DNA of 64,000 nt, taken from positions 136,220-200,219 of the forward strand of contig NZ_MSGO01000038.1 in assembly GCF_001929375.1 (NCBI RefSeq), in the 5' to 3' direction. The notes beneath the pieces were generated by a model. That model did not search any database, was not told where the DNA came from, and was given only the letters and a program-made list of their open reading frames with translations. This DNA is from Actinomyces oris (GTDB lineage Bacteria > Actinomycetota > Actinomycetes > Actinomycetales > Actinomycetaceae). Shown one piece after another: positions 1-64,000 of this stretch. Every line of letters begins with the position of its first letter. Within the stretch, counting starts at the first letter, position 1. The translations under genes and the position numbers were made by a program.

Positions 1-53
1 ACGACGTCATCACGATCGCCGCCGACCACGTGAAGCAGGGCGCGGAGGCCTGA
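1..53 (+). CDS. atpC: C-terminal tail of a gene cut by the window edge, probably ATP synthase epsilon subunit
   Basis: Only the last 16 codons and the TGA stop at 51-53 are visible; the tail ends in KQGAEA. The residues alone do not identify the protein. The assignment is inferred from context: in actinobacteria a DUF2550 membrane protein followed by nucS commonly lies directly after atpC, and both follow here. The DUF2550 start codon is three bases after this stop, so the two genes are probably co-transcribed. Confidence 0.45.
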   Translation, partial: DVITIAADHVKQGAEA

Positions 54-56
54 GTC

Positions 57-473
57 ATGGGGCAGCACGTGTGGATGGTCGTGGTGATTGCCGTCACCGC
101 CCTCGTGCTGCTGACAGGCGGGTTCCTGGTGCGTCTGCGCTACCTGGCCGGGCAGGTCGGCTCCTTCGAGTGCGCCATGCGCCCCACCGGGGGGCAGCGT
201 TGGATGAGCGGGGTGGCCTCCTTCCAGCTCGACTCCCTGGAGTGGTACCGGCTCGTGTCCCTGTCCACGCGGCCCACACGGGTGTGGAGGCGCCTGGACC
301 TGGAGCTCTCCGCCGCCCGGCGCCGCCGGGAGCAGGGGCGCGTCGTCGAGGTGCACTGCGTAGACGCCACCCGCAGCCCCGAGGGCTTCGACCTGGCCAT
401 GATGGAGGAGTCCCACTCGGCGCTGGTCGCCTGGGTGGAGTCCGCCGCCCCCGAGCAGCCCAGGCTCTACTGA
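57..473 (+). CDS. DUF2550 single-pass membrane protein
   Basis: A 138-residue protein with one N-terminal membrane segment (about residues 6-27) followed by a soluble basic domain containing GSFECAMRP, a feature of the DUF2550 family found next to ATP synthase operons in actinobacteria. Biochemical function is unknown. The ATG lies three bases after the preceding stop. A strong hairpin at 480-507 follows the stop, so this is likely the last gene of the ATP synthase transcript. Length and hydropathy fit the family. Family membership is recognition by eye. Confidence 0.75.
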   Translation: MGQHVWMVVVIAVTALVLLTGGFLVRLRYLAGQVGSFECAMRPTGGQRWMSGVASFQLDSLEWYRLVSLSTRPTRVWRRLDLELSAARRRREQGRVVEVHCVDATRSPEGFDLAMMEESHSALVAWVESAAPEQPRLY

Positions 474-479
474 GGCCCG

Positions 480-507
480 CCGCCGGGCTCGGCGATGAGC
501 CCGGCGG
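480..507 (+). terminator. Intrinsic terminator hairpin after the DUF2550 gene
   Basis: Perfect 11-base inverted repeat (CCGCCGGGCTC at 480-490, complement at 497-507) with a 6-base loop, starting six bases after the upstream stop. There is no clear T tract, as is usual for high-GC actinobacteria. Confidence 0.6.
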
Positions 508-602
508 TTGAGGCTGGCCGATGAGCCTGGCCGATGATCACAGCGGCCGGATCCGCTGGGGCTGGGGGCCTCTGGGGCGGAGACACAGCCCCTGGCCGGA
601 TC

Positions 603-703
603 GGCGACGTACCTTTCGCCCGAGGACTGCGTTTTCCTCCAGGCCACTGGGGTCTGCTCCCAGTCATCTGGAGGACATCGCAGTCCTCGATCACGATGTA
701 CGT
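603..703. repeat. Long imperfect palindrome, copy A of a dispersed intergenic repeat
   Basis: Inside the 427-base gap before nucS. The 21-base arms at 621-641 and 669-689 are complementary except at two positions. An inner pair (ACTGGG near 645 and CCCAGT near 659) and an outer pair (ACGTAC 607-612, GTACGT 698-703) extend the symmetry. The left half (603-653) matches 24463-24513 at 38 of 51 positions without gaps. No open reading frame explains it. It may be a REP-like element, a remnant of a miniature mobile element, or a structured RNA. The rest of the gap shows nothing else clear except the nucS promoter. Confidence 0.6.
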
Positions 704-888
704 TCTCGATGACGGGGCAGGGCGCTGCCATCGCCTGACGCTGCGTCCCCGGGCCCCGGGTCACGCCTGAGAAACAGCCCCTGATCCGGTGCGGGCGCCG
801 TGCATGTGGACAGGAGGGGAGCGCCTCGGGTGACACGATGCTCAGGCCCGCCGGCCCCGGTGTTGCGCCGAGGCCGGGCCCGCCCCGC

Positions 889-900
889 TAGGGTGGACGG
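889..900 (+). promoter_or_regulatory. -10 element giving a leaderless nucS transcript
   Basis: TAGGGT at 889-894 lies six bases before the GTG of nucS, and no Shine-Dalgarno sequence fits. Transcription should start at or very near the start codon. The spacing matches many other genes in this window. Confidence 0.55.
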
Positions 901-1596
901 GTGCGCCTCGTTATCGCCTCATGCTCCGTCGACTACTCCGGCCGCCTGGACGCCCACCTGCCCCGGGCCACCCGCGTGCTCATGCTCAAGGCCGACGGCT
1001 CGGTCCTCATCCACTCCGACGGCGGCTCCTACAAGCCCCTGAACTGGATGAGCGCCCCGGCCCGCCTGGCCGTCACCGAGCCGGACGAGGAGGCCGCCGC
1101 CGACGGCGTGCGCGAGGTCTGGGAGGTCAGTGCCACCAAGACCGACGACCGCCTCGTCATCAGCCTCTTCGAGACCATCTCCGACGTCAGCCACGAGCTG
1201 GGCGTGGACCCCGGGCTCACCAAGGACGGCGTCGAGGCCCACCTCCAGGAGCTCCTGGCCGAGCAGATCGAGGTCCTGGGCGCCGGCTACCGCCTGGTGC
1301 GCCGCGAGTTCCCCACCGCCATCGGCCCGGTCGACATCATGGCCAAGGACGCCCAGGGCCGCTCCGTGGCCGTGGAGATCAAGCGCGTCGGCGGGATCGA
1401 CGGCGTCGAGCAGCTCACCCGCTACCTCGAGCTCCTCGACCGCGACCCGCTGCTGACCCCCGTCCAGGGCGTCTTCGCCGCCCAGACGATCAAGCCCCAG
1501 GCCCGCGTCCTGGCCGAGGACCGCGGCATCCGCTGCGTCACCCTCGACTACGACGCCATGCGCGGCATGGACGACCCGAGCTCCCGCCTGTTCTGA
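901..1596 (+). CDS. nucS: Mismatch-specific endonuclease NucS/EndoMS
   Basis: A 231-residue protein of the usual family length. NucS cuts both strands at certain mismatches and replaces MutS/MutL in most actinobacteria. The N-terminal dimerisation domain (about 1-110) begins [14 protein letters not shown]. The C-terminal RecB-type nuclease domain keeps the catalytic set D145, E159 and K161 (VDIMAK, then VEIKR). The C terminus SSRLF resembles the beta-clamp binding tail of the family. The GTG start was chosen because the characteristic N terminus begins there and a TAGGGT hexamer sits six bases upstream. It is followed after ten bases by an AlkZ-like gene, suggesting a DNA-repair operon. Confidence 0.93.
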
Positions 1597-1606
1597 GGAG
1601 ACTGCC

Positions 1607-2863
1607 GTGCCCGCCGCCCGCGCCTCCTCCGCGCCGCTGCCGACCGAGGTGAGCCTGGCCCGCATCATCTCCCAGGGTCTCATCCCGGCCACCGCCGCGC
1701 CCGACGTCGTCGCGGCAGTGGCGCGCCAGCTCGCCATCCAGGGCCAGCAGGTCTCCGCCGTCCCCCACGCCCTGCTCGTGCGGGCCCCGCAGGCCGCCCC
1801 GGCCGACGTCGAGGCCGCCTTCGCGCGAGGCGACCTGGTGCGCTCCTGGCCCATGCGCGGCACCGTCCACATCACCACCGCCGCCGACCACCACTGGCTG
1901 CGGGCCGCCCTCATGCACCGCACCGACACCTGGGTGCGGAACAGCGAGAAGGCTTACGGCGTCGATGCCGCCCTGTGCGAGCGCGCCGCCGAGGTGGCCC
2001 TCGGCCTCATCGAGGACCAGGGCCCGCTGACGCGCTCGGTGCTGCTGGCGGCCTGGCAGGAGGCCGGTCTCATGGAGGCCTTCCGCGGCGAGGACATTTC
2101 GGCCTACCGGCGCCGCCACCTCCTGGTGCGCCTCCAGCGCGAGGGGATCCTCGTCCAGGGGCCGCGGTCCGGCAACGAGCACCTCGTCATGGACGCACGT
2201 TCCCTCCCCGACGCCGACTCCGGGCCCGCCGGAGCAGGCGTCGCCCACGGCGGGACCGGTCACCGCGCCGCCTGCGCGCACATCGCCTACCGCTACGCGG
2301 CCGGCCACGGCCCGGTCGGTGCTGAGGACCTGGCCCGCTGGACCACGCTGCCCAAGACGCAGGCCGCCCGTGCCCTGGAGGACGCCGTCGAGCTGGGGCA
2401 GGAGCAGGCCCCGGGCTCAGCCGGGGGTGCCGGCGGGCCGGCTGGGAGCCGCCTCCCGCTCGTACGGGCGCTCGTCGAGGGCGGGGCCCGCGGAGGCCTG
2501 CGCCCGCTCGGTCCCGGCGAGTCGGCCCCGAAGGCCGGCCTGCTCTACATGCGCGCCGACCTGCCCGACCTCCTGTCCGCCCACCGCGGCGCCGCGCAGG
2601 CCACGCACTTCCTGGGCTCCTTCGACGAGCTGCACGTGGGCTACAAGGACCGCTCCTGCCTGACCGACGACGACGGCGAGCGCCTCATCTGCCCGGCGAG
2701 CAACGGCATGTTCCGCCCGATTCTGGTGGACCGCGGCCGCGTCGTCGCCGTGCGGCCGGTCGGTGAGGGCCTGCTGTGGAAGGGCGGGGCGGCGCCGTCG
2801 GCCCGCGTGGAGCGCGACGTCAACCGGGCCGTGTCCCGCATGGAGCAGCGCCTGGCCGGGTGA
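1607..2863 (+). CDS. AlkZ-like winged-helix protein (HTH_42 family), putative DNA glycosylase
   Basis: 418 residues of the winged-helix family that includes the AlkZ and YcaQ DNA glycosylases, which open interstrand crosslinks or bulky alkyl adducts. The N-terminal helix carries a QxQ motif (Q45-G-Q47 in LAIQGQQV), the position of the catalytic glutamines in AlkZ. The family motif SWPMRGTVH follows at about 83-91. A glycine/alanine-rich insertion at about 205-222 is unusual. GAGGAG overlapping the nucS stop is a ribosome site for this GTG start. The substrate is not known; many actinobacterial relatives are uncharacterised. Position right after nucS supports a repair role. Confidence 0.8.
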   Translation: MPAARASSAPLPTEVSLARIISQGLIPATAAPDVVAAVARQLAIQGQQVSAVPHALLVRAPQAAPADVEAAFARGDLVRSWPMRGTVHITTAADHHWLRAALMHRTDTWVRNSEKAYGVDAALCERAAEVALGLIEDQGPLTRSVLLAAWQEAGLMEAFRGEDISAYRRRHLLVRLQREGILVQGPRSGNEHLVMDARSLPDADSGPAGAGVAHGGTGHRAACAHIAYRYAAGHGPVGAEDLARWTTLPKTQAARALEDAVELGQEQAPGSAGGAGGPAGSRLPLVRALVEGGARGGLRPLGPGESAPKAGLLYMRADLPDLLSAHRGAAQATHFLGSFDELHVGYKDRSCLTDDDGERLICPASNGMFRPILVDRGRVVAVRPVGEGLLWKGGAAPSARVERDVNRAVSRMEQRLAG

Positions 2864-2921
2864 CCGGAGCAGAAGCGGAACCCACCTGCGCAGTGTGGGG
2901 GAGGAGACGCCCCGAAGGAGG

Positions 2922-2957
2922 TTGTCTGATGTCTGAAGAGGTGACAGAATCCGACTC
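2922..2957 (+). promoter_or_regulatory. nagA promoter, probably leaderless
   Basis: TTGTCT (2922-2927) and CAGAAT (2945-2950) are separated by 17 bases. The -10 is seven bases before the nagA ATG. No ribosome site lies close to the ATG, so the start codon is probably at the 5' end of the mRNA. Confidence 0.55.
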
Positions 2958-4208
2958 ATGAGCAACGAAGCCATGCAGGTCCGCGCACTGCGGGGGTGCG
3001 TCGTCACCCCCGACCACATCATCGACGACGGGGCGGTCGTCCTGTCGGGATCCCACATCGCGTGGGTCGGGCCCGCTGACCAGGCCGCCAGGGCCGGCTT
3101 CGGGGGCGCCGTCGAGCAGGCCCAGGCCGCCCCCGAGGGCGGCTACCTCCTGCCGGGCCTGGTGGACGTCCACTGCCACGGCGGGGGCGGTGAGTCCTTC
3201 CCCAACGCCGAGACCGCCGAGCAGGCCATGGTCTCCGTGCTCGAGCACCGCCGCTTCGGCACCACCTCGCTCGTGGCCTCCTGCGTGACGGCCGCCCCCG
3301 ACGTCCTGCGCGCACGCACCCGGGTCCTGGCAGGGCTGTGCGAGGACGGCGAGCTCGCCGGCATCCACTTCGAGGGGCCCTTCGTCTCGGTGGAGCGCTG
3401 CGGCGCCCAGGACCCCACCTACATCATCGACCCCGACGCCGCCCTGACCCGTGAGCTCATCGAGCTCGGCGGCGGGCACGTCGTCACCATGACCATCGCC
3501 CCGGAGAAGCCCGGCATTGCCGGCGACGACGGCGTCAACGCGGCCCTCATCGAGGGTGGGGCGCTGCCCTCCTTCGGGCACACCGACTCCGAGGCCGCCC
3601 CCGTGCGCGCCGCCCTGGCCGACGCCGCCGCCCGCATCGCCGAGCGCCTCGAGGCCGGCAAACCGGTCCGCTCCCCGCGCTCGACCGCCACCCACCTGTT
3701 CAACGGCATGCGCCCGATGCACCACCGCACGCCCGGGCCCGTGCCTGAGTTCCTGGCGGCCGCCCAGCGCGGCGAGTGCGTCCTGGAGATGATCGGCGAC
3801 GGCGTGCACTTGAGCCCCGCCATCGTCCTGGACATGTTCGAGACCCTGGGGCGCGACAACGTCGTCCTGATCACCGACGCCATGGCGGCGGCCGGCATGG
3901 CCGACGGCGACTACGTGCTTGGCTCCCAGCCGGTCACCGTGGCCGACGGCGTCGCCCGCCTCACCGAGGGTGGTGCGATCGCCGGGGGGACCGCTCATCT
4001 CATCGACGTCGTGCGCACCACCTGGCAGGGGGGAGTCGACCTGGTCGACGCCGTCTACGCCGCCAGCGTCCAGGGCGCCCGGATCCTCGGCGACCCCTCC
4101 GTGGGGGCGTTGCGGGCGGGCCTGTGGGCCGACGTCGTCGTCACCGACGCGGAGCTGCGGCCCGTCACCGTGCTGCGCCGCGGCGAGGCGGTGGAGCCCG
4201 CCGCCTGA
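2958..4208 (+). CDS. nagA: N-acetylglucosamine-6-phosphate deacetylase
   Basis: A 416-residue amidohydrolase that removes acetate from GlcNAc-6-phosphate to give glucosamine-6-phosphate, used for amino-sugar catabolism and wall recycling. The metal site is intact: H72 and H74 (DVHCHG), E139 (HFEGPF), H208 (GHTDSEA), H246 (THLFNGM) and catalytic D307 (LITDAM). The motif MHHRTPG is typical of the family. nagB and transporters are not adjacent, so the gene appears to stand alone behind its own promoter. A 15-base-pair hairpin ends the transcript. Confidence 0.95.
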   Translation: MSNEAMQVRALRGCVVTPDHIIDDGAVVLSGSHIAWVGPADQAARAGFGGAVEQAQAAPEGGYLLPGLVDVHCHGGGGESFPNAETAEQAMVSVLEHRRFGTTSLVASCVTAAPDVLRARTRVLAGLCEDGELAGIHFEGPFVSVERCGAQDPTYIIDPDAALTRELIELGGGHVVTMTIAPEKPGIAGDDGVNAALIEGGALPSFGHTDSEAAPVRAALADAAARIAERLEAGKPVRSPRSTATHLFNGMRPMHHRTPGPVPEFLAAAQRGECVLEMIGDGVHLSPAIVLDMFETLGRDNVVLITDAMAAAGMADGDYVLGSQPVTVADGVARLTEGGAIAGGTAHLIDVVRTTWQGGVDLVDAVYAASVQGARILGDPSVGALRAGLWADVVVTDAELRPVTVLRRGEAVEPAA

Positions 4209-4263
4209 GCCTCCGGGCCACCGGCCCACGCGGGCCCCAGCAGACTCTTGTCATGTGGGAGCC

Positions 4264-4299
4264 GTTCGCCCCGACCTGAACCGCCAGGTCGGGGCGAAC
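4264..4299. terminator. Bidirectional terminator between nagA and the DinB-fold gene
   Basis: Perfect 15-base inverted repeat (4264-4278 and 4285-4299) with a 6-base loop, lying between the ends of two convergent genes, so it can serve both strands. Confidence 0.8.
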
Positions 4300-4324
4300 G
4301 TGTGGTGCGGGGTGGGCTGCGCGC

Positions 4325-4849
4325 TTAGCCCGGCAGGCCCAGGAGGCGGCGGGTGTAGATGGCCTGGCCGGAGTGCTGGGCGGCGTCGTCGATGACCGAA
4401 GCGAGGCGGACAGCCCGGGTGACGGGTGGGTCCCAGGAGTCGTCGACGATGTCGTCGAGCGTCTCCGGGGTGAGGGAGCGCAGGTAGGTGGTGGCCAGGG
4501 CGTAGGCGTCGTCGAGGTAGGAGAAGAGGAGGCTGAGGTCGCTGACGATGACCTGGGCTGCCTGTTCGGGTGTGTGGTGCCAGTCCTCGGTGTCGTCGGG
4601 CAGGGGCAGGGCGAAGCGCTCGCGGTGGCCGCCGGTGACCCAGACGGGCTCGACGCCCGCCAGGGGCGCGACCTGGATGTCGAGCTCTCGGGCCGTGTGC
4701 CAGGCCAGCCAGGTCAGGGAGTCGATGCGGGGCGCCAGGTCCGGGGCGGGCCGGGTGTTGGCCTGCTCGAGCGTGACGCCGTCGAAGGCGCGGTCGAAGC
4801 GCTCGCGGGACCGGGACAGGACGTCAATGAGCATCTCAAGAGTTGTCAT
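4325..4849 (-). CDS. DinB/DUF664-fold thiol-dependent enzyme, substrate unknown
   Basis: 174 residues with the DinB-like four-helix architecture, related to mycothiol- and bacillithiol-dependent transferases. Likely metal-binding histidines lie in LAWHTAREL (around residue 51) and DDAAQHSGQ near the C terminus, the positions expected for the family, along with the N-terminal helix pattern of DUF664 proteins. No signal peptide or membrane segment. Members usually handle detoxification with low-molecular-weight thiols, but the substrate cannot be read from sequence. TAACCT sits five bases before the ATG, suggesting a near-leaderless mRNA. It shares a terminator with nagA. Confidence 0.7.
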   Translation of the reverse strand: MTTLEMLIDVLSRSRERFDRAFDGVTLEQANTRPAPDLAPRIDSLTWLAWHTARELDIQVAPLAGVEPVWVTGGHRERFALPLPDDTEDWHHTPEQAAQVIVSDLSLLFSYLDDAYALATTYLRSLTPETLDDIVDDSWDPPVTRAVRLASVIDDAAQHSGQAIYTRRLLGLPG

Positions 4850-4897
4850 GGTGTCAGGTTACGTTCCGGGCCTGGGTGGCGGTGGGTTGTGAGGTCT

Positions 4898-5035
4898 TGG
4901 TGTCACGATTGGCGACTTTTAGGGCACCTGTCGGCTGACGTGCCTGAGCCTGTGTGTCTCTGACCTGCGCATACGTGTCGGAGCGTGACGGCAGTCAGTC
5001 TGGCTTGTCCCTAAAAGTCGCCCACAGTGACACCA
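4898..5035. repeat. 138-base element with 27-base imperfect terminal inverted repeats (MITE-like)
   Basis: The left end (4898-4924) reads TGGTGTCAC, four bases, then GGCGACTTTTAGGG. The complement of the right end (5009-5035) has the same two blocks around a different four-base spacer, giving 24 of 27 matches. The interior encodes nothing convincing. No target-site duplication was clear by eye. It lies in the 371-base gap between the DinB-fold gene and purU; the remainder (5036-5220) shows no other definite feature. It may be a miniature transposable element or a large stem-loop. Confidence 0.6.
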
Positions 5036-5220
5036 CACTAAGAGACCCACCCGATTCCAGGTGTGGGAAACCAGCCCCAGGTGGCACGAGTTGGGCAGTG
5101 GTGGCCCTGAAGGAACCACGCCGGTTCTGCGGAGAACGCGGCATGGCCCCGAGTGGGCGTGAGATCAGGGAAATGTGGGTCTCCCGCCCTGTCGCCCGGC
5201 CAGCACCGGCCCGCCCCCGC

Positions 5221-6093
5221 TCAGGCGAAGACGACGGTGCGGTGCCCGTTGAGCAGCACCCGGTGCTCGGTGTGCCAGCGCACCGCCTGCGCCAGCACCC
5301 GGCGCTCGACGTCCTGCCCCTTGGCCTGCAGCACGGACACGGAGTCCTCGTGCCCGGCCCGCGTCACGTCCTGCTCGATGATCGGCCCCTCGTCGAGGTC
5401 CGCCGTCACGTAGTGCGCCGTCGCCCCGATGAGCTTCACCCCGCGCTCGTGGGCCTGGGCGTAAGGACGCGCCCCCTTGAAGGACGGCAGGAACGAGTGG
5501 TGGATGTTGATGACGCCCCCGTGCAGCCGCTCGCACAGGGCGGGGGAGAGGATCTGCATGTAGCGGGCCAGCACCACCAGCTCGACATTGAGAGAGTCCA
5601 CCAGCCCCAGCAGCTCGGCCTCGGCGGCCTCCTTGGTCTCCTTGGTGACCGGGATGTGGTGGAAGGGCACCCCGTAGAACTCGGCGACGTCCCGCAGCGT
5701 CTCGTGGTTGCCCACCACGCCGACGACGTCGACCGGCAGTCCCTGGCTGCGCGCCCGGAAGAGCAGGTCGGTCAGGCAGTGCCCCTCCTTGGAGACCATG
5801 ATGAGGGTGCGCATCGCGCGCCCCACCTCATCGAGGCTCCACTCCATCTCGTACTCGCCGGCCAGCTCGGCCAGGTCCTTCTCCAGCTCCACTCGCGGCA
5901 CGGTGGTGAGCACCTGGACCCGCATGAAGAACAGGCCCGTGGAGGAGTCCCCGAACTGCTTGGACTCGGTGATGTTCCCGCCGCGGCGCGCCAGCGTGCC
6001 GGTGACCGCGTGGACGATCCCCGGGCGGTCGGGGCAGGACAGGGACAGGACCAGGTGGGCGGCGGAGTCGGGTTGCGCCGTGGAATGAGCCAT
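5221..6093 (-). CDS. purU: Formyltetrahydrofolate deformylase
   Basis: A 290-residue enzyme hydrolysing 10-formyl-THF to THF and formate, balancing one-carbon pools. An ACT domain occupies about residues 12-85 (LSCPDRPGIV). The formyltransferase fold follows, with the catalytic block INIHHSFLPSFKG and the aspartate of DLDEGPII. TAGGCT at 6105-6100 lies six bases before the ATG, within the end of the urea channel gene, so purU probably has its own leaderless promoter besides read-through from the urease operon. The gap to the urea channel gene is four bases. Confidence 0.95.
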   Translation of the reverse strand: MAHSTAQPDSAAHLVLSLSCPDRPGIVHAVTGTLARRGGNITESKQFGDSSTGLFFMRVQVLTTVPRVELEKDLAELAGEYEMEWSLDEVGRAMRTLIMVSKEGHCLTDLLFRARSQGLPVDVVGVVGNHETLRDVAEFYGVPFHHIPVTKETKEAAEAELLGLVDSLNVELVVLARYMQILSPALCERLHGGVINIHHSFLPSFKGARPYAQAHERGVKLIGATAHYVTADLDEGPIIEQDVTRAGHEDSVSVLQAKGQDVERRVLAQAVRWHTEHRVLLNGHRTVVFA

Positions 6094-6097
6094 GGCC

Positions 6098-7033
6098 TCA
6101 GCCTAGTCGGCGCTCGCGCCACTTGACGACGGCGAGCACCAGCCACGTGGTCACGATGAAGGGCCAGGTGTAGGTCGGCACCGGGATCGCCGTGAAAACC
6201 CGGTCCACGACGACGGTCAGCACCGACCCCACCACCGCCAGCACCCAGGCCCGCCTCCCGGGAGGCAGAAGGACGACGCCGATCGCGATCGCCGTCAGGC
6301 ACGGCGAGTATCCGCCCAGACCATGCGCCGCCTGACCGGCGGGAACGAGCGCCAGCGTCGCTGCCGTCCCGACGACGCTGCCCAGCAGCGCCGCCGCCCC
6401 GACTCTCCACCCGGCGATGAACAGCCCGGCCAGGATCAGCGCCCCGCCCACCCAGGAATCGACGAGCACCACCTGGGACTCCCCGGTCAGCACCGCCTCC
6501 GGGACCAGCCACGCCGTCGCCCCACTGACCGGCGCCGGATCCGGCACCATCGGCGCATCGATCGCCCTGAGCAGAGCCGTCAGCAGGCCGGAGACGATGC
6601 AGAAGGGAGCCGTGAGCGCCGGGAGCCCGACCGGGGCGAGTGCGCGCTCCAGCGCGCGGTGGACCGCGGGGCACGCCGCCGCCCCGACCACGGTGACCAG
6701 CGTCGCCGGCCAGAAAACCCCCACAGCGGCCCAGGCCGCCGCTCCCACCAGCGCCCCGTTGTAGCCCTGGAGTCCGTCACGCACACGCAGATCCAGCAGC
6801 CTGGCCGCCACCGTTGACACCGTTGTGCCGAGGACCACCTGCAAGGCCATGAGCGGTGAGTAGACGGCGATGCCGGCCACGATGAGCAAACCGGTGAGCG
6901 CCCGGGGCTGGAGGAAGATCTGCCCCACCCCACGCCCCAGCGCGCCCACGCCGGATGAGACGATCGACGGGACGGCCGAGGTGCCCGGTCCGTCAGCCGG
7001 GCGGTGGGACTGGTGAACAGGTGACTCAGGCAT
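6098..7033 (-). CDS. Urea transporter (UT/Yut family channel)
   Basis: A 311-residue polytopic membrane protein with about ten hydrophobic segments. The family signature GLQGYNGALVGAA appears near residue 92, and a related inverted-repeat half occurs in the C-terminal part (GLGGYSPCLTAIAIG near 224), as expected for the two-fold pseudo-symmetric UT channel. It lets urea enter down its gradient. It follows ureD by 63 bases on the same strand with no strong terminator between, so it is probably co-transcribed with the urease operon and supplies the cytoplasmic enzyme. Confidence 0.9.
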   Translation of the reverse strand: MPESPVHQSHRPADGPGTSAVPSIVSSGVGALGRGVGQIFLQPRALTGLLIVAGIAVYSPLMALQVVLGTTVSTVAARLLDLRVRDGLQGYNGALVGAAAWAAVGVFWPATLVTVVGAAACPAVHRALERALAPVGLPALTAPFCIVSGLLTALLRAIDAPMVPDPAPVSGATAWLVPEAVLTGESQVVLVDSWVGGALILAGLFIAGWRVGAAALLGSVVGTAATLALVPAGQAAHGLGGYSPCLTAIAIGVVLLPPGRRAWVLAVVGSVLTVVVDRVFTAIPVPTYTWPFIVTTWLVLAVVKWRERRLG

Positions 7034-7096
7034 GAGGGGCTCCGATCGATAGAGGCATCGCGGGAGGTGCCCGCTGACCAGGCGAGCGGGCTGTTG

Positions 7097-7912
7097 CTAG
7101 TACTTGCGCAGGTTGAGCCTCGGCGCGCCGAACCACCGGCCGCGCAGAAGCTCGCTGATGTCGAGCATGAGAGCGGTCAGACGGGTCGTGTCATCGCCCA
7201 GCGCCCGGGCGATGAAGCCGGGTCCCTGCACCCGCGTCACTGCCCCGCGCACGTCGTCGACCTCCAGCATCTGGGCCGCCTCATTGACCAGGGCGGCATC
7301 GACCCGGGCGTCGAGCGCCGTGAAGGAGGCCAGGTGGCTGTGCCCCTCCAGGCCTCCCAGGCCCGCCAGCCCGGCCTCACCGGGGACCAGGCGCAGGTTG
7401 TCGACGACGGCGCACCGGCCACCGACTCGGATGTCAGTGCGCATCCGCACGCAGTCGTAGCCGAAGGCCGAACCGTCCGGGGCCCATCCGGGGGTGAGGA
7501 CCTCCAGGGACATGAAGGTCGCCGTCGGGTCCATCTCAACCAGGGTGGTCTGCCGGTAGGAGGACTCCCGGTAGGCGATGACCTGGTCGGGAACGAGCTC
7601 CAGCAAGGCCCGGGGCCCCAGGCTCACCCGGGTGTCCTGGCGGACCGGGCAGGTGGGGGTGCGGTAGATCTTCGTGGCCGCCTGGGTCGTCAGCACCGCC
7701 GAGGCCCCCTGGAGGACCTCGACCTCGGTGAGATAGGAGTCGCCGTCCAGGTACCCGCCTCCGGGATTGACCACGTAGTAGGTCACCTGCCCGGTCTCAT
7801 CGAGGTACAGCGGGCGGAACACCCTCAGTGCTCCCCGGTGGTACTGCTCGACGGCGGTACTCCGGTCCCCGCCCCGGGCGATCCGCAGGTGCAGCTCGCC
7901 GGTGGTGCTCAC
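7097..7912 (-). CDS. ureD: Urease accessory protein UreD (UreH)
   Basis: A scaffold protein that binds apo-urease and recruits UreF and UreG for nickel insertion. With the GTG start at 7912 the protein has 271 residues. This start was chosen because it forms a GTGA overlap with the ureG stop and begins at the conserved region ([12 protein letters not shown]). A longer version from 7951 would run well into ureG. Family features include [14 protein letters not shown] and the TQAATKIYR motif. It is the last accessory gene of the ABCEFGD order. Confidence 0.93.
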
Positions 7913-8586
7913 GGCTCCAGGTCCGTCATGAGCACGTCGTGGTGGATCCACTCGATGACCTGCTCCAGGCCCTCGTCGGTCTTGAGGTTGGTGAAGCAGA
8001 AGGGCTTGTCACCTCGGAACACCTTGGAGTCGGCCTCCATGACCGCCAGGTCGGCGCCGACGTGAGGGGCCAGGTCCGTCTTGTTGATGACGAACAGGTC
8101 GGACTTGATCATCCCCTGACCGGCCTTGCGGGGAATCTTCTCGCCCTGGGCGACGTCGATGACGTAGATGGAGAAGTCGACCAGCTCGGGGGAGAAGGTG
8201 GCCGAGAGGTTGTCGCCTCCCGACTCCACGAACACCACCTCCAGGTCGGGGTGGCGCTCCACCAGCTCGGCGATCGCCGCCTCGTTCATGGAGGTGTCCT
8301 CACGGATGGCCGTGTGCGGGCAGCCCCCGGTCTCCAGCCCGACGATGCGGTCCACCGGCAGGACCCCCTGGGCTGCGAGGATCTTGGCGTCCTCGATCGT
8401 GTAGATGTCGTTGGTGACGGCGGCCATGGAGACCTCCCGGCTCATGGCCCGGGTGATGCGCTCGATGAGCTGGGTCTTGCCGGCCCCCACCGGGCCGCCC
8501 ACTCCGATACGGACCGGACCGGGGTGGGAGCGGGGCGCCGGCCGCCCGGGCGCATCCGCGTTCTCCTGGCTGGTTGCTGCTGACAT
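7909..8586 (-). CDS. ureG: Urease accessory GTPase UreG
   Basis: A 225-residue SIMIBI-class GTPase that delivers nickel to urease using GTP. It has the P-loop GPVGAGKTQ at about residues 31-39, the metal-binding CPH triad in [11 protein letters not shown], the ESGGDN motif and the guanine-specificity motif NKTDL. A roughly 25-residue proline-rich N-terminal extension precedes the conserved core. It overlaps ureD by four bases and lies 34 bases downstream of ureF, with a ribosome site (GAGGAG) before its ATG. Confidence 0.97.
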
Positions 8587-8620
8587 GCGATTCTCCTCAA
8601 TTGCTCTTCAGGAAGGTCTT

Positions 8621-9364
8621 TCAGGACATGAACATGCGGGCGCGCTGGCGCTCGTGCCGCATCTGGCTGATCTCGATCCCGGGCGCGGCGGCCCCCAGAT
8701 CCGTCTCGTCGAGGCCCCCGATCCGCCTGACTGCGGCGTAGACGTCCTCGCGCACCGAGGCGATGGCGCGCTGACCGGCGTCCTGCCCCAGGGGGATGGC
8801 TCGTACGGCGTTCTGCGTCAGTGAGACGACACTGGACTGGAGGTGGGCCGCCGTGACCGCCGCCGGCGGCGCCGCCAGCGCGTAGCCGGCGATCGCCAGC
8901 ACGATGGCGGGGTGGGAACGGCAGCCCCCGGTGTCCACGAGCGTCGCATAACGGCTCAGCAGCCTGTCGCCGTCGGTGCCTTCCAGGGCCAGGCGGGCGA
9001 TGGTGAGCAGCCGCCGTCCCATCGTCACTCCGGCCCGGCGCACCTGGATCGGCACCGCCTGAGCCACGAGGAGCTCGTCGAGGTGCGCGATCGCCTCCCA
9101 GTCGTCGGCCGCCACCGCCTCGAAGGCCAGCCTCAGCCCCAGCCCCTCGGAGAAGGTCAGCTGGGTGGACACGAGCGCGCGCAGCCAGGACACGAAGGAG
9201 GCCTCGCCGTCCACGACGCCCTCGCAGATGTAGGTCTCCAGCCCGAAGGAGTGGGAGAAGGCGCCCGTGGGCAGGGCGGAGTCGCACAGCTGGGCCAGCG
9301 GCAGCTGCCAGCCGGCGGGCTCGCCCCACTGCGGGTCGGGGGTGTCAGTGAGTGTGCTCGGCAT
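8621..9364 (-). CDS. ureF: Urease accessory protein UreF
   Basis: 247 residues. UreF acts in the UreDFG complex and gates GTPase-coupled nickel delivery. Family motifs are LPTGAFSHSFGLE near the N terminus and the C-terminal AVRAIPLGQDAGQR. The ATG at 9364 was chosen because the conserved sequence begins just after it and it overlaps the ureE 3' end by 20 bases, as is usual for tightly packed urease operons. Confidence 0.94.
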   Translation of the reverse strand: MPSTLTDTPDPQWGEPAGWQLPLAQLCDSALPTGAFSHSFGLETYICEGVVDGEASFVSWLRALVSTQLTFSEGLGLRLAFEAVAADDWEAIAHLDELLVAQAVPIQVRRAGVTMGRRLLTIARLALEGTDGDRLLSRYATLVDTGGCRSHPAIVLAIAGYALAAPPAAVTAAHLQSSVVSLTQNAVRAIPLGQDAGQRAIASVREDVYAAVRRIGGLDETDLGAAAPGIEISQMRHERQRARMFMS

Positions 9365-9836
9365 GACGGAAGGGGACGGGCATGGACCGTTCCATCCGCG
9401 CGTGACGCACCCCCAGGTGCTCCAGGTAGTGCTCGGCGGTGTGGTCGTACTGGATGACCATGACGCCGTCATGCCCCTCAAGGCCCGGGAAGGGCTCCTC
9501 GGGGCCGAAGAACTGGGCGGGCAGGTGCCGGTTGCCCAGGTTGTGGGCGACGACCCCCATCTCGCGCACCGTGGCGGGCGCGATGACCAGGACGTCGGTG
9601 GGCTCCAGGCGCACGACGACGATTCCGCGCTCGTTGCGAAGCAGGATGTCTCCCTCGCGCAGGTCCGGTGCGCCCGGCGCGAGCCGGATGCCGAGCTCGG
9701 TGCCGTGGTCGGAGCGCACTCGTTGGATGCGTTTCGTGAGATCGGCCAGAGGGAGGACCACGCTCTCAACGTGCACGTCCTCCAGGTCCTCGCCGGGCAG
9801 GTCGTGGATATTGCCTGAGATGGACTCGATGATCAT
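9345..9836 (-). CDS. ureE: Urease nickel metallochaperone UreE
   Basis: 163 residues. UreE binds nickel and passes it to UreG. The N-terminal domain contains the SDHGTELGIRL stretch, and the C-terminal domain carries the metal-site histidine in GNRHLPAQF. The tail ends HAEHTH, a short histidine-containing end instead of the long His-rich tails of some UreE proteins, so nickel storage capacity is probably modest. It lies 21 bases after ureC and overlaps ureF. Confidence 0.94.
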   Translation of the reverse strand: MIIESISGNIHDLPGEDLEDVHVESVVLPLADLTKRIQRVRSDHGTELGIRLAPGAPDLREGDILLRNERGIVVVRLEPTDVLVIAPATVREMGVVAHNLGNRHLPAQFFGPEEPFPGLEGHDGVMVIQYDHTAEHYLEHLGVRHARMERSMPVPFRHAEHTH

Positions 9837-9857
9837 GAAGGCTCCAGGATTGAGAGA

Positions 9858-11570
9858 TCAGAAGAGGAAGTAGCGCTGGGCCATGGCCAGGACCTGGGCG
9901 GGCTCGCAGGTGATCTTCTCGCCGTCGACGGTGACCTCGTAGGTCTCGGGATCGACGGTGAGCACCGGAGTGGCGTCGTTGAAGGCCATGTCCGCCTTCG
10001 TCAGCCGCCTGACCCCGCGGGCCGGGCAGATCTTCTTGCGCAGCCCCAGGCTCTGGGGCACTCCCGCGTCGATGGCCGCCTGGGACATGAAGGTGATCGA
10101 GTTCGACGCCGGCGCCGTCCCGTAACCGCCGAACATGGTGCGCATGAGCGTGGGCTCGGGGGTGGGGATCGAGGCGTTGGCGTCACCCATGACCGCCGAG
10201 GCGATCTGGCCGCCCTTGAGGATCAGGGACGGCTTGACCCCGAAGAAGGCGGGGTCCCACAGCACCAGGTCGGCCCACTTGCCCACCTCCACGCTGCCCA
10301 CGACCTCGGCGATCCCGTTGGTGCGGGCCGGGTTGATCGTGTACTTCGACACGTAGCGCTTGATGCGCAGGTTGTCGCCGCCCTGCGGGTCCCCGGCGAG
10401 CCTGCCGCGCGCCTTCTTCATCTGGTCGGCCACCTGCCAGGTGCGGATGACGACCTCGCCGACACGCCCCATGGCCTGGGAGTCCGACGACGTCATCGAG
10501 AACACGCCCAGGTCGTGCAGCACGTCCTCGGCCGCGATCGTCTCCGGACGGATACGCGAGTCGGCGAAGGCGACGTCCTCCGGGATGGCGGGGTTGAGGT
10601 GGTGGCACACCATGAGCATGTCGAGATGCTCCTCAGCGGTGTTGCGCGTGAAGGGCAGCGTCGGGTTGGTCGAGGACGGCAGGATGTTGGGGTCCTGCGC
10701 CAGGGTGATGATGTCGGGGGCATGGCCGCCGCCGGCGCCCTCGGTGTGGAAGGTGTGGATGACCCTCCCGCCGATCGCGCGGCGGGTGTCCTCAACGAAG
10801 CCGCACTCGTTGAGCGTGTCGGTGTGGATGGCCACCTGCACGTCGAACTCGTCGGCGACCTTGAGGGCCTCGTCGATGACGGCGTGCGTGGCGCCCCAGT
10901 CCTCGTGGATCTTGAAGCCGACCGCACCGGCGCGCAGCTGCTCGGCCAGAGGCTCCCGGGTCGAGGCGTGGCCCTTGCCCAGCAGGCCGATATTCATGGG
11001 GAAGTCCTCGACGGCCTGGAGCATGCGGGCCAGGTTCCACGCCCCGGGGGTGATCGTGGTGGCGTTGGTGCCGTCGGCGGGTCCTGTCCCTCCTCCGATC
11101 ATGGTGGTCACCCCCGAGGCCAGGGCGGTGGCGACCTGGGTGGGGGAGATGAAGTGAATGTGGGAGTCGATGCCTCCGGCCGTCAGGATGCGGTGCTCGC
11201 CGGCGATCACCTCCGTGGAGGCGCCGATGACGATGTCGACATCGTCCATGATGTCCGGGTTGCCCGCAGCGCCGATAGCGCTGATGACGCCGTCGCGGAT
11301 GGCGACGTCGGCCTTGTAGATGCCGGTGTGGTCGATGATGATCGCGTTGGTGATGACGGTGTCGGGGATGCCCTCGTCCCGCGTGCGCTGGCCGTTGTGG
11401 CCCATACCGTCACGGATGACCTTGCCGCCTCCGAAGACGGCCTCGTCACCACGGTGGGTCAGGTCCCGCTCGATCTGGGCGAAGAGGTCGGTGTCGGCCA
11501 GGCGGACGGCGTCCCCGGTGGTGGGGCCGTACAAGGCGGCATGCTCCCGACGGCTGAGTTCCTTGCTCAT
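9858..11570 (-). CDS. ureC: Urease alpha subunit, catalytic
   Basis: A 570-residue nickel amidohydrolase that hydrolyses urea to ammonia and carbamate. All active-site elements are visible: H137 and H139 (DSHIHF), carbamylated K220 (FKIHEDWG), H249 and H275, the flap C322-H323 (MVCHHLNP) and D363 (SSDSQAMG). Length is typical. It lies 17 bases after ureB with its own ribosome site. In oral Actinomyces the ammonia produced raises plaque pH and supplies nitrogen (family knowledge). Confidence 0.98.
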
Positions 11571-11587
11571 GATGTGCTCCTGTGCTC

Positions 11588-11899
11588 TCAGCCCTCGACC
11601 GGGCCGTTCGTCTCGCCTGCCAGTCCGAAGACTCGTCGCGCTCCCGCCAGCGCCACCAGGCGGACTGGTCGGGAGTCGCCCGGCTCGAAGCGAACCGCGG
11701 TTCCGGCCGGAATGTCGAGGCGGAAACCACGAGCGGCCCGCCGGTCGAAGGACAGCGCGGAGTTGACCTCGGCGAAGTGGAAGTGCGAACCGACCTGAAT
11801 GGGACGGTCCCCGGTGTTGATGACGTCGAGACGGAGGGTGGGGCGGCCCTCGTTGATGGTGATGGTGCCGCCCGCGAGTCGGTACTCTCCGGGGATCAT
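11588..11899 (-). CDS. ureB: Urease beta subunit
   Basis: A 103-residue structural subunit that packs with UreA and UreC in the (ABC)3 enzyme. Conserved features include MIPGEYRL at the start, [20 protein letters not shown] and the [10 protein letters not shown] motif. Separate A and B chains, rather than the fused form of Helicobacter, are the common bacterial arrangement. The start overlaps the ureA stop by four bases (ATGA). Confidence 0.97.
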
Positions 11900-12210
11900 G
11901 GCAGCCTCCTGCGAATCGGGTCGTGGACGGAGACGAGCTTGGTCCCGTCGGGGAAGGTCGCCTCCACCTGGACCGCGCGGATCATCTCGGGGACTCCCTC
12001 CATGACGTCGTCGTAGGTCAGCAGGGTGGTCCCGTAGGCCATGAGATCCGTGGCAGTGCGCCCTTCGCGGGCCCCCTCGAGGATCTCAGCGGTGATGTAG
12101 GCGACTGCCTCGGGGTGATTGAGACGGATGCCCCTGTCCTTGCGTCTTCGTGCCAGGTCTGCGGCGACGACGATGAGTAGCTTCTCCTGCTCACGAGGGG
12201 TGAGGTGCAT
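11896..12210 (-). CDS. ureA: Urease gamma subunit
   Basis: A 104-residue urease subunit, first gene of the operon. The start at 12210 was chosen because the family N terminus [12 protein letters not shown] begins there and a GGGAGAG ribosome site precedes it; an in-frame ATG at 12288 would add 26 residues absent from the family. Conserved blocks include [21 protein letters not shown] and [14 protein letters not shown]. ureB overlaps its stop. A candidate promoter with a palindrome lies upstream at 12278-12316. Confidence 0.96.
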
Positions 12211-12277
12211 CGGGGCTCTCCCAGAGACGGTTCTAAGCGGGCGCATAGGCGCGAGCTTGTCCGCACACGACGGACGC

Positions 12278-12316
12278 TTTATAGGCAATGCCTGGCATGT
12301 TGCGGAAATATTTCCG
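12278..12316 (-). promoter_or_regulatory. Candidate urease promoter with 14-base perfect palindrome
   Basis: On the minus strand a weak -35 (TTCCGC, 12307-12302) and a -10-like TATAAA (12283-12278) are 18 bases apart. The perfect palindrome CGGAAATATTTCCG (12303-12316) overlaps the -35 and so looks like an operator. The next dyad, ATGCC and GGCAT around 12289-12299, lies in the spacer. The regulator is unknown; nitrogen or nickel control is possible. No other feature was seen in the gap 12211-12441. Confidence 0.45.
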
Positions 12317-12441
12317 GCTGTTGAGTGGTGAGGTTCAGGGTGCTCCTGCCTCGCTGGTTTTCCGCGTCATGGTGGGGTGAGACTGATTGTGGTTGACGTG
12401 CCATCAATCGTCGGCGACTGACATCGATGCTGAGGAAAAGA

Positions 12442-12477
12442 AGGGCCGGGATGCGTGCTGATGCGCATCCCGGCCCT
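12442..12477 (-). terminator. Terminator of the cysteine-free ribosomal protein operon
   Basis: Perfect 14-base inverted repeat (12442-12455 and 12464-12477) with an 8-base loop, 20 bases past the rpmJ stop. It is followed on the minus strand by a short T-rich run (CTTTTCCTC). Confidence 0.75.
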
Positions 12478-12496
12478 GCGTGGGTGGTGGTGAGTG

Positions 12497-12619
12497 TCAG
12501 CCCTGGCGGGCCTTGAGACGGGGGTTCTTCTTGTTGATGACGTAGGTGTGGCCGCGGCGTCGGACCACCTTGGACCCCGGCTGCTTGGCCAGGGACCGGA
12601 TCGAGGCACGAACCTTCAT
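12497..12619 (-). CDS. rpmJ: 50S ribosomal protein L36, zinc-independent paralogue
   Basis: A 40-residue protein beginning [19 protein letters not shown] and ending RLKARQG. Canonical zinc-binding L36 carries a C-C-C-H ribbon; this copy has no cysteine, so it is the C-minus form made under zinc starvation. The ATG has a good ribosome site (AAAGGAG). It is the last gene of the rpmB-rpmG-rpsN-rpmE-rpmJ series on this strand, followed by a strong terminator. Confidence 0.93.
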
Positions 12620-12698
12620 GCCGGCTCCTTTCCTTCTTCGTGTCCAGTGAGGGCGGTGAGAGATCGAGGGGGCGGGGCTGCGCGCCCCGCCTGTGCGC

Positions 12699-12950
12699 CT
12701 ACCGCTTGCGCTTGCCGTAGCGGCGCTCGAACTTCTCCACCCGGCCGGCCGTGTCCAGGATCTTGCCCTGGCCGGTCCAGAACGGGTGCGAGGCGCTGGA
12801 GACCTCGACGTCGTAGACCGGGTAGGTGTTGCCGTCCTCCCACTCGATGGTCTCCGACGACGTCAGGGTCGAACGGGTCAGGAAGGCGAAGTCGGCGGAC
12901 TTGTCGCGAAAGACGATGGGCTGGTAGCTGGGGTGGATCCCAGGACGCAT
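12699..12950 (-). CDS. rpmE: 50S ribosomal protein L31 type B, zinc-independent
   Basis: An 83-residue type B L31 ([16 protein letters not shown] at the start, [19 protein letters not shown] near the end). The CxxC of zinc-binding L31 is absent. The true start is the ATG at 12950, where the conserved sequence begins, preceded by AAGGAG. A 145-base gap separates it from rpsN and contains a hairpin at 13046-13071, so expression of rpmE-rpmJ may be partly uncoupled from the upstream three genes. Confidence 0.94.
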
Positions 12951-13045
12951 ACGAGCTCCTTGGATGGGGGTGAATGTGAGAACTGACGTGGTGAACGAGT
13001 GCCGGCGGCGGCGCTGCGAGGGGGTGGTTACGACTGCGGCGCGCC

Positions 13046-13071
13046 GCGAGCCCCGGCGGGTGCGGGCTCGC
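13046..13071 (-). terminator. Possible attenuator hairpin between rpsN and rpmE
   Basis: An 8-base inverted repeat (GCGAGCCC at 13046-13053, complement at 13064-13071) with a 10-base loop in the only long gap of the operon. No T tract follows, so it may be an attenuator or processing site. Confidence 0.35.
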
Positions 13072-13095
13072 AGGCCCCGTCCCGCCCGCACCCGC

Positions 13096-13401
13096 CTACC
13101 AGGAGGACTTGACGATGCCCGGCAGCTCGCCGCGCAGCGCCATCTGGCGGAAACGCACCCGGGAGGTCCCGGTGACGCGCAGGTGCCCGCGCGGGCGGCC
13201 GTCGACCGCGTCACGCCGACGCAGGCGAGTGGGGGAGGCGTCGCGCGGCAGCGCGTGCAGCGCCGCCATTGCCTCATCGCGCTCGTCCTGGCTCAGGTGG
13301 GGGTTGACTGAGGTCCGCTTGAGCTCGGCGCGGCGCTCTGCGTAGCGCTCCACCACCTGCTGGCGTCGCAGCTCGGCGGCGATCTTGGACTTCTTGGCCA
13401 T
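13096..13401 (-). CDS. rpsN: 30S ribosomal protein S14, zinc-independent paralogue
   Basis: 101 residues, the long cysteine-free form of S14 (the zinc-binding form is about 61 residues with two CxxC motifs). It ends with the conserved [18 protein letters not shown]. It replaces the zinc-containing copy when zinc is scarce. Its ATG overlaps the rpmG stop by one base, so translation is probably coupled. Confidence 0.96.
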
Positions 13402-13574
13402 CAGCGCGACTCCTTGTACTCCACGTGCCGGCGCACCACCGGATCGAACTTGCGCAGGACCAGCCGGTCGGGGGTGTTGCGGCGGTTCTTACGGGTCACG
13501 TAGGTGTGGCCCGTCCCCGCGGTGGAGACCATCTTGATGATCGGCCGCAGGTCCTTCCCCTTGGCTCCGCTCAT
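13401..13574 (-). CDS. rpmG: 50S ribosomal protein L33, zinc-independent paralogue
   Basis: 57 residues: it starts [18 protein letters not shown] and contains [19 protein letters not shown]. The two CxxC motifs of zinc-binding L33 are missing. The start codon overlaps the rpmB stop (ATGA) and the stop shares a base with the rpsN start, giving a translationally coupled rpmB-rpmG-rpsN set. Confidence 0.95.
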
Positions 13575-13810
13575 GACAGCTTCTCCCCCCGGGCGAGCAT
13601 CTGAGCCACGACGACGTCAATGCCCAGTTTGTCGATCGTGCGGATACCCTTGGCGGACACCGTCAGGCGCACGGTGCGGCCCAAGGATGGCACCCAGTAG
13701 CGCTTGCGCTGCAGGTTGGGGTTCCAGCGCCGGGGTGTGCGCTTGTGGGAGTGGGAGACGGACCGGCCGAAGACAGGCCGGGTCCCCGTGACTTGGCAGT
13801 AGGTGGTCAT
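13571..13810 (-). CDS. rpmB: 50S ribosomal protein L28, zinc-independent paralogue
   Basis: A 79-residue L28 that lacks the paired CxxC zinc motifs; only the common CQVTG cysteine near the N terminus remains. The ATG at 13810 was chosen because [12 protein letters not shown] fits the family, and TATGAT at 13823-13818 lies seven bases upstream, implying a leaderless mRNA. It is the first gene of the zinc-sparing operon, directly behind a Zur-type box. Confidence 0.95.
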
Positions 13811-13817
13811 GACGAGC

Positions 13818-13838
13818 ATCATATAAGAATGATTCTCA
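13818..13838. promoter_or_regulatory. Zur-type operator overlapping the rpmB promoter
   Basis: TAAGAATGATTCTCA (13824-13838) is symmetric apart from one base pair and the centre, and matches the actinobacterial Zur pattern TGAnAATnATTnTCA closely. It directly adjoins the minus-strand -10 TATGAT (13823-13818) and lies 27 bases before the GTG of the divergent Mrf-like gene, so one zinc-loaded Zur dimer could repress both directions. A Zur gene is not in the window. Confidence 0.8.
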
Positions 13839-13865
13839 GTTTCGTCAACTCTGCTGGAGGACCTC

Positions 13866-15077
13866 GTGACCGATCCCTCGGATGACTTTGCCGGCAACTT
13901 CGCTGACATCCCCGGCTCCCCGGCCGCAGCCGGCGGCCGCCACACCCTGGCCGTCATCGGCGCCGTCGACCCCGCCCTGCTGGACCTGGTCGATCTCGCC
14001 CTGGCCGGCCAGGACGCCGTCGTCATCCGCTCCGGGCTCCGCTTCGGCGCCGACGAGGAGGCCGGGAGCGGCGACGCCGCCGACGACCTGGTCCGGCTCG
14101 TCAGCCACAGCTCGGCCGAGGGCTTCGACGACGAACCGGTCACACTTGACGTCCCCATGCCCTTCACCTGCCCCACCTGCTCCCTGCGGGAGGTCCTGGC
14201 CGCCGTCGCCCAGGACCGCGCCGCCCAGGAGCCGGGCGGCACCACTGTCATCCTCCTGCCGGCGGCCATCGAGCTCGCCCACCTCCTGCCCGGACTGGCC
14301 GAGGAGCTCGCCGGCACCGGCGTGAGACTGGCCGGAGCCGGCCACGTCCTGGACGCCACGACCGCCCTGGACGAGCTCCTCGAGCACCGCCTGCTGAACG
14401 CCTTCCCCGGTGACTGTCGCTGCACGGGCGCCGTCCACCTGAACAACCTCGGATACGCCGACGTCGTCCTGGCCCTGGGACGTGACGAGGACCCCGCCGG
14501 GGCCGACCTCATCGAGCACCTGCGCCCTCACGACGCCCTCCTGCTCCCGGGGCTCGACGCGCCCCTCCTGGAGACCCTCGCCTCCCTCACCCACGACGTC
14601 GCCGCCTCCCTGAGCCGCATCCACCCCGCCACCACCAGCGCCTGGGGCGGCCCCGACGAGCACGGCGTGTGGACCCTGGACCTCAGCGCCACCCTGCCCT
14701 TCCACCCCGGACGCCTGCGGTCCCTCGTCGTCGACCTGGCCGGTCAGGGCCTGTGCGCTCGCGGCTGCTTCTGGCTGCCCAGCCGCCCCGGCCGGGTGTG
14801 CACCTGGGAGGTCGCCGGAGGCGCCGTGAGCGTCGGCGACGCCGGAACCTGGGCGGAGGTCCCGGCTACCCCTTCCGCCGCCGGCGACGATGCCGCCGGC
14901 GAGCCCCGCTGCCACCTCGTGGTCACCGGCGTGGGCGATGAGGAGATGCGCGAGCAGGTGCGCCGCGCCTTCGCCCGGATCCTCCTGCGCCCCGAGGAGA
15001 TGGCCCAGGCCCTGGCCTGGATCGGCGCCGACGACGGCCTGGGCGACTGGTTCGGGCAGGAGGACCAGGAGGGCTGA
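13866..15077 (+). CDS. CobW-C-domain protein with CPTC motif and no P-loop (Mrf-like)
   Basis: 403 residues resembling COG0523/CobW proteins but degenerate. Where the GTPase Walker A should be (about 27-36, [10 protein letters not shown]) there is no GxxGxGKT, and no NKxD is present. A CPTC motif lies at 102-105. The C-terminal CobW_C domain (about 270-385) has FHPGRL and [11 protein letters not shown]. This pattern matches mycobacterial Mrf, which with Mpy drives ribosome hibernation in zinc starvation, and whose gene sits with cysteine-free ribosomal protein genes. Here it is divergent from such an operon and shares its Zur box. The GTG start has a CTGGAGG site. Function in this organism is inferred; a metallochaperone role is the alternative. 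Confidence 0.78.
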
Positions 15078-15135
15078 GCGCCCACCCCACGGCGCGAGCC
15101 CCACCCCAAGGCGGCACGGCTCCGCCCCGGCGCGG

Positions 15136-15141
15136 TAGGGT
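15136..15141 (+). promoter_or_regulatory. -10 element for the glyA-folD transcript
   Basis: TAGGGT, about seven bases before the expected 5' end of the riboswitch. No convincing -35 was seen. Confidence 0.45.
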
Positions 15142-15146
15142 GTCCC

Positions 15147-15221
15147 CGTCGCGACTGGCGCCGGGTGGATCACCACCGGGGAGCGGCACGAACACGACTC
15201 CGGGGTCGCCCGCCTGGGCCA
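15147..15221 (+). promoter_or_regulatory. ZTP/ZMP (pfl) riboswitch
   Basis: The conserved pieces of the pfl motif occur in order: GCGACTGGCG (15151-15160), GGTGGATCACCACCGGGGAG (15164-15183), a variable hairpin, and CGCCTGGGC (15211-15219), which closes the pseudoknot. This class senses ZMP/ZTP, signals of 10-formyl-THF shortage, and is known upstream of glyA, folD and purine genes. The downstream genes here are glyA-folD. A hairpin with GCGCAC and GTGCGC (15240-15272) before the ribosome site is a candidate expression platform. Confidence 0.85.
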
Positions 15222-15291
15222 CGGATCGCCCACCAGTGCGCGCACAGCCGCCTGCCACGGCGCAGCGTGCGCCCCACACCTGAGGAGAGAC

Positions 15292-16602
15292 ATGACCGCG
15301 CAAGCCGTCACCCCGTCCCTGAACCAGCCGCTGGCCGAGCTCGACCCGGACATCGCCGAGGTCCTCACCGGCGAGCTCGCCCGCCAGCGCGAGACCCTGG
15401 AGATGATCGCCTCGGAGAACTTCGTTCCCCGGGCCGTCCTGGAGTGCCAGGGATCGGTCCTGACCAACAAGTACGCGGAGGGCTACCCGGGGCGCCGCTA
15501 CTACGGCGGCTGCGAGGTCGTCGACGTCGCCGAGTCCCTGGCCATTGAGCGCGCCAAGGCCGTCTTCGACGCCGAGTGGGCCAACGTCCAGCCCCACTCC
15601 GGGGCTCAGGCCAACGCCGCCGTCCTCCACGCCCTGGCCACCCCCGGCGACACTCTCCTGGGCCTGTCCCTGGCCCACGGCGGCCACCTCACGCACGGCA
15701 TGAAGATCAACTTCTCCGGCAAGAACTACAACGCCACCGCCTACGGCGTGGACGAGACCACCATGCGCATCGAGATGGACCAGGTGCGCGAGGCCGCCCT
15801 GCGCGAGCGTCCCACGGTCATCATCGCCGGCTGGTCCGCCTACCCCCGTCACCTCGACTTCGCCGCCTTCCGCTCCATCGCCGACGAGGTCGGCGCCGCC
15901 CTGTGGGTGGACATGGCCCACTTCGCCGGGCTCGTCGCCGCCGGCCTGCACCCCAACCCCGTCCCGCACGCCGACGTCGTGTCCACCACCGTCCACAAGA
16001 CCCTGGGCGGCCCCCGCTCCGGCATGCTCCTGTCCAGCCGCGCCGAGCAGTGGGGCAAGAAGCTCAACTCCGCCGTCTTCCCCGGCCAGCAGGGCGGCCC
16101 CCTCATGCACGTCATCGCCGCCAAGGCCGTGGCCATGAAGATCGCCGGCACCGAGGAGTTCCGCGAGCGCCAGGAGCGCACCGTGCGCGGCGCCGCCATC
16201 ATCGCCGAGCGCCTGGGGGCCGACGACGTGCGTGCCGCCGGCGTCAGCCTGGTCACCGGAGGCACCGACGTCCACCTGGTGCTGGTGGACCTGCGCGACT
16301 CCTCCCTGGACGGCCAGCAGGCCGAGGACCTCCTGCACACCGCCGGCATCACGGTCAACCGCAACGCCGTCCCCTTCGACCCGCGGCCCCCGCGCGTCAC
16401 CTCCGGCCTGCGCATCGGCACCCCCGCCCTGGCCACCCGCGGCTTCGGTGACGCCGAGTTCACCGAGGTCGCCGACATCATCGCCGCCACCCTCGTCCAA
16501 GGCGCCGCCGGCACCGCCGATGACGAGACCCTGGCGACCTTGCGCGGCCGCGTGCGAGCCCTGACCGACGCCTTCCCCCTCTACCCGGGGCTGGACCAGT
16601 GA
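15292..16602 (+). CDS. glyA: Serine hydroxymethyltransferase
   Basis: A 436-residue PLP enzyme converting serine and THF to glycine and 5,10-methylene-THF. Family blocks: [12 protein letters not shown] (35-46), [15 protein letters not shown] (59-73), the aspartate of [10 protein letters not shown] that pairs with the PLP nitrogen, and Schiff-base K236 in [14 protein letters not shown]. The ATG follows a GAGGAGA site. A ZTP riboswitch lies upstream and folD overlaps downstream by four bases, so both genes respond to folate status. Confidence 0.98.
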
Positions 16603-17495
16603 GGGCGCCCTGGAGCGGGGCGGCCCGGGTCCTGGACGGCAAGGCCACGGCCGCCGCCCTCAAGGCGGAGCTCAAGGAGCGTGTCGCGGCGCTGCGCGAG
16701 CGCGGAGTCACTCCCGGCCTGGGCACGGTCCTGGTGGGGGAGGATCCCGGCAGCGTCAAGTACGTCGCCGGTAAGCACGCCGACTGCGCCGAGGTCGGCA
16801 TCCTCTCCATCCGCGAGGACCTGCCGGCCAGCGCCACCCAGGCCGAGGTGGCCGCCGCCGTCGACCGCCTCAACGCCGCCGACGCCTGCACCGGCTACAT
16901 CGTCCAGCTCCCGCTGCCGGCGGGCGTGGACACCAACGCGATCCTGGAGCGCGTCGACCCGGACAAGGACGCCGACGGCCTGCACCCCACCAACCTGGGG
17001 CGCCTGGTACTGCGGGCCTCCGGGCCCATCGACTCGCCCCTGCCCTGCACGCCGCGCGGCTGCATCGAGCTCATGGAGCGCCACGGCATCGACCTGGCCG
17101 GCCGCAACGTGTGCGTCGTCGGCCGCGGGGTCACGGTGGGCCGCTCCATCGGCCTGCTCCTGGGCCGCAAGGACGTCAACGCCACCGTGGACATCTGCCA
17201 CACCGGCACCACGGACCTGGCCGAGCACGTGCGCCGGGCCGACGTCGTCATCTCGGCGGCCGGCAGCCCCGGCATCATCACCCCGGAGATGGTCGCCCCC
17301 GGCGCCGTCGTCCTGGACGTGGGCGTCTCGCGCGTCGTCGACCCCGCCACCGGCAAGGGCCGCATAGCCGGTGACGTCGCCGACGGCGTCGATGAGGTGG
17401 CCTCCTGGCTCTCGCCCAACCCCGGCGGCGTGGGGCCCATGACCCGCGCCCTGCTGCTGGCCAACGTGGTCGAGACCGCGGAGCGCTCGCTCTAG
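16599..17495 (+). CDS. folD: Methylenetetrahydrofolate dehydrogenase/cyclohydrolase
   Basis: A 298-residue bifunctional enzyme interconverting 5,10-methylene-THF and 10-formyl-THF with NADP. Motifs: SVKYVAGKH with the catalytic lysine, [13 protein letters not shown], and the NADP-binding loop [13 protein letters not shown] followed by [11 protein letters not shown]. The GTG start overlaps the glyA stop (GTGA), which fixes it and implies coupling. The product feeds purine synthesis, consistent with the riboswitch. A weak six-base hairpin follows at 17495-17509. Confidence 0.97.
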
Positions 17496-17536
17496 AGGGC
17501 GCCGCCCTCGTCTGACCGGCCGATAACCTTGAGGTC

Positions 17537-19279
17537 ATGACGGACGAGTCCCACGGCGCCCATCCCTTGGATCCTCACCACCCCACCCATCCGGCTGAGT
17601 CGGCAGGCTCCACGAGCTCCTCGGAACCTGAGCCGACTCAGCCGGAGGCATGTCCGCCGGCCCCTGGGGACGCGGCGCCGGTGGCGCCCTCGCCGGACGC
17701 GACCGGCACCCAGGACCCGCAATCGCACGGGACCGGCCTGCGGCGTCGGACCCTGATCCTCAGCGCGGCCGGTGCCGGCGCCCTCATCGTGGGCGGAGCC
17801 GTCCTGGTTCGCTGCTCCGCCGGGCGCCGGAGCTCGCCGGCGCCCACGGCCACCGACTCGCCGGCCTCGGCCGCCTACCGCCCCGCCTACCACTACAGCC
17901 CCGCCACGGGGAATCTCGCCGACCCCAACGGCCTGGTCCTCCACGAGGGCGAGTACCACCTCTTCCACCAGCAGGACGGCACCTGGGGCCACGCGATCAG
18001 CTCGGACATGGTGCACTGGAAGCGCCAGGGGACGGCCCTCGAGCACGACGCTCAGGGCCTGGCCATGTCCGGCAGCTGCGTCGTCGACGGAGCCAACACC
18101 TCCGGCCTGGTCACCGGCGGCGGCATGGTCGCCGTCTACACCTCCACCGAGAGCGGAGAGGCCCAGTCCCTGGCCTACTCCACCGACCGGGGGAGGAGCT
18201 GGCAGCGCTTCTCCGGCAACCCCGTCATCCCCAACGACGGGCGCAAGGACTTCCGCGACCCCAAGGTCTTCTGGCACGAGGACTCCAAGGCCTGGATCAT
18301 GATCGTCTCCGCCGGCGACCACGTCTCCCTCTTCCGCTCCACCGACCTCAAGACCTGGACCCATGCCAGCGACTTCGGCCAGGGCGTCGGCTCGCACGCC
18401 GCCGTGTGGGAGTGCCCCGACCTCTTCCCCCTGACCGACTCCAGCGACGGCCGCACCCGCTGGGTCATGACCCTCTCGGTGGGCGCCAACGAGGAGACGG
18501 CCGGTTCCACCGCCCAGTACTTCATCGGCGACTTCGACGGCTCCGTCTTCTTCCCCGAGGACCGCCAGACCCGCTTCACCGACGTCGGCCAGGACTTCTA
18601 CGCCGCCCAGAGCTTCGAGCACGTCGAGGGCCGCCGCGTGTGGATGGCCTGGCTGGGCAACTGGAACTACCCCTACTCACTGCCCACCGGGGACTGGCGC
18701 GGTGAGATGAGCATCCCGCGCGAGCTGTCCCTGACCACCGTCGGCGGCACGCGCACCCTCGTGCAGAAACCCGTCCCCGAGCTCGACGCGCTGCGCGGGC
18801 GGGCCACCGACATCTCCGGCCTCAAGGCCACCGACACGGTGACGGCTCTGGGCTCGGGCCGCACGGTCGAGATCGACCTGACTCTGGACGTCTCCCAGGC
18901 CTCCGAGGCCTGGCTGGGCCTGGCCCGCGGCACGGTTGACGGCAGGACCCAGGAGGTGCGCGTCGGCGTCGACATCTCGACCGGCACCCTCTACCTCGAC
19001 CGCACCGACGGCGGGCTCACGCAGGTCGGCGGCAAGGACGAGGGGACCCGGACCGACTTCGCCCTGCGCCGCCAGACGCAGTACCACCCCACCGGCTCCA
19101 CGGTGCGTCTGCACCTCTACCTGGACCGCTCCAGCCTCGAGGTCTTCGTCGACGACGGCGCCACGGTCGGCAGCCTCCTGGTCTTCACCGACCCCTCCTG
19201 CCAGGAGATCGTCCTGGGGGCCAAGGGCACGGCCACCATCGCCTCGGGCAGCCTCACCCCGCTGTCGGCCGCCCTGTAG
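17537..19279 (+). CDS. GH32 fructan hydrolase (levanase/inulinase type), membrane-anchored
   Basis: 580 residues. The cytoplasmic-side tail (1-67) is rich in Pro, Ser and Thr. A twin-arginine-like LRRRTLIL and one hydrophobic segment (72-92) anchor or export the enzyme. The GH32 five-blade propeller follows, with nucleophile D129 in ADPNGL, R240-D241-P242 and acid/base E292 in WECPDL. A C-terminal beta-sandwich completes the family layout. The residue before the nucleophile is Ala rather than the usual Asn. It should release fructose from levan, inulin or sucrose. TAACCT lies seven bases before the ATG. It converges on the levansucrase gene. Exact specificity is not readable. Confidence 0.88.
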   Translation: MTDESHGAHPLDPHHPTHPAESAGSTSSSEPEPTQPEACPPAPGDAAPVAPSPDATGTQDPQSHGTGLRRRTLILSAAGAGALIVGGAVLVRCSAGRRSSPAPTATDSPASAAYRPAYHYSPATGNLADPNGLVLHEGEYHLFHQQDGTWGHAISSDMVHWKRQGTALEHDAQGLAMSGSCVVDGANTSGLVTGGGMVAVYTSTESGEAQSLAYSTDRGRSWQRFSGNPVIPNDGRKDFRDPKVFWHEDSKAWIMIVSAGDHVSLFRSTDLKTWTHASDFGQGVGSHAAVWECPDLFPLTDSSDGRTRWVMTLSVGANEETAGSTAQYFIGDFDGSVFFPEDRQTRFTDVGQDFYAAQSFEHVEGRRVWMAWLGNWNYPYSLPTGDWRGEMSIPRELSLTTVGGTRTLVQKPVPELDALRGRATDISGLKATDTVTALGSGRTVEIDLTLDVSQASEAWLGLARGTVDGRTQEVRVGVDISTGTLYLDRTDGGLTQVGGKDEGTRTDFALRRQTQYHPTGSTVRLHLYLDRSSLEVFVDDGATVGSLLVFTDPSCQEIVLGAKGTATIASGSLTPLSAAL

Positions 19280-19314
19280 GCGTACTGCAGCACGCTTCGA
19301 CGACGGATGATGAC

Positions 19315-19352
19315 GGTGGGGCCGTCGGAACAGAGGTTCCGACGGCCCCACC
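19315..19352. terminator. Bidirectional terminator between GH32 and levansucrase genes
   Basis: Perfect 17-base inverted repeat (19315-19331 and 19336-19352) with a 4-base loop, between two convergent genes. Confidence 0.85.
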
Positions 19353-19386
19353 TCCTGCTCGAGCAGTGATGCCCTGAGCGCGGCGT

Positions 19387-21294
19387 CTACTTCAGTCGCT
19401 GCGGGCGGGTGTCACCACCGTTGCTGCGGGCCCGGTCGGCGGGGATGTCCGCGAAGCCTCCCAAGCCGTTGGTGCCGTAGGTGCGGTCCACGGAAGTGGT
19501 GTCCCCGGAGATGGTGAGCTTCACCGTCGGGGCCAGTGAGCCTCCGCGCACCGGGTTGCCGTCCTTGTTGCCGCCGATGGAGTCGATGAAGGACTCCACC
19601 AGGCCGCCGGGCATGACGTAGTGCGAGTAGGACTGGAAGGCGTACGGGCTCTGGTTGAAGTCCGGCGAGTAGGGCTTGCCCGGGTTGAAGTTGAGGTTGA
19701 TGGGGTTGCCCAGTGCGATACCCGTGTTCTGGTTGAGCGGCTTGTAGTCGCTTCGCAGCCCGTCACCCACGAAGCCGTAGACGCCCTCGGGGCCCTGGAG
19801 CCCGTCGGCATAGGTCTCCCGGTGCGAGATCGTGAACAGGTAGTACTTGCCGTCCTGGAAGTAGATCTGCGGACGCTCGGTCTGGTCGTTGACGCAGTTG
19901 CCGCTCAGCAGCGGAGGCAGGTACTCCCACTGGGTCATCGCCTTGTTCGTGGCACGGGCCAGACCCACGTTGGCCAGCTGGTAGCGGCCGCCGCGCTGGT
20001 TGACCGCCTCGACCGTCTCCGCCTTGGGGTCGCCCTGCGCGTAGCCGAGGTCCTCCGCGGTGCAGGTGGCCAGAGCGGTGTTCTGCCCGGCCTTGGCCGC
20101 GGCGTCGACGTATTGCTGCTCACGGACGAAGGCCGAGTTGCCCTCGAAGACCATGTACTCGGTGGGGTCCGAGGGGTTGTTCTGGTCACGGAAGGTGAAG
20201 GGGTCGCGGAAGTTCACGCCCGGGTTCTGCTCGCGGGTCTGGTAGTACTTGCCATCCGGGACGAGCAGCTGGTGCTGGGTGCGGAAACCGGTGAGCCACA
20301 CGCCGTTCTCGTCGGCGTAGATGCGTCCCTCGGACTGCACGATCCGCGGGTCGTAGGGCTTGGAGGCCGCATTGCTGCCTTCCTGACCGGAGCCCTTGTC
20401 GCCACTGCCGCCGGTGGTGGTGTTGTAGAAGGCCACCGAGGTGTAGAACATGCGGATCTTGTTGCCCTCCATGAGGCGGGCCGAACCGGACCACTCGGTC
20501 TGGGCCGTGAAGCTCTGGTCCTCGAAGATCGAGCCTGAGGCGCCGTCGGGGAAGACGTGCCCGCCGTAGACCCACCCGCCGTTGGAGCTGCTGGCGCCGT
20601 CGGCCGAGGAGGTCTGCGTGCCGGCCTTGCGGTAGAAGAAGCCCAGACGCGCGTGGGTGTGGCGGTCGTCGAAGGTGTAGCCGGCGTGCCGGTCGGCCAC
20701 CAGGGAGAAGGCGATCTCCCAGCCGTTGTAGGAGATCTGGTGGGCGGCCTCATCGGTCAGCGTCCAGGTGTCCCACACCCACACGTCCTGGCTCGTGGCC
20801 GGGAAGCCGTTGGAGATCTCCGGCATCGTGAGCTGCTCGGGCATCGAGTTGGTGCCCGACGGCGCATTGGGGTTGGAGACGCGCTGGATCTGCATGGCGT
20901 CGGCGCGGGTCCACTTGGCGGTGTAGTTCTCCTCGACCCCGTGCGCCGCACCGGTGTGCTTGGTGGCGTTGGCCCAGCCGGGGTTGTCGGCCTTGAATCC
21001 GTTCGCGTCCTGGACGGCGGCCCCGGCGGCCTGCTGGTCGCTCTGACCCGCCTGGCCCTGTTCAGTGGGGCTCTGGCTCGCCTGCGCCTGGCCGGCAGGG
21101 GACTGGTCGTTCTTCTGGTCCGCTCCCGCCTCGGGCGAGGCCTCGGCGGTTGTGGTGGCGGTGGGGGAGGCACTGGGGGAGGGCGTCTCATCGGCGAGCG
21201 CGGTGGTGCCGGACCCGGCCACCAGGAGTCCGAGTGTCAGCGCCGCGGCCAGTCGTCTGCGACGGGCGCGGAACGAAGTGTGTGTCACGGTCAT
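19387..21294 (-). CDS. Secreted levansucrase (GH68 fructosyltransferase)
   Basis: 635 residues. Residues 1-34 form a Sec signal peptide ending TALADE. A Gln/Ser/Ala-rich linker of about 60 residues follows, then the GH68 propeller. Catalytic residues are visible: nucleophile D175 (VWVWDTW), D364 in the RDP motif and acid/base E473 (DQTERPQ), plus the EWSGSA motif at 267-272. It makes levan from sucrose outside the cell. Oral Actinomyces are known to carry such a fructosyltransferase (ftf). No sortase signal is present, so the enzyme should be released. The ATG has an AAGGA-type site upstream. It is paired with the convergent GH32 gene. Confidence 0.95.
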   Translation of the reverse strand: MTVTHTSFRARRRRLAAALTLGLLVAGSGTTALADETPSPSASPTATTTAEASPEAGADQKNDQSPAGQAQASQSPTEQGQAGQSDQQAAGAAVQDANGFKADNPGWANATKHTGAAHGVEENYTAKWTRADAMQIQRVSNPNAPSGTNSMPEQLTMPEISNGFPATSQDVWVWDTWTLTDEAAHQISYNGWEIAFSLVADRHAGYTFDDRHTHARLGFFYRKAGTQTSSADGASSSNGGWVYGGHVFPDGASGSIFEDQSFTAQTEWSGSARLMEGNKIRMFYTSVAFYNTTTGGSGDKGSGQEGSNAASKPYDPRIVQSEGRIYADENGVWLTGFRTQHQLLVPDGKYYQTREQNPGVNFRDPFTFRDQNNPSDPTEYMVFEGNSAFVREQQYVDAAAKAGQNTALATCTAEDLGYAQGDPKAETVEAVNQRGGRYQLANVGLARATNKAMTQWEYLPPLLSGNCVNDQTERPQIYFQDGKYYLFTISHRETYADGLQGPEGVYGFVGDGLRSDYKPLNQNTGIALGNPINLNFNPGKPYSPDFNQSPYAFQSYSHYVMPGGLVESFIDSIGGNKDGNPVRGGSLAPTVKLTISGDTTSVDRTYGTNGLGGFADIPADRARSNGGDTRPQRLK

Positions 21295-21626
21295 TGTCCG
21301 TACTGTCCTTACTCATGAGGGATGAGGGTGTCAGTGCGCCGTGAGCCGATGTTCTTGATCTCCCAGCCCCAACCTTAGGAGAACCTGGAGGTGGAGGACA
21401 GGCCTTTGGACCGCTCTGTCAATATCGGGACACTGCTACCAAAGACGTAGGCCCTGTGTTCTCAGGGTTTGTTGAGGTTTTTGGAATATTGGTGACATAG
21501 ACCACAGGCCAATGTGTTATCGGCCGGTTAGTCTTGAATGCGTTCTCCGTGAGCTGTCTGGTCTCCCAGCCTGTCGGTTCAGGTGGTCGTCCGCTGCCGG
21601 GCGGCCCCGTGTCTAACGGAGATCCT
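21295..21626. other. Divergent intergenic region between levansucrase and LPLTG protein
   Basis: 332 bases without a credible gene. 21460-21535 is noticeably AT-richer than its surroundings and probably holds the promoter of the rightward surface-protein gene. TAAGGT near 21376 on the minus strand is a possible -10 for levansucrase. No clear operator was found. Confidence 0.4.
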
Positions 21627-22826
21627 GTGAATACTCTTCCCATCCGTCTGCGACGGTTATCCGCATCAACAATCGCTTTCATGGCTGCGCTCGCCCTGAG
21701 CGCGGCCGGCCCGGCGGTGGCCGCTACCGCGCCGAACACGGCGGGGCAGTCCACCACCTCCCTACGTGACACCTCCACGGTGAGCGCCCAGTCCCTGGCT
21801 CAGATGGTCGCCGGTCCGAAGGCGACAGTCTCCAACGCGTCCGTCTCCGGCAAGGACGTCCAGATCGGCACGGTCAAGGGCCTGCCCGGTGACGGCAACG
21901 CCATCACCGAGGGCGTCGCCCTGTCCACCGGATCCCTCATCGACCCCGATCCCACCGCCGACTCCGACACCGACATCACCCGCTCCGCGGTCCTGGGACC
22001 CAACGACGCCCTGGACACCACCGGTGACTTCGGCGTCGTCAAGGACCCAGCGGGACTGGCCGAGGTGGCCGGCACCGACGTCTATGACGAGGCCGTCCTG
22101 GAGTTCGACGTCACCGCCACCAGCTCCAACATCGTCCTCTACTACAGCCTCGGCTCCGAGGAGTACGCCGGCGCCACCGAGGGCACCCCGGCCCCCTGGC
22201 AGTCCCGCGGATACAAGGACCCGCTGAGCATCCAGGTCAACGGCACCGAGTGCGCCCACGTCCCCGGCACCCAGACGGCCGTGAGCGCCGCCTCGATCAA
22301 CGAGTCCTCGAACGCCGCCTACTACACGGCCAATGTCTCGGGCCACACGCCGGGGCGGATCCCCGTGGAGTTCAACGGCTACACCTCCGCCCTGCCCTGC
22401 CAGGCCTCCGTCACCCCGGGGCAGAAGGTGCACGTGCGTGTGGCCATCGCCGACGCCCAGGACGGTCAGCTCGACTCCACGGTTCTCCTGCGCACCCAGG
22501 GACTGGGCTTCACCGACAAACCGATCACCAACCCCTGCAACGCCAAGACCGGCACCTGTGACATCCCCGGAAACGGCAAGGGCTCCAACGGGAACGGGTC
22601 GAACAACGGCAAGGACTCCACCACTCCGCCCGGTCAGGGCAAGCCGGGCGTCACCGACTACAGCACCGCCTCGCCCACCACGAGCCCCAAGAAGACTGTG
22701 GCCGGTCTGCCCCTGACCGGAACCCAGGCGCTCTTTTTGGGAGGCATCGCCCTGCTGCTCCTGGCCGGCGGCGGTGTCGCGCTCATGCTGCGTCGGCGTC
22801 GCCTGACCGGCTCTGAGACCGGCTGA
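21627..22826 (+). CDS. Sortase-anchored surface protein with choice-of-anchor L domain
   Basis: 399 residues from the GTG at 21627, which has CGGAG a few bases upstream. An in-frame start at 21534 would put about 30 extra residues before the signal peptide. Signal peptide about 1-45 ending AVAAT. The middle resembles the choice-of-anchor L domain: EGVALSTGSL, YDEAVLEFDVTATSSNIVLYY and SLGSEEYAG. An Asn/Gly/Ser-rich stretch precedes LPLTG (361-365), a hydrophobic segment and RRRR, the standard class A/E sortase signal. It is displayed on the wall; ligand unknown. The sortase gene is not in the window. Confidence 0.82.
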   Translation: MNTLPIRLRRLSASTIAFMAALALSAAGPAVAATAPNTAGQSTTSLRDTSTVSAQSLAQMVAGPKATVSNASVSGKDVQIGTVKGLPGDGNAITEGVALSTGSLIDPDPTADSDTDITRSAVLGPNDALDTTGDFGVVKDPAGLAEVAGTDVYDEAVLEFDVTATSSNIVLYYSLGSEEYAGATEGTPAPWQSRGYKDPLSIQVNGTECAHVPGTQTAVSAASINESSNAAYYTANVSGHTPGRIPVEFNGYTSALPCQASVTPGQKVHVRVAIADAQDGQLDSTVLLRTQGLGFTDKPITNPCNAKTGTCDIPGNGKGSNGNGSNNGKDSTTPPGQGKPGVTDYSTASPTTSPKKTVAGLPLTGTQALFLGGIALLLLAGGGVALMLRRRRLTGSETG

Positions 22827-22852
22827 CAGCGAGGCTGCGGCCAGCAGACGGC

Positions 22853-22890
22853 TGACGGGGCGGATGAGGCTCTCCTCATCCGCCCCGTCA
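22853..22890. terminator. Bidirectional terminator after the LPLTG protein gene
   Basis: Perfect 17-base inverted repeat (22853-22869 and 22874-22890) with a 4-base CTCT loop, between convergent genes. Confidence 0.85.
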
Positions 22891-22928
22891 GTGCCGGCTG
22901 TGACTGACCACCGTTGACCGTTGGAGGC

Positions 22929-23153
22929 TCAGTCCTCCTCCTGCCTGGAGGCGCGACGTGCCGCCAGCTCCTTGGCCAGCATCGCGCAGCCCAGGATGCA
23001 CAGCGGCATGGAGGCCAGCCACAACAGGGCGCTGATGCGGGACAGCAGCGAGGTCTGAGCCAGGACGGGGAGGACGGCGGCGATGACGATGACGGCCATC
23101 CACACGCCGACTCGCCGTGCGCTGCGCGGTGTGCGGACGTCGTCGGGATTCAT
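22929..23153 (-). CDS. Small two-pass membrane protein, unknown
   Basis: 74 residues with two hydrophobic segments (about 15-33 and 39-58) joined by a short loop and ending in the charged tail ASRQEED. No recognised family. GAGGAT lies six bases before the ATG and could act as a -10 of a leaderless message or, with GAGAGG, as a ribosome site. It lies just downstream of acyP on the same strand (12-base gap), so the two may be co-transcribed. Confidence 0.55.
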   Translation of the reverse strand: MNPDDVRTPRSARRVGVWMAVIVIAAVLPVLAQTSLLSRISALLWLASMPLCILGCAMLAKELAARRASRQEED

Positions 23154-23165
23154 GACCCGATCCTC

Positions 23166-23471
23166 TCACCCGGTGATCTCGAACCTGCGCTCATCCAGGC
23201 AGCCGGCGCGCAGGTCGGTGACGGTGAGTCGGCGCACCGAGGCCCACCGGGGGCCGTGCCGCAGCCACGCGATCAGCCGGCCCACGGCCTCCGACTCGCC
23301 CTGGGCCATGACCTCGACGTCGCCGTCGGGCAGGTTGCGGACCTGCCCCACCACCCCCAGCTCCTGGGCCGTGTAGGCGCAGTGATAACGGAAGCCCACC
23401 CCCTGGACCGTGCCCTGGACCAGGACGTGAACGGTTCTCACGGTGCTGGCACTCATACCGGCGTCGCTCAT
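23166..23471 (-). CDS. acyP: Acylphosphatase
   Basis: A 101-residue protein of the small alpha/beta acylphosphatase family that hydrolyses carboxyl-phosphate bonds. The active-site arginine sits in VQGVGFRY (around 27) and the catalytic asparagine in VRNLPDGDVEV. An N-terminal extension of about 11 residues could be shortened by using the internal ATG at 23456. The intergenic space to the divergent xth gene is only 46 bases, so their promoters must be close or overlapping. Confidence 0.9.
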   Translation of the reverse strand: MSDAGMSASTVRTVHVLVQGTVQGVGFRYHCAYTAQELGVVGQVRNLPDGDVEVMAQGESEAVGRLIAWLRHGPRWASVRRLTVTDLRAGCLDERRFEITG

Positions 23472-23504
23472 GACCCTATCGTCTCAGGCTCAGGGCCGAG
23501 CGCG

Positions 23505-23517
23505 TAGGCTTGCCGCC
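23505..23517 (+). promoter_or_regulatory. -10 element for leaderless xth mRNA
   Basis: TAGGCT at 23505-23510 lies seven bases before the ATG at 23518. No ribosome site is present. Confidence 0.55.
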
Positions 23518-24351
23518 ATGCGTATCGCCACCGTCAACGTCAACGGTATCCGGGCCGCCGCCCGCAAGGGCATGGGGGAGTGGCTCACCGCCTCCGCCCC
23601 CGACATCCTCCTGCTCCAGGAGGTCCGGGCCGACGCGCAGATCGCCGTCGACCTCCTGCCCGGCTACGAGGCCGCCATCTGGCCCTGCCGCATCAAGGGG
23701 CGTGCGGGCGTGGGCGTCGCCGTGCGCGAGGGCGGCCCCGCCACCCTCGGCGAGCTGCGATACGGCGTGGCCGCTCCGGGCACCGAGGAGCCCGACGTCG
23801 ACTCCGGTCGCTGGCTCGAGGCCGACCTGAGCCTCACTGGCTTCGACGGCGTCGAGCGGCTCACCGTCATCTCCGCCTACCTGCACTCGGGTCAGCTGGG
23901 CACCGAGAAGATGGACCAGAAGTACGCCCACCTCGAGCAAGTCGACACCCGTATGGCCGACCTCTTGGCCGCCGCCCGCGACGGCGGCCCTCAGGTCCTC
24001 ATGGCCGGGGACCTCAACGTGGTGCGCTCCGAGCGCGACATCAAGAACTGGAAGCCCAACCACAACAAGATCGCCGGTGTCATGGACGAGGAGATCGCCC
24101 ACCTGGAGGGCTGGTTCGCCTCCGGCTGGGTGGACGCCTCGCGCCACCTGGTGGGGGACGAGGAGCAGGGGCCCTACACGTGGTGGTCCCAGCGCGGCAA
24201 GGCCTTCGACAACAACACCGGCTGGCGGATCGACTACCAGGTCCTCACCCCCGCCCTGGCCGAGCGGGCCCGCAGCGTCACCGTGGACCGGGCGCCGGAC
24301 TACGCCTCGCGCTGGTCCGACCACGCCCCGCTCGTCGTCGAGTACCTCTGA
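23518..24351 (+). CDS. xth: Exodeoxyribonuclease III (AP endonuclease)
   Basis: 277 residues of the EEP phosphatase/nuclease fold. It cuts abasic sites and trims 3' ends in base-excision repair. Motifs: MRIATVNVNGIR at the start, metal-binding glutamate in LLLQEVRA, GDLNVVRSERD, the WR-IDY region and the catalytic DH of SDHAPLVVEYL at the C terminus. The ATG at 23518 was chosen because the conserved N terminus begins exactly there; an in-frame upstream start at 23443 would overlap acyP and add 25 unrelated residues. Confidence 0.94.
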   Translation: MRIATVNVNGIRAAARKGMGEWLTASAPDILLLQEVRADAQIAVDLLPGYEAAIWPCRIKGRAGVGVAVREGGPATLGELRYGVAAPGTEEPDVDSGRWLEADLSLTGFDGVERLTVISAYLHSGQLGTEKMDQKYAHLEQVDTRMADLLAAARDGGPQVLMAGDLNVVRSERDIKNWKPNHNKIAGVMDEEIAHLEGWFASGWVDASRHLVGDEEQGPYTWWSQRGKAFDNNTGWRIDYQVLTPALAERARSVTVDRAPDYASRWSDHAPLVVEYL

Positions 24352-24462
24352 GGACGCCGCTGAGAACCTGCCCCGGCGAAGGGGGGTGACACGACGCCGG
24401 CCGGGGGTTGGCGCGCCGGTTCAGCTCAGGCTCACTGACCGCCGGCCCGCCCGCCCGCATCG

Positions 24463-24567
24463 GGGACTTACCTATTCGCCGGGGACTGCGCTGTCCTACA
24501 AACGACTGGGGTTCCACCATCACCGTTTGGGGGAGAAGTACGTTCTGGTCGGAGAACGCAGTTCTCG
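24463..24567. repeat. Copy B of the dispersed palindromic repeat
   Basis: 24463-24513 matches 603-653 at 38 of 51 positions. An imperfect inverted repeat (24482-24497 with 24552-24567, GGGGACTGCG against GAGAACTGCG) brackets the element, and GTACGTTCT (24539-24547) also occurs in copy A at 698-706. It lies in the 304-base gap between the convergent xth and exporter permease genes; nothing else was recognised in that gap. Confidence 0.55.
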
Positions 24568-24655
24568 ATCCGCTCCGCTGACAGCTGTGCGTGCCAGCCG
24601 CTGCCGGTAGGGCGGGCGAGGACTCTCGCGTGCGGTCTGCCCGTCGACCGGTGTC

Positions 24656-26074
24656 TCAGTAGCGTATCGCGTCGATCGGCCGGATGCGGGTGGCCACGAT
24701 CGCCGGGATGATGCCCGCCAGCGCGCCCACGGCGGTGGCCGCGATGAGGCCGATGACGGCCGCCACCATGGGGAAGGGCGGGGTCGTGGCCACCGGGATG
24801 CCCAGGAAGGTGCTCAGCGGCATGACGCGCATCCCCACGATCGCGATCCCGATGCCGACGACGCCGGCGACCACGGTGGCCACCACCGACTCCAGCATGA
24901 TGGAGAAGAAGATGCGTCGGCTCGTCGCCCCGAAGGAACGCCGCACCCCGATCTCGTGGATGCGTTGACGCACGGTCACCAGCGAGATGTTGACCAGGCT
25001 CAGGGCCCCCAGCAGCATGACGAACACGCCGGCGGCCGTGACCACCTGGGTGAAGGTGTTCGCGCTGGAGACCATGCCGCCGCCCTTGAGGTTGTCCTCG
25101 GCCTGGGTCGATCCCTGACCGAAGCGCGCGTCCAGGTCCTTCTTGGCCAGGCCGGCGACCTCCTTCGCACCGTCCTGACCGGCCCAGATCTCCAGCGTGG
25201 GGGCGGGCCGGGCGGCGTCCTTGGGCAGCCAGTGCTCGTAGGGCGTGTTGAGGGCGAAGGCGGTCACGGGCTGTGTGCACGGCAGGCCCGCGTCCCGCTC
25301 GGGGTCGCCGCTGCAACCCATGAGGGCAAGATCCTCCGCCTCCAGGACGCCGACGATCGTGAAGGAGGTCTGCACGGGGGAGAAGGAGGTGACGGTGACC
25401 GGCTCGGTGAGCTGCTGGATCCCCAGCGCGTCGAGGAAGCCCTGGGTGACGACCATGCTCGGGGAGAGGTCGTCCTCATCCTGTGCGGTGAACCAGCGCC
25501 CCTGGGAGACGGTCTTGTGGTGCAGGAGCCCGTAGCTCAGGCTCACGGTCTGGGTGGGCACGCTCCGAGCGCCGTCGGGGAAGGAGAAGCGGACGTTGGA
25601 GGTGTAGGTCGTCGCCCAGGACTTGACCTCGTAGCGCTCGACGAAGCTGTTCATCGCCCCCGAGATCTTCGCCGCGGTCGCAGCGCTGGTCGTGGAGCCT
25701 CCGCCCGCGCTACCCGCGCTACCCGCGCCGCCCGCGCTACCCGCGCCGCCCGCACCGTTGCCGCCGCTGCCGCCGCTGCCGCCTGAGTCTCCGCCGGTGC
25801 TCGACTCGGGTGCGTCATCGGCCTGGAGGGCCTGGTCCAGGCCCTTGCCGGTGGGGCTGACGTTGATCGTCACCGTGCCCGGGCGGCCGGTGTACTTCTC
25901 GCTGACCTTGTTGATGGCATCGACGGAGACCTGACCCAGGGCGATGACGAAGGTCATGGCCGCCACCGCCGCCGCCACGCCCACCAGGGACAGCAGGACC
26001 CTCAGCTTGCCGATGCGCAGCTGGGCCCAGGCCTCGACGATGGCGCCGAAGAATCCGGTGAGAATGCCGTTCAT
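24656..26074 (-). CDS. MacB/FtsX-type ABC exporter permease
   Basis: 472 residues with one N-terminal membrane helix (about 24-46), a large extracytoplasmic domain and three C-terminal helices (about 345-460), the MacB_PCD-FtsX plan. Between about 91 and 130 the outer domain has a striking Gly/Ser/Ala repeat tract of short GSAGG-like units, encoded by near-repetitive DNA and probably length-variable. INISLVTVRQRIHEIGVRRSFGA precedes the FtsX core. It works with the ATPase and adaptor overlapping upstream. Substrate unknown. Confidence 0.87.
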   Translation of the reverse strand: MNGILTGFFGAIVEAWAQLRIGKLRVLLSLVGVAAAVAAMTFVIALGQVSVDAINKVSEKYTGRPGTVTINVSPTGKGLDQALQADDAPESSTGGDSGGSGGSGGNGAGGAGSAGGAGSAGSAGGGSTTSAATAAKISGAMNSFVERYEVKSWATTYTSNVRFSFPDGARSVPTQTVSLSYGLLHHKTVSQGRWFTAQDEDDLSPSMVVTQGFLDALGIQQLTEPVTVTSFSPVQTSFTIVGVLEAEDLALMGCSGDPERDAGLPCTQPVTAFALNTPYEHWLPKDAARPAPTLEIWAGQDGAKEVAGLAKKDLDARFGQGSTQAEDNLKGGGMVSSANTFTQVVTAAGVFVMLLGALSLVNISLVTVRQRIHEIGVRRSFGATSRRIFFSIMLESVVATVVAGVVGIGIAIVGMRVMPLSTFLGIPVATTPPFPMVAAVIGLIAATAVGALAGIIPAIVATRIRPIDAIRY

Positions 26075-26859
26075 GAGGCTCCTTCGTGGCTGGTGGGCAC
26101 TAACGGGGCGGGGGGTGCCGGAGGGGCGACGACCTCACCGAACTCCTCGAGGCTGCCGACCTTGCGACGCATGACGGAGATCGGGGTGAGGGTGCCGTGA
26201 TCGAGCCGGTACTGCGTGTGGGCGCGGCCGGCCACGGCCAGGTCGTGAGTGATGATGATGAGGGCGGCGCCGTTCTCGGCGCACTGGCGCTCCAGGAGCG
26301 TCATGACCGAGTTGCCGGTGTCGACGTCGAGGGCGCCGGTGGGCTCGTCGGCCAGGATGACGCTGGGGCGGCGGGACAGCGCCCTGGCGATGGCCACCCG
26401 CTGCTGCTCGCCTCCCGACAGACGTGAGATGGGCGAGCCCACCTTGTCTCCCAGGCCCACCGCCTCCAGCAGCTCCGCGGCCCGCGCGCTGCGGGTCCAG
26501 AAGGCCCTGCCGGTGTCGTACAGGAGCGGGGCGGCCACGTTCTCGGTGGTGGTCAGCCCCGGGATGAGGTTGAAGGACTGGAAGACGAAACCGAAGGTCT
26601 GCCCCCGCAGGTGGGCGCGGCGACTCTCCCCGAGCCGGGAGGTGTCGGTGCCGGAGAGCGCGTAGTGGCCCGACGTCGGCCTGTCGATGAGGCCCAGGAT
26701 GTTGAGCAGGGTGGACTTGCCCGTTCCCGAGCGTCCCACGATGGCCACGTGCTCACCGGGGAAGACGCTCAGGTTGACTCCCGTGAGGATCTGCAGGGGA
26801 TCGGAGTCGGGAACGGTGAAGGTGCGGGTGATCTCCCGCAGCTCCAGCAGCCCGCTCAC
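26071..26859 (-). CDS. MacB-type ABC transporter ATPase
   Basis: 262 residues. Walker A GRSGTGKST, Q-loop, signature LSGGEQQRVAIARAL, Walker B VILADEPTGALD and switch histidine ITHDLA, as in LolD/MacB ATPases. The GTG at 26859 was chosen because it overlaps the adaptor stop (GTGA) and precedes the family start LLELREITRTF. It overlaps the permease by four bases (ATGA). The C-terminal 35 residues are a proline-rich extension. Confidence 0.92.
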   Translation of the reverse strand: MSGLLELREITRTFTVPDSDPLQILTGVNLSVFPGEHVAIVGRSGTGKSTLLNILGLIDRPTSGHYALSGTDTSRLGESRRAHLRGQTFGFVFQSFNLIPGLTTTENVAAPLLYDTGRAFWTRSARAAELLEAVGLGDKVGSPISRLSGGEQQRVAIARALSRRPSVILADEPTGALDVDTGNSVMTLLERQCAENGAALIIITHDLAVAGRAHTQYRLDHGTLTPISVMRRKVGSLEEFGEVVAPPAPPAPLVPTSHEGAS

Positions 26860-27944
26860 AGGATCTCCTTGCCTTCGGAGTCGTAGCAGGCGGAGTTGTC
26901 CGGCTCGCAGGTGTCCGGCGTCCCGGTGCGGCGCGTGTCCTTGTTGGGGACGAACTGCAGGACCTGCTGGTCGGCCTTGAGACCGGCGGTGATCTGGATG
27001 TTCGTACCGTCCGTGATCCCCAGCTTCACAGCGGTCTTGACCGCCTTGGAGGTGTCCCCGGACTCGGGCACCAGCCACACGAAGCCCGAGCCGACCTTGC
27101 CCTCCACGGCGGTGACCGGAACCATCAGGGTGTCTGAGGCGCTGCCCGCGTCAACGCTGATGGTCACTGGCATGCCGGCGAAGACCTTCTGGTCTCCGGG
27201 AACCGCGCAGCGCATCTCCACGCTGGTGCCGTCACCGGAGGTGGTCGTCGTCGAGCCGTCCCCACCGGTGGTCGTGGAGGTGGAGGCCTTGGTGCCGACC
27301 TTGAGACTGTTGCACTGGAAGGGCGCCGGGCCCCCTTCCGGGGTCAGGGTCGCGGCAGTGGGGGCGTTGGTGAGCCGGTACTGCTGCGCGGCGCTGACGG
27401 TGCCGGTGGCCGAGTAGGTCGAGGGGGTGATGGTGGCCACGACGACGCCGACACCGGTCTCCTGCTGCTTGATGACCTTGGGGTTCACGGTGCCGCTGAC
27501 GGGGGCGTAGATCGTGGACCAGGTGACCTTGTCCTCAGTCGGTGTCTGGGTGACGTTGCCGCTCTCATCGGTCTTGGTCGTCGGGGGCTGGGACTCGGAG
27601 TGCTTGATATAGAGCAGTGGGTCGCCGGCACTGACCTGGCTGTCCTTCTCCACGGCGACGGAGTCCACCACGCCGGCCAGGTCGGCCTGGACCTCGACCG
27701 TGGCGTCCTGAACGATGTGCCCCTTGACCGAGACCGTGTTGGAGATGCTGCCGGTGGTCACGGTGGCGGTCTTGACATCAGCGGCGTAACCGGGGGAGAT
27801 GTCAGCGCTCGTGCCGTTGCTGTGCGAGGGGAAGAAGGCGATCTTCACCAGGGCGACGGCGACGACCACCGCGATGAGGGTCTTGAGGGCGGGCCAGACG
27901 AAGCGCTTCACGGCGTCCTCCATGGAAGGCAACGGAATCAGCAC
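26856..27944 (-). CDS. HlyD/MacA-like membrane-fusion (adaptor) protein of the ABC exporter
   Basis: 362 residues with an N-terminal membrane anchor (about 18-37), a barrel-sandwich hybrid domain split by the hairpin region, and C-terminal beta domains. VSVKGHIVQDATVEVQADLAG and VSAGDPLLYIKHSE are typical adaptor strands. An inserted Ser/Thr/Gly tract lies at about 225-243. It couples the permease to extracytoplasmic substrate in Gram-positives. The GTG at 27944 and the internal ATG at 27923 are both possible starts; neither has a clear ribosome site. It is the first gene of the three-gene exporter operon. Confidence 0.82.
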   Translation of the reverse strand: MLIPLPSMEDAVKRFVWPALKTLIAVVVAVALVKIAFFPSHSNGTSADISPGYAADVKTATVTTGSISNTVSVKGHIVQDATVEVQADLAGVVDSVAVEKDSQVSAGDPLLYIKHSESQPPTTKTDESGNVTQTPTEDKVTWSTIYAPVSGTVNPKVIKQQETGVGVVVATITPSTYSATGTVSAAQQYRLTNAPTAATLTPEGGPAPFQCNSLKVGTKASTSTTTGGDGSTTTTSGDGTSVEMRCAVPGDQKVFAGMPVTISVDAGSASDTLMVPVTAVEGKVGSGFVWLVPESGDTSKAVKTAVKLGITDGTNIQITAGLKADQQVLQFVPNKDTRRTGTPDTCEPDNSACYDSEGKEIL

Positions 27945-28033
27945 CGGGTAGAAAGACCGGGATCCTGATTAATACGCACAGAGACTACGGCAGGGGTGGT
28001 TGCCTGACCTCATCCTGAAGGAGGAACGCTGAA

Positions 28034-28063
28034 AGCCCTCTCCAACCAGGGTTGGAGAGGGCT
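28034..28063 (-). terminator. Terminator after galK
   Basis: Perfect 13-base inverted repeat (28034-28046 and 28051-28063) with a 4-base loop, downstream of the galK stop on the minus strand. Confidence 0.75.
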
Positions 28064-28104
28064 GATCACCGTCAGGTGCGGGTCCCAGCGGAGCGCTGCG
28101 CTGC

Positions 28105-29376
28105 TCAGACGAGCCGTCCGGCCGGGGCGGCGGGAACCGCGTCGAGGAAGGCCGGCGGGTTGAAGCCCTCACGTCGGTAGGCGTCGGCCACGGCGGCGGC
28201 CACGGCGTGGACGGCGTCGGCGTCCACCAGGGCGATCGCCGAGCCGCCGAACCCGCCACCGGTCATTCGCGCCCCGTGGGCGCCGGCGGCGCGGGCCGCC
28301 TCCACGGCCACATCCAGCTCGGGGCAGGTGCACTCGTAGTCCACGCGCAGTGACTCGTGCGAGGCATCCATGAGCCTGCCCGCCTCGGCGAGCTTCTCAC
28401 CGCGCAGGGGGCGCCCGTCCTGCAGGAGCGAGACGAGCCGGCGGGTACGGTCGATCTCGGTGACGACGTGGCGGGTGCGCTTGACCAGCTCGTCGGCGTC
28501 GTCGGCCCCGGAGAGCCGCTCCAGGGCTCCGGGCAGGTCCTCGATCGCGATGTCCGCCAGGAGCTCCACCCCGAGGATCTCGGCGGCGCGCTCGCAGGCG
28601 GCTCGCCTGGCCCCGTACTGGCCGTCGTCCAGCGAGTGCTTGGCCTTGGTATCGATGACCAGGAGGGCCAGGCCCTCGGCTGCCAGGTCGAAGGGCACGT
28701 GGGTCACCGAGCCGTCGCGGCAGTCCAGCTCCAGGGCGTGGCCCTCGCGGCAGCGCAGGGAGGCCGACTGGTCCATGCCGCCGGTGGGGGCCCCGGCCAT
28801 CTCGTTCTCCGTGCGCACGCAGCTGGTCACCAGGCGGGCGCGCCCGGTGTCGTCGGGCTCCTGCGCAGTCCCGGCCAGGCCCAGGTGAGCGACCTCGTCG
28901 ATGGCGACGGCCGCCGAGCACTCCAGGGCCGCCGAGGAGGACAGACCGCCTCCCAGAGGCACGCAGGAGACGAGCGCGGCGTCGAAGCCGGGCAGGTTCT
29001 CGAAGCCGTCGCGCTCCAGGGACCAGGCGACGCCGGCGATGTAGGAGGCCCAGTGCTCCACCTCCCCGGGGGTTCCCTTCGGGCCGATCGTGTCGAGGTC
29101 CATGACGTCGACCTTCTCCCGGGTCTGGGGGGAGACCAGGCGCACGACGCGGTCCTCGCGGCGCCGCAGCGCCAGGTGCGCCCGGTGGGGCAGGGCTATG
29201 GGCAGGGCCAGGCCGCCGTTGTAGTCGGTGTGCTCGCCAATGACGTTGACGCGCCCGGGGGCGTACCAGACGCCGTCGGGCTCGGCCTCGAAGACCTCGC
29301 GGAACAGGGCGGTCGCGGCCTCGGAGCCCTCCTTGGGGCTCAGTGCAGGGGCGAAGACGGGAGCATCGTTGGTCAT
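28105..29376 (-). CDS. galK: Galactokinase
   Basis: A 423-residue GHMP kinase phosphorylating galactose at C1. Signature GRVNVIGEHTDYNGGLALP (about 42-60), ATP-binding PLGGGLSSSAALE, the catalytic base region GGMDQSAS and C-terminal ARMTGGGFGGSAI. The ATG at 29376 has an AGGAG site and overlaps the stop of the upstream DeoR-type regulator (ATGA). galT and galE are not adjacent. A strong hairpin ends the transcript. Confidence 0.95.
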   Translation of the reverse strand: MTNDAPVFAPALSPKEGSEAATALFREVFEAEPDGVWYAPGRVNVIGEHTDYNGGLALPIALPHRAHLALRRREDRVVRLVSPQTREKVDVMDLDTIGPKGTPGEVEHWASYIAGVAWSLERDGFENLPGFDAALVSCVPLGGGLSSSAALECSAAVAIDEVAHLGLAGTAQEPDDTGRARLVTSCVRTENEMAGAPTGGMDQSASLRCREGHALELDCRDGSVTHVPFDLAAEGLALLVIDTKAKHSLDDGQYGARRAACERAAEILGVELLADIAIEDLPGALERLSGADDADELVKRTRHVVTEIDRTRRLVSLLQDGRPLRGEKLAEAGRLMDASHESLRVDYECTCPELDVAVEAARAAGAHGARMTGGGFGGSAIALVDADAVHAVAAAVADAYRREGFNPPAFLDAVPAAPAGRLV

Positions 29377-30299
29377 CGTGGTCTCCTGTGTTGGGTGTTT
29401 GTGAGGGTGGGCGGACAGGCTGTGGAAGGGGCCGGTGGAGAGGGGCGGGGGCAGGTCGCGATGGTCAGGCGGGTGCCGGCCTGTTGCAGGGCGTCGACGC
29501 CGTCGGCGTCGGGCTCGGCCTCGGTCACCAGGACCCCGATGTCCCGGGTGGCGCAGAAGGAGCGCAGCCCCAGGACCCCCCACTTGGAGGAGTCCAGCGT
29601 GGCCACCACCGTGCGCCCCGCGGCGACCAGCGCCTGATTGGCGGAGGCCTCCTGCAGGTTGGGGGTCATGAGGCCGGCCTCGGGAGTGAAGCCGTGGGCG
29701 CCCAGGAAGACCCACTCCACGCGCATCGTGCGCAGCGCGTCAACCGCCACCAGCCCCACCAGGGCGTTCGACGGCGTGCGCTCGCCCCCGGTGATGACCA
29801 CCGTGGGGGCGTCGCGGTTCTCGGCGCGGGCGGCGTCGGCGGCGTCGAAGAGCACCTGGGCGGCGGGCAGCGAGTTCGTGATGACGGTCAAGGTGGGGAA
29901 GTGCTCCAGGTCGGTCAGGGCCTGGGCGAGCGCCAGCGTGGTGGTCCCGGCCGACAGTGCCAGGGAGTCCCCGGGGCGGACCATGGCGGCCGCGGCCTGG
30001 CCGATGCGGCGCTTGGCCTCCAGGTTGAGAGTCGACTTGGCGGTGAACCGCGGCTCGAGGGTGGTGGGGCCGGCCGCCACCGCCCCGCCGTGGACGCGCT
30101 CGACCAGCCCCTGGGTGACGAGCTCGGTGATGTCGCGGCGCACGGTCATCTCGGAGATCCCCAGCTCCTCGACGACGTCGGCCACCCGGACCCCGCCGGT
30201 GGCTGCGACCCGCTCCAGGATGTGCTCCTGGCGCTGACGGGCGAGCATCGGGGCCGGGCGGGGCGATCCGACGGCGGAGGCTGACAGGCCGGGTTGCAT
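29373..30299 (-). CDS. DeoR/GlpR-family sugar-responsive repressor
   Basis: 308 residues from the ATG at 30299. The N-terminal DeoR HTH (about 18-75) has the helix pattern VRVADVVEELGISEMTVRRD followed by LVERVHGGAV. The C-terminal sugar-phosphate sensor domain has SAGTTTLALAQAL and ITGGER. It overlaps galK by four bases and probably controls the pair. CAGACT six bases before the ATG suggests a leaderless mRNA. An upstream in-frame start would add 38 residues that do not resemble the family. The effector (galactose or another sugar phosphate) is not known. Confidence 0.88.
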   Translation of the reverse strand: MQPGLSASAVGSPRPAPMLARQRQEHILERVAATGGVRVADVVEELGISEMTVRRDITELVTQGLVERVHGGAVAAGPTTLEPRFTAKSTLNLEAKRRIGQAAAAMVRPGDSLALSAGTTTLALAQALTDLEHFPTLTVITNSLPAAQVLFDAADAARAENRDAPTVVITGGERTPSNALVGLVAVDALRTMRVEWVFLGAHGFTPEAGLMTPNLQEASANQALVAAGRTVVATLDSSKWGVLGLRSFCATRDIGVLVTEAEPDADGVDALQQAGTRLTIATCPRPSPPAPSTACPPTLTNTQHRRPR

Positions 30300-30560
30300 G
30301 GGGCCAGTCTGCCAGACCTCGGCGCCAAAAACGCCATGTTCGCACGTTCCCGCACAGAGTCGCACAGCGGGAGGGGTGCCGATGTTCCACCCGTTCGGTC
30401 GGTCATGGCACACTTATCCCGCTCGTGTCGCGCCCCCGGCTGGGATAACAGGGGCGTGACACGGTAATGTGTTCGGGTCACCCGCGTGGTCATGCGTTCT
30501 CCGGACGCAGGAACTCACATCAGCCCGATCAGCCAGTCATCCCGTAGGAGCTCAGGAGTC

Positions 30561-31223
30561 ATGCAGATCCCCGCACCAGACGCGCACCAGTGCGTCATCG
30601 GTGTGGCCATCGCCCTGCCCTCCCACTACGCCGCCCAGGTGCGTGCGGTGCGGCAGGCCGCCGGGGATCCTCTCGCCGAGGTCGTACCGCCTCATATCAC
30701 GCTGCTGCCGCCCACGGCCGTCGACGTCGACTCCCTGGAGGAGGTCATGCGGCACCTGCGCGACGTGGCTGTCGGGACGAGCCCCTTCGGGGTGCGTCTT
30801 GACGGGGTCGGCACCTTCCGGCCCGTCAGTCCCGTGGTCTACCTCGGTCTGCGCAGCGGCGCTGAGGAGTGCGACCGTCTTCAGGCGCGGGTGCGCGACC
30901 GCCGGGGACCCCTGGCCCGTTCGCTCAGCTTCCCCTTCCACCCGCACGTGACCCTGGCTCACGAGGTCGCCGAGGACGGCCTCGACACCGCGGCGAGGAA
31001 GGGCGCGGACCTGACCATGGACTTCACCGTCACCGAGATTCATCTCTACCGTCATCGCGGCCGGCCCGCCGACCACAGCGGCAGCCGGTGCTCGGCTTCG
31101 GAGGGGGGCTGGGACGTGGTGGCCGCCTTCGCCTTCGGAGGCTCCCTCGCCTCCGGCGCCCCCGCTGGCAGTCAGGCGCCCGCGGTGCCGGCGGTCCCGA
31201 CGACTCCGGTGGTCTCGATGTGA
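30561..31223 (+). CDS. 2'-5' RNA ligase-like (2H phosphoesterase) protein
   Basis: 220 residues of the LigT/2H superfamily. Both catalytic motifs are present: HITL in VPPHITLLPP and HVTL in FHPHVTLAHEV. These enzymes act on cyclic phosphodiesters or 2'-5' linkages in RNA. The C-terminal 35 residues are a Gly/Ala/Pro-rich extension. The start was set at the ATG 30561 with AGGAG just upstream. It overlaps the BrkB-like gene by four bases (GTGA), so the two are translationally coupled. Confidence 0.8.
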   Translation: MQIPAPDAHQCVIGVAIALPSHYAAQVRAVRQAAGDPLAEVVPPHITLLPPTAVDVDSLEEVMRHLRDVAVGTSPFGVRLDGVGTFRPVSPVVYLGLRSGAEECDRLQARVRDRRGPLARSLSFPFHPHVTLAHEVAEDGLDTAARKGADLTMDFTVTEIHLYRHRGRPADHSGSRCSASEGGWDVVAAFAFGGSLASGAPAGSQAPAVPAVPTTPVVSM

Positions 31224-32242
31224 TCGAGCGCGTCAAGGCGTTGCTGGCCGCCGGACGGCGCACACGGGGCGGCCGGGCCCTGGTCCGCTACGGCACGGCG
31301 CGCGGCGCGCTCATGGCCGGAGGGATCGCCTACACCGGCATGTTCTCGGTCTTCGCCGTGCTCGTCATCGGCGTGAGCATGCTCATGGCGATGCTCGGCC
31401 AGCACCCCACCATCCGGGCTGCCGTCGTGGACTCCATCAACTCTCTGCTGCCCGGTGTCATCGACACCGGCGACGGCAAGGGGCTGGTCTCGGTCAAGCA
31501 GCTGACGCTCTCCTCGGCGCTCAACCTGGGATCGGTGCTGGCGGCCGGGGCCTTCATCTACTCGGTCATCAGCCTCATGGGCACTCTCAAGATCGCCTTG
31601 CGGGCCATGTTCGGGCTGGTCAATCCCGTCATGAGGCCGGTGATCGGGCAGCTGGCGAATATTGCGGGGTTCCTCGTCATCGTGGCCGGAGTGCTGGTGA
31701 CCGCCGTCGCCTCGGTGGTGACGACGATGCTGTCGGGCAGCGTCGGTCGGGCCCTGGGGCTGCCGCAGTCGCTGACCGGAACCGGGGCGTGGATGACGAC
31801 GCTCCTGCTGTCCTTCCTCATCGACACCGGTGTCCTGGCGCTGCTCATCACCATGTGCGGCATCCGCCCTCCCCGACGCGACCTGGTGCAGGGCTGCATG
31901 CTGGGCGCCTTGACCCTGGGCGTGCTGCGCCAGGTGGGAACCGGGGCGGTCGGCTCGGTGACGCGCAACCCGTTGCTGGCCTCCTTCGCCGCCATCGCCG
32001 TCCTCATCCTGTGGCTGCACCTGACCAGCCGCGTCGTACTGCTCGTGGCGGCCTGGATGGCCAACCCGCCGCTGCCCCGCGACGTCGACCACCCTGACGA
32101 GGTCCACGCCCACGAGCGCCCCAACTACGTGACGCTCTCCGTGCCCGAGACCCTGACCTGGCCCCGCCAGTCCATCACCGGAAGCCTCGAGGCGGACCCG
32201 ACGGCGCACCCCGACTACGTCCCCCCGGTGCCGATCCCGTGA
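31220..32242 (+). CDS. YihY/BrkB-family inner-membrane protein
   Basis: 340 residues with about six membrane helices. The family landmark is GGIAYTGMFSVFAVLVI near the N terminus, in place of the usual aromatic-rich A-Y-Y-x-x-F-A motif, with a conserved C-terminal half ending LILWLHLTSRVVLLVAAWM. A roughly 50-residue cytoplasmic tail follows. Function unknown; the family was once misannotated as RNase BN. The GTG start overlaps the preceding stop. Confidence 0.82.
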   Translation: MIERVKALLAAGRRTRGGRALVRYGTARGALMAGGIAYTGMFSVFAVLVIGVSMLMAMLGQHPTIRAAVVDSINSLLPGVIDTGDGKGLVSVKQLTLSSALNLGSVLAAGAFIYSVISLMGTLKIALRAMFGLVNPVMRPVIGQLANIAGFLVIVAGVLVTAVASVVTTMLSGSVGRALGLPQSLTGTGAWMTTLLLSFLIDTGVLALLITMCGIRPPRRDLVQGCMLGALTLGVLRQVGTGAVGSVTRNPLLASFAAIAVLILWLHLTSRVVLLVAAWMANPPLPRDVDHPDEVHAHERPNYVTLSVPETLTWPRQSITGSLEADPTAHPDYVPPVPIP

Positions 32243-32302
32243 GGATTGAGCCTGGGCGCGGCCTTGACTCCGGCCTGGCGAACAGGTAGCGAGCCAAGGC
32301 GA

Positions 32303-32314
32303 TAGCCTGTCCCA
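32303..32314 (+). promoter_or_regulatory. -10 element for leaderless manC mRNA
   Basis: TAGCCT at 32303-32308, six bases before the GTG at 32315; no ribosome site. Confidence 0.5.
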
Positions 32315-33565
32315 GTGACTGACACTCCTGGTAACCCCGGCAACCCTGGCGGCTCCACTCCGGCCGTCGATCTCAGCGGCTCGGCTCCCTCCGACGGCTC
32401 GACGCCGGCCATTCACGCCATCATCCCCGCCGGAGGCGCGGGCACCCGGCTGTGGCCGCTCAGCCGACGCCACCGTCCCAAGTTCCTCCTCGACCTCACC
32501 GGGACCGGCCGCAGCCTCCTGCAGGACACCGTCGATCGCCTGGCCCCGCTGACCTCCACCACGACGGTCGTCACCGGTGTCGCCCACATCGCCGCCGTCG
32601 CCGACCAGCTCCCGGGCATCCCGCGCGACAACCTCCTGGCCGAGCCCTCCCCGCGTGACTCCATGGCGGCCATCGGCCTGGCCGCCGCCGTCATCGCCCG
32701 CCGCCACGGGCGAGACGCCGTCGTCGGCTCCTTCGCCGCCGACCACACCGTGGCCGACCGGGCCGCCTTCGCCGACGCCGTCCGCCAGGCCGCCCGCCTG
32801 GCCGAGCAGGGATGGGTGGTCACCATCGGGATCGAGGCCACCGGCCCCTCGACCGCCTTCGGCTACATCCACGCCGGCGACCCCACCGACGTGCCCGGGG
32901 CCCCCGACGGGCGCCGGGTCCTGGGCTTCACCGAGAAGCCCGACGCCGACACCGCCGCCGCCTACCTGGCCACCGGCGACTACCGCTGGAACGCAGGCAT
33001 GTTCGTGGTCCGCGCCGGCGTCCTCCTGGACCACCTCACCGAGCTCAGGCCCCAGCTGGCGAGGGGCATCGAGGCCATCGCCGCCGTCTGGGACGCCCCC
33101 GAGCGCGAGGAGGTCCTGGCCGAGCGCTGGCCCGCCCTGGAGAAGATCGCCATCGACCACGCCATCGCCGAGCCGGTGGCCGCCGCCGGGGGAGTGGCCA
33201 CCGTGCCGGTCTCCATGGGCTGGAACGACGTCGGCGGCTTCGACGCCCTGACCGACCTCGTTCCGCCGCGCACCGAGGGGCCGGCCACCGGGGCCGGCGT
33301 CCTTGACGACGTCGACGGTACTGCCGGCACCAACGCTGCCGGCGACGCCGCCCCCGCGGCCCCTCACCCGGAGGTCCACGCCCTCGACTCCGACGGCGCA
33401 CTCGTCGCCTCCACCTGCGGACGCACGGTCGTGCTCCTGGGAGTGCCGGGCACCGTCGTCGTCGACACTCCCGACGCCCTCCTGGTCACCACCCCCGAGC
33501 ACGCCCAGGACGTCAAGAGCGTCGTCGACGCCCTCAAGGCGGCCGGCCGAGAGGACCTGCTCTAG
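32315..33565 (+). CDS. manC: Mannose-1-phosphate guanylyltransferase
   Basis: A 416-residue nucleotidyltransferase making GDP-mannose for glycolipids and glycans. The pyrophosphorylase signature IIPAGGAGTRLWPLSR follows a disordered 33-residue Gly/Pro/Ser N terminus. FLLDLTG, SPRDSMAA, the metal site GSFAADH and FTEKPDADTA are as in the family. The C-terminal part is short; there is no phosphomannose isomerase cupin domain. A phosphomannomutase-type gene, a possible upstream step, lies at 46725-48464. Confidence 0.92.
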   Translation: MTDTPGNPGNPGGSTPAVDLSGSAPSDGSTPAIHAIIPAGGAGTRLWPLSRRHRPKFLLDLTGTGRSLLQDTVDRLAPLTSTTTVVTGVAHIAAVADQLPGIPRDNLLAEPSPRDSMAAIGLAAAVIARRHGRDAVVGSFAADHTVADRAAFADAVRQAARLAEQGWVVTIGIEATGPSTAFGYIHAGDPTDVPGAPDGRRVLGFTEKPDADTAAAYLATGDYRWNAGMFVVRAGVLLDHLTELRPQLARGIEAIAAVWDAPEREEVLAERWPALEKIAIDHAIAEPVAAAGGVATVPVSMGWNDVGGFDALTDLVPPRTEGPATGAGVLDDVDGTAGTNAAGDAAPAAPHPEVHALDSDGALVASTCGRTVVLLGVPGTVVVDTPDALLVTTPEHAQDVKSVVDALKAAGREDLL

Positions 33566-33633
33566 CCGAACCACTGCACCGGGGACGCAGCAGCCGTCGA
33601 AGTCGCTGGGACCGCTGGAACCGCTGAGGTCTT

Positions 33634-33681
33634 GAGGGGCCCGGCGCCGGAAGAAGACACTCCTCCGGCGCCGGGCCCCTC
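33634..33681 (+). terminator. Terminator after manC
   Basis: Perfect 18-base inverted repeat (33634-33651 and 33664-33681) with a 12-base loop. Confidence 0.8.
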
Positions 33682-33804
33682 ATCGAACCCAAGACGATCA
33701 CGAGGTCATACCGACGGAACGGGTGGTGTGATAATGGGAGGTTCTCGCCTATCCTTGTCACTCGAATGTGTCCCCCGTCGCACGTGAGAACCACGGAGGT
33801 TTCC

Positions 33805-34905
33805 ATGAAGAAGGCCTGCTCCGCGATGACGCTCGGCGCGGCCGTGGCCCTGGTCCTGGCCGCCTGCGGGACGCCGCCTGCGCAGCGGCCCACCCGCAAC
33901 CTGGAGGGCGCCAAGGACTTCACCGCCTGCATGCTCTCCGATGAGGGCGGATTCGACGACCACTCCTTCAACGAGTCCGGCAAGAAGGGCCTGGACCGGG
34001 CCGGCAAGGAGCTGGGAGTCAAGACCATCGCCGTGCAGTCGGAGAGCTCGGCCGACTACGCCACCAACATCTACGCGCTCATCCAGCAGAACTGCAAGCT
34101 CGTCATCGGTGTCGGCTTCAACATCGCCGCCGACCTGACCGAGTCGGCCAAGGCCAACCCCGACATCCAGTTCGCCCTCATCGACGCCTCCTTCATCGGC
34201 GCCGACGGAAAGCCCGCCACCCTGCCCAACACCAAGCCGCTGCTGTTCAAGACGGCCGAGGCCGCCTACCTGGCCGGATACGCCGCCGCCGGCACCTCCC
34301 GCACCGGGGTCGTGGGCACCTACGGCGGCAAGCCCCTGCCCACCGTCCAGATCTTCATGGACGGCTTCGCCAAGGGCGTGGCCCGCTACAACCAGGACAC
34401 CGGCGCCCAGGTCCAGGTCAAGGGCTGGGACACCACCACCGGCAAGGGCGGCTCCTTCGTCGGCAACTTCACCGACGCCGCCAAGGGCCAGGCCATCACC
34501 GAGCAGTTCATGTCCCAGGGCGCGGACGTCATCATGCCGGTGGCCGGCCCCGTCGGCCAGGGCACGCTCTCCTCCGTGCGCCAGAAGAACGACGCCGGAG
34601 GCACCAACGCCGTCATCTGGGTCGACTCCGACGGCTACACCTCCACCGGTGACGGCAGCATCATCATGACCTCCGTGGTCAAGGAGATCGGCAACTCGGT
34701 CTTCGACACCGTCAAGAACGCCTCCGAGGGGAGATTCTCCTCCGAGCCCTACATCGGAACCCTCAAGAACAACGGGGTGGCCGCCGCACCCTTCCACGAC
34801 TTCGACTCCCGGGTACCGGCGCCGGTCAAGGCCAGGCTCGAGGAGCTGCGAGGCCAGATCATCGACGGGTCCCTCGACGTCTCCACCCCCTACGACCCCT
34901 CCTGA
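33805..34905 (+). CDS. BMP-family nucleoside-binding lipoprotein
   Basis: 366 residues. Lipoprotein signal with lipobox LAAC (about 18-21). The mature part is a periplasmic-binding fold of the BMP/PnrA family: GGFDDHSFNES near the N terminus binds the nucleoside ring, and YLAGYAAA, VVGTYGG and DGFAKGV are typical. The downstream ATPase, permeases, cytidine deaminase and phosphorylase support nucleoside import. GGAGG precedes the ATG. The gap 33682-33804 holds possible -10 elements (GATAAT 33730-33735, TATCCT 33750-33755). Confidence 0.92.
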   Translation: MKKACSAMTLGAAVALVLAACGTPPAQRPTRNLEGAKDFTACMLSDEGGFDDHSFNESGKKGLDRAGKELGVKTIAVQSESSADYATNIYALIQQNCKLVIGVGFNIAADLTESAKANPDIQFALIDASFIGADGKPATLPNTKPLLFKTAEAAYLAGYAAAGTSRTGVVGTYGGKPLPTVQIFMDGFAKGVARYNQDTGAQVQVKGWDTTTGKGGSFVGNFTDAAKGQAITEQFMSQGADVIMPVAGPVGQGTLSSVRQKNDAGGTNAVIWVDSDGYTSTGDGSIIMTSVVKEIGNSVFDTVKNASEGRFSSEPYIGTLKNNGVAAAPFHDFDSRVPAPVKARLEELRGQIIDGSLDVSTPYDPS

Positions 34906-34962
34906 ACGCCCGGCCGGGGCCGGCGCCCCGAGCCTCCACCGCCACCCGGAAGCGAGTCTGTT

Positions 34963-36488
<1,526 letters not shown>

Positions 36489-36492
<4 letters not shown>

Positions 36493-37832
36493 GCACTCCC
36501 ACCACCGGCTCCAGCACCGAAGCGACCCCGACGTCCCCGTCCGAGGACCGCCCCGAGGATCGGACCGAACGCGGCCCGAGCGGCCAGCCGGGCAGACGGC
36601 CTGCCGGCCAGGCCGCCCTGCTGCGGCAGGTCGCCTCCTCGCCGGCCGTCGTCGGGCTGCTCGCGGTCCTGACCGCCCTGATCCTCAGCTCGATCCTCAT
36701 CCTCGCGGCCGACTCCGAGGTGCGCTACACCGCCACCTACCTGTTCAACCGTCCTGGCGACTTCCTCCACGCCACCGCCTCCACCCTGAGCGAGGCCTAC
36801 AGCTCCCTGCTGCGCGGCGCCGTCTTCGACTGGCGCGCCACCACGGGCGTGCGCATGATCCGCCCCATCACCGACACCCTGACCAACGCCACCCCACTCA
36901 TCATCGCCGGACTCGGCATGGCCGTGGCCTTCCGAGCCGGCCTGTTCAATATCGGCGGCCAGGGGCAGATGATCCTCGGAGCGATCACGGCCTGTTACGC
37001 GGGCATCGCCTGGAACCTGCCCCCGGTGGCCCACCTGCTCGTCGCCGTCATCGGGGCGGCCCTGGGCGGACTGGTGTGGGGCGGCATCGCCGGCGTCCTC
37101 AAGGCCCGCACCGGAGCCAACGAGGTGATCGTGACGATCATGCTCAACTCCATCGCCGCCCACCTACTGTCCCAGGCGCTCAGCCTCAAGGCCTTCAACG
37201 GGGAGGGAGAAACCGGCAACCGCAAGTCCCTGACCGTGGCGGACACCGCCCAGTACCCCTCACTGGCCGGCGACTCCTTCCGCCTCCACGCCGGTTTCCT
37301 CCTGGCCCTGCTGGTCGCCGTGGCCGTGTGGTGGCTCATGGAGCGCTCCCGCCTCGGCTTCCAGCTGCGGGCCACCGGCCTCAACGCCGACGCCGCCCGC
37401 ACCGCCGGCATGAGCGTGCCCTGGGTGACGAGCCTGGTCATGATGATCTCCGGCGCCCTGTGCGGGCTGGCCGCCACCGCTCCGGTCCTGGGCACCCAGA
37501 AGAGCATGGACGAGTCCGTCGTGGGAACCATCGGCTTCGACGCCATCACAGTGGCACTCCTGGGCCGCTCCCGCCCCCTGGGGACCGTGCTGGCCGGCCT
37601 GCTCTTCGGGGCGCTGCGCGCCGGGGGCACCGCCATGCAGGCCGCACCCGGCACCCACATCAAGATCGTCCTGGTCCTGCAGTCCACGATCGTGCTGTTC
37701 ATCGCCGCGCCGCCCCTGATCCGGGCCATCTTCCGGATCCCGGAGCGCCGAGAGTCCCTCGGCGGCAATGATCCGTCCCCCGTCTCAGTGCCGGCCGCAG
37801 CCCCGGCCGCTCCCGCCGCGAAGGAGGCCTGA
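36489..37832 (+). CDS. Nucleoside ABC transporter permease 1
   Basis: 447 residues of the BPD_transp_2 permease family (branched-chain and nucleoside type), with about eight to ten helices. FRAGLFNIGGQGQMILGA and the loop GANEVIVTIMLNSIA are diagnostic. The first 50 residues and last 20 are disordered Pro/Ser/Ala-rich tails. Its start overlaps the ATPase gene; the second permease starts three bases after its stop. Confidence 0.93.
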
Positions 37833-37835
37833 GCC

Positions 37836-39128
37836 ATGAGCGCATCAACTGCTCCAGTCGATTCTCACGCCGCGACCGCATCGGATGCGCCCGCGCCCGC
37901 GGCGGTTGCGCCCATGGACCCGAAGATCCCGATCACCGGCTTCGTCGTGCTCCTCCTGCAGGGGCTCATGGCCCTGGGGGCCCGCGGCTCAACCACCTTC
38001 GACCTCACCGCCTCCTCCGACCTCTTCCGGCTCGGGGCCCCCGAGCTCAACGCACGCCTGGTCATCCTCGCCGCCGCCGCGATCGTCGCGGCGGCCACCG
38101 CCGTCGCCTTCGACCGGGCCCGGCGTCGCAGCAGGATCCCGACCTGGGCCGCCGCCCTCATCGGCATCGGATTCGTCCTGGCCTTCCTGGCCTGGGCCGG
38201 GGCCGGAAGCAGCGGCGTCATCCCCCTGGTGACCATCCTGTCCTCCGCGCTGGGACTGAGCGTCCCCCTCGTCTACGGCTCACTGGCCGGGATCATCGGG
38301 GAGCGATCGGGCACCATCAACATCGCCATCGAGGGCCAGCTCCTGGGCGGGGCCTTCCTGGGGGCCGTCGTCGCCTCGGCCTGCTCCAACCCGTGGGTGG
38401 GGATCCTGGCCGCACCCGTGGCCGGAGTCCTCGTGGCCCTCCTGCTGGCCCTGTTCGGACTGCGCTACCGGGTCAACCAGATCGTCGTCGGCGTCGTCCT
38501 CAACGTCCTGGTCTCCGGGCTCACCGGCTTCCTGTTCTCCACCTTCCTGTCCTCCAGCCCCAGCCTCAACCGGGCCCTGCGCCTGCCCACCCTGGCGGTG
38601 CCGCTGCTGTCCCGGATCCCGATCATCGGGCCGGTCCTCTTCCGCCAGACGATCCTCGTCTACCTCATGTACGCGGCCGTGGCGGTCCTGTCCGTCATGC
38701 TCTTCCGCTCCCGGTGGGGACTGAGGCTGCGGGCCTGCGGTGAGCACCCCAAGGCCGCCGACACCGTCGGCATCAACGTCATGCGCACCCGCGTGACCAA
38801 CCTGGCCCTGGCCGGGGCGCTCGCCGGACTGGGAGGAGCCTTCTTCACCGTCGGCTCGGGCCTGTCCTTCGAGAACGACATGACCGCCGGCAACGGCTAC
38901 ATCGCCCTGGCCGCCATGATCCTGGGGGCCTGGCGGCCCCTGGGCTCCCTGGGGGCGGCCCTGCTCTTCGGCTTCGCCACCTCCGTGGCCCAGACCCTGC
39001 CGGTCATCGGCAGCTCGGTCTCACCGGACATCATCTCTATGATCCCCTACATCGTCACGATCCTGGCGGTGGCCGGATTCGTGGGCAAGGTGCGCGCGCC
39101 GGCCGCCGAGGGGGTGCCCTACCCGTGA
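37836..39128 (+). CDS. Nucleoside ABC transporter permease 2
   Basis: 430 residues, partner of permease 1 in the same family: GSLAGIIGERSGTINIAIEGQ, YRVNQIVVGVVLNVL and CGEHPKAADTVGINV are standard. A 25-residue alanine-rich N-terminal tail precedes the first helix. It overlaps cdd by four bases (GTGA), tying uptake to deamination. Confidence 0.93.
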   Translation: MSASTAPVDSHAATASDAPAPAAVAPMDPKIPITGFVVLLLQGLMALGARGSTTFDLTASSDLFRLGAPELNARLVILAAAAIVAAATAVAFDRARRRSRIPTWAAALIGIGFVLAFLAWAGAGSSGVIPLVTILSSALGLSVPLVYGSLAGIIGERSGTINIAIEGQLLGGAFLGAVVASACSNPWVGILAAPVAGVLVALLLALFGLRYRVNQIVVGVVLNVLVSGLTGFLFSTFLSSSPSLNRALRLPTLAVPLLSRIPIIGPVLFRQTILVYLMYAAVAVLSVMLFRSRWGLRLRACGEHPKAADTVGINVMRTRVTNLALAGALAGLGGAFFTVGSGLSFENDMTAGNGYIALAAMILGAWRPLGSLGAALLFGFATSVAQTLPVIGSSVSPDIISMIPYIVTILAVAGFVGKVRAPAAEGVPYP

Positions 39129-39559
39129 GCAGCATCGCGCCCACCGATCTGACCGACGCCCACTGGCAGGCCCTGCACGAGCTCGCCGTGGAGGCCATGA
39201 CCCACGCCTACGCCCCCTACTCCCGCTTCAAGGTCGGGGCCGCCGCCCTGGTCGACGACGGCCGACTCGTCTCGGGATGCAACGTGGAGAACGCCGGCTA
39301 CGGCGTCACCCTGTGCGCCGAGTGCGGCCTCGTCTCCGAGCTCACCCGCACCGGAGGAGGGCGCCTGGTCGCCTTCGCCTGCGTGGACGCCCACGGCCGG
39401 GCCCTGGCTCCGTGCGGGCGCTGCCGCCAGCTCCTGAGCGAGCACGCCGCCGACGCTATGGTGCTGGCCATGCCCTCGGGGATGATGAGCATCGACGAGG
39501 TCCTGCCCGACCGCTTCACCGCCGACGACGTCGAGCGCGTCGTCGGCCAGCAGAGCTGA
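39125..39559 (+). CDS. cdd: Cytidine deaminase
   Basis: A 144-residue zinc enzyme converting cytidine or deoxycytidine to uridine forms. NVENAGYG, the CAE triad (TLCAECGL) and PCGRCRQ provide the zinc ligands and proton shuttle. The GTG start overlaps the permease stop. It acts on imported nucleosides before phosphorolysis by the next gene product. Confidence 0.97.
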   Translation: MSSIAPTDLTDAHWQALHELAVEAMTHAYAPYSRFKVGAAALVDDGRLVSGCNVENAGYGVTLCAECGLVSELTRTGGGRLVAFACVDAHGRALAPCGRCRQLLSEHAADAMVLAMPSGMMSIDEVLPDRFTADDVERVVGQQS

Positions 39560-39598
39560 GGGCCGGCTGACCAGTAGCCACAGATGGAGGAGAGCCCC

Positions 39599-40945
39599 GT
39601 GACCGTCCCCGCCGCCACGTCGGGCGTCGAGCCCTTCGACGCCGTCGACGTCATCGCCGCCAAGCGCGACGGCGCCGCCCTGACCGACGCCCAGATCGAC
39701 TGGGTCGTGGACGCCTACACCCGCGGCGCCGTCGCCGAGGAGCAGATGAGCGCCCTGGCCATGGCCATCTACCTGCGCGGCATGAGCCGGGCTGAGATCG
39801 CCCGCTGGACCGACGCCATGATCGCCTCCGGGGAGCGCATGGACTTCTCCGGCCTGACCCGCCCCACGGCGGACAAGCACTCCACCGGGGGAGTGGGGGA
39901 CAAGATCACCCTGCCGCTGGCGCCGCTCGTGGCCGTCTTCGGCGTGAGCGTCCCCCAGCTGTCCGGACGCGGGCTCGGGCACACCGGCGGGACCCTGGAC
40001 AAGCTGGAGTCCATCCCCGGCTGGCGGGCCGACCTCACGGGCGAGGAGATCCTGACGATGCTCGATGCCGGCGGCCCCGGCGCCGTCATCTGCGCCGCCG
40101 GGGCGGGCCTGGCCCCCGCCGACAAGCGCCTCTACGCCCTGCGCGACACCACCGCCACCGTCTCCTGCGTCCCCCTGATCGCCTCATCGATCATGTCCAA
40201 GAAGATCGCCGAGGGGACCGGCGCCCTCGTCCTGGACGTCAAGGTCGGCTCGGGCGCCTTCATGAAGGAGCTCGACCAGGCCCGCGAGCTCGCCGCCACC
40301 ATGGTGGCCCTGGGCACCGACGCCGGCGTGACCACTCGCGCCCTGCTCACCGACATGTCCACCCCGCTCGGGCTCACCGCCGGCAACGCCCTCGAGGTCG
40401 CCGAGTCCCTCGAGGTGCTCGCCGGCGGGGGACCGGCCGACGTCGTCGACCTCACCGTGGGCCTGGCCCTGGAGATGTGCGCCGCCGCCGGCAGACCCGT
40501 GGAGGAGGACGAGGCCCGAGCCGCCCTGGCCGACGGGCGCGCCATGGACATCTGGCGCGACATGGTCGCCCGCCAGGGCGGCGACCCGGACGCGCCCCTG
40601 CCCCTCGCCCCGCAGACCGAGACCGTCACCGCCCCGGCCGACGGGGTCCTCACCACCCTGGACGCCCTCGCCGTCGGGGTGGCCGCCTGGCGCCTCGGGG
40701 CCGGACGGGCCCGCAAGGAGGACCCGGTCCAGGCCGTCGCCGGCGTCACCATGCACGCCAAACCGGGCGACGAGGTGCGCGCCGGCCAACCACTGCTCAC
40801 CCTGCACACCGCCACGCCCGAGCGCTTCACCCGCGCCCGGGAGGCGCTCGCCGGCGGCATCGTCATCTCCCAGGCCGGATCGCCGGAGGCGGCCGACGCC
40901 GTGGCCCGCCGGGAGCGCGGAGTCATCCTGGAGCGCATCGGATGA
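39599..40945 (+). CDS. deoA: Pyrimidine-nucleoside (thymidine) phosphorylase
   Basis: 448 residues. Splits thymidine, deoxyuridine or uridine with phosphate. Motifs: KHSTGGVGDKITLPLAP, SGRGLGHTGGTLDKLE, and KVGSGAFMK. The GTG at 39599 was chosen because GGAGGAG at 39586-39592 gives ideal spacing; the ATG at 39584 lies inside that site. Whether it prefers thymidine (DeoA) or all pyrimidine nucleosides (Pdp) is not decided. Ribose or deoxyribose 1-phosphate then goes toward DeoC after mutase action. Confidence 0.93.
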   Translation: MTVPAATSGVEPFDAVDVIAAKRDGAALTDAQIDWVVDAYTRGAVAEEQMSALAMAIYLRGMSRAEIARWTDAMIASGERMDFSGLTRPTADKHSTGGVGDKITLPLAPLVAVFGVSVPQLSGRGLGHTGGTLDKLESIPGWRADLTGEEILTMLDAGGPGAVICAAGAGLAPADKRLYALRDTTATVSCVPLIASSIMSKKIAEGTGALVLDVKVGSGAFMKELDQARELAATMVALGTDAGVTTRALLTDMSTPLGLTAGNALEVAESLEVLAGGGPADVVDLTVGLALEMCAAAGRPVEEDEARAALADGRAMDIWRDMVARQGGDPDAPLPLAPQTETVTAPADGVLTTLDALAVGVAAWRLGAGRARKEDPVQAVAGVTMHAKPGDEVRAGQPLLTLHTATPERFTRAREALAGGIVISQAGSPEAADAVARRERGVILERIG

Positions 40946-41745
40946 CTACGCCCCGGCAGATGGAGCCTGCCATCGTCGCCCGAGCCGTCAACTCCCGGCT
41001 GCGGGTGGGCCGCCTCAGCCAGGCGGGCCAGGCCATCACCCTGACCCAGACCGACGCCACCACCTGCGGGCCCACCTGCCTCCTGGCCGCCCGCCTGCTC
41101 CTGGAACCCGGCGAGCGCGCAGCTGTGACCGGTGACCTCGCCCGGGAGATGACCGCCTCGCCACCCGGCCGGGAGGGCAAGCACCTGGTCTCCGTCCTGT
41201 CCCGCCAGCAGGTGCGTCTCCAGCGGGCCATGAATGTCCGCGGCCTGGGGGCACTGCCCTGGCCGAGGGCGCTCGGCTCCACGCCCTGGTCCGTGGCCCG
41301 GCAGATGACCGAGATCGCGAGCACCTGCACCCCGGGCGGCGGGAGCCGTCGTTACACGGTGAGGTGGGTGAGCGACCACGGCCCCGCCTGGGGGCCTGAG
41401 GTCTCCTCGATCCGTGAGGTGCTGGCAGGCGGGCTCCCGGTCATCCTGGTCACCGGCGGTCCGCTCGTCCTCGATGACGACGCCGAGGGCGAGCCCACTG
41501 CGAGGGCGAGGCTGCGCGCGTCCCTGGCACGAACCCCGGCCGTGCCCCGCCACTACGTCCTGGCCCTGCCCTGGCGGACCATCGGGCAGGAGGACCCCGG
41601 TGAGGGGCGCGCGCACATCTACGAGCCCTCCAGCGGCGCCGTGCGCCCCCTCGACCTGACCGCCCCGCGCGATCCGCACCGCCCCGGCCCCCGCGAGCTC
41701 GGCAACTGGCCCCGCGTCCTCGCCGTCATCGCGCCCGAGGACTGA
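40942..41745 (+). CDS. C39-like papain-fold protein of unknown role
   Basis: 267 residues, unassigned to a named family. TQTDATTCGPTC places Q36 and C42 as in C39-like cysteine peptidases (Gln oxyanion, Cys nucleophile). H204 in PRHYVLALPW and an acidic residue in HIYEPSSG (E228) fit the His and third-residue positions. There is no signal peptide or membrane segment, no transporter domain and no obvious substrate peptide nearby. The ATG overlaps the deoA stop (ATGA), so it is made with nucleoside salvage enzymes. A cytoplasmic peptidase, deamidase or transglutaminase-like activity are all possible; the catalytic reading is inference. Confidence 0.65.
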   Translation: MTTPRQMEPAIVARAVNSRLRVGRLSQAGQAITLTQTDATTCGPTCLLAARLLLEPGERAAVTGDLAREMTASPPGREGKHLVSVLSRQQVRLQRAMNVRGLGALPWPRALGSTPWSVARQMTEIASTCTPGGGSRRYTVRWVSDHGPAWGPEVSSIREVLAGGLPVILVTGGPLVLDDDAEGEPTARARLRASLARTPAVPRHYVLALPWRTIGQEDPGEGRAHIYEPSSGAVRPLDLTAPRDPHRPGPRELGNWPRVLAVIAPED

Positions 41746-41906
41746 CCATCAAGAGTATTATCCTGGTTCGAGGGGTGGGAAAAAGTCCTGTCACCCTGAA
41801 AGGCGGGCGCATGTTCTCTCGGTCCCCTTCGCCGGGCCGAGTCGACTTTGCCCGGATGAAACCGGTCGGGCCATGATGTCGTGACTGCCCACCAGGAAGG
41901 ACCCCC

Positions 41907-42560
41907 ATGACCACGCGCACCCAGGTCGCCCGCCTCATCGACCACACCCTCCTCAAACCCGAGGCCACTGCCGCACAGGTCAATGCGCTCATCTCCGAGG
42001 CCGCCGCCCTGGGTGCCTACAGCGTGTGCGTCTCCCCGAGCCTCCTGCCGGTGGAGGTGCCCGAGGCACTGCACGTGGCCACCGTCTGCGGCTTCCCCTC
42101 CGGCGCCCACGCCACCTCCGTCAAGGCCGCCGAGGCCGCCGACGCCCTCGCCAAGGGCGCCGAGGAGATCGACATGGTCGTCAACCTCCGCCTCGTCAAG
42201 GAGGGCGATGCCGACGCCGTCGAGGCCGACATCCGCGGCGTGCGCGAGGCCTGCCGGGGCGCCGTCCTCAAGGTCATCATCGAGTCCGCCGCTCTCACCG
42301 ATGAGGAGATCGTCTCCACCTGCCGCGCCGCCGAGGCCGCCGGAGCCGACTTCGTCAAGACCTCCACCGGCTTCCATCCCGCCGGCGGAGCCTCCACCCA
42401 CGCCGTCGCCCTCATGCGCGACACCGTGGGAGAGCGCCTCGGCGTCAAGGCCTCCGGCGGCATCCGCACGGCCGCCGACGCCCTGGCCATGGTCGAGGCC
42501 GGCGCCAACCGCCTGGGCCTGTCCTCCAGCACCGCCGTCCTGGAGGGGCTGAGCGACTGA
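41907..42560 (+). CDS. deoC: Deoxyribose-phosphate aldolase
   Basis: A 217-residue TIM-barrel class I aldolase cleaving deoxyribose-5-phosphate to glyceraldehyde-3-phosphate and acetaldehyde. Schiff-base K151 in [10 protein letters not shown]89 in EEIDMVVN and [11 protein letters not shown] are conserved. AGGAAGGA precedes the ATG. A 161-base gap separates it from the C39-like gene, with an AT-rich TATTAT at 41756-41761, so it may have a separate promoter. A hairpin ends it. Confidence 0.96.
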
Positions 42561-42577
42561 AGGAGACAGCGCGTCAC

Positions 42578-42609
42578 CGGCGGGCCCGGCACCGCAGCCG
42601 GGCCCGTCG
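42578..42609 (+). terminator. Terminator after deoC
   Basis: 13-base inverted repeat with one mismatch (42578-42590 and 42597-42609) and a 6-base loop. Confidence 0.65.
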
Positions 42610-42648
42610 CCGTCCCCGTCGGCACGAATAGGGAAGGATCGCCTCAAC

Positions 42649-42686
42649 TTGCCAAGTTTCGGGTCCCCGAAACTATACTCAGCGCT
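42649..42686 (+). promoter_or_regulatory. Metal-importer promoter with 20-base operator in the spacer
   Basis: TTGCCA (42649-42654) and TATACT (42674-42679) flank AGTTTCGGGTCCCCGAAACT (42655-42674), two perfect 9-base arms around TC. A repressor here would block polymerase directly. It does not resemble the Zur box at 13824, so a DtxR/MntR-type regulator is more likely. The ATG at 42687 is seven bases past the -10, so the mRNA should be leaderless. Confidence 0.75.
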
Positions 42687-43889
42687 ATGAGAACCATCCC
42701 CAGTATGAGTCGCCGCAGCATTGTGGCGCTCGCTTGCCTCGCCCTGTTCGCTCCCGCCCTGGCTGCCTGTGGTCACAGCTCGACCTCGGCCGACGCCGCG
42801 GGAACGGTCAAGGCGGTCGCCTCCACCACGCAGATCTGCGACTACATCACCCAGCTCGCCAGCGGCGACGCCTCCAGTGACCTCTCCTTCGACCGTACCG
42901 GCGCGGACGGCAAGACCCAGCACTTCGGAGCCGACGCCGCCAAGGCCAAGTCCCACCTCAAGCTCACCTGCCTGCTGGCCCCCAACGCCTCGGCGCACGA
43001 GCACGACATGACCACGGCCCAGTCCAAGGCCCTGTCCGAGGCGGATCTCTTCTTCATCTCCGGCGTCGACCTGGAGCACTTCCTGGACTCCGCCGTCGAC
43101 TCCACCGGCTTCAAGGGCACCATGGTGGTGACCTCCGGGGTCGCCGGTGCCGCCGACGTCGACGACCTGGCCGCCCAGAAGAAGAAGGAGGAGGCCAAGC
43201 CCTACAAGGTCGACCGGGGCAGCGCCAAGGTCGAGGTCGCCAAGTGGCCCTTCCCACCGGAGGAGGGCGAGAGCGAGCCCGAGTTCCGCTTCGACCCGCA
43301 CGTGTGGACCTCGCCGAAGAACGCCATCATCCAGGTCACCAACATCGGTGCCGCCCTGGAGAAGGCCTCCCCCGAACAGGCCGGCGTCTTCCGCAGCCAC
43401 GTGGACGCCTACGTCGCCAGGCTCAAGAAGCTCGACGAGTGGGCCGCCAGCTCCCTCAACTCGGTGCCCCAGGACAAGCGGGTCCTGTTCACCAGCCACG
43501 ACGCCTTCGGCTACTTCAGCAAGGAGTTCGGCGTGAAGTTCGAGGGCGCCGCCCTGTCCGACTTCAACGCCCAGCAGGACGCCACCGCCGACAAGATCAA
43601 GGAGACCGCCGACAAGGTCAAGGCCTCCGGGGCCGTGGCCATCTTCGCTGAGAACTCCAACAACCCCAAGTCCGTCCAGAAGGTCGCCGAGGTCGCCGGC
43701 GTCAAGGCGGTCATCGGCGACGAGGCCCTCTACGGTGACTCCCTGGGGACCCCCGGATCCGACGGCGAGACCTACATCGGCTCCATCCTCCACAACGTCT
43801 CCAACCTCACCAAGGCCTGGGGCGGCAAGGTCACCGAGATCCCCGCCGACCTCGCCCAGTGGACCCCCAAGGCCTCCGACGTCAAGTGA
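42687..43889 (+). CDS. Zinc/manganese ABC transporter substrate-binding lipoprotein
   Basis: 400 residues of the cluster A-I (ZnuA/TroA) family. Lipobox LAAC with C28. Likely ligands are H104 or H106 (ASAHEHDM), H205 (DPHVWTSP), H271 (TSHDAFGYF) and D351 (LYGDSLG). Histidine rather than glutamate at the third site favours zinc or a TroA-like dual site over strict manganese. There is no His-rich loop; an acidic EEGESEPE segment precedes H205. The two different permeases downstream recall TroABCD. The promoter carries a tight operator. Confidence 0.9.
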   Translation: MRTIPSMSRRSIVALACLALFAPALAACGHSSTSADAAGTVKAVASTTQICDYITQLASGDASSDLSFDRTGADGKTQHFGADAAKAKSHLKLTCLLAPNASAHEHDMTTAQSKALSEADLFFISGVDLEHFLDSAVDSTGFKGTMVVTSGVAGAADVDDLAAQKKKEEAKPYKVDRGSAKVEVAKWPFPPEEGESEPEFRFDPHVWTSPKNAIIQVTNIGAALEKASPEQAGVFRSHVDAYVARLKKLDEWAASSLNSVPQDKRVLFTSHDAFGYFSKEFGVKFEGAALSDFNAQQDATADKIKETADKVKASGAVAIFAENSNNPKSVQKVAEVAGVKAVIGDEALYGDSLGTPGSDGETYIGSILHNVSNLTKAWGGKVTEIPADLAQWTPKASDVK

Positions 43890-43897
43890 GGAACCGT

Positions 43898-44716
43898 ATG
43901 ACAGACCCCCGTGATCGCGCTTCCGGGCAGACCACCCCATCCACTACCGCCGAACCGGTCGTCACCCTGGAGGACGCCTCCTTCTCCTACGGCTCCTCCA
44001 CCGTGCTCACCGGCGTCAGTGGTCGGGTCCCGGCCGGGCAGGCCCTCGCCCTCGTGGGCCCCAACGGCTCGGGCAAGACGACACTCATGCGGGCGCTGCT
44101 CGGCATGGTGACCGTCAGCAGGGGCCGGGTGCGTGTCAACGGGGCGGCACCGGGCAGAGCGCCACAGGGGTCCGTCGGATACGTTCCTCAGCTCAGCGAC
44201 CTCGACCCCACTTTTCCCGTCACCGTGCGGGAGGTGGTTCAGATGGGCATGTACTCCCAGCTCGGCATCCTGCGGCGCCCCGGCGCCGAGGTCCGTCGTC
44301 GGGCGCTGGAGGCCCTCGAGAGCGTGGGCCTGGCCGACCGCGCCGACAGGCGCTTCGGCACCCTGTCCGGCGGCCAGCAGCAGCGCGTCCTCGTGGCGCG
44401 CTGCGTGGCCGCCCGGCCCCGCCTCATCCTCCTCGATGAGCCCTTCAACGGCCTGGACCAGCCCAACCGCGATGCCCTGCTGTCCATCATCGCCGACCTC
44501 AAGGAGCAGGGCATCTCCCTGATCATCTCCACCCACGACCTCGTCCTGGCCCAGGAGACCTGCGAGCAGGTGGCCCTCCTGGCCGGACGGCAGATCGCCT
44601 TCGGCCCGCGCGACGAGGTGCTCGTGGCCCACTACATCGACGAGGCCTACGGCGGCCACGGCACCACCCGGCTGCTGGGGCTGCGCTCGGGCCCGGGCAC
44701 GCAGGAGCTGTCATGA
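43898..44716 (+). CDS. Zinc/manganese ABC transporter ATPase
   Basis: 272 residues: Walker A GPNGSGKTT, YVPQLSDLDPTFPVTV typical of metal-type ATPases, LSGGQQQRVLVAR, LILLDEPFNGLD and STHDL. The ATG at 43898 lies eight bases after the binding-protein stop with GAGGA nearby. It overlaps permease 1 by four bases. Confidence 0.94.
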   Translation: MTDPRDRASGQTTPSTTAEPVVTLEDASFSYGSSTVLTGVSGRVPAGQALALVGPNGSGKTTLMRALLGMVTVSRGRVRVNGAAPGRAPQGSVGYVPQLSDLDPTFPVTVREVVQMGMYSQLGILRRPGAEVRRRALEALESVGLADRADRRFGTLSGGQQQRVLVARCVAARPRLILLDEPFNGLDQPNRDALLSIIADLKEQGISLIISTHDLVLAQETCEQVALLAGRQIAFGPRDEVLVAHYIDEAYGGHGTTRLLGLRSGPGTQELS

Positions 44717-45771
44717 GTGACGCGATGACGCTCTTCAGCCAGGCCCTCGAGCAGCTGCGCCTGGCGGCCGCCAACGTCCCCGGACTCATGGACCTGGCCG
44801 AGGCCCCTTTTCTCTTCCGTCCCCTGGTCATGGTGGTGCTTCTGGGCGTCGTCGCCGGTGTTATCGGTGTCGTCGTCAACCTGCGCAGCGCCGAGTTCAG
44901 TGCCGAGGCCATGGTCCACTCCGTTTTCCCCGGGATCGTCGCCGGCGCCGTCTACTGGGGGATCGACGCGATCATCCCGGCGGCCTCCGTCGTCGCCGTC
45001 GCCGCGGCCCTGGTCCTGACCATCGTCTCCCACCGCTCGCGTCGGGGCGAGGCCTCCGAGGCCGGTACCGCCGTCGTCCTCACCAGCTTCTTCTCCATCG
45101 GGCTCATCCTGTCCCTGGCCAAGGGCGACATGTCCGGCCAGCTCGAGGCCCTCATGTTCGGCCGCCTCCTGGAGGTCACCGATGCGCGCCTGGCCCAGGC
45201 ACTCATCGTGTGCGCCGTCGCGCTGCTGCTCATCATGGCGACCTGGAAGGAGCAGGTCGCCTACGCCTTCGACCGCACCGGTGCCCGTGCCTCCGGGCTG
45301 AGGCTCCTCGCGCTCGACCTGGTCCTCAACACCGCCATCGCGGCCGCGGTCGTCTCCGCCTCGACGGCGGTGGGCATCCTCCTGGTCATCGGCTACCTCG
45401 TCATCCCCGGTGCGACGGCGCGCGTTCTCGCCTCCCGGGTGCGCACCATGGTCCTCATCGCCATCGCCGTCGGTATGGGCGGGGGATACCTGGGCATGCT
45501 GCTCATGGCTCTGCCCGAGACCTCCGACAAGCCGATCTCCCCGCAGGCCACCGTGGCCCTGGTGATGACCGGGCTCCTCCTGCTCGCCGTCGGTGTCTCC
45601 ACCGCGCGCGAACGGCTGGCCAGGATCCGCCACCGCGCTCGCTCGGCGCAGCCGGTCACGGTGGCGGCGACCTCGACGGCGGCGGGAGCGGAGACCACCG
45701 CTGATCGCACCGGGGGACCGGAGGACTCGGCGAGTGCCGTGGCCCCGGCGGTCGAGAGGAGCCGAGTATGA
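44713..45771 (+). CDS. Metal ABC transporter permease 1
   Basis: 352 residues of the ABC-3 family (ZnuB/TroC) with about eight helices: RSAEFSAEAMVHSVFPGIVAG and SASTAVGILLVIGYLVIPGATA are diagnostic. A 55-residue Ala/Thr-rich cytoplasmic tail ends the protein. It overlaps permease 2 by four bases. Confidence 0.92.
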   Translation: MSDAMTLFSQALEQLRLAAANVPGLMDLAEAPFLFRPLVMVVLLGVVAGVIGVVVNLRSAEFSAEAMVHSVFPGIVAGAVYWGIDAIIPAASVVAVAAALVLTIVSHRSRRGEASEAGTAVVLTSFFSIGLILSLAKGDMSGQLEALMFGRLLEVTDARLAQALIVCAVALLLIMATWKEQVAYAFDRTGARASGLRLLALDLVLNTAIAAAVVSASTAVGILLVIGYLVIPGATARVLASRVRTMVLIAIAVGMGGGYLGMLLMALPETSDKPISPQATVALVMTGLLLLAVGVSTARERLARIRHRARSAQPVTVAATSTAAGAETTADRTGGPEDSASAVAPAVERSRV

Positions 45772-46658
45772 GGATCGGGCTCGACATCCTCCTGCTGCCC
45801 ATCATCGAGGTCGTTCTCATGGGGCTGCTGGCCGGGCTCGTGGGCGCGCTCGCACTGGTCCATCGCCGGATCTTCTTCACCGAGTCACTCACTCATGCGA
45901 CCTTCCCCGGAGCGATCGTCGGCGTGGTCACTGCCGCCTGGTTCTCGCGGGCAATCCTCGGCCAGCGCGCCGACTTCACCCTCCTGTCCACCCTGGTGCT
46001 GGTGGGGGCCGCCTTCATGTGCCTGCCGATGATCTGGCTCATGCGGCGCCTCTCCCAGGTTCCCGGGATCTCCTCCCAGTCAGCGGCCGGCGTCGTCCTC
46101 ACCTTCGGATTCGCCCTGGGCTACTTCCTCAACAAGTGGTTCGCCCCGCTGCCGATCAAGGTGGACTCCTTCCTGGCCGGATCCGTGCTCAACGTCAACC
46201 ACGTCGATGTCATCGCCGTCGGAGTCGTCCTGGCGATGACGATCCTCGCGCTCGTGGCGGCCGGGCGGTTCCTCACCTTCTACAGCTTCGACCCGCTGGG
46301 GTACCGCGCCAGCGGGCTGAACCCCGCCTGGGCCGAGGGGACCGTCATGGTCATGATCACCCTGACCATCGTGATGCTCGTTCCCGCCGTCGGCACGATT
46401 CTGCCCATCGCGCTCATCGCCGCGCCCGCGGCCGCGCTGGCGCCGTGGACGCGCACCATGCGCCGGCTGCTGATCGGCGCCCCTGTTCTCGGTGCGGCCA
46501 CGGCCCTGGCCGGGCTGTTGATCGCGGTGCAGCTGAGCCTGTCCGCCGGTGGGGTCATCGCGGTGGCCTCCGGGGCGGTCTACCTGGTCTCGGCCCTGGT
46601 CCACTGGGCCGTGATGAGCGGAGCCTGGGGTCGGGTGCCGCTGCTACGCCGGGGATGA
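45768..46658 (+). CDS. Metal ABC transporter permease 2
   Basis: 296 residues, a second ABC-3 permease distinct from the first: RRIFFTESLTHATFPGAIVG and TIVMLVPAVGTILPIALIAAP. Two non-identical permeases with one ATPase suggest a heterodimeric pore, as in TroCD or MntCD systems. Confidence 0.92.
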   Translation: MRIGLDILLLPIIEVVLMGLLAGLVGALALVHRRIFFTESLTHATFPGAIVGVVTAAWFSRAILGQRADFTLLSTLVLVGAAFMCLPMIWLMRRLSQVPGISSQSAAGVVLTFGFALGYFLNKWFAPLPIKVDSFLAGSVLNVNHVDVIAVGVVLAMTILALVAAGRFLTFYSFDPLGYRASGLNPAWAEGTVMVMITLTIVMLVPAVGTILPIALIAAPAAALAPWTRTMRRLLIGAPVLGAATALAGLLIAVQLSLSAGGVIAVASGAVYLVSALVHWAVMSGAWGRVPLLRRG

Positions 46659-46678
46659 GCCGCCGATCCTGTGCGGGC

Positions 46679-46698
46679 GCTCCCGGCGACGCCGGAGC
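46679..46698. terminator. Weak hairpin between the metal importer and the phosphomutase gene
   Basis: Eight-pair stem with one bulged base (46679-46687 and 46691-46698) between convergent genes. Confidence 0.35.
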
Positions 46699-46724
46699 CG
46701 GGTCTGCGGGGAGGAAGGCAGGTC

Positions 46725-48464
46725 TCAGGCGACGATCCCCAGGATGCCGCGCAGGTCCTCCTTGATGGCCTCCAGGCGCTCTGCGGCCGCCTTCCGCACC
46801 TGCGCCACCGGAGTGTCATTCGTCGGCAGAATCACTTCGCAGTAGCACTTGAGCTTGGGCTCGGTCCCCGAGGGACGCACGACCACCCGGTCATCCGAGG
46901 CCGTCACCCACACCAGCCCGTTCGTGGGGGGCAGGGTGCCGCCGTTGCCGTCCGAGACGCCGTCGAGCAGATCCACCGTCGTGGTGACCGGGGAGCCGGC
47001 GAGCTTGGCCGGTGCCCCACCCGAACGCAGGCGCTCCATGGTGCTGGTGATGATGTCGAGGTCCTCGACTCGCATGCTCAACGGGCTCGTGGCGTGCAGC
47101 CCGTGCTCACGTGCGAGCCGGTTGAGCAGATCCTGCAAGGTTCGGCCCTGCTGCTTGAGCACGGAGGTCAGCACCGCCAACCGCACCGAGGCGGAGATAC
47201 CGTCCTTGTCCCGCACCGCGGCGGGATCGACGCAGTACCCCAGCGCCTCCTCGTAGCCGAAGACCAGGCCCGGCTCCCGACTGATCCACTTGAAGCCCGT
47301 CAGGGTACGGCGGAAGCCCAGGCCGTGGGACTGGGCGATTCGGCGCAGCAGGCGAGAGGAGACCACGGAGCAGGCCAGGACCCCGTTGCCGGCGAAAGCG
47401 GCCAGCTCGGCGGCCTGCTCCCCCAGGAGTGCGCCGACCTCGTCGCCCGTCAGCTGACGCCAGCCGCCGGGAGCCTCCTCGTCCGGGATCGCCGCCGAGC
47501 AACGATCGGCATCGGGATCGTTGGCGATCACCAGGTCCGCGTCGACCTCCCGGGCCTTGTCCAGCGCCAGGTCCAGCGCCCCGGGCTCCTCCGGGTTGGG
47601 GAAGGCGACCGTCGGGAAGTCCGGATCCGGCTCGAACTGCTCGGCCACCTCGACGACGTCGGTGAACCCGGCTCGCGCGAGCACCTCACGGCAGGTGGCC
47701 CCACCCACGCCGTGCATCGCCGTCAGCACGATCCTCACCGGGGCGGGGGCCGTCATCCGAGCCGCCTGAGCGGCCCGCTCGATGTACTCCTCCCGGATCC
47801 TCGGGTCGACCGTCTCCCAGCCCGACTGCGGGCGGGGCACGGAGCCCACCGGGCCGACGGCGTCGATCGCCGCAGCGATCTGACTGTCATAGGGAGGAAC
47901 GATCTGGGCTCCCTGACCCGAGTCGGTGACGGCCCGCCCACCCAAGTAGACCTTGTAGCCGTTGTCCTGCGGCGGGTTGTGCGAGGCCGTCACCATGACG
48001 CCGGCGTCGGCCTCCAGGCGCCGCAATGCGAAGGCGAGCACCGGGGTCGGGCAGTGCGACTCGAAGAGAATGGCCCGTCCGCCCGCGCCGGTGACGACCG
48101 CGGCCGTATCGCGGGCGAACTGCTCGGAGTTGTGTCGGGCGTCGTAACCGATGACGACGCTGAAGCCCTCACCGAGACGGTCCTTGAGGTAGGCGGACAG
48201 TCCTGCCGCAGCGCGGATGACGACGACCCGGTTCATCCGGTTGGGGCCGCCGCCCAGGCGACCTCGCAAGCCGGCCGTACCGAAGGCGAGGGTGGCGCTG
48301 AAGGCGTCGCTGAGGGCCCTGCGAGCCGCTTGGGCCTGCTCGCCATGAGATCGGGCGGCGCTTAGGAGCTCAGTGAGCTCGGCGCGGGTGGCCGGGTCCG
48401 GATCGTCCTGGATCCACGCGTCCACGGCAACGTCGTCGTACACATCTTCAGGGCCTCGGGTCAT
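46725..48464 (-). CDS. Phosphomannomutase/phosphoglucomutase (alpha-D-phosphohexomutase)
   Basis: 579 residues. Interconverts hexose 1- and 6-phosphates. AFGTAGLRG near residue 64, the phosphoserine loop VTASHNPPQDNGYKVY, the metal loop NDPDADR and the C-terminal VRPSGTEPKLK phosphate-binding loop are all present. It belongs to the long PgmB/YbbT-like group, so glucose and mannose specificity is open. TACCGT (48477-48472) lies seven bases before the ATG chosen. It could supply mannose-1-phosphate for ManC. Confidence 0.92.
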   Translation of the reverse strand: MTRGPEDVYDDVAVDAWIQDDPDPATRAELTELLSAARSHGEQAQAARRALSDAFSATLAFGTAGLRGRLGGGPNRMNRVVVIRAAAGLSAYLKDRLGEGFSVVIGYDARHNSEQFARDTAAVVTGAGGRAILFESHCPTPVLAFALRRLEADAGVMVTASHNPPQDNGYKVYLGGRAVTDSGQGAQIVPPYDSQIAAAIDAVGPVGSVPRPQSGWETVDPRIREEYIERAAQAARMTAPAPVRIVLTAMHGVGGATCREVLARAGFTDVVEVAEQFEPDPDFPTVAFPNPEEPGALDLALDKAREVDADLVIANDPDADRCSAAIPDEEAPGGWRQLTGDEVGALLGEQAAELAAFAGNGVLACSVVSSRLLRRIAQSHGLGFRRTLTGFKWISREPGLVFGYEEALGYCVDPAAVRDKDGISASVRLAVLTSVLKQQGRTLQDLLNRLAREHGLHATSPLSMRVEDLDIITSTMERLRSGGAPAKLAGSPVTTTVDLLDGVSDGNGGTLPPTNGLVWVTASDDRVVVRPSGTEPKLKCYCEVILPTNDTPVAQVRKAAAERLEAIKEDLRGILGIVA

Positions 48465-48529
48465 ATCTGTGACGGTACCGCGCAAATACTTCTGGAAACG
48501 CTCACAATGACGCTCCTCACTGGTGTTTC

Positions 48530-48700
48530 CAAACACAAGGAGAATTCAGTCACCAAAACGATGGAACATACCTGAAGATAAGATATCTTGAATTAAATTG
48601 GCGGTGTAATTCGAGGTTGTTTTGAGAGTCTTGAGAGATGTGATGTTGGCGAGAAGGAAATGGGTGGCGGGAGCGGATTTCTGGGACTTTTGTCCCCTAG
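48530..48700. other. AT-rich noncoding block with small palindromes
   Basis: Lies in the 299-base gap 48465-48763. Base composition is clearly poorer in GC than the rest of the window. It contains the palindrome AAGATATCTT (48580-48589), an interrupted GAATTA/TAATTC pair just after it, and a GGGAC-TTTT-GTCCC hairpin near 48683-48696. No convincing coding potential. It may be a regulatory region, an origin of a small RNA or a transferred remnant. Confidence 0.4.
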
Positions 48701-48763
48701 ATGTCCTTTGCCCTGAGCGTCGAACACGTCGCCGGCTCGCCAGGATTAAGGGATCATGGCGGC

Positions 48764-49519
48764 ATGAGTACACGCGAGTCCTACCGCAAGGGACCAGTGG
48801 TGCTGCGCGGCACCCAGATCCCCACCCAGACCACTGATGCGCGACTGCTGAGCAGTGACGCCGACGCCGACTGGCTCCACGCCGACCCGTGGCGGGTCAT
48901 GCGCATCCAGGCGGAGTTCGTCGAGGGCTTCGGGGCCCTGGCGGAGCTGGGGGCGGCCATCAGCGTCTTCGGCTCGGCCCGCAGCAAGCCCGAGGACCCC
49001 GCCTACCGCGTGGCCATGGAGGTCGGCGCCGGACTGGCGCGCGCCGGCTACGCCGTCATCACCGGAGGTGGTCCGGGCATGATGGAGGCCGCCAACCGCG
49101 GGTGCCACGAGGCCGGTGGAACCTCGGTGGGACTGGGCATCGAGCTGCCCCATGAGCAGGGCATGAACGAGTACGTCGACCTCGGGGTCAACTTCCGCTA
49201 CTTCTTCGCCCGCAAGACCATGTTCGTCAAGTACTCCGACGGATTCGTCGTCATGCCCGGCGGAATGGGGACTCTCGACGAGCTCTTCGAGGCCCTCACC
49301 CTGGTCCAGACGCAGAAGATCTCCTTCTTCCCCATCGTCCTGGTGGACAGCGGCTACTGGGGCGGGCTGCTGGAGTGGTTGCGCACCACGATGGTCGCGC
49401 GCGGCGCGATCTCCGCGACCGACCCCGACCTGCTGCACGTCGTCGACGACGCCGAGGCCGCGGTGGACTACGTGGTCAGCGCGGCCCGCCGGCTGCGTGA
49501 GGACCGTGCGGGGGCGTGA
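48764..49519 (+). CDS. LOG-family Rossmann-fold protein (TIGR00730)
   Basis: 251 residues. ITGGGPGMMEAANRG and VVMPGGMGTLDELFE are the LOG signatures that bind nucleotide monophosphates; relatives release free cytokinin bases or act as nucleotide phosphoribohydrolases. An N-terminal 60-residue extension is typical of actinobacterial members. GATCAT lies six bases before the ATG, so the message may be leaderless. Substrate not known here. Confidence 0.9.
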   Translation: MSTRESYRKGPVVLRGTQIPTQTTDARLLSSDADADWLHADPWRVMRIQAEFVEGFGALAELGAAISVFGSARSKPEDPAYRVAMEVGAGLARAGYAVITGGGPGMMEAANRGCHEAGGTSVGLGIELPHEQGMNEYVDLGVNFRYFFARKTMFVKYSDGFVVMPGGMGTLDELFEALTLVQTQKISFFPIVLVDSGYWGGLLEWLRTTMVARGAISATDPDLLHVVDDAEAAVDYVVSAARRLREDRAGA

Positions 49520-49542
49520 ATCGCGTCATGGCAGGCGCATCC

Positions 49543-49572
49543 TCGAACGTCGCACCTTGAATGTCGTAGAAT
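49543..49572 (+). promoter_or_regulatory. Promoter for the DUF3117 gene
   Basis: TCGAAC (49543-49548) and TAGAAT (49567-49572), 18 bases apart, followed by a leader of about 45 bases carrying GAAAGG before the ATG. Confidence 0.5.
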
Positions 49573-49624
49573 ATGACAGGTCGCGCGGCGATGTGCCCGC
49601 GCAGCACTGACGAAAGGTGAGCAC

Positions 49625-49792
49625 ATGGCTGCCATGAAGCCCCGGACCGGAGACGGCCCCCTCGAAGTCGTCAAGGAAGGCCGCGCCATCATCATGCGGG
49701 TTCCGCTTGAGGGCGGTGGTCGACTCGTCCTCGAGATCACGGCCGATGAGGTCAAGGCACTCGGAGAGGCTCTGGCCAACGCCAAGATCTGA
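49625..49792 (+). CDS. DUF3117 small conserved actinobacterial protein
   Basis: 55 residues, beginning MAAMKPRTGDGPLEVVKEGR and ending ALGEALANAKI. This short family is highly conserved across actinobacteria and has no known function. The gene stands alone between a clear promoter and a terminator hairpin, and its ribosome site (GAAAGG) is well placed. Confidence 0.9.
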   Translation: MAAMKPRTGDGPLEVVKEGRAIIMRVPLEGGGRLVLEITADEVKALGEALANAKI

Positions 49793-49875
49793 CCGATCCA
49801 GGCGCCCCGGGGCAGCCGGCACCACTCGGTCCTCGGGGGCGAGGAGCCGGTGGCCGAGTCATCCAGCCTCACGAG

Positions 49876-49907
49876 AGAGGGCCGGACCCAGTGGGGGCCG
49901 GCCCTCT
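49876..49907. terminator. Terminator between DUF3117 and O-methyltransferase genes
   Basis: 10-base inverted repeat (AGAGGGCCGG 49876-49885 with its complement 49898-49907) and 12-base loop, between convergent genes. Confidence 0.65.
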
Positions 49908-49938
49908 TCCCCGTCCCGCCCGGTTGGGCGGTGAGCGG

Positions 49939-50574
49939 TCACGTCTGGCGCACGGAGACGAGCAGGCCGTCTCCGACGGGCAGCAGTGTGGTCAGCAGGG
50001 CCCGGGAGGCGCGCAGGGCCTTACCGAGCTCACGGGCTGCCACGGTGGTGACGTCGCGGCGGGCCGGGTCGGCCACGTGGTCGTTCCACAGGGCGCGGGT
50101 GACGGCCAGGACCCCGCCGGGGCGCAGCATCCGCAGGGCGTTGGAGGCCAGGAGGATGGCCTCCTCCGGGGCGACGTCGAGCACCACCATGTCGTAGGAA
50201 CGGGCCGCCATCCGAGGCATGACATCCGAGGCCCGCCCCTGGATGATGCGGGTGCGCGAGGAGGGGTAGCCGGCCCCGTCGAAGGCGCGGCGGGCCTCGC
50301 GCTGAAGCTCGGGCTCGACGTCGATCGTGGTGAGGACCCCGTCAGTGCCCATCCCGCCCAGCAGCCACAGGCCCGAGACGCCGGTGCCGGTGCCGACCTC
50401 GGCCACGGACTTGGCCCCCACTGAGGCGGCCAGTATCCGCAGCGTTGCCCCGGTCCCCGAGGACACCGGGGTGATGCCGAGCTCGAGCCCGCGCATGCGG
50501 GCCTGGGCGGTGGCCTCGTCCTCCGCGGTGAAGTCCTCCGTGTAGGACCAGCTCAGCGTCTTGTCCGCACTCAC
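49939..50574 (-). CDS. SAM-dependent O-methyltransferase (class I)
   Basis: 211 residues. SAM-binding motif VAEVGTGTGVSGLWLL (around 60-75), TTIDVEPELQREAR and DMVVLDVAPEE fit the O-methyltransferase family 3 (COMT-like) fold. The GTG at 50574 is preceded by GAAAGG, and the conserved part begins shortly after. In-frame starts further upstream lack support. Substrate unknown; homologous genes often sit beside tat or sigE genes in actinobacteria, as tatB does here. Confidence 0.85.
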   Translation of the reverse strand: MSADKTLSWSYTEDFTAEDEATAQARMRGLELGITPVSSGTGATLRILAASVGAKSVAEVGTGTGVSGLWLLGGMGTDGVLTTIDVEPELQREARRAFDGAGYPSSRTRIIQGRASDVMPRMAARSYDMVVLDVAPEEAILLASNALRMLRPGGVLAVTRALWNDHVADPARRDVTTVAARELGKALRASRALLTTLLPVGDGLLVSVRQT

Positions 50575-50720
50575 TGTGAGCCTTTCTTCTGCTGCGGGGT
50601 GCCAGGCGCACCCCTCGGGCCACATTGTTCCAGGTGTTCGGCCCGATAGGCGGAAGGGCACTCGCTCGGGTGAGTCCGCCGGTAGGCGAACCGAGGCGGA
50701 CCGGGGCGGTCAGGACTCCC

Positions 50721-50733
50721 TATACTGAGCGGC
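50721..50733 (+). promoter_or_regulatory. -10 element for leaderless tatB mRNA
   Basis: TATACT at 50721-50726, seven bases before the GTG at 50734; no ribosome site. Confidence 0.55.
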
Positions 50734-51615
50734 GTGTTCGGCATCAACGGATCTGAGTTCCTCGTCATCATCCTGGTGGCGGTGATCGTGGTGGGGCCGC
50801 AGCGCTTGCCCGAGTACACCCGCAAGCTCACGCAGATGGTGCGTCAGCTCAGGGTGTTCCTGGACAACGCGCGCAGCCAGATCGCCGAGGAGGTCGGCCC
50901 CGAGATGGCCGACCTGGACCTGTCCAGTCTCGACCCGCGCCAGTACGACCCCCGCAAGATCGTGCGCGACGCCCTGGGGGAGGACATCGACGCCATCCGC
51001 GAGGACCTCACCCACCCCTTCCGGTCCGTCGGATCAGCTGCCAAGGAGATCTCCGACGACGCCGCCCAGGCAGTCAACGACGTGGTCAAGCAGGACCGGG
51101 CCGCGTCGCTGAGCAAGCAGATCGAGGCCAAGCGGGACGCGCAGCTGGCCGAGAACGACGCCGAGACCGCTGAGAACAGCGAGAGCACGGAGAGCTCCGA
51201 GAGCCCGCAGAGCGCTGAGCAGTCCTCCGACTCCATCCCACCGCGGGGAGTGCTCCAGCAGGCGAACGACGCCGAGCCCGAGGCTGCCTCCGAGTCGGCT
51301 GAGTCGGTCGAGTCGGCTGAAGCGACTGACGGGCCTGATGAGACCGAGCCGGAGAAGACCGAGGTCGAACAGTCCGAGGATGCTGAGCAGACCGAACAGC
51401 CGACTGAGCCGGAGCCGGTGGAGGTCCCGACCAGCCTGGTCGAGCCGCAGGCCACTGCCTCCGGTGAGGAATCGGGGGACGCCGCCACGGCGGGCGATGA
51501 CACCCGCACCCGCGTGCGGCCCTTGTCCCCGCGTGACATCGTGCGCGCCGCCAACGCCGCCGCACGCACCCGCGCCGAGGCCGCGCGCGTCGCCGTCGAC
51601 TTCAGGCCGGGGTGA
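50734..51615 (+). CDS. tatB: Sec-independent translocase subunit TatB
   Basis: 293 residues. The N-terminal membrane helix (about 7-22, with the GPQRLPEY hinge) and amphipathic helix are typical of TatB, which receives twin-arginine precursors with TatC. From about residue 130 the chain becomes a long low-complexity acidic Glu/Ser/Ala/Thr tail and ends in a basic stretch. It is much longer than enterobacterial TatB. tatA and tatC are not adjacent. The gene overlaps the convergent mrp 3' end by 14 bases. Confidence 0.88.
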   Translation: MFGINGSEFLVIILVAVIVVGPQRLPEYTRKLTQMVRQLRVFLDNARSQIAEEVGPEMADLDLSSLDPRQYDPRKIVRDALGEDIDAIREDLTHPFRSVGSAAKEISDDAAQAVNDVVKQDRAASLSKQIEAKRDAQLAENDAETAENSESTESSESPQSAEQSSDSIPPRGVLQQANDAEPEAASESAESVESAEATDGPDETEPEKTEVEQSEDAEQTEQPTEPEPVEVPTSLVEPQATASGEESGDAATAGDDTRTRVRPLSPRDIVRAANAAARTRAEAARVAVDFRPG

Positions 51616-52744
51616 CTCCCAGGCTCTTGCCGGCCAGACCGCGAGAGCGGTGAGTCAGGCGTTGGGCCACAGCGGACAGCTCCAGGGCTGCGGGGGCGTC
51701 GGCGGCCGGCTTGCCGTCGTCGGCCACGGCTGCCGGACGACCGGTGTCGGATCCCTCCCGCAGACGGATGTCCAGCGGCAGCTGGGCCAGCAGCGGCACC
51801 TCGTAGCCGAGGGTCTCGCTCAGGGAGACACTGACGATCTCGCCCCCGCCGGAGCCGAAGATCTCCAGGTGTGAGCCGTCGGGCTGGGGCATGTAGGACA
51901 TGTTCTCGATGACTCCCACCACCTTCTGGTGCGTCTGGGCGGCGATGAGACCGGTGCGCTCAGCCACCTCGGCGGCGGCCGTCTGCGGGGTGGTGACTAC
52001 GAGGATCTCGGCGCTGGGCAGCAGCTGGGCCACGGAGATCGTCACGTCGCCGGTCCCGGGCGGCAGGTCCAGCAGCAGGACGTCCAGGTCGCCCCAGAAC
52101 ACGTCGGAGAGGAACTGCTGGACGGCGCGGTGCAGCATGGGGCCGCGCCAGACGACCGGCTGCTTGTCCTCCACGAACATGCCGATGGAGATGACCTTCA
52201 CGCCGTGGGCCACCGGCGGCACGATCATGCCGTCGAGCTGGGTGGGCACCTGGTCCACCCCCAGCATGCGCGGGATGGAGAAGCCGTAGATGTCGGCGTC
52301 GACCACGCCCACGCTCAGGCCCTGGGCGGCCATGGCTGCGGCCAGGTTCGCCGTCACCGAGGACTTGCCGACCCCGCCCTTGCCGGAGGTGACGGCGTAG
52401 ACCCGGGTGAGGTTGCCCGGCTGGGTGAAGGGAATCACCGGTTCGGCGGCCCCTCCGCGCAAGCGGCGTCGCAGCTCGGCCTTCTGCTCGTCGTTCATGA
52501 CGCCCAGGTGCACCTGGACCTCGGTGACGCCCTCGACGGTGCCGACCTCGCGCCGGGTGTCGGCGGTGATCGTGTCCTTCAGGGGGCACCCGGCCACGGT
52601 CAGGAGCACCTCGACGCTGACCACGCCGTTCTCGGCGATGTCAACGGAGGAGACCATTCCCAGGTCGGTGATGGGGCGGTGCAGCTCGGGGTCGATGACC
52701 CTGGCCAGCGCCTCCATAACGGCGTCACGAGTCGGTTGCGGCAT
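51602..52744 (-). CDS. Mrp/NBP35-family Fe-S cluster carrier ATPase
   Basis: 380 residues. The N-terminal MIP18/DUF59 domain (about 5-75) precedes a deviant Walker A ATPase: TSGKGGVGKSSVTANLA near 114, DADIYGFSIPRM, and LPPGTGD. It carries or inserts Fe-S clusters. TAGGAT (52756-52751) is six bases before the ATG, suggesting a leaderless message. Start and length match the actinobacterial family. Confidence 0.93.
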   Translation of the reverse strand: MPQPTRDAVMEALARVIDPELHRPITDLGMVSSVDIAENGVVSVEVLLTVAGCPLKDTITADTRREVGTVEGVTEVQVHLGVMNDEQKAELRRRLRGGAAEPVIPFTQPGNLTRVYAVTSGKGGVGKSSVTANLAAAMAAQGLSVGVVDADIYGFSIPRMLGVDQVPTQLDGMIVPPVAHGVKVISIGMFVEDKQPVVWRGPMLHRAVQQFLSDVFWGDLDVLLLDLPPGTGDVTISVAQLLPSAEILVVTTPQTAAAEVAERTGLIAAQTHQKVVGVIENMSYMPQPDGSHLEIFGSGGGEIVSVSLSETLGYEVPLLAQLPLDIRLREGSDTGRPAAVADDGKPAADAPAALELSAVAQRLTHRSRGLAGKSLGVTPA

Positions 52745-52815
52745 GGCCCCATCCTAGGGGCGCCCCGGAGCGCCACGACAGGTGGCGAGCCCCACGTGAG
52801 GGCGGGGAGGCGCCC

Positions 52816-53388
52816 TCAGTGAGCGGCGCGCTGCCCGGGAGCGGTGTCGGGCTCGCCGTCGCCGCTGTCCTGGAACTCGGCGATCTCCTCACGGGTGAGA
52901 CGCTCCTCGGCAAGGATCTCGCTGAGCATGTCACGCAGTTCGCTGCGCACGAAGTCGCGGGTGGCGACGTCGTTCATGGCCAGGCGCAGAGCGGCGATCT
53001 CCCGGGTGAGGAACTCGGTGTCCTCCAGGTTGCGCTGGGCGCGCTGGCGGTCCTGCTCGGCGGTGACGCGGTCACGGTCGTCCTGCCGGTTCTGGGCCAG
53101 CATGATGAGGGGGGCCGAGTAGGAGGCCTGCGTGGAGAAGGCCAGGTTGAGCAGGATGAAGGGGTAGGGGTCCCAGGCCTTCTGCATCTTGGCCAGGACG
53201 AGGTTCGCCCCGATCCACACGATGACGAAGATCGACATGTAGAGCACGAAGCGGGGCGAGCCCATGAAGCGGGCGGTCGCCTCGGCGAAGCGGCCGAAGC
53301 CGTCGGAGCGCGAGGCGTGGGCCGGATGCGTCCTGCGCAGCCACCGCAGGCGACTGTCGGGCAAGGGCTGGTCGAGCTGGTCAGGCAT
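52816..53388 (-). CDS. DUF1003 membrane protein
   Basis: 190 residues with two membrane helices (about 50-70 and 78-100) around the DUF1003 motif AWDPYPFILLNLAFSTQASY, followed by a long charged coiled region. The ATG at 53388 has GAGAGGGG upstream and overlaps the MgtE-N/CBS gene by eight bases. The two are regularly adjacent in actinobacteria, suggesting a common, unknown role, possibly linked to magnesium. Confidence 0.85.
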   Translation of the reverse strand: MPDQLDQPLPDSRLRWLRRTHPAHASRSDGFGRFAEATARFMGSPRFVLYMSIFVIVWIGANLVLAKMQKAWDPYPFILLNLAFSTQASYSAPLIMLAQNRQDDRDRVTAEQDRQRAQRNLEDTEFLTREIAALRLAMNDVATRDFVRSELRDMLSEILAEERLTREEIAEFQDSGDGEPDTAPGQRAAH

Positions 53389-54673
53389 TGGCGCCCCTCT
53401 CGATCGTCTCGTCGGTGACGGCCTCGTCGGCCACGCGCCAGTCGTCGGGCATGAGGTGGTCCAGGACGTCGTCGACACTGACGGCGCCCAGCAGGCGCCC
53501 GGCGTCATCGAGGACCGGCAGGGCCGTCAGGTTGTAGGTGGCCAGCAGGCGGGTGACGGTACCGATGGAGTCCTCGGGGCGCACGGAGTCGACGTCGGTG
53601 TCCACGATGGAGCCGACCATGCGCTGGGGGCGCTCGCGTAGGGCCCGCTGAAAGTGGATCATGCCCACGAACTTGCCGGTGGGGGACTCCAGGGGCGGGC
53701 GGCACACGAAGCCGACGGCGGCCAGGGCGGGAGGAACCTCGGCCTTGCGGGACTGGGCCAGGAAGGTCGCCACGGTCGACTCGGGGGGCAGGATGATCGG
53801 CTCGGTGGTCATCAGGCCGCCGGCGGTGTAGTCGTCGTAGGCCATGAGGCGACGCACGTCCTCGGCCTCCTCGGGCTCCATGAGCCCCAGCAGCTCAGTG
53901 GCCTTGAGCTGGGGGAGGTCGGCGACCAGGTCGGCGGCGTCGTCGGGCTGCATGACGTCCAGGACGTCGGCGGCGCGACCGGCCTCCAGCCGGGACAGGA
54001 GCGCGACGGCGTCCTCGTTGCCGAGCTCCTCCAGGACGTCGGCCAGGCGCTCGTCGGTCAGCTCGGTGGCCACGCGCATCTGGCTGTCCTGGGGCAGGTC
54101 GCGCATGACGTCGGCCAGGTCGGCGGGCTTGAGGTCCTCCAAGGTGGCCAGCAGCGCGGTGGCGCCCTGCTGGTCGGCGCTGGCGGCCAGGCCGCTGACC
54201 TCGTCGGGGCGCACCGTGAAGGTCTCCCCGCGGCGCAGGCCCAGGGGTCCGGAGGAGGCCCGCTGGACGAACAGGCGGGTCACCTTCCAGTCCATGCCGC
54301 GGTCGCGCTCGATGGCCACGTCCCGCACGGTGACGGTCCCCGAGCCGTCGCGCATGGTGACCACCCGGTCCAGCAGCTCGCCGACGACCAGGGTCTCCAC
54401 GTGGCGCTGGGTGAAGCGGCGGATGTTCATCAGGCCAGTGGTGATGACGGCTCCGGGCTCGATCGCGGTGATCCTCGACAGGGGCAGGAAGACGCGGCGC
54501 CGGCTGGAGACGTCGATGACGAAGCCGACGGCCCGGGGCTCCCCACGCATCTGCAGCAGGACGACGACGTCATGGACCTTGCCCACCGCATCGCCCAAAG
54601 GATCGAAGACGGAGGTGCCGATGAGGCGGGCCACAAAAACCCTGCTGGTCGTGCGCGTCCTGGTGTTCTCCAC
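53381..54673 (-). CDS. PRC-barrel, MgtE N-terminal and CBS domain protein without a channel
   Basis: 430 residues. An N-terminal PRC-like region (about 10-75), the MgtE_N helical superhelix (about 165-270, repeating ADVLEELGNEDAVALL-type units) and two CBS domains (about 275-415, ending TALPVLDDAGRLLGAVSVDD). The transmembrane channel domain of MgtE is missing, so it cannot transport magnesium itself; it may sense magnesium or nucleotides and regulate a partner. TAGGCT (54685-54680) sits six bases before the GTG start. Confidence 0.88.
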   Translation of the reverse strand: MENTRTRTTSRVFVARLIGTSVFDPLGDAVGKVHDVVVLLQMRGEPRAVGFVIDVSSRRRVFLPLSRITAIEPGAVITTGLMNIRRFTQRHVETLVVGELLDRVVTMRDGSGTVTVRDVAIERDRGMDWKVTRLFVQRASSGPLGLRRGETFTVRPDEVSGLAASADQQGATALLATLEDLKPADLADVMRDLPQDSQMRVATELTDERLADVLEELGNEDAVALLSRLEAGRAADVLDVMQPDDAADLVADLPQLKATELLGLMEPEEAEDVRRLMAYDDYTAGGLMTTEPIILPPESTVATFLAQSRKAEVPPALAAVGFVCRPPLESPTGKFVGMIHFQRALRERPQRMVGSIVDTDVDSVRPEDSIGTVTRLLATYNLTALPVLDDAGRLLGAVSVDDVLDHLMPDDWRVADEAVTDETIERGANA

Positions 54674-54753
54674 AAGCCAAGCCTATGCGCCTGAGGCGTG
54701 ATTGCCCGCCGATGGGTCCGTGCCGCGCGCCCGTGCGTGCGACGATAGCCCCT

Positions 54754-55560
54754 ATGAATGCCAATCCGAGCCCGTTGTCCTCCCTGACCTCATCCAGCGG
54801 TGGTGTCATGCCCCAGGGGGAGGAGGTGGCCTCCTTCGCGACCTACCCCGAGGCGCAGAGGGCGGTCGACGCCCTGTCGGACCAGGGCTTCCCGGTGCAG
54901 CACCTGGCGATCATCGGCACTGACCTGCGCCAGGTCGAGCGCATCACCGGGCGCTTGAGCTGGGGGAGAGCGGTGATGTCGGGGACCATGAACGGCCTGT
55001 GGATCGGGATGTTCTTCGGCATCATCATGTCGGTGGCCGGCAGCAGCGGTCCCCGGCTCAGCTTCTGGGCCTGCGTCCTGCTGGGGGTGCTGTGGGGCAT
55101 CGTCTTCCAGCTCTTCAGCTACGCCCTGACCCGAGGGCGGCGCGACTTCACCTCCATCAGCCAGGTCGTGGCCTCGCGCTACTCGATCATCGCCGCCCGT
55201 GAGATTCACGAGGCCAGCCAGGCCCTGGCCGATGTCCCGGGCAACCTCGCGCGCGGGGTAGGGGCACTGCGGCGCTCGCAGGAGCGCCGTCGGGCTCGGG
55301 AGGAGGCCCCCGGGCCCACCGCCTTCGGATCGCGCCCCGATGAGCAGCCCCGCTTCGGGGTGCGACTGCCTCAGCCCGGCAGCAGCACCCCCGACCGGGC
55401 CACCGCCACCCCGGCCGGCGCCTCCTCCAGCGCCCCGAGCGTCCCGAAGGACTACGACCCCTTCCTGCGCTCCTCGCGATCGGAGGATCGCAAGGAGACG
55501 GGGACCTCGGCGTCGTCGCAGGAGACCGGCGATGAGGCCGGCTCCGGTGACGAGAGCTGA
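54754..55560 (+). CDS. General-stress (YflT/GSP17M-like) domain membrane protein
   Basis: 268 residues. Residues 26-65 (VASFATYPEAQRAVDALSD) form the YflT/general-stress domain. Two membrane helices follow (about 75-95 and 100-122). The C-terminal half is a Pro/Arg/Ser-rich disordered tail. Function unknown. The ATG was chosen where the family-like part begins shortly after. It is divergent from the MgtE-N gene with about 80 bases between. Confidence 0.72.
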   Translation: MNANPSPLSSLTSSSGGVMPQGEEVASFATYPEAQRAVDALSDQGFPVQHLAIIGTDLRQVERITGRLSWGRAVMSGTMNGLWIGMFFGIIMSVAGSSGPRLSFWACVLLGVLWGIVFQLFSYALTRGRRDFTSISQVVASRYSIIAAREIHEASQALADVPGNLARGVGALRRSQERRRAREEAPGPTAFGSRPDEQPRFGVRLPQPGSSTPDRATATPAGASSSAPSVPKDYDPFLRSSRSEDRKETGTSASSQETGDEAGSGDES

Positions 55561-55589
55561 CCGGTGCTGAGGGACGAGGAAGTGCGGCA

Positions 55590-56438
55590 ATGAGCATTCC
55601 GGTAGGGCTGTCGACCGCCTGCGTGGTTCCCGGCAGTGTTCCCGAGACCTTCGCCATCGCCCAGGAGCTGGGCTATGACGGGGTCGAGATCATGGTCTGG
55701 AGTGAGAAGGCATCCCAGGACGCCACCCGGCTGGCGGCCCTGGTGGAGAAGTACGACCAGCCGGTGCTGGCGGTCCACGCCCCCACGCTGCTGGTGACCC
55801 GCGGGGTCTTCGGCGCGGACCCGTGGGACAAGGTGGACCGCTCCATCGAGCTGGCCCACTACCTCGAGGCGCCCACGGTGGTGCTGCACCCGCCCTTCTT
55901 CTGGCAGACCCGTTACGCGCGCTCCTTCATCGCCGGGGTCGCGCAGCGCGAGGCGACCACGGGCATCCACCTGGCGGTGGAGAACATGTTCACCTGGCGG
56001 CCCCGTCACGCCCACTCCACGCGCGACTTCCAGGCCTACTCGCCCACCTGGGACCCGGTGGGGCAGGGCTACAAGTCGGTGACACTGGACATTTCCCACG
56101 CCGCCACCTCCGGCTCCGACGCCCTGGCCATGGCCCGTTCGCTGGGTCCCACGCTGCGTCACCTGCACCTGACCGACGGCGTGCCCGGGCCCCTGGACGA
56201 CCACCTGCTGCCCGGGCAGGGCAACCAGGACTGCGCCGGGGTCCTCAAGCACCTGGTGGCCACCGGCTTCGAGGCCGGTGGGGGACAGGTCGTCGTCGAG
56301 GTGACCACCCGGTCCATGACGGCCGCCCAGCGTCTCGAGGGACTCGCCAGCGCCCTGGCCTTCGCCCGCGAGCACCTGGAGGGCGGGGAGCCGGCTCACA
56401 TTCCCGAGCCGACCCGGAAGCGCTACCGCCGTACCTGA
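55590..56438 (+). CDS. Xylose-isomerase-like TIM-barrel protein (sugar isomerase/AP endonuclease 2 fold)
   Basis: 282 residues. LGYDGVEIMVW, VLAVHAPT, VVLHPPFF, LAVENMF, VTLDISHAA and LRHLHLTDG follow the barrel strands of the AP_endonuc_2 family with typical His, Glu and Asp metal ligands. It could be a sugar isomerase/epimerase or an endonuclease-IV-like protein; the strongly conserved full set of EndoIV ligands is not evident. It ends six bases before the CDF gene on the opposite strand. Confidence 0.8.
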   Translation: MSIPVGLSTACVVPGSVPETFAIAQELGYDGVEIMVWSEKASQDATRLAALVEKYDQPVLAVHAPTLLVTRGVFGADPWDKVDRSIELAHYLEAPTVVLHPPFFWQTRYARSFIAGVAQREATTGIHLAVENMFTWRPRHAHSTRDFQAYSPTWDPVGQGYKSVTLDISHAATSGSDALAMARSLGPTLRHLHLTDGVPGPLDDHLLPGQGNQDCAGVLKHLVATGFEAGGGQVVVEVTTRSMTAAQRLEGLASALAFAREHLEGGEPAHIPEPTRKRYRRT

Positions 56439-56444
56439 CCCGGT

Positions 56445-57419
56445 CTAGCAGTAGGTGGCCTCGTGCTCCAGGTGCGAGAGCGGCTCGAGCTGGAGGGTCG
56501 CGTGCTGGATCTTCACCGGGAAGTGCTCGGCCACGCAGTGTTGGAGCCGGTCGAGGATCTCCTCGGTGTGACCGTCGCGCAGGCACTCGTCGCGGACGAC
56601 GACGTGCGCGGTCAGCACCGGCATGCCTGAGGCGACGGTCCACGCGTGCAGGTCGTGGACCTCCTCGACGTGGTCGATGCCGAGCATGTGCGAGCGCACC
56701 TGTGCCAGGTCCAGCTCCCGGGGGGTGAAGTCCATGAGGACCGCCAGGGCCGAGCGCAGCAGCGTCACCGCCCTGGGCAGGATGAGGAAGGCGATGAGCA
56801 GGGAGGCCACGGCGTCGGCCCGGGTCCAGCCGGTGCGGGCCACGACGGCGGCGGCGATGATGACGCCCACCGATCCCAGGGCGTCATTGAGGACCTCCAG
56901 GAGGGCGGCCCTCATGTTGAGGTTCTCGCCGTGTCCGTCATGACCCCGGCCACCGGAGAGGACCAGCAGCGCGATGACGTTGGCGGCCAGGCCGATGACG
57001 CCCATGACGAGCATGCCGGAGGCCTCGACCTGCGGGGCCACCAGCAGGTTGTGAACCGCCTTGAAGGCCACGAAGAGGCCGACGACGGCGAGCATGCCCG
57101 CCTGGAGCGCGGCCCCGATGACCTCGGCGCGGCGCATGCCCCAGGTGGAGCGGTCCGTGGCGGGGCGCGTGGACAGGTGCGCGGCCGTCAGGGCCATGGC
57201 CAGGCCGGCGACGTCGGTGAGCATGTGCCCGGCGTCGGCCAGCAGTGCGAGTGAGCCGGTGAGAAGGGCGGTGATGATCTCGGCCACCAGGACGGTGGCC
57301 GACAGGCACAGGGCGACCAGGAGCCGTCCGCGCGAGGCCCCGGCGCCGTGGTTGTGCGAGTGCCCGTGAGAAGGACTGTGGGAATGATCGTGGCGCTCGT
57401 GGCCGCCCGAGGTACTCAT
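56445..57419 (-). CDS. Cation diffusion facilitator, zinc/cadmium efflux type
   Basis: 324 residues. A His-rich N terminus (HDHSHSPSHGHSHNHG, 9-24) is followed by six membrane helices and a C-terminal cytoplasmic domain. Transport-site residues: HxxxD in LLADAGHMLTDV (helix 2) and ExxxD in LLEVLNDALGS (helix 5); the latter Glu replaces the commoner His but occurs in CzcD-type pumps. It overlaps an ArsR-type regulator gene, forming a metal-responsive efflux operon. Zinc is the likeliest ion. Confidence 0.9.
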   Translation of the reverse strand: MSTSGGHERHDHSHSPSHGHSHNHGAGASRGRLLVALCLSATVLVAEIITALLTGSLALLADAGHMLTDVAGLAMALTAAHLSTRPATDRSTWGMRRAEVIGAALQAGMLAVVGLFVAFKAVHNLLVAPQVEASGMLVMGVIGLAANVIALLVLSGGRGHDGHGENLNMRAALLEVLNDALGSVGVIIAAAVVARTGWTRADAVASLLIAFLILPRAVTLLRSALAVLMDFTPRELDLAQVRSHMLGIDHVEEVHDLHAWTVASGMPVLTAHVVVRDECLRDGHTEEILDRLQHCVAEHFPVKIQHATLQLEPLSHLEHEATYC

Positions 57420-57787
57420 TGGGGCTCCTTGTCCCGGCTCGCGGCGTCCGCGGAGATGGTGGCGGCCAGGGACTCGGCCGCGGAGAGGACCTGCTCGATG
57501 GCCTCGGGGTTCTCGATCCGGCTGACGTTGGCCCTCCCGTGGGAGTGACTGGAGATGAGGCCGGCGCTGCGCAGGATCGCCAGGTGCTGGGAGACGGTCG
57601 ACTGGGCCAGGCCCAGGTGCTCGGTCAGCTCCACCACCCGGTGCTCGCCGCCGTGGAGGTGACGCAGGATCGCCAGGCGGGTGGCGTCCCCCAGGACGTC
57701 GAGCAGCGAGGCCACGGTGGAGGCCTCGCGCACGGCACTGTGGTCCTGGGGGCGGTCCTCGGGCAGCAGCCCATGTTTCATCGTCAT
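57416..57787 (-). CDS. ArsR/SmtB-family metal-responsive repressor
   Basis: 123 residues with a winged-helix core: LGDATRLAILRHLHGG, then the recognition helix LGLAQSTVSQHLAILRSAGLI. No cysteine is present, so the alpha-3 CxC site of arsenic or cadmium sensors is missing; histidines in RHLHGGEH and SSHSHGR may contribute to sensing. The start codon is six bases from TAGCAT, with an imperfect dyad over that -10. It overlaps the CDF gene by four bases. Confidence 0.9.
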   Translation of the reverse strand: MTMKHGLLPEDRPQDHSAVREASTVASLLDVLGDATRLAILRHLHGGEHRVVELTEHLGLAQSTVSQHLAILRSAGLISSHSHGRANVSRIENPEAIEQVLSAAESLAATISADAASRDKEPQ

Positions 57788-57804
57788 GTGCCGATGCTAT
57801 CAGC
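57788..57804 (-). promoter_or_regulatory. Leaderless arsR-CDF promoter with candidate operator
   Basis: The minus-strand -10 TAGCAT (57799-57794) is six bases before the ATG. It is covered by the imperfect dyad GCCGAT-GCT-ATCAGC (57790-57804), placed where ArsR-type autorepression would work. Confidence 0.5.
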
Positions 57805-57843
57805 GAGTGACGATGAGAGGCAAGGGGGTGACCGAGCAGTCAG

Positions 57844-59466
57844 TCAGGCGATGAGCCCGCTGACCCAGGCCTCGACCTCCTCCACAGTGCGGGGCACGTC
57901 CTGGGTGAGGCGCTCCACGCTGCCGTCCTCGCGCACGACGACGTCGTCCTCGATGCGCACACCCGTGCCGCGCATCTCGGCGGGCACCAGCAGGTCGTCC
58001 TGGCGGAAGTACAGCCCCGGCTCGATGGTGAAGCACATGCCCGGCCTGAGCTCGGCCTCCATGTACATCTCGCGGCGCGCCTGGGCGCAGTCGTGGACAT
58101 CCAGGCCCAGGTGGTGGCTGGTGCCGTGAACCATCCAGCGCCGGTGGTACTGGCCCTCGGGGGCCAGGGAGTCGGCGGCGCTCACGCCCTCGGGCAGCAT
58201 CCCCCACTCCTCCAGACGGGCGGCGATCACCTCCATGGCGGCGGCGTGGACGTCCTTGAAGCGGCAGCCCGGCGTGCCCGCTCGGGCGAAGGCGGCGTCG
58301 GCGGCGTCGAGAACCGCCTGGTAGATCCGGCGCTGAGCCTCGGTGAAGCGGCCATCGACCGGGATCGTGCGGGTGACGTCAGCGGTGTAGAGGGAGTCGA
58401 CCTCGACGCCTGCGTCCACCAGGACCAGCTGACCGGGTTCGACGGCGCCGTCATTGTTGATCCAGTGCAGGGTGTTGGCGTGGTCGCCTGCCGCGGCGAT
58501 CGTGTCATAGCCCAGGCCGTTGCCCTCCTCGCGGGCCTTGGCCCCGAAGGCCCCTTCCAGGACCCGCTCGCCGCGCCAGTGGCCGCGGGCGCGGGGGATG
58601 GAGCGGATGAGGTCGTCGAAGCCGGCCTTGGTGGCGGCGACGGCGGCGCGCAGCTGGTCGATCTCCCAGGCGTCCTTGACCAGGCGCAGCTCGCTGGCGG
58701 CCTCGGCCAGACCGGCGTCCAGCTCCGTGGCGACCTCGCCGGTCTCCAACCCGGCCTGCTGGCGGGTGGTGGTCACCAGAGCGGTGACGGACTCATCGGC
58801 CTCGGCGACGACGCGCAACCGCACCGCGCCGGCACCGGCGTCCTTGGCCAGCGCGTCGGGCAGGGAGTCGATGTGGGCGCAGCGCATGCCGGTGGATGCC
58901 TCGACCTCCTCCAGGGAGGGGCGTACGCCCACCCACAGCTCGCCATAGCGGGGGTCGCCGTAGAACTCCTGGCTGGATCGCGAGGCCCGAGGCCGGAAGT
59001 AGAGGACCGCCTCGTGCGTCGGGGCGCCGCCGTCCGCGTCACCGGAGCCGTCCGGGGAGCCGGCGTCCGGGGCCGGAGAGGTGAGGGGGTCCAGGACGAG
59101 CACGGCGTCCGGCTCGAAGTCCGTGCCGGTGCCGGCCAGGTGGGCGAAGGCGCTGTGGGGCCTGAACCGGTAGTCGCAGTCGTTGTTACGCACCTTGAGC
59201 GCGCCTGCGGGCAGCACCAGGCGCTCGCCGGGGAAGAGCCTTCCGAGGGCCTCGCGCCGGGCCGCCGCCCAGGGGGCCGCCTCGCTGCGGGCGGGCAGCC
59301 CTTCGGGACGGGGACCCCAGCCTGAGCCGATGAAGTCCCTGAAGGCCTGGTTGCCGGGCTGGCGGGACCGGTTGGAGCCTCGCGCGGCCAAGGACTGGGG
59401 GGCCTCCTGCGAGGAGGCGGGGGCCTCGTCGGACGGGTGGGTGTCTGCGGGAGAAGTCGATGCCAT
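57844..59466 (-). CDS. Xaa-Pro aminopeptidase (aminopeptidase P)
   Basis: 540 residues. Pita-bread metallopeptidase removing N-terminal residues before proline. The five metal ligands are visible: two Asp in LVDAGVEVDSLYTADVTRT, His in MVHGTSHHLGLDVHD, Glu in FTIEPGLYF and Glu in GVRIEDDVVV. An AMP_N domain occupies about residues 60-200. The ATG at 59466 precedes a disordered Ser/Pro-rich N terminus; GATGAT lies six bases upstream. No signal peptide. Confidence 0.95.
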   Translation of the reverse strand: MASTSPADTHPSDEAPASSQEAPQSLAARGSNRSRQPGNQAFRDFIGSGWGPRPEGLPARSEAAPWAAARREALGRLFPGERLVLPAGALKVRNNDCDYRFRPHSAFAHLAGTGTDFEPDAVLVLDPLTSPAPDAGSPDGSGDADGGAPTHEAVLYFRPRASRSSQEFYGDPRYGELWVGVRPSLEEVEASTGMRCAHIDSLPDALAKDAGAGAVRLRVVAEADESVTALVTTTRQQAGLETGEVATELDAGLAEAASELRLVKDAWEIDQLRAAVAATKAGFDDLIRSIPRARGHWRGERVLEGAFGAKAREEGNGLGYDTIAAAGDHANTLHWINNDGAVEPGQLVLVDAGVEVDSLYTADVTRTIPVDGRFTEAQRRIYQAVLDAADAAFARAGTPGCRFKDVHAAAMEVIAARLEEWGMLPEGVSAADSLAPEGQYHRRWMVHGTSHHLGLDVHDCAQARREMYMEAELRPGMCFTIEPGLYFRQDDLLVPAEMRGTGVRIEDDVVVREDGSVERLTQDVPRTVEEVEAWVSGLIA

Positions 59467-59532
59467 AGGGGCATCATCCCACTGTTGAGCCCCTGCCGGT
59501 GCTGGGCGGGGCCCCAGGGACACTGGAACGGA

Positions 59533-60633
59533 TCAGCCCTGCTCGTCGGCCGGGAAGCGCACCCCCACCTGGCGGCGAGCCTCCTGCAGGACCCCGACCG
59601 CCGCCACGGAACGACTCAGCGGGTGCAGATCCGACTCGCGCGCGCCGGCACGTACCAGGCGGCACACCTCGGCCAGCTCGTAGGCGAGCTGGTGGCCGGG
59701 CGCCTGGGCGCCGCGCTCGACCGACAGGTCCTCACTCGCGCCCCTTCCCGCCGCCGGGCCGCGCAGCTCGATGCGCCCGGGCCACTGGCAGTCGTCGATG
59801 CTCAGCACGTCATGGTCCCCGGCGAAGCTCGACTCCGTCCCCGGGGAGGTCTTGGAGTGCAGGCAGACGACCTCCAGCCCGGTGTGCTCACCGGAGTCGT
59901 AGGACAGGACCACCGTGCCTCGTGCGTCGACGCCGCACTCCAGCAGCGTCCCCGTGGCCGTCACCCGGTCCGGCTCACCGAAGAGGTGGATGGCCAGGCT
60001 GACCGGGTAGATGCCCAGGTCCATGAGGGAACCGCCGCCCAGCGTCGGGTTGAAGGCCGGCGGCAGACCGCCGGAGCGGTAGATCTCCATCCGCGAGGAG
60101 AACTGCTCCTTGGACAGCACCACCCGGTGCAGCCGCCCCAGCCGCGGCAGGTGCTCACGCAGCCGAGCCACCCCGGGCTCGAAGGCGGACAGCCACCCCT
60201 CCATGAGGAAACGGTCGGCCGCCCGCGCCGCCTCCACCATCGCCTCGGCCTGTGAGCGCGTCAGGGCGAAGGGCTTCTCCACCACCACGTGGAAACCGGC
60301 CTTTAGTGCCGCGATCGCGTGCTGCGCGTGCAAGGAGTTGGGGGAGCCCACATGGACGACGTCGATCGGGGCCTGCGAGTCCGGGCCGTGGGCGGCGAGC
60401 ATCTCCTCGAGCGAGGCGTGGGCATCGGCGATCCCGTGCTCGGCGGCGAAGGCGACGGCGCGTTCGCGGTGGGCGGAGGTGACGGCCACGATCTGGGCGG
60501 CCGGCTCGCGGGCGACCGCCTCGGCGAACCACCGGGCGATGAAACCGGCCCCGATCACCCCGAAGCGGACCGGGGCGTCCTCGGTGCTCCGCGTGTCAGG
60601 CACGGTATCTGTCATATGGCTCAGGTCGCTCAT
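59533..60633 (-). CDS. Gfo/Idh/MocA-family NAD(P)-dependent oxidoreductase
   Basis: 366 residues. A Rossmann domain (VRFGVIGAGFIARWFAEAV, about 22-40), then VVVEKPFALT with the family lysine, and a C-terminal substrate domain with GGGSLMDLGIYPVSLA. Such enzymes oxidise sugars, inositols or related polyols; the substrate is unknown. The start was set at the ATG 60633; an internal ATG at 60615 is also possible. It is divergent from the PHP gene with a 36-base shared promoter region. Confidence 0.9.
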   Translation of the reverse strand: MSDLSHMTDTVPDTRSTEDAPVRFGVIGAGFIARWFAEAVAREPAAQIVAVTSAHRERAVAFAAEHGIADAHASLEEMLAAHGPDSQAPIDVVHVGSPNSLHAQHAIAALKAGFHVVVEKPFALTRSQAEAMVEAARAADRFLMEGWLSAFEPGVARLREHLPRLGRLHRVVLSKEQFSSRMEIYRSGGLPPAFNPTLGGGSLMDLGIYPVSLAIHLFGEPDRVTATGTLLECGVDARGTVVLSYDSGEHTGLEVVCLHSKTSPGTESSFAGDHDVLSIDDCQWPGRIELRGPAAGRGASEDLSVERGAQAPGHQLAYELAEVCRLVRAGARESDLHPLSRSVAAVGVLQEARRQVGVRFPADEQG

Positions 60634-60657
60634 GTCGTCCAGTCTTCCACGCCTCCC

Positions 60658-60669
60658 TACACTGTCCCA
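60658..60669 (+). promoter_or_regulatory. -10 element for leaderless PHP-protein mRNA
   Basis: TACACT at 60658-60663, six bases before the GTG at 60670. An opposite-strand AAGACT (60646-60641), seven bases before the oxidoreductase ATG, shares the same 36-base gap. Confidence 0.5.
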
Positions 60670-61515
60670 GTGCGCATCGACCCTCACACCCACTCGGCCT
60701 GCTCCGACGGCACCGACTCGCCCGCCGGACTCATGGCTCAGGCGGCCGGGGCCGGCCTCGACGTCGTCGGGCTGACCGACCACGACACGATGGCCGGCTG
60801 GGAGGAGGCGGCCCGGGCCGTCCCGGACACCGGCGTCGCCCTGCTGCGCGGCACCGAGATCTCCTGCGCCGCCGACGGGGTCACCCTCCACCTGCTGTCC
60901 TACCTGCACCGGGCCGACGACGCGGGACTGGAGGCCGCCTTCGCCCGCGCCCGCCGCTCGCGTGACAGCCGGGCGCAGCGGATGGTCGAGCTCCTCAGCG
61001 AGGACTACCCGCTCACCTGGGAGGACGTCCTGTCCCAGTCCGCCGACTCTCACACGATCGGCCGGCCCCACATCGCCGACGCCCTGGTGGCGGCCGGGTC
61101 CTTCCCCGATCGTAACGCCGCCTTCGCCGGGCCGCTGGCCACCTCCTCGCCCTACTACGTCCACCACTGGGCGCTGGACCCGGTGGAGGCCTGCCGCCTG
61201 GTTCGCGCCGCCGGCGGAGTCCCGGTGGCGGCTCACCCGCGCGCCCCCTCGCGCCAGCGCCGCCTCGTGCCCGATGAGACCTTCGCCCAGATGGCCGAGG
61301 CCGGCCTGGCGGCCCTGGAGATGAACCACCGCGACCAGGGCCCCGAGCAGCGCGAGCAGGTTCGCCTTCTGGCCCAGCGCCTGGGGCTGGGGCTGTCGGG
61401 GGCCTCGGACTACCACGGCACCGGTAAGCCCAACCGCCTGGGGGAGAACCTCATGCCGCCCGAGCTGCTGGAACGGATCCTCGACGAGGGCGCCCTCGAC
61501 CTCGTCCGCCCCTGA
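60670..61515 (+). CDS. PHP-domain phosphoesterase (TrpH/RNase AM-like)
   Basis: 281 residues. All PHP metal motifs are in order: DPHTHSACSDGT, LTDHDT, LRGTEISC, GRPHIADAL, VAAHPRAPS and SGASDYHG. Relatives hydrolyse 3',5'-nucleoside bisphosphates or degrade RNA 5' to 3' (RNase AM). The GTG start begins the conserved N terminus (VRIDPHTHS). Confidence 0.92.
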   Translation: MRIDPHTHSACSDGTDSPAGLMAQAAGAGLDVVGLTDHDTMAGWEEAARAVPDTGVALLRGTEISCAADGVTLHLLSYLHRADDAGLEAAFARARRSRDSRAQRMVELLSEDYPLTWEDVLSQSADSHTIGRPHIADALVAAGSFPDRNAAFAGPLATSSPYYVHHWALDPVEACRLVRAAGGVPVAAHPRAPSRQRRLVPDETFAQMAEAGLAALEMNHRDQGPEQREQVRLLAQRLGLGLSGASDYHGTGKPNRLGENLMPPELLERILDEGALDLVRP

Positions 61516-61571
61516 GACCCGACCGGCCACGGCACCCGACGCCTGCCGAGCGGCGGTGATAGAAACACTCC

Positions 61572-62201
61572 ATGCTGCAGTCCGTCTTCGACACCACGGT
61601 CTTCGCCACGACTTTCACCACGCTCCTGGTCATTCAGGACCCCCTGGGCGCCATCCCGATCTTCCTGTCCCTGACCTCGCGGCAGACGCCCACCGAGCGC
61701 GCCGCCTCCGCACGCCAGGCCACGGTCGTCTCCCTCGCCGTCATCGTGCTCTTCGCGGTCTTCGGGCGCTACATCCTGAAGTTCCTGGGGATCTCGGTGC
61801 CCTCCCTCCAGGTGGCCGGCGGACTACTGCTGCTCCTGGTGGCCCTCGAGCTGCTGACCGACAAGGTCGATGAGAACCCCGATCCCGACGCCGTCACCGC
61901 CAACGCCGCCCTCGTGCCCCTGGGTACGCCCCTGCTGGCCGGGCCCGGTGCGATCGTCGCGGCGATGGTCGCCGTGGACACCACCGGAGGCGGAGTGGCC
62001 GGATGGGTCTCCGTGACGGCTGCGATCATCGGCACGCACGTCGCCATCTGGGCCTCGCTGCGCTTCTCCCTGGGGCTCAACCGGGTGCTGGGCACCTCCG
62101 GCATCCGGATCCTCACCCGGGTCATGGGGCTGCTCCTGGCAGCCATCGCCGTCCAGATCATGGCCGACGGCGTCTTCGCCTTCCTGGAGATCCGCCTCTG
62201 A
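61572..62201 (+). CDS. MarC-family integral membrane protein
   Basis: 209 residues with six membrane helices. The family motifs are VIQDPLGAIPIFLSLT (helix 1) and VPLGTPLLAGPGAI (helix 4). The family was once linked to multiple-antibiotic resistance without solid proof; amino-acid export has been proposed for some members. TAGAAA lies six bases before the ATG. A terminator shared with the helicase gene follows. Confidence 0.9.
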   Translation: MLQSVFDTTVFATTFTTLLVIQDPLGAIPIFLSLTSRQTPTERAASARQATVVSLAVIVLFAVFGRYILKFLGISVPSLQVAGGLLLLLVALELLTDKVDENPDPDAVTANAALVPLGTPLLAGPGAIVAAMVAVDTTGGGVAGWVSVTAAIIGTHVAIWASLRFSLGLNRVLGTSGIRILTRVMGLLLAAIAVQIMADGVFAFLEIRL

Positions 62202-62225
62202 CCCGGGTCCGTCCCGGAGCCGGAC

Positions 62226-62257
62226 AGCGGCTGAGACCCGCGTGAGTCTCAGCCGCT
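62226..62257. terminator. Bidirectional terminator between marC-like and helicase genes
   Basis: Perfect 12-base inverted repeat (62226-62237 and 62246-62257) with an 8-base loop, between convergent genes. Confidence 0.75.
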
Positions 62258-62268
62258 TCCATACGGTC

Positions 62269-63930
62269 CTACTCGCCGGTGGTCCCGTCAATGGGGCGGC
62301 CGCCGCGAGTGCGCTTACGGGTGCGCTTGCGCCGGGGCTTCGCCTCGCCGTCGGCCGAGCGCCGGGAGCGCTCAGTGCGCTTGGCGTCCCTGCCGCCGTG
62401 GCCCCGGCCGCGCTCCGAGCGCCCGCCCTGCCTGCCGGACTGCTTGCGCCCGCGCCTGCCGGTCTCGCCCAGGTCCTCGATCTCCTCGGCGTCCAGTCCC
62501 TCCAGGGTGCGCTTGTGACGGGGCAGGCGGCCGGTGACCTTCTCCGGGATCGACAGGTCGGAGAACAGGTGCTTACTGGTGTGGTAGGTCTCCACCGGCT
62601 CCTCAATGGGCAGACCCAGGGCCTTGGCGATGATCCGCCAGCGCGGCACGTCGTCCCAGTCCACGAAGGTGACCGCCGTGCCGGAGTTGCCGGCGCGACC
62701 AGTGCGCCCGATGCGGTGGACGTAGATCTTCTCGTCCTCGGGGCACTGGTAGTTGATGACGTGGGTGACGTCGTCGACGTCGATGCCGCGGGCGGCCACG
62801 TCGGTGGCCACGAGGACGTCCACCTTGTTGTTGCGGAAGGCGCGCAGGGCCTGCTCGCGGGCCCCCTGACCGAGGTCGCCGTGCAGGGCCGCAGTGGCGA
62901 AGCCGCGGGCGCGCAGGTCGTCGGCCACCCGGGCCGCCGTGCGCTTGGTGCGCGCGAAGATGATGGTGCGTCCACGTCCCTCGGCCTGGAGGATCCGGGA
63001 GACGACCTCCACCTTGTTCATCGAGTGGGTGCGGTAGACGACCTGCTGGACCGTCTGGACGGTCATGCCCTCGTCGCCCGGGTCCTGGGCGCGGATATGG
63101 GTGGGGCGGGTCATGTAGCGGCGCGCCAGGGCGACCACGGCCCCGGGCATGGTGGCGCTGAAGAGCATCGTGTGCCGGTCGGCGCGGGTGCGGGCCAGGA
63201 TCTTCTCCACATCCGGCAGGAATCCCAGGTCCAGCATCTCGTCGGCCTCGTCCAGGACGACGGTGGTGACGTGAGCCAGGTCCAGTACGCCGCGCTCCAT
63301 GAGGTCGATGAGGCGGCCGGGAGTGCCCACGACGACCTCGGCCCCGCGCTCGAGGTCCTCGATCTGGGGCTCGTAGGCGCGCCCGCCGTAGACCTGGACG
63401 ATGCGCACGGTGCGCTTGGCGGCAGCCGTGGACAGCTCCTCGGCGACCTGCTTGGCCAGCTCACGGGTGGGCAGGATGACCAGGGCCTGGGGGCTGCCGG
63501 AGGCCGGATCCTCGTCCCAGCCCTCCTCCCCGGGGCCCAGGGTGTCCATGAGCAGGGGGATGCCGAAACCCAGGGTCTTACCGGTACCGGTCTTGGCCTG
63601 ACCGATGATGTCCTGCCCCTCCAGAGCCACCGGCAGGGTGAGGGCCTGGATGGGGAAGGGGTGGGTGATGCCCTTGGCGTCCAGGGCCTCACAGATCTCC
63701 GGCTCGACGCCGAAGTCGGCGAAGGTCTTGCGGCTCAGGTCGGTCTGGGCGCCCTCGTCGGTGATGTCGGGAGTGGCCTCGTCCAGGACGGGGGCGTGGG
63801 CGCCGGCCGTCTCGATGATCCCCGACGTGGTGCCAGCGGCACCGGCATCGGTGCACCCGATGGTGGTCTGGTCGTCTGTGGAGTTGTGGTCGGGCTCGAC
63901 GGCGTCGGCCCCGTGCTGCTCGTTGCTCAC
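62269..63930 (-). CDS. DEAD-box RNA helicase with basic RG-rich tail
   Basis: 553 residues. The Q motif precedes Walker A AKTGTGKT, then PTRELA, TPGRLID, DEAD (VVLDEADEMLDLG), SAT and the C-terminal HRIGRTGR. The last 100 residues are Arg/Lys/Gly-rich (RRGRKQSGRQGGRSERG and similar), an RNA-binding tail as in cold-shock or ribosome-assembly helicases (CsdA, RhlE types). The GTG at 63930 has AAGGAA upstream; the first 65 residues are acidic and disordered. The upstream promoter region lies toward the window end, and nothing was recognised in 63931-64000. Confidence 0.94.
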   Translation of the reverse strand: MSNEQHGADAVEPDHNSTDDQTTIGCTDAGAAGTTSGIIETAGAHAPVLDEATPDITDEGAQTDLSRKTFADFGVEPEICEALDAKGITHPFPIQALTLPVALEGQDIIGQAKTGTGKTLGFGIPLLMDTLGPGEEGWDEDPASGSPQALVILPTRELAKQVAEELSTAAAKRTVRIVQVYGGRAYEPQIEDLERGAEVVVGTPGRLIDLMERGVLDLAHVTTVVLDEADEMLDLGFLPDVEKILARTRADRHTMLFSATMPGAVVALARRYMTRPTHIRAQDPGDEGMTVQTVQQVVYRTHSMNKVEVVSRILQAEGRGRTIIFARTKRTAARVADDLRARGFATAALHGDLGQGAREQALRAFRNNKVDVLVATDVAARGIDVDDVTHVINYQCPEDEKIYVHRIGRTGRAGNSGTAVTFVDWDDVPRWRIIAKALGLPIEEPVETYHTSKHLFSDLSIPEKVTGRLPRHKRTLEGLDAEEIEDLGETGRRGRKQSGRQGGRSERGRGHGGRDAKRTERSRRSADGEAKPRRKRTRKRTRGGRPIDGTTGE

Positions 63931-64000
63931 GAGGTTCCTTGTCTTCTGATCAGGTTGAACCGGTCCGGCGCGGCTGTCGCTCGCGCGCACAGTCGAGTGC

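Follow-up and report, generated by a model that had tools for sequence, protein, structure and literature searches.

A candidate Zur-controlled zinc-starvation ribosome locus in Actinomyces with an Mrf-type protein lacking a P-loop

Described systems and layout of the locus

The closest described counterpart of the locus presented herein is that of Mrf in mycobacteria (MSMEG_6065-6070; Rv0106), in which C-minus L28, L33 and S14 face a COG0523-like protein that has a CxxC motif and is devoid of the GTPase motifs. The available part of Haas et al. 2009 (PMC2770081) describes Rv0106 itself as lacking both GTPase motifs and possessing CXSC, whilst in the accessible text of PMC7174638 the M. smegmatis cluster is Zur-regulated and includes L31, as rpmE2. 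With regard to function, the accessible portion of PMC13418864 reports that zinc-bound Mrf is turned over by Clp, and that Mrf helps Mpy to bind C-minus ribosomes. A further point of comparison is provided by Streptomyces-type loci and the Zur regulon of S. coelicolor (PMC6103462; see also PMC2374992, both available in part). In each of six such loci counted (family f6), a P-loop-less CACC protein adjoins C-minus L28, S14, L33, L31 and S18.

The Actinomyces locus is real, well preserved and of this known kind, here in a family other than mycobacteria. It lies in a window of 64 kb (the whole stretch of DNA analysed), and the coordinates assigned to it in an earlier note all proved correct when re-examined on that stretch (Table 1). 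As described there, and as is seen in the open reading frame, the ribosomal genes face a 403-residue protein with CPTC at residues 102-105 and with neither a Walker A motif nor NKxD, the divergent gap between L28 and this gene being 55 bp. All five ribosomal proteins score above curated NCBIfam and Pfam cut-offs, and stop and start codons overlap at the L28-L33 and L33-S14 junctions. The portrayal of all five as cysteine-free is accurate for L33, S14, L31 and L36, but not for L28, which retains a single cysteine that is kept in 32 of the 32 genus loci counted. Three terminator-like sites occur in the stretch, against a mean of 0.6 in shuffles, and the one directly after L36 has the longest stem. 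A urease cluster, the gene names of which are our presumptive reading of the sequence, adjoins the locus at window positions ~7097-12288.

Table 1. Features of the locus (window coordinates) and zinc-type paralogues in the host genome (G000, as contig and position)
Feature	Position	Strand	Basis
Intrinsic terminator, 14-pair stem then TCTTTTCCTC	12442-12477	-	directly after L36
L36, zinc-free (type B), 40 aa, 0 Cys	12497-12619	-	NF002021 71.7 bits (cut-off 70); PF00444
L31, zinc-free (type B), 83 aa, 0 Cys	12699-12950	-	NF002462 133.4 bits (cut-off 86)
S14, zinc-free, 101 aa, 0 Cys	13096-13401	-	NF006477 121.1 bits (cut-off 77)
L33, zinc-free, 57 aa, 0 Cys	13401-13574	-	NF001860 82.9 bits (cut-off 50)
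L28, zinc-free, 79 aa, one Cys (C5; paralogue four)	13571-13810	-	TIGR00009 86.1 bits (cut-off 48.3)
Zur-type box TAAGAATGATTCTCA, in L28 / Mrf-like gap	13824-13838	no strand	motif match
Mrf-like P-loop-less COG0523-derived protein, 403 aa, GTG start	13866-15077	+	ORF; motifs; trees
Zinc-type L36 paralogue	G000:C56:18203		
Zinc-type L31 paralogue	G000:C79:8008		
Zinc-type S14 paralogue	G000:C56:11347		
Zinc-type L33 paralogue	G000:C8:90869		
Zinc-type L28 paralogue, two CxxC	G000:C14:48719		

Differences from both described arrangements are nonetheless apparent. Mycobacterial Mrf loci have S18 (11/11) and no L36 within 1.5 kb, and place L31 behind Mrf; the Streptomyces-type loci follow the order S14-L28 / L33-L31-Mrf-like-S18, again with no L36 within 1.5 kb. 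The proposal that L31 and L36 are additions to the mycobacterial scheme therefore stands for L36, found in 0/11 Mrf loci within that distance, but not for L31, which belongs to the M. smegmatis cluster too, by the accessible text of PMC7174638.

Motifs and kinship of the Mrf-like protein

The window protein contains no GxxxxGK[ST] and no NKxD motif. Its closest named relatives, from Actinomyces oris and A. naeslundii, share 89-93% identity with it, and in 11 named Actinomyces relatives both GTPase motifs are likewise absent, with CPTC in seven and CWTC in four. Amongst 42 Actinomycetaceae rows (L131 and rows below 200 bits to the window protein being excluded), none possesses a P-loop or NKxD, 41 harbour CxxC, and all 42 have C186 and C301 (window-protein numbering), possibly a second set of metal ligands that differs by lineage. 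The check for an intact GTPase site proposed earlier thus yielded none, in the window protein or in its relatives.

The Mrf model NF047431 gives the window protein 51.8 bits (residues 143-396) where 375 are required; by this definition it is no Mrf, but a relative of Mrf outside the curated family. Over 396 genomes of the phylum this model matched 70, with 11 above the cut-off, all in one family (f7), which from gene order and the Mrf model we infer to be mycobacterial, family f6 being judged Streptomyces-like on the same grounds. None of these 11 Mrf proteins has a P-loop, so that lack of this motif is ruled out as the mark of a divergent Mrf, contrary to the earlier note; the available part of PMC2770081 had stated as much for Rv0106 in 2009, and the NCBIfam name given to Mrf appears mistaken in using the term GTPase. 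Nor is CPTC the motif of Mrf, as had been supposed, since all 11 carry another CxxC (CVSC, CASC, CVTC, CLSC, CVDC or CATC). A C-terminal H-x-D-P-C tail, a feature noted in this analysis rather than a published Mrf criterion, is present in 9 of the 11 and in 0 of the 42 Actinomycetaceae rows. What the window protein shares with Mrf is a CxxC, the missing P-loop and its position beside C-minus ribosomal proteins.

In common with COG0523/G3E GTPases, the window protein possesses a C-terminal CobW_C-type domain, at approximately residues 247-375. A Pfam CobW_C search of this single sequence returned no match even at an E-value of 1; within alignment A2, five of 12 members do match the family (best 4.6e-8). 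A search of solved structures by sequence found no match for the window protein, and its AlphaFold model is poor, such that no N-terminal match is claimed from it, nor would failure to match count for or against any reading.

As a single sequence the window protein scores 52 bits to the Streptomyces type, 28 to an Mrf and 19 to a GTPase. Profile scores hardly separate the candidate kin. Compared with Mrf, the Streptomyces type and GTPases, the Actinomycetaceae alignment gives E-values of 9.6e-20, 9.2e-21 and 1.2e-18, respectively; the corresponding values for more distant Actinomycetaceae proteins are 7.5e-37, 2e-35 and 3.4e-33. Between Mrf itself and GTPases the E-value is 4.1e-46, and between Mrf and the Streptomyces type it is 1.7e-37. 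Due to this narrow spread, a grouping on the Mrf side rests on trees and gene neighbourhood. In a tree of 50 rows, rooted on GTPases, 37 Mrf-like rows are split from 13 GTPase-side rows with support of 99/98, which sets the window protein opposite the COG0523/G3E GTPases (YjiA, ZigA, YciC) across the main branch. This branch was recovered at 100 in a quick tree of a second, 73-row set, made up of 62 Mrf-like rows (39 new) and 11 with a P-loop, and it reached 100/100 once the sequence had been trimmed as far as the end of the CxxC. Three GTPase-side rows (L133, L135 and one of L042) were omitted from the 73-row trees, and with these restored the branch was supported at 98 (quick tree). Identical or contained proteins were removed ahead of trees and counts, and the GTPases sampled are those brought in by the Mrf and A3 searches. 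The kinship suggested earlier is accordingly borne out by the trees, which group the window protein with Mrf-type rather than P-loop COG0523 proteins, but not by the nearly equal profile scores. Within these limits, a single loss of the P-loop for the Mrf-like group would fit the data.

One GTPase-side protein deserves mention in its own right. At L133 (3742-3861 and the frame from 3886), a COG0523-like protein with neither CxxC nor P-loop in its frame adjoins an alternative L36, and the lack of a P-loop indicates that the nucleotide site has been lost on the GTPase side too. Together with the near-equal profile scores, this second loss slightly lowers our confidence in the explanation preferred below.

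Distribution and gene neighbourhood

In the open-licence literature, searched by titles and the beginnings of abstracts, no Mrf outside mycobacteria was recognised, and nothing on Zur, zinc or ribosomal proteins in Actinomyces appeared by title. By the literature searched, it is less known how widely P-loop-less proteins accompany C-minus ribosomal genes in the class. Within the family, the Mrf-like protein was matched in 76 of 213 genomes (13 of 36 genera). In the genus it is present in 37 of 49 genomes and absent from 12, with the alternative S14 present and absent in the identical genomes; as the two genes are neighbours, this co-occurrence could stem from a small number of events. All five ribosomal proteins stand beside the Mrf-like gene at 29 of 32 genus loci (flanks of 1.5 kb for 30 of these, as for the Mrf and f6 loci counted), and at 14 of 20 loci chosen among 39 genomes of other genera with a match.

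Variations on the arrangement were also seen. In the relatives at L020/L070 and L085 the operon has L28, L33, S14 and L36 but yielded no L31. At L039, L041 and L044, which belong to a more distant family, neighbouring genes encode a P-loop GTPase, an alternative L31 and a CLSC protein devoid of a P-loop. The Mrf-like match is in pieces in three genus genomes, G430 (L131), G431 and G433 (L132), perhaps as a result of frameshifts, inserts or sequencing errors.

Class-wide, a mixed profile matched 142 of 394 genomes, P-loop GTPases being included amongst the matches. At 39 loci picked from many families (the Actinomyces locus itself, L175, being excluded, and L218 an empty 100-base dummy), the main match had no P-loop in any case. 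At least one alternative ribosomal protein lay within 4 kb at 30 of them, and none within that distance at L179, L180, L188, L190, L199, L200, L201, L212 and L217. A further 29 loci, 28 of these from one family, all had an alternative ribosomal protein nearby. L193 and L194, from two families belonging to the same order, share the gene order of the window. At the level of sequence, this agrees with the suggestion that a C-minus ribosomal locus with an Mrf-related, P-loop-less protein is more widely distributed in the class. Such nearness is, however, not exclusive to the Mrf-like group: of 13 P-loop GTPase loci, 7 have at least one alternative ribosomal protein nearby, although none has all five.

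Zinc control, host genome and proposed function

Within the 64-kb window, TAAGAATGATTCTCA is the sole match to TGANAANNNTTNTCA at one mismatch or fewer, where 0.09 were expected and 9 of 100 shuffles had one. It agrees with the motif at 9 of 10 positions, and none of 200 shuffles of the gap was equally good. A single Zur-type box common to both divergent sides, as previously proposed, is therefore what the 55-bp gap appears to contain. Of 69 divergent gaps taken from several families, 63 contain a motif scoring at least 8/10, and in 6 of the 69 the best site was no better than 5% of 200 single-base shuffles. The host genome (3.11 Mb in 95 contigs) yielded one Fur-family protein, preceded by genes that read as znuA, znuC and znuB, an apparent znuABC-zur operon; a box, TGAGAATGATTCGCA, precedes the called znuA start by 42 bp. 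The locus would thus seem to be under Zur, and hence zinc, control.

As anticipated in the earlier note, the genome also contains zinc-type copies of all five proteins, making replacement possible, and an HPF partner, in the form of one long HPF (216 aa by gene call). The neighbour of the latter reads as secA, a genomic setting that we take to be shared by Mpy of M. smegmatis. The lack of S18 from the locus, pointed out earlier, is not a novelty, as the sole S18 found in the genome is already without cysteine; no alternative copy is needed, and loss of such a copy from the system is ruled out. A canonical zinc GTPase in place of the Mrf-like protein was likewise rejected. PF02492 has 27 matches over the genome at an E-value ≤ 1 and only one that is clear, at window positions 7999-8508, presumably UreG of the urease cluster (gene 7909-8586, which has a P-loop). 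Two further matches, on C14 and C10, reach the cut-off only together with in-frame neighbours, and that on C14 we assume to be HflX.

On balance, we consider it probable that this is a Zur-repressed zinc-starvation ribosome locus, with an Mrf-type protein that aids HPF in the hibernation of C-minus ribosomes. When zinc is sufficient, Zn-Zur on the box would block both divergent promoters, and as zinc falls both sides would be derepressed. The L28, L33, S14, L31 and L36 made from the operon, having no zinc site, would then take the place of the zinc-binding copies, releasing zinc from the ribosomes. The plus-strand product would be a scaffold derived from COG0523 that no longer binds nucleotides but retains its CxxC metal site and CobW_C domain. 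If the analogy with mycobacterial Mrf is followed, its zinc-loaded form might be turned over, and in severe starvation a zinc-free form might accumulate and help the host's long HPF to hibernate C-minus ribosomes; for the window protein this last role is drawn from that analogy.

A less likely alternative, although one to be taken seriously, is that the zinc-controlled protein targets C-minus ribosomes without recruiting HPF, for example as a factor for assembly or quality, or as a zinc sensor that binds ribosomes itself. The gene is linked to C-minus ribosomal proteins and not to HPF, its product is far from Mrf by the curated model, and it has its own conserved cysteines, C186 and C301, instead of the Mrf tail. 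Against this stand its placement on the Mrf side of the trees and the precedent of Mrf, which recruits an HPF-type protein according to the available part of PMC13418864.

An ordinary COG0523 zinc metallochaperone GTPase of the ZigA/YciC kind is very improbable, even though it would account for the CobW_C-type domain, the Zur-type box (as with many COG0523 genes), the nearly equal profile score to GTPases and a match to NF038288 (ZigA). That match amounts to 35.9 bits against a cut-off of 600, both GTPase motifs are missing from every Actinomycetaceae row, and the trees set the window protein apart from P-loop rows. More improbable still is a decaying GTPase remnant beside the operon by chance, for which the lost nucleotide site, the fast divergence and the split matches might be cited. 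Many residues are invariant over 12 relatives with identity down to 57%, the gene is present in all 37 genus genomes with the alternative S14, and dN/dS is 0.25-0.44 in six pairs of close relatives, from which it follows that the gene is kept, if loosely.

A broader proposition can be put forward, more tentatively: zinc-gated hibernation through an Mrf-type pseudo-GTPase may be an old trait of the class rather than a mycobacterial one. One loss of the nucleotide site would have given rise to a zinc-sensing factor that travels with C-minus ribosomal genes in Actinomyces, Streptomyces-type, mycobacterial and many other families. Its metal sites would be lineage-specific, with CxxC and the HxDPC tail in Mrf, and CxxC and the invariant C186/C301 in Actinomycetaceae. 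If it is true that non-mycobacterial Mrf-type proteins couple zinc loss to hibernation, a mechanism described in mycobacteria would extend to the class as a whole, and a laboratory Actinomyces might offer a second model organism.

Further boxes were noted elsewhere in the host genome. A near-palindromic box at L061 ~3001 (G000:C9:61000) is surrounded by apparent ECF-type transporter genes, and could have arisen by chance. At L062 ~4397-4447 (G000:C11:15396-15446), two tandem Zur-type boxes stand just ahead of minus-strand genes that seem to encode an ABC transporter of Opp/Nik-like type, including a substrate-binding protein, a candidate Zur-controlled system for uptake of zinc or a metallophore.
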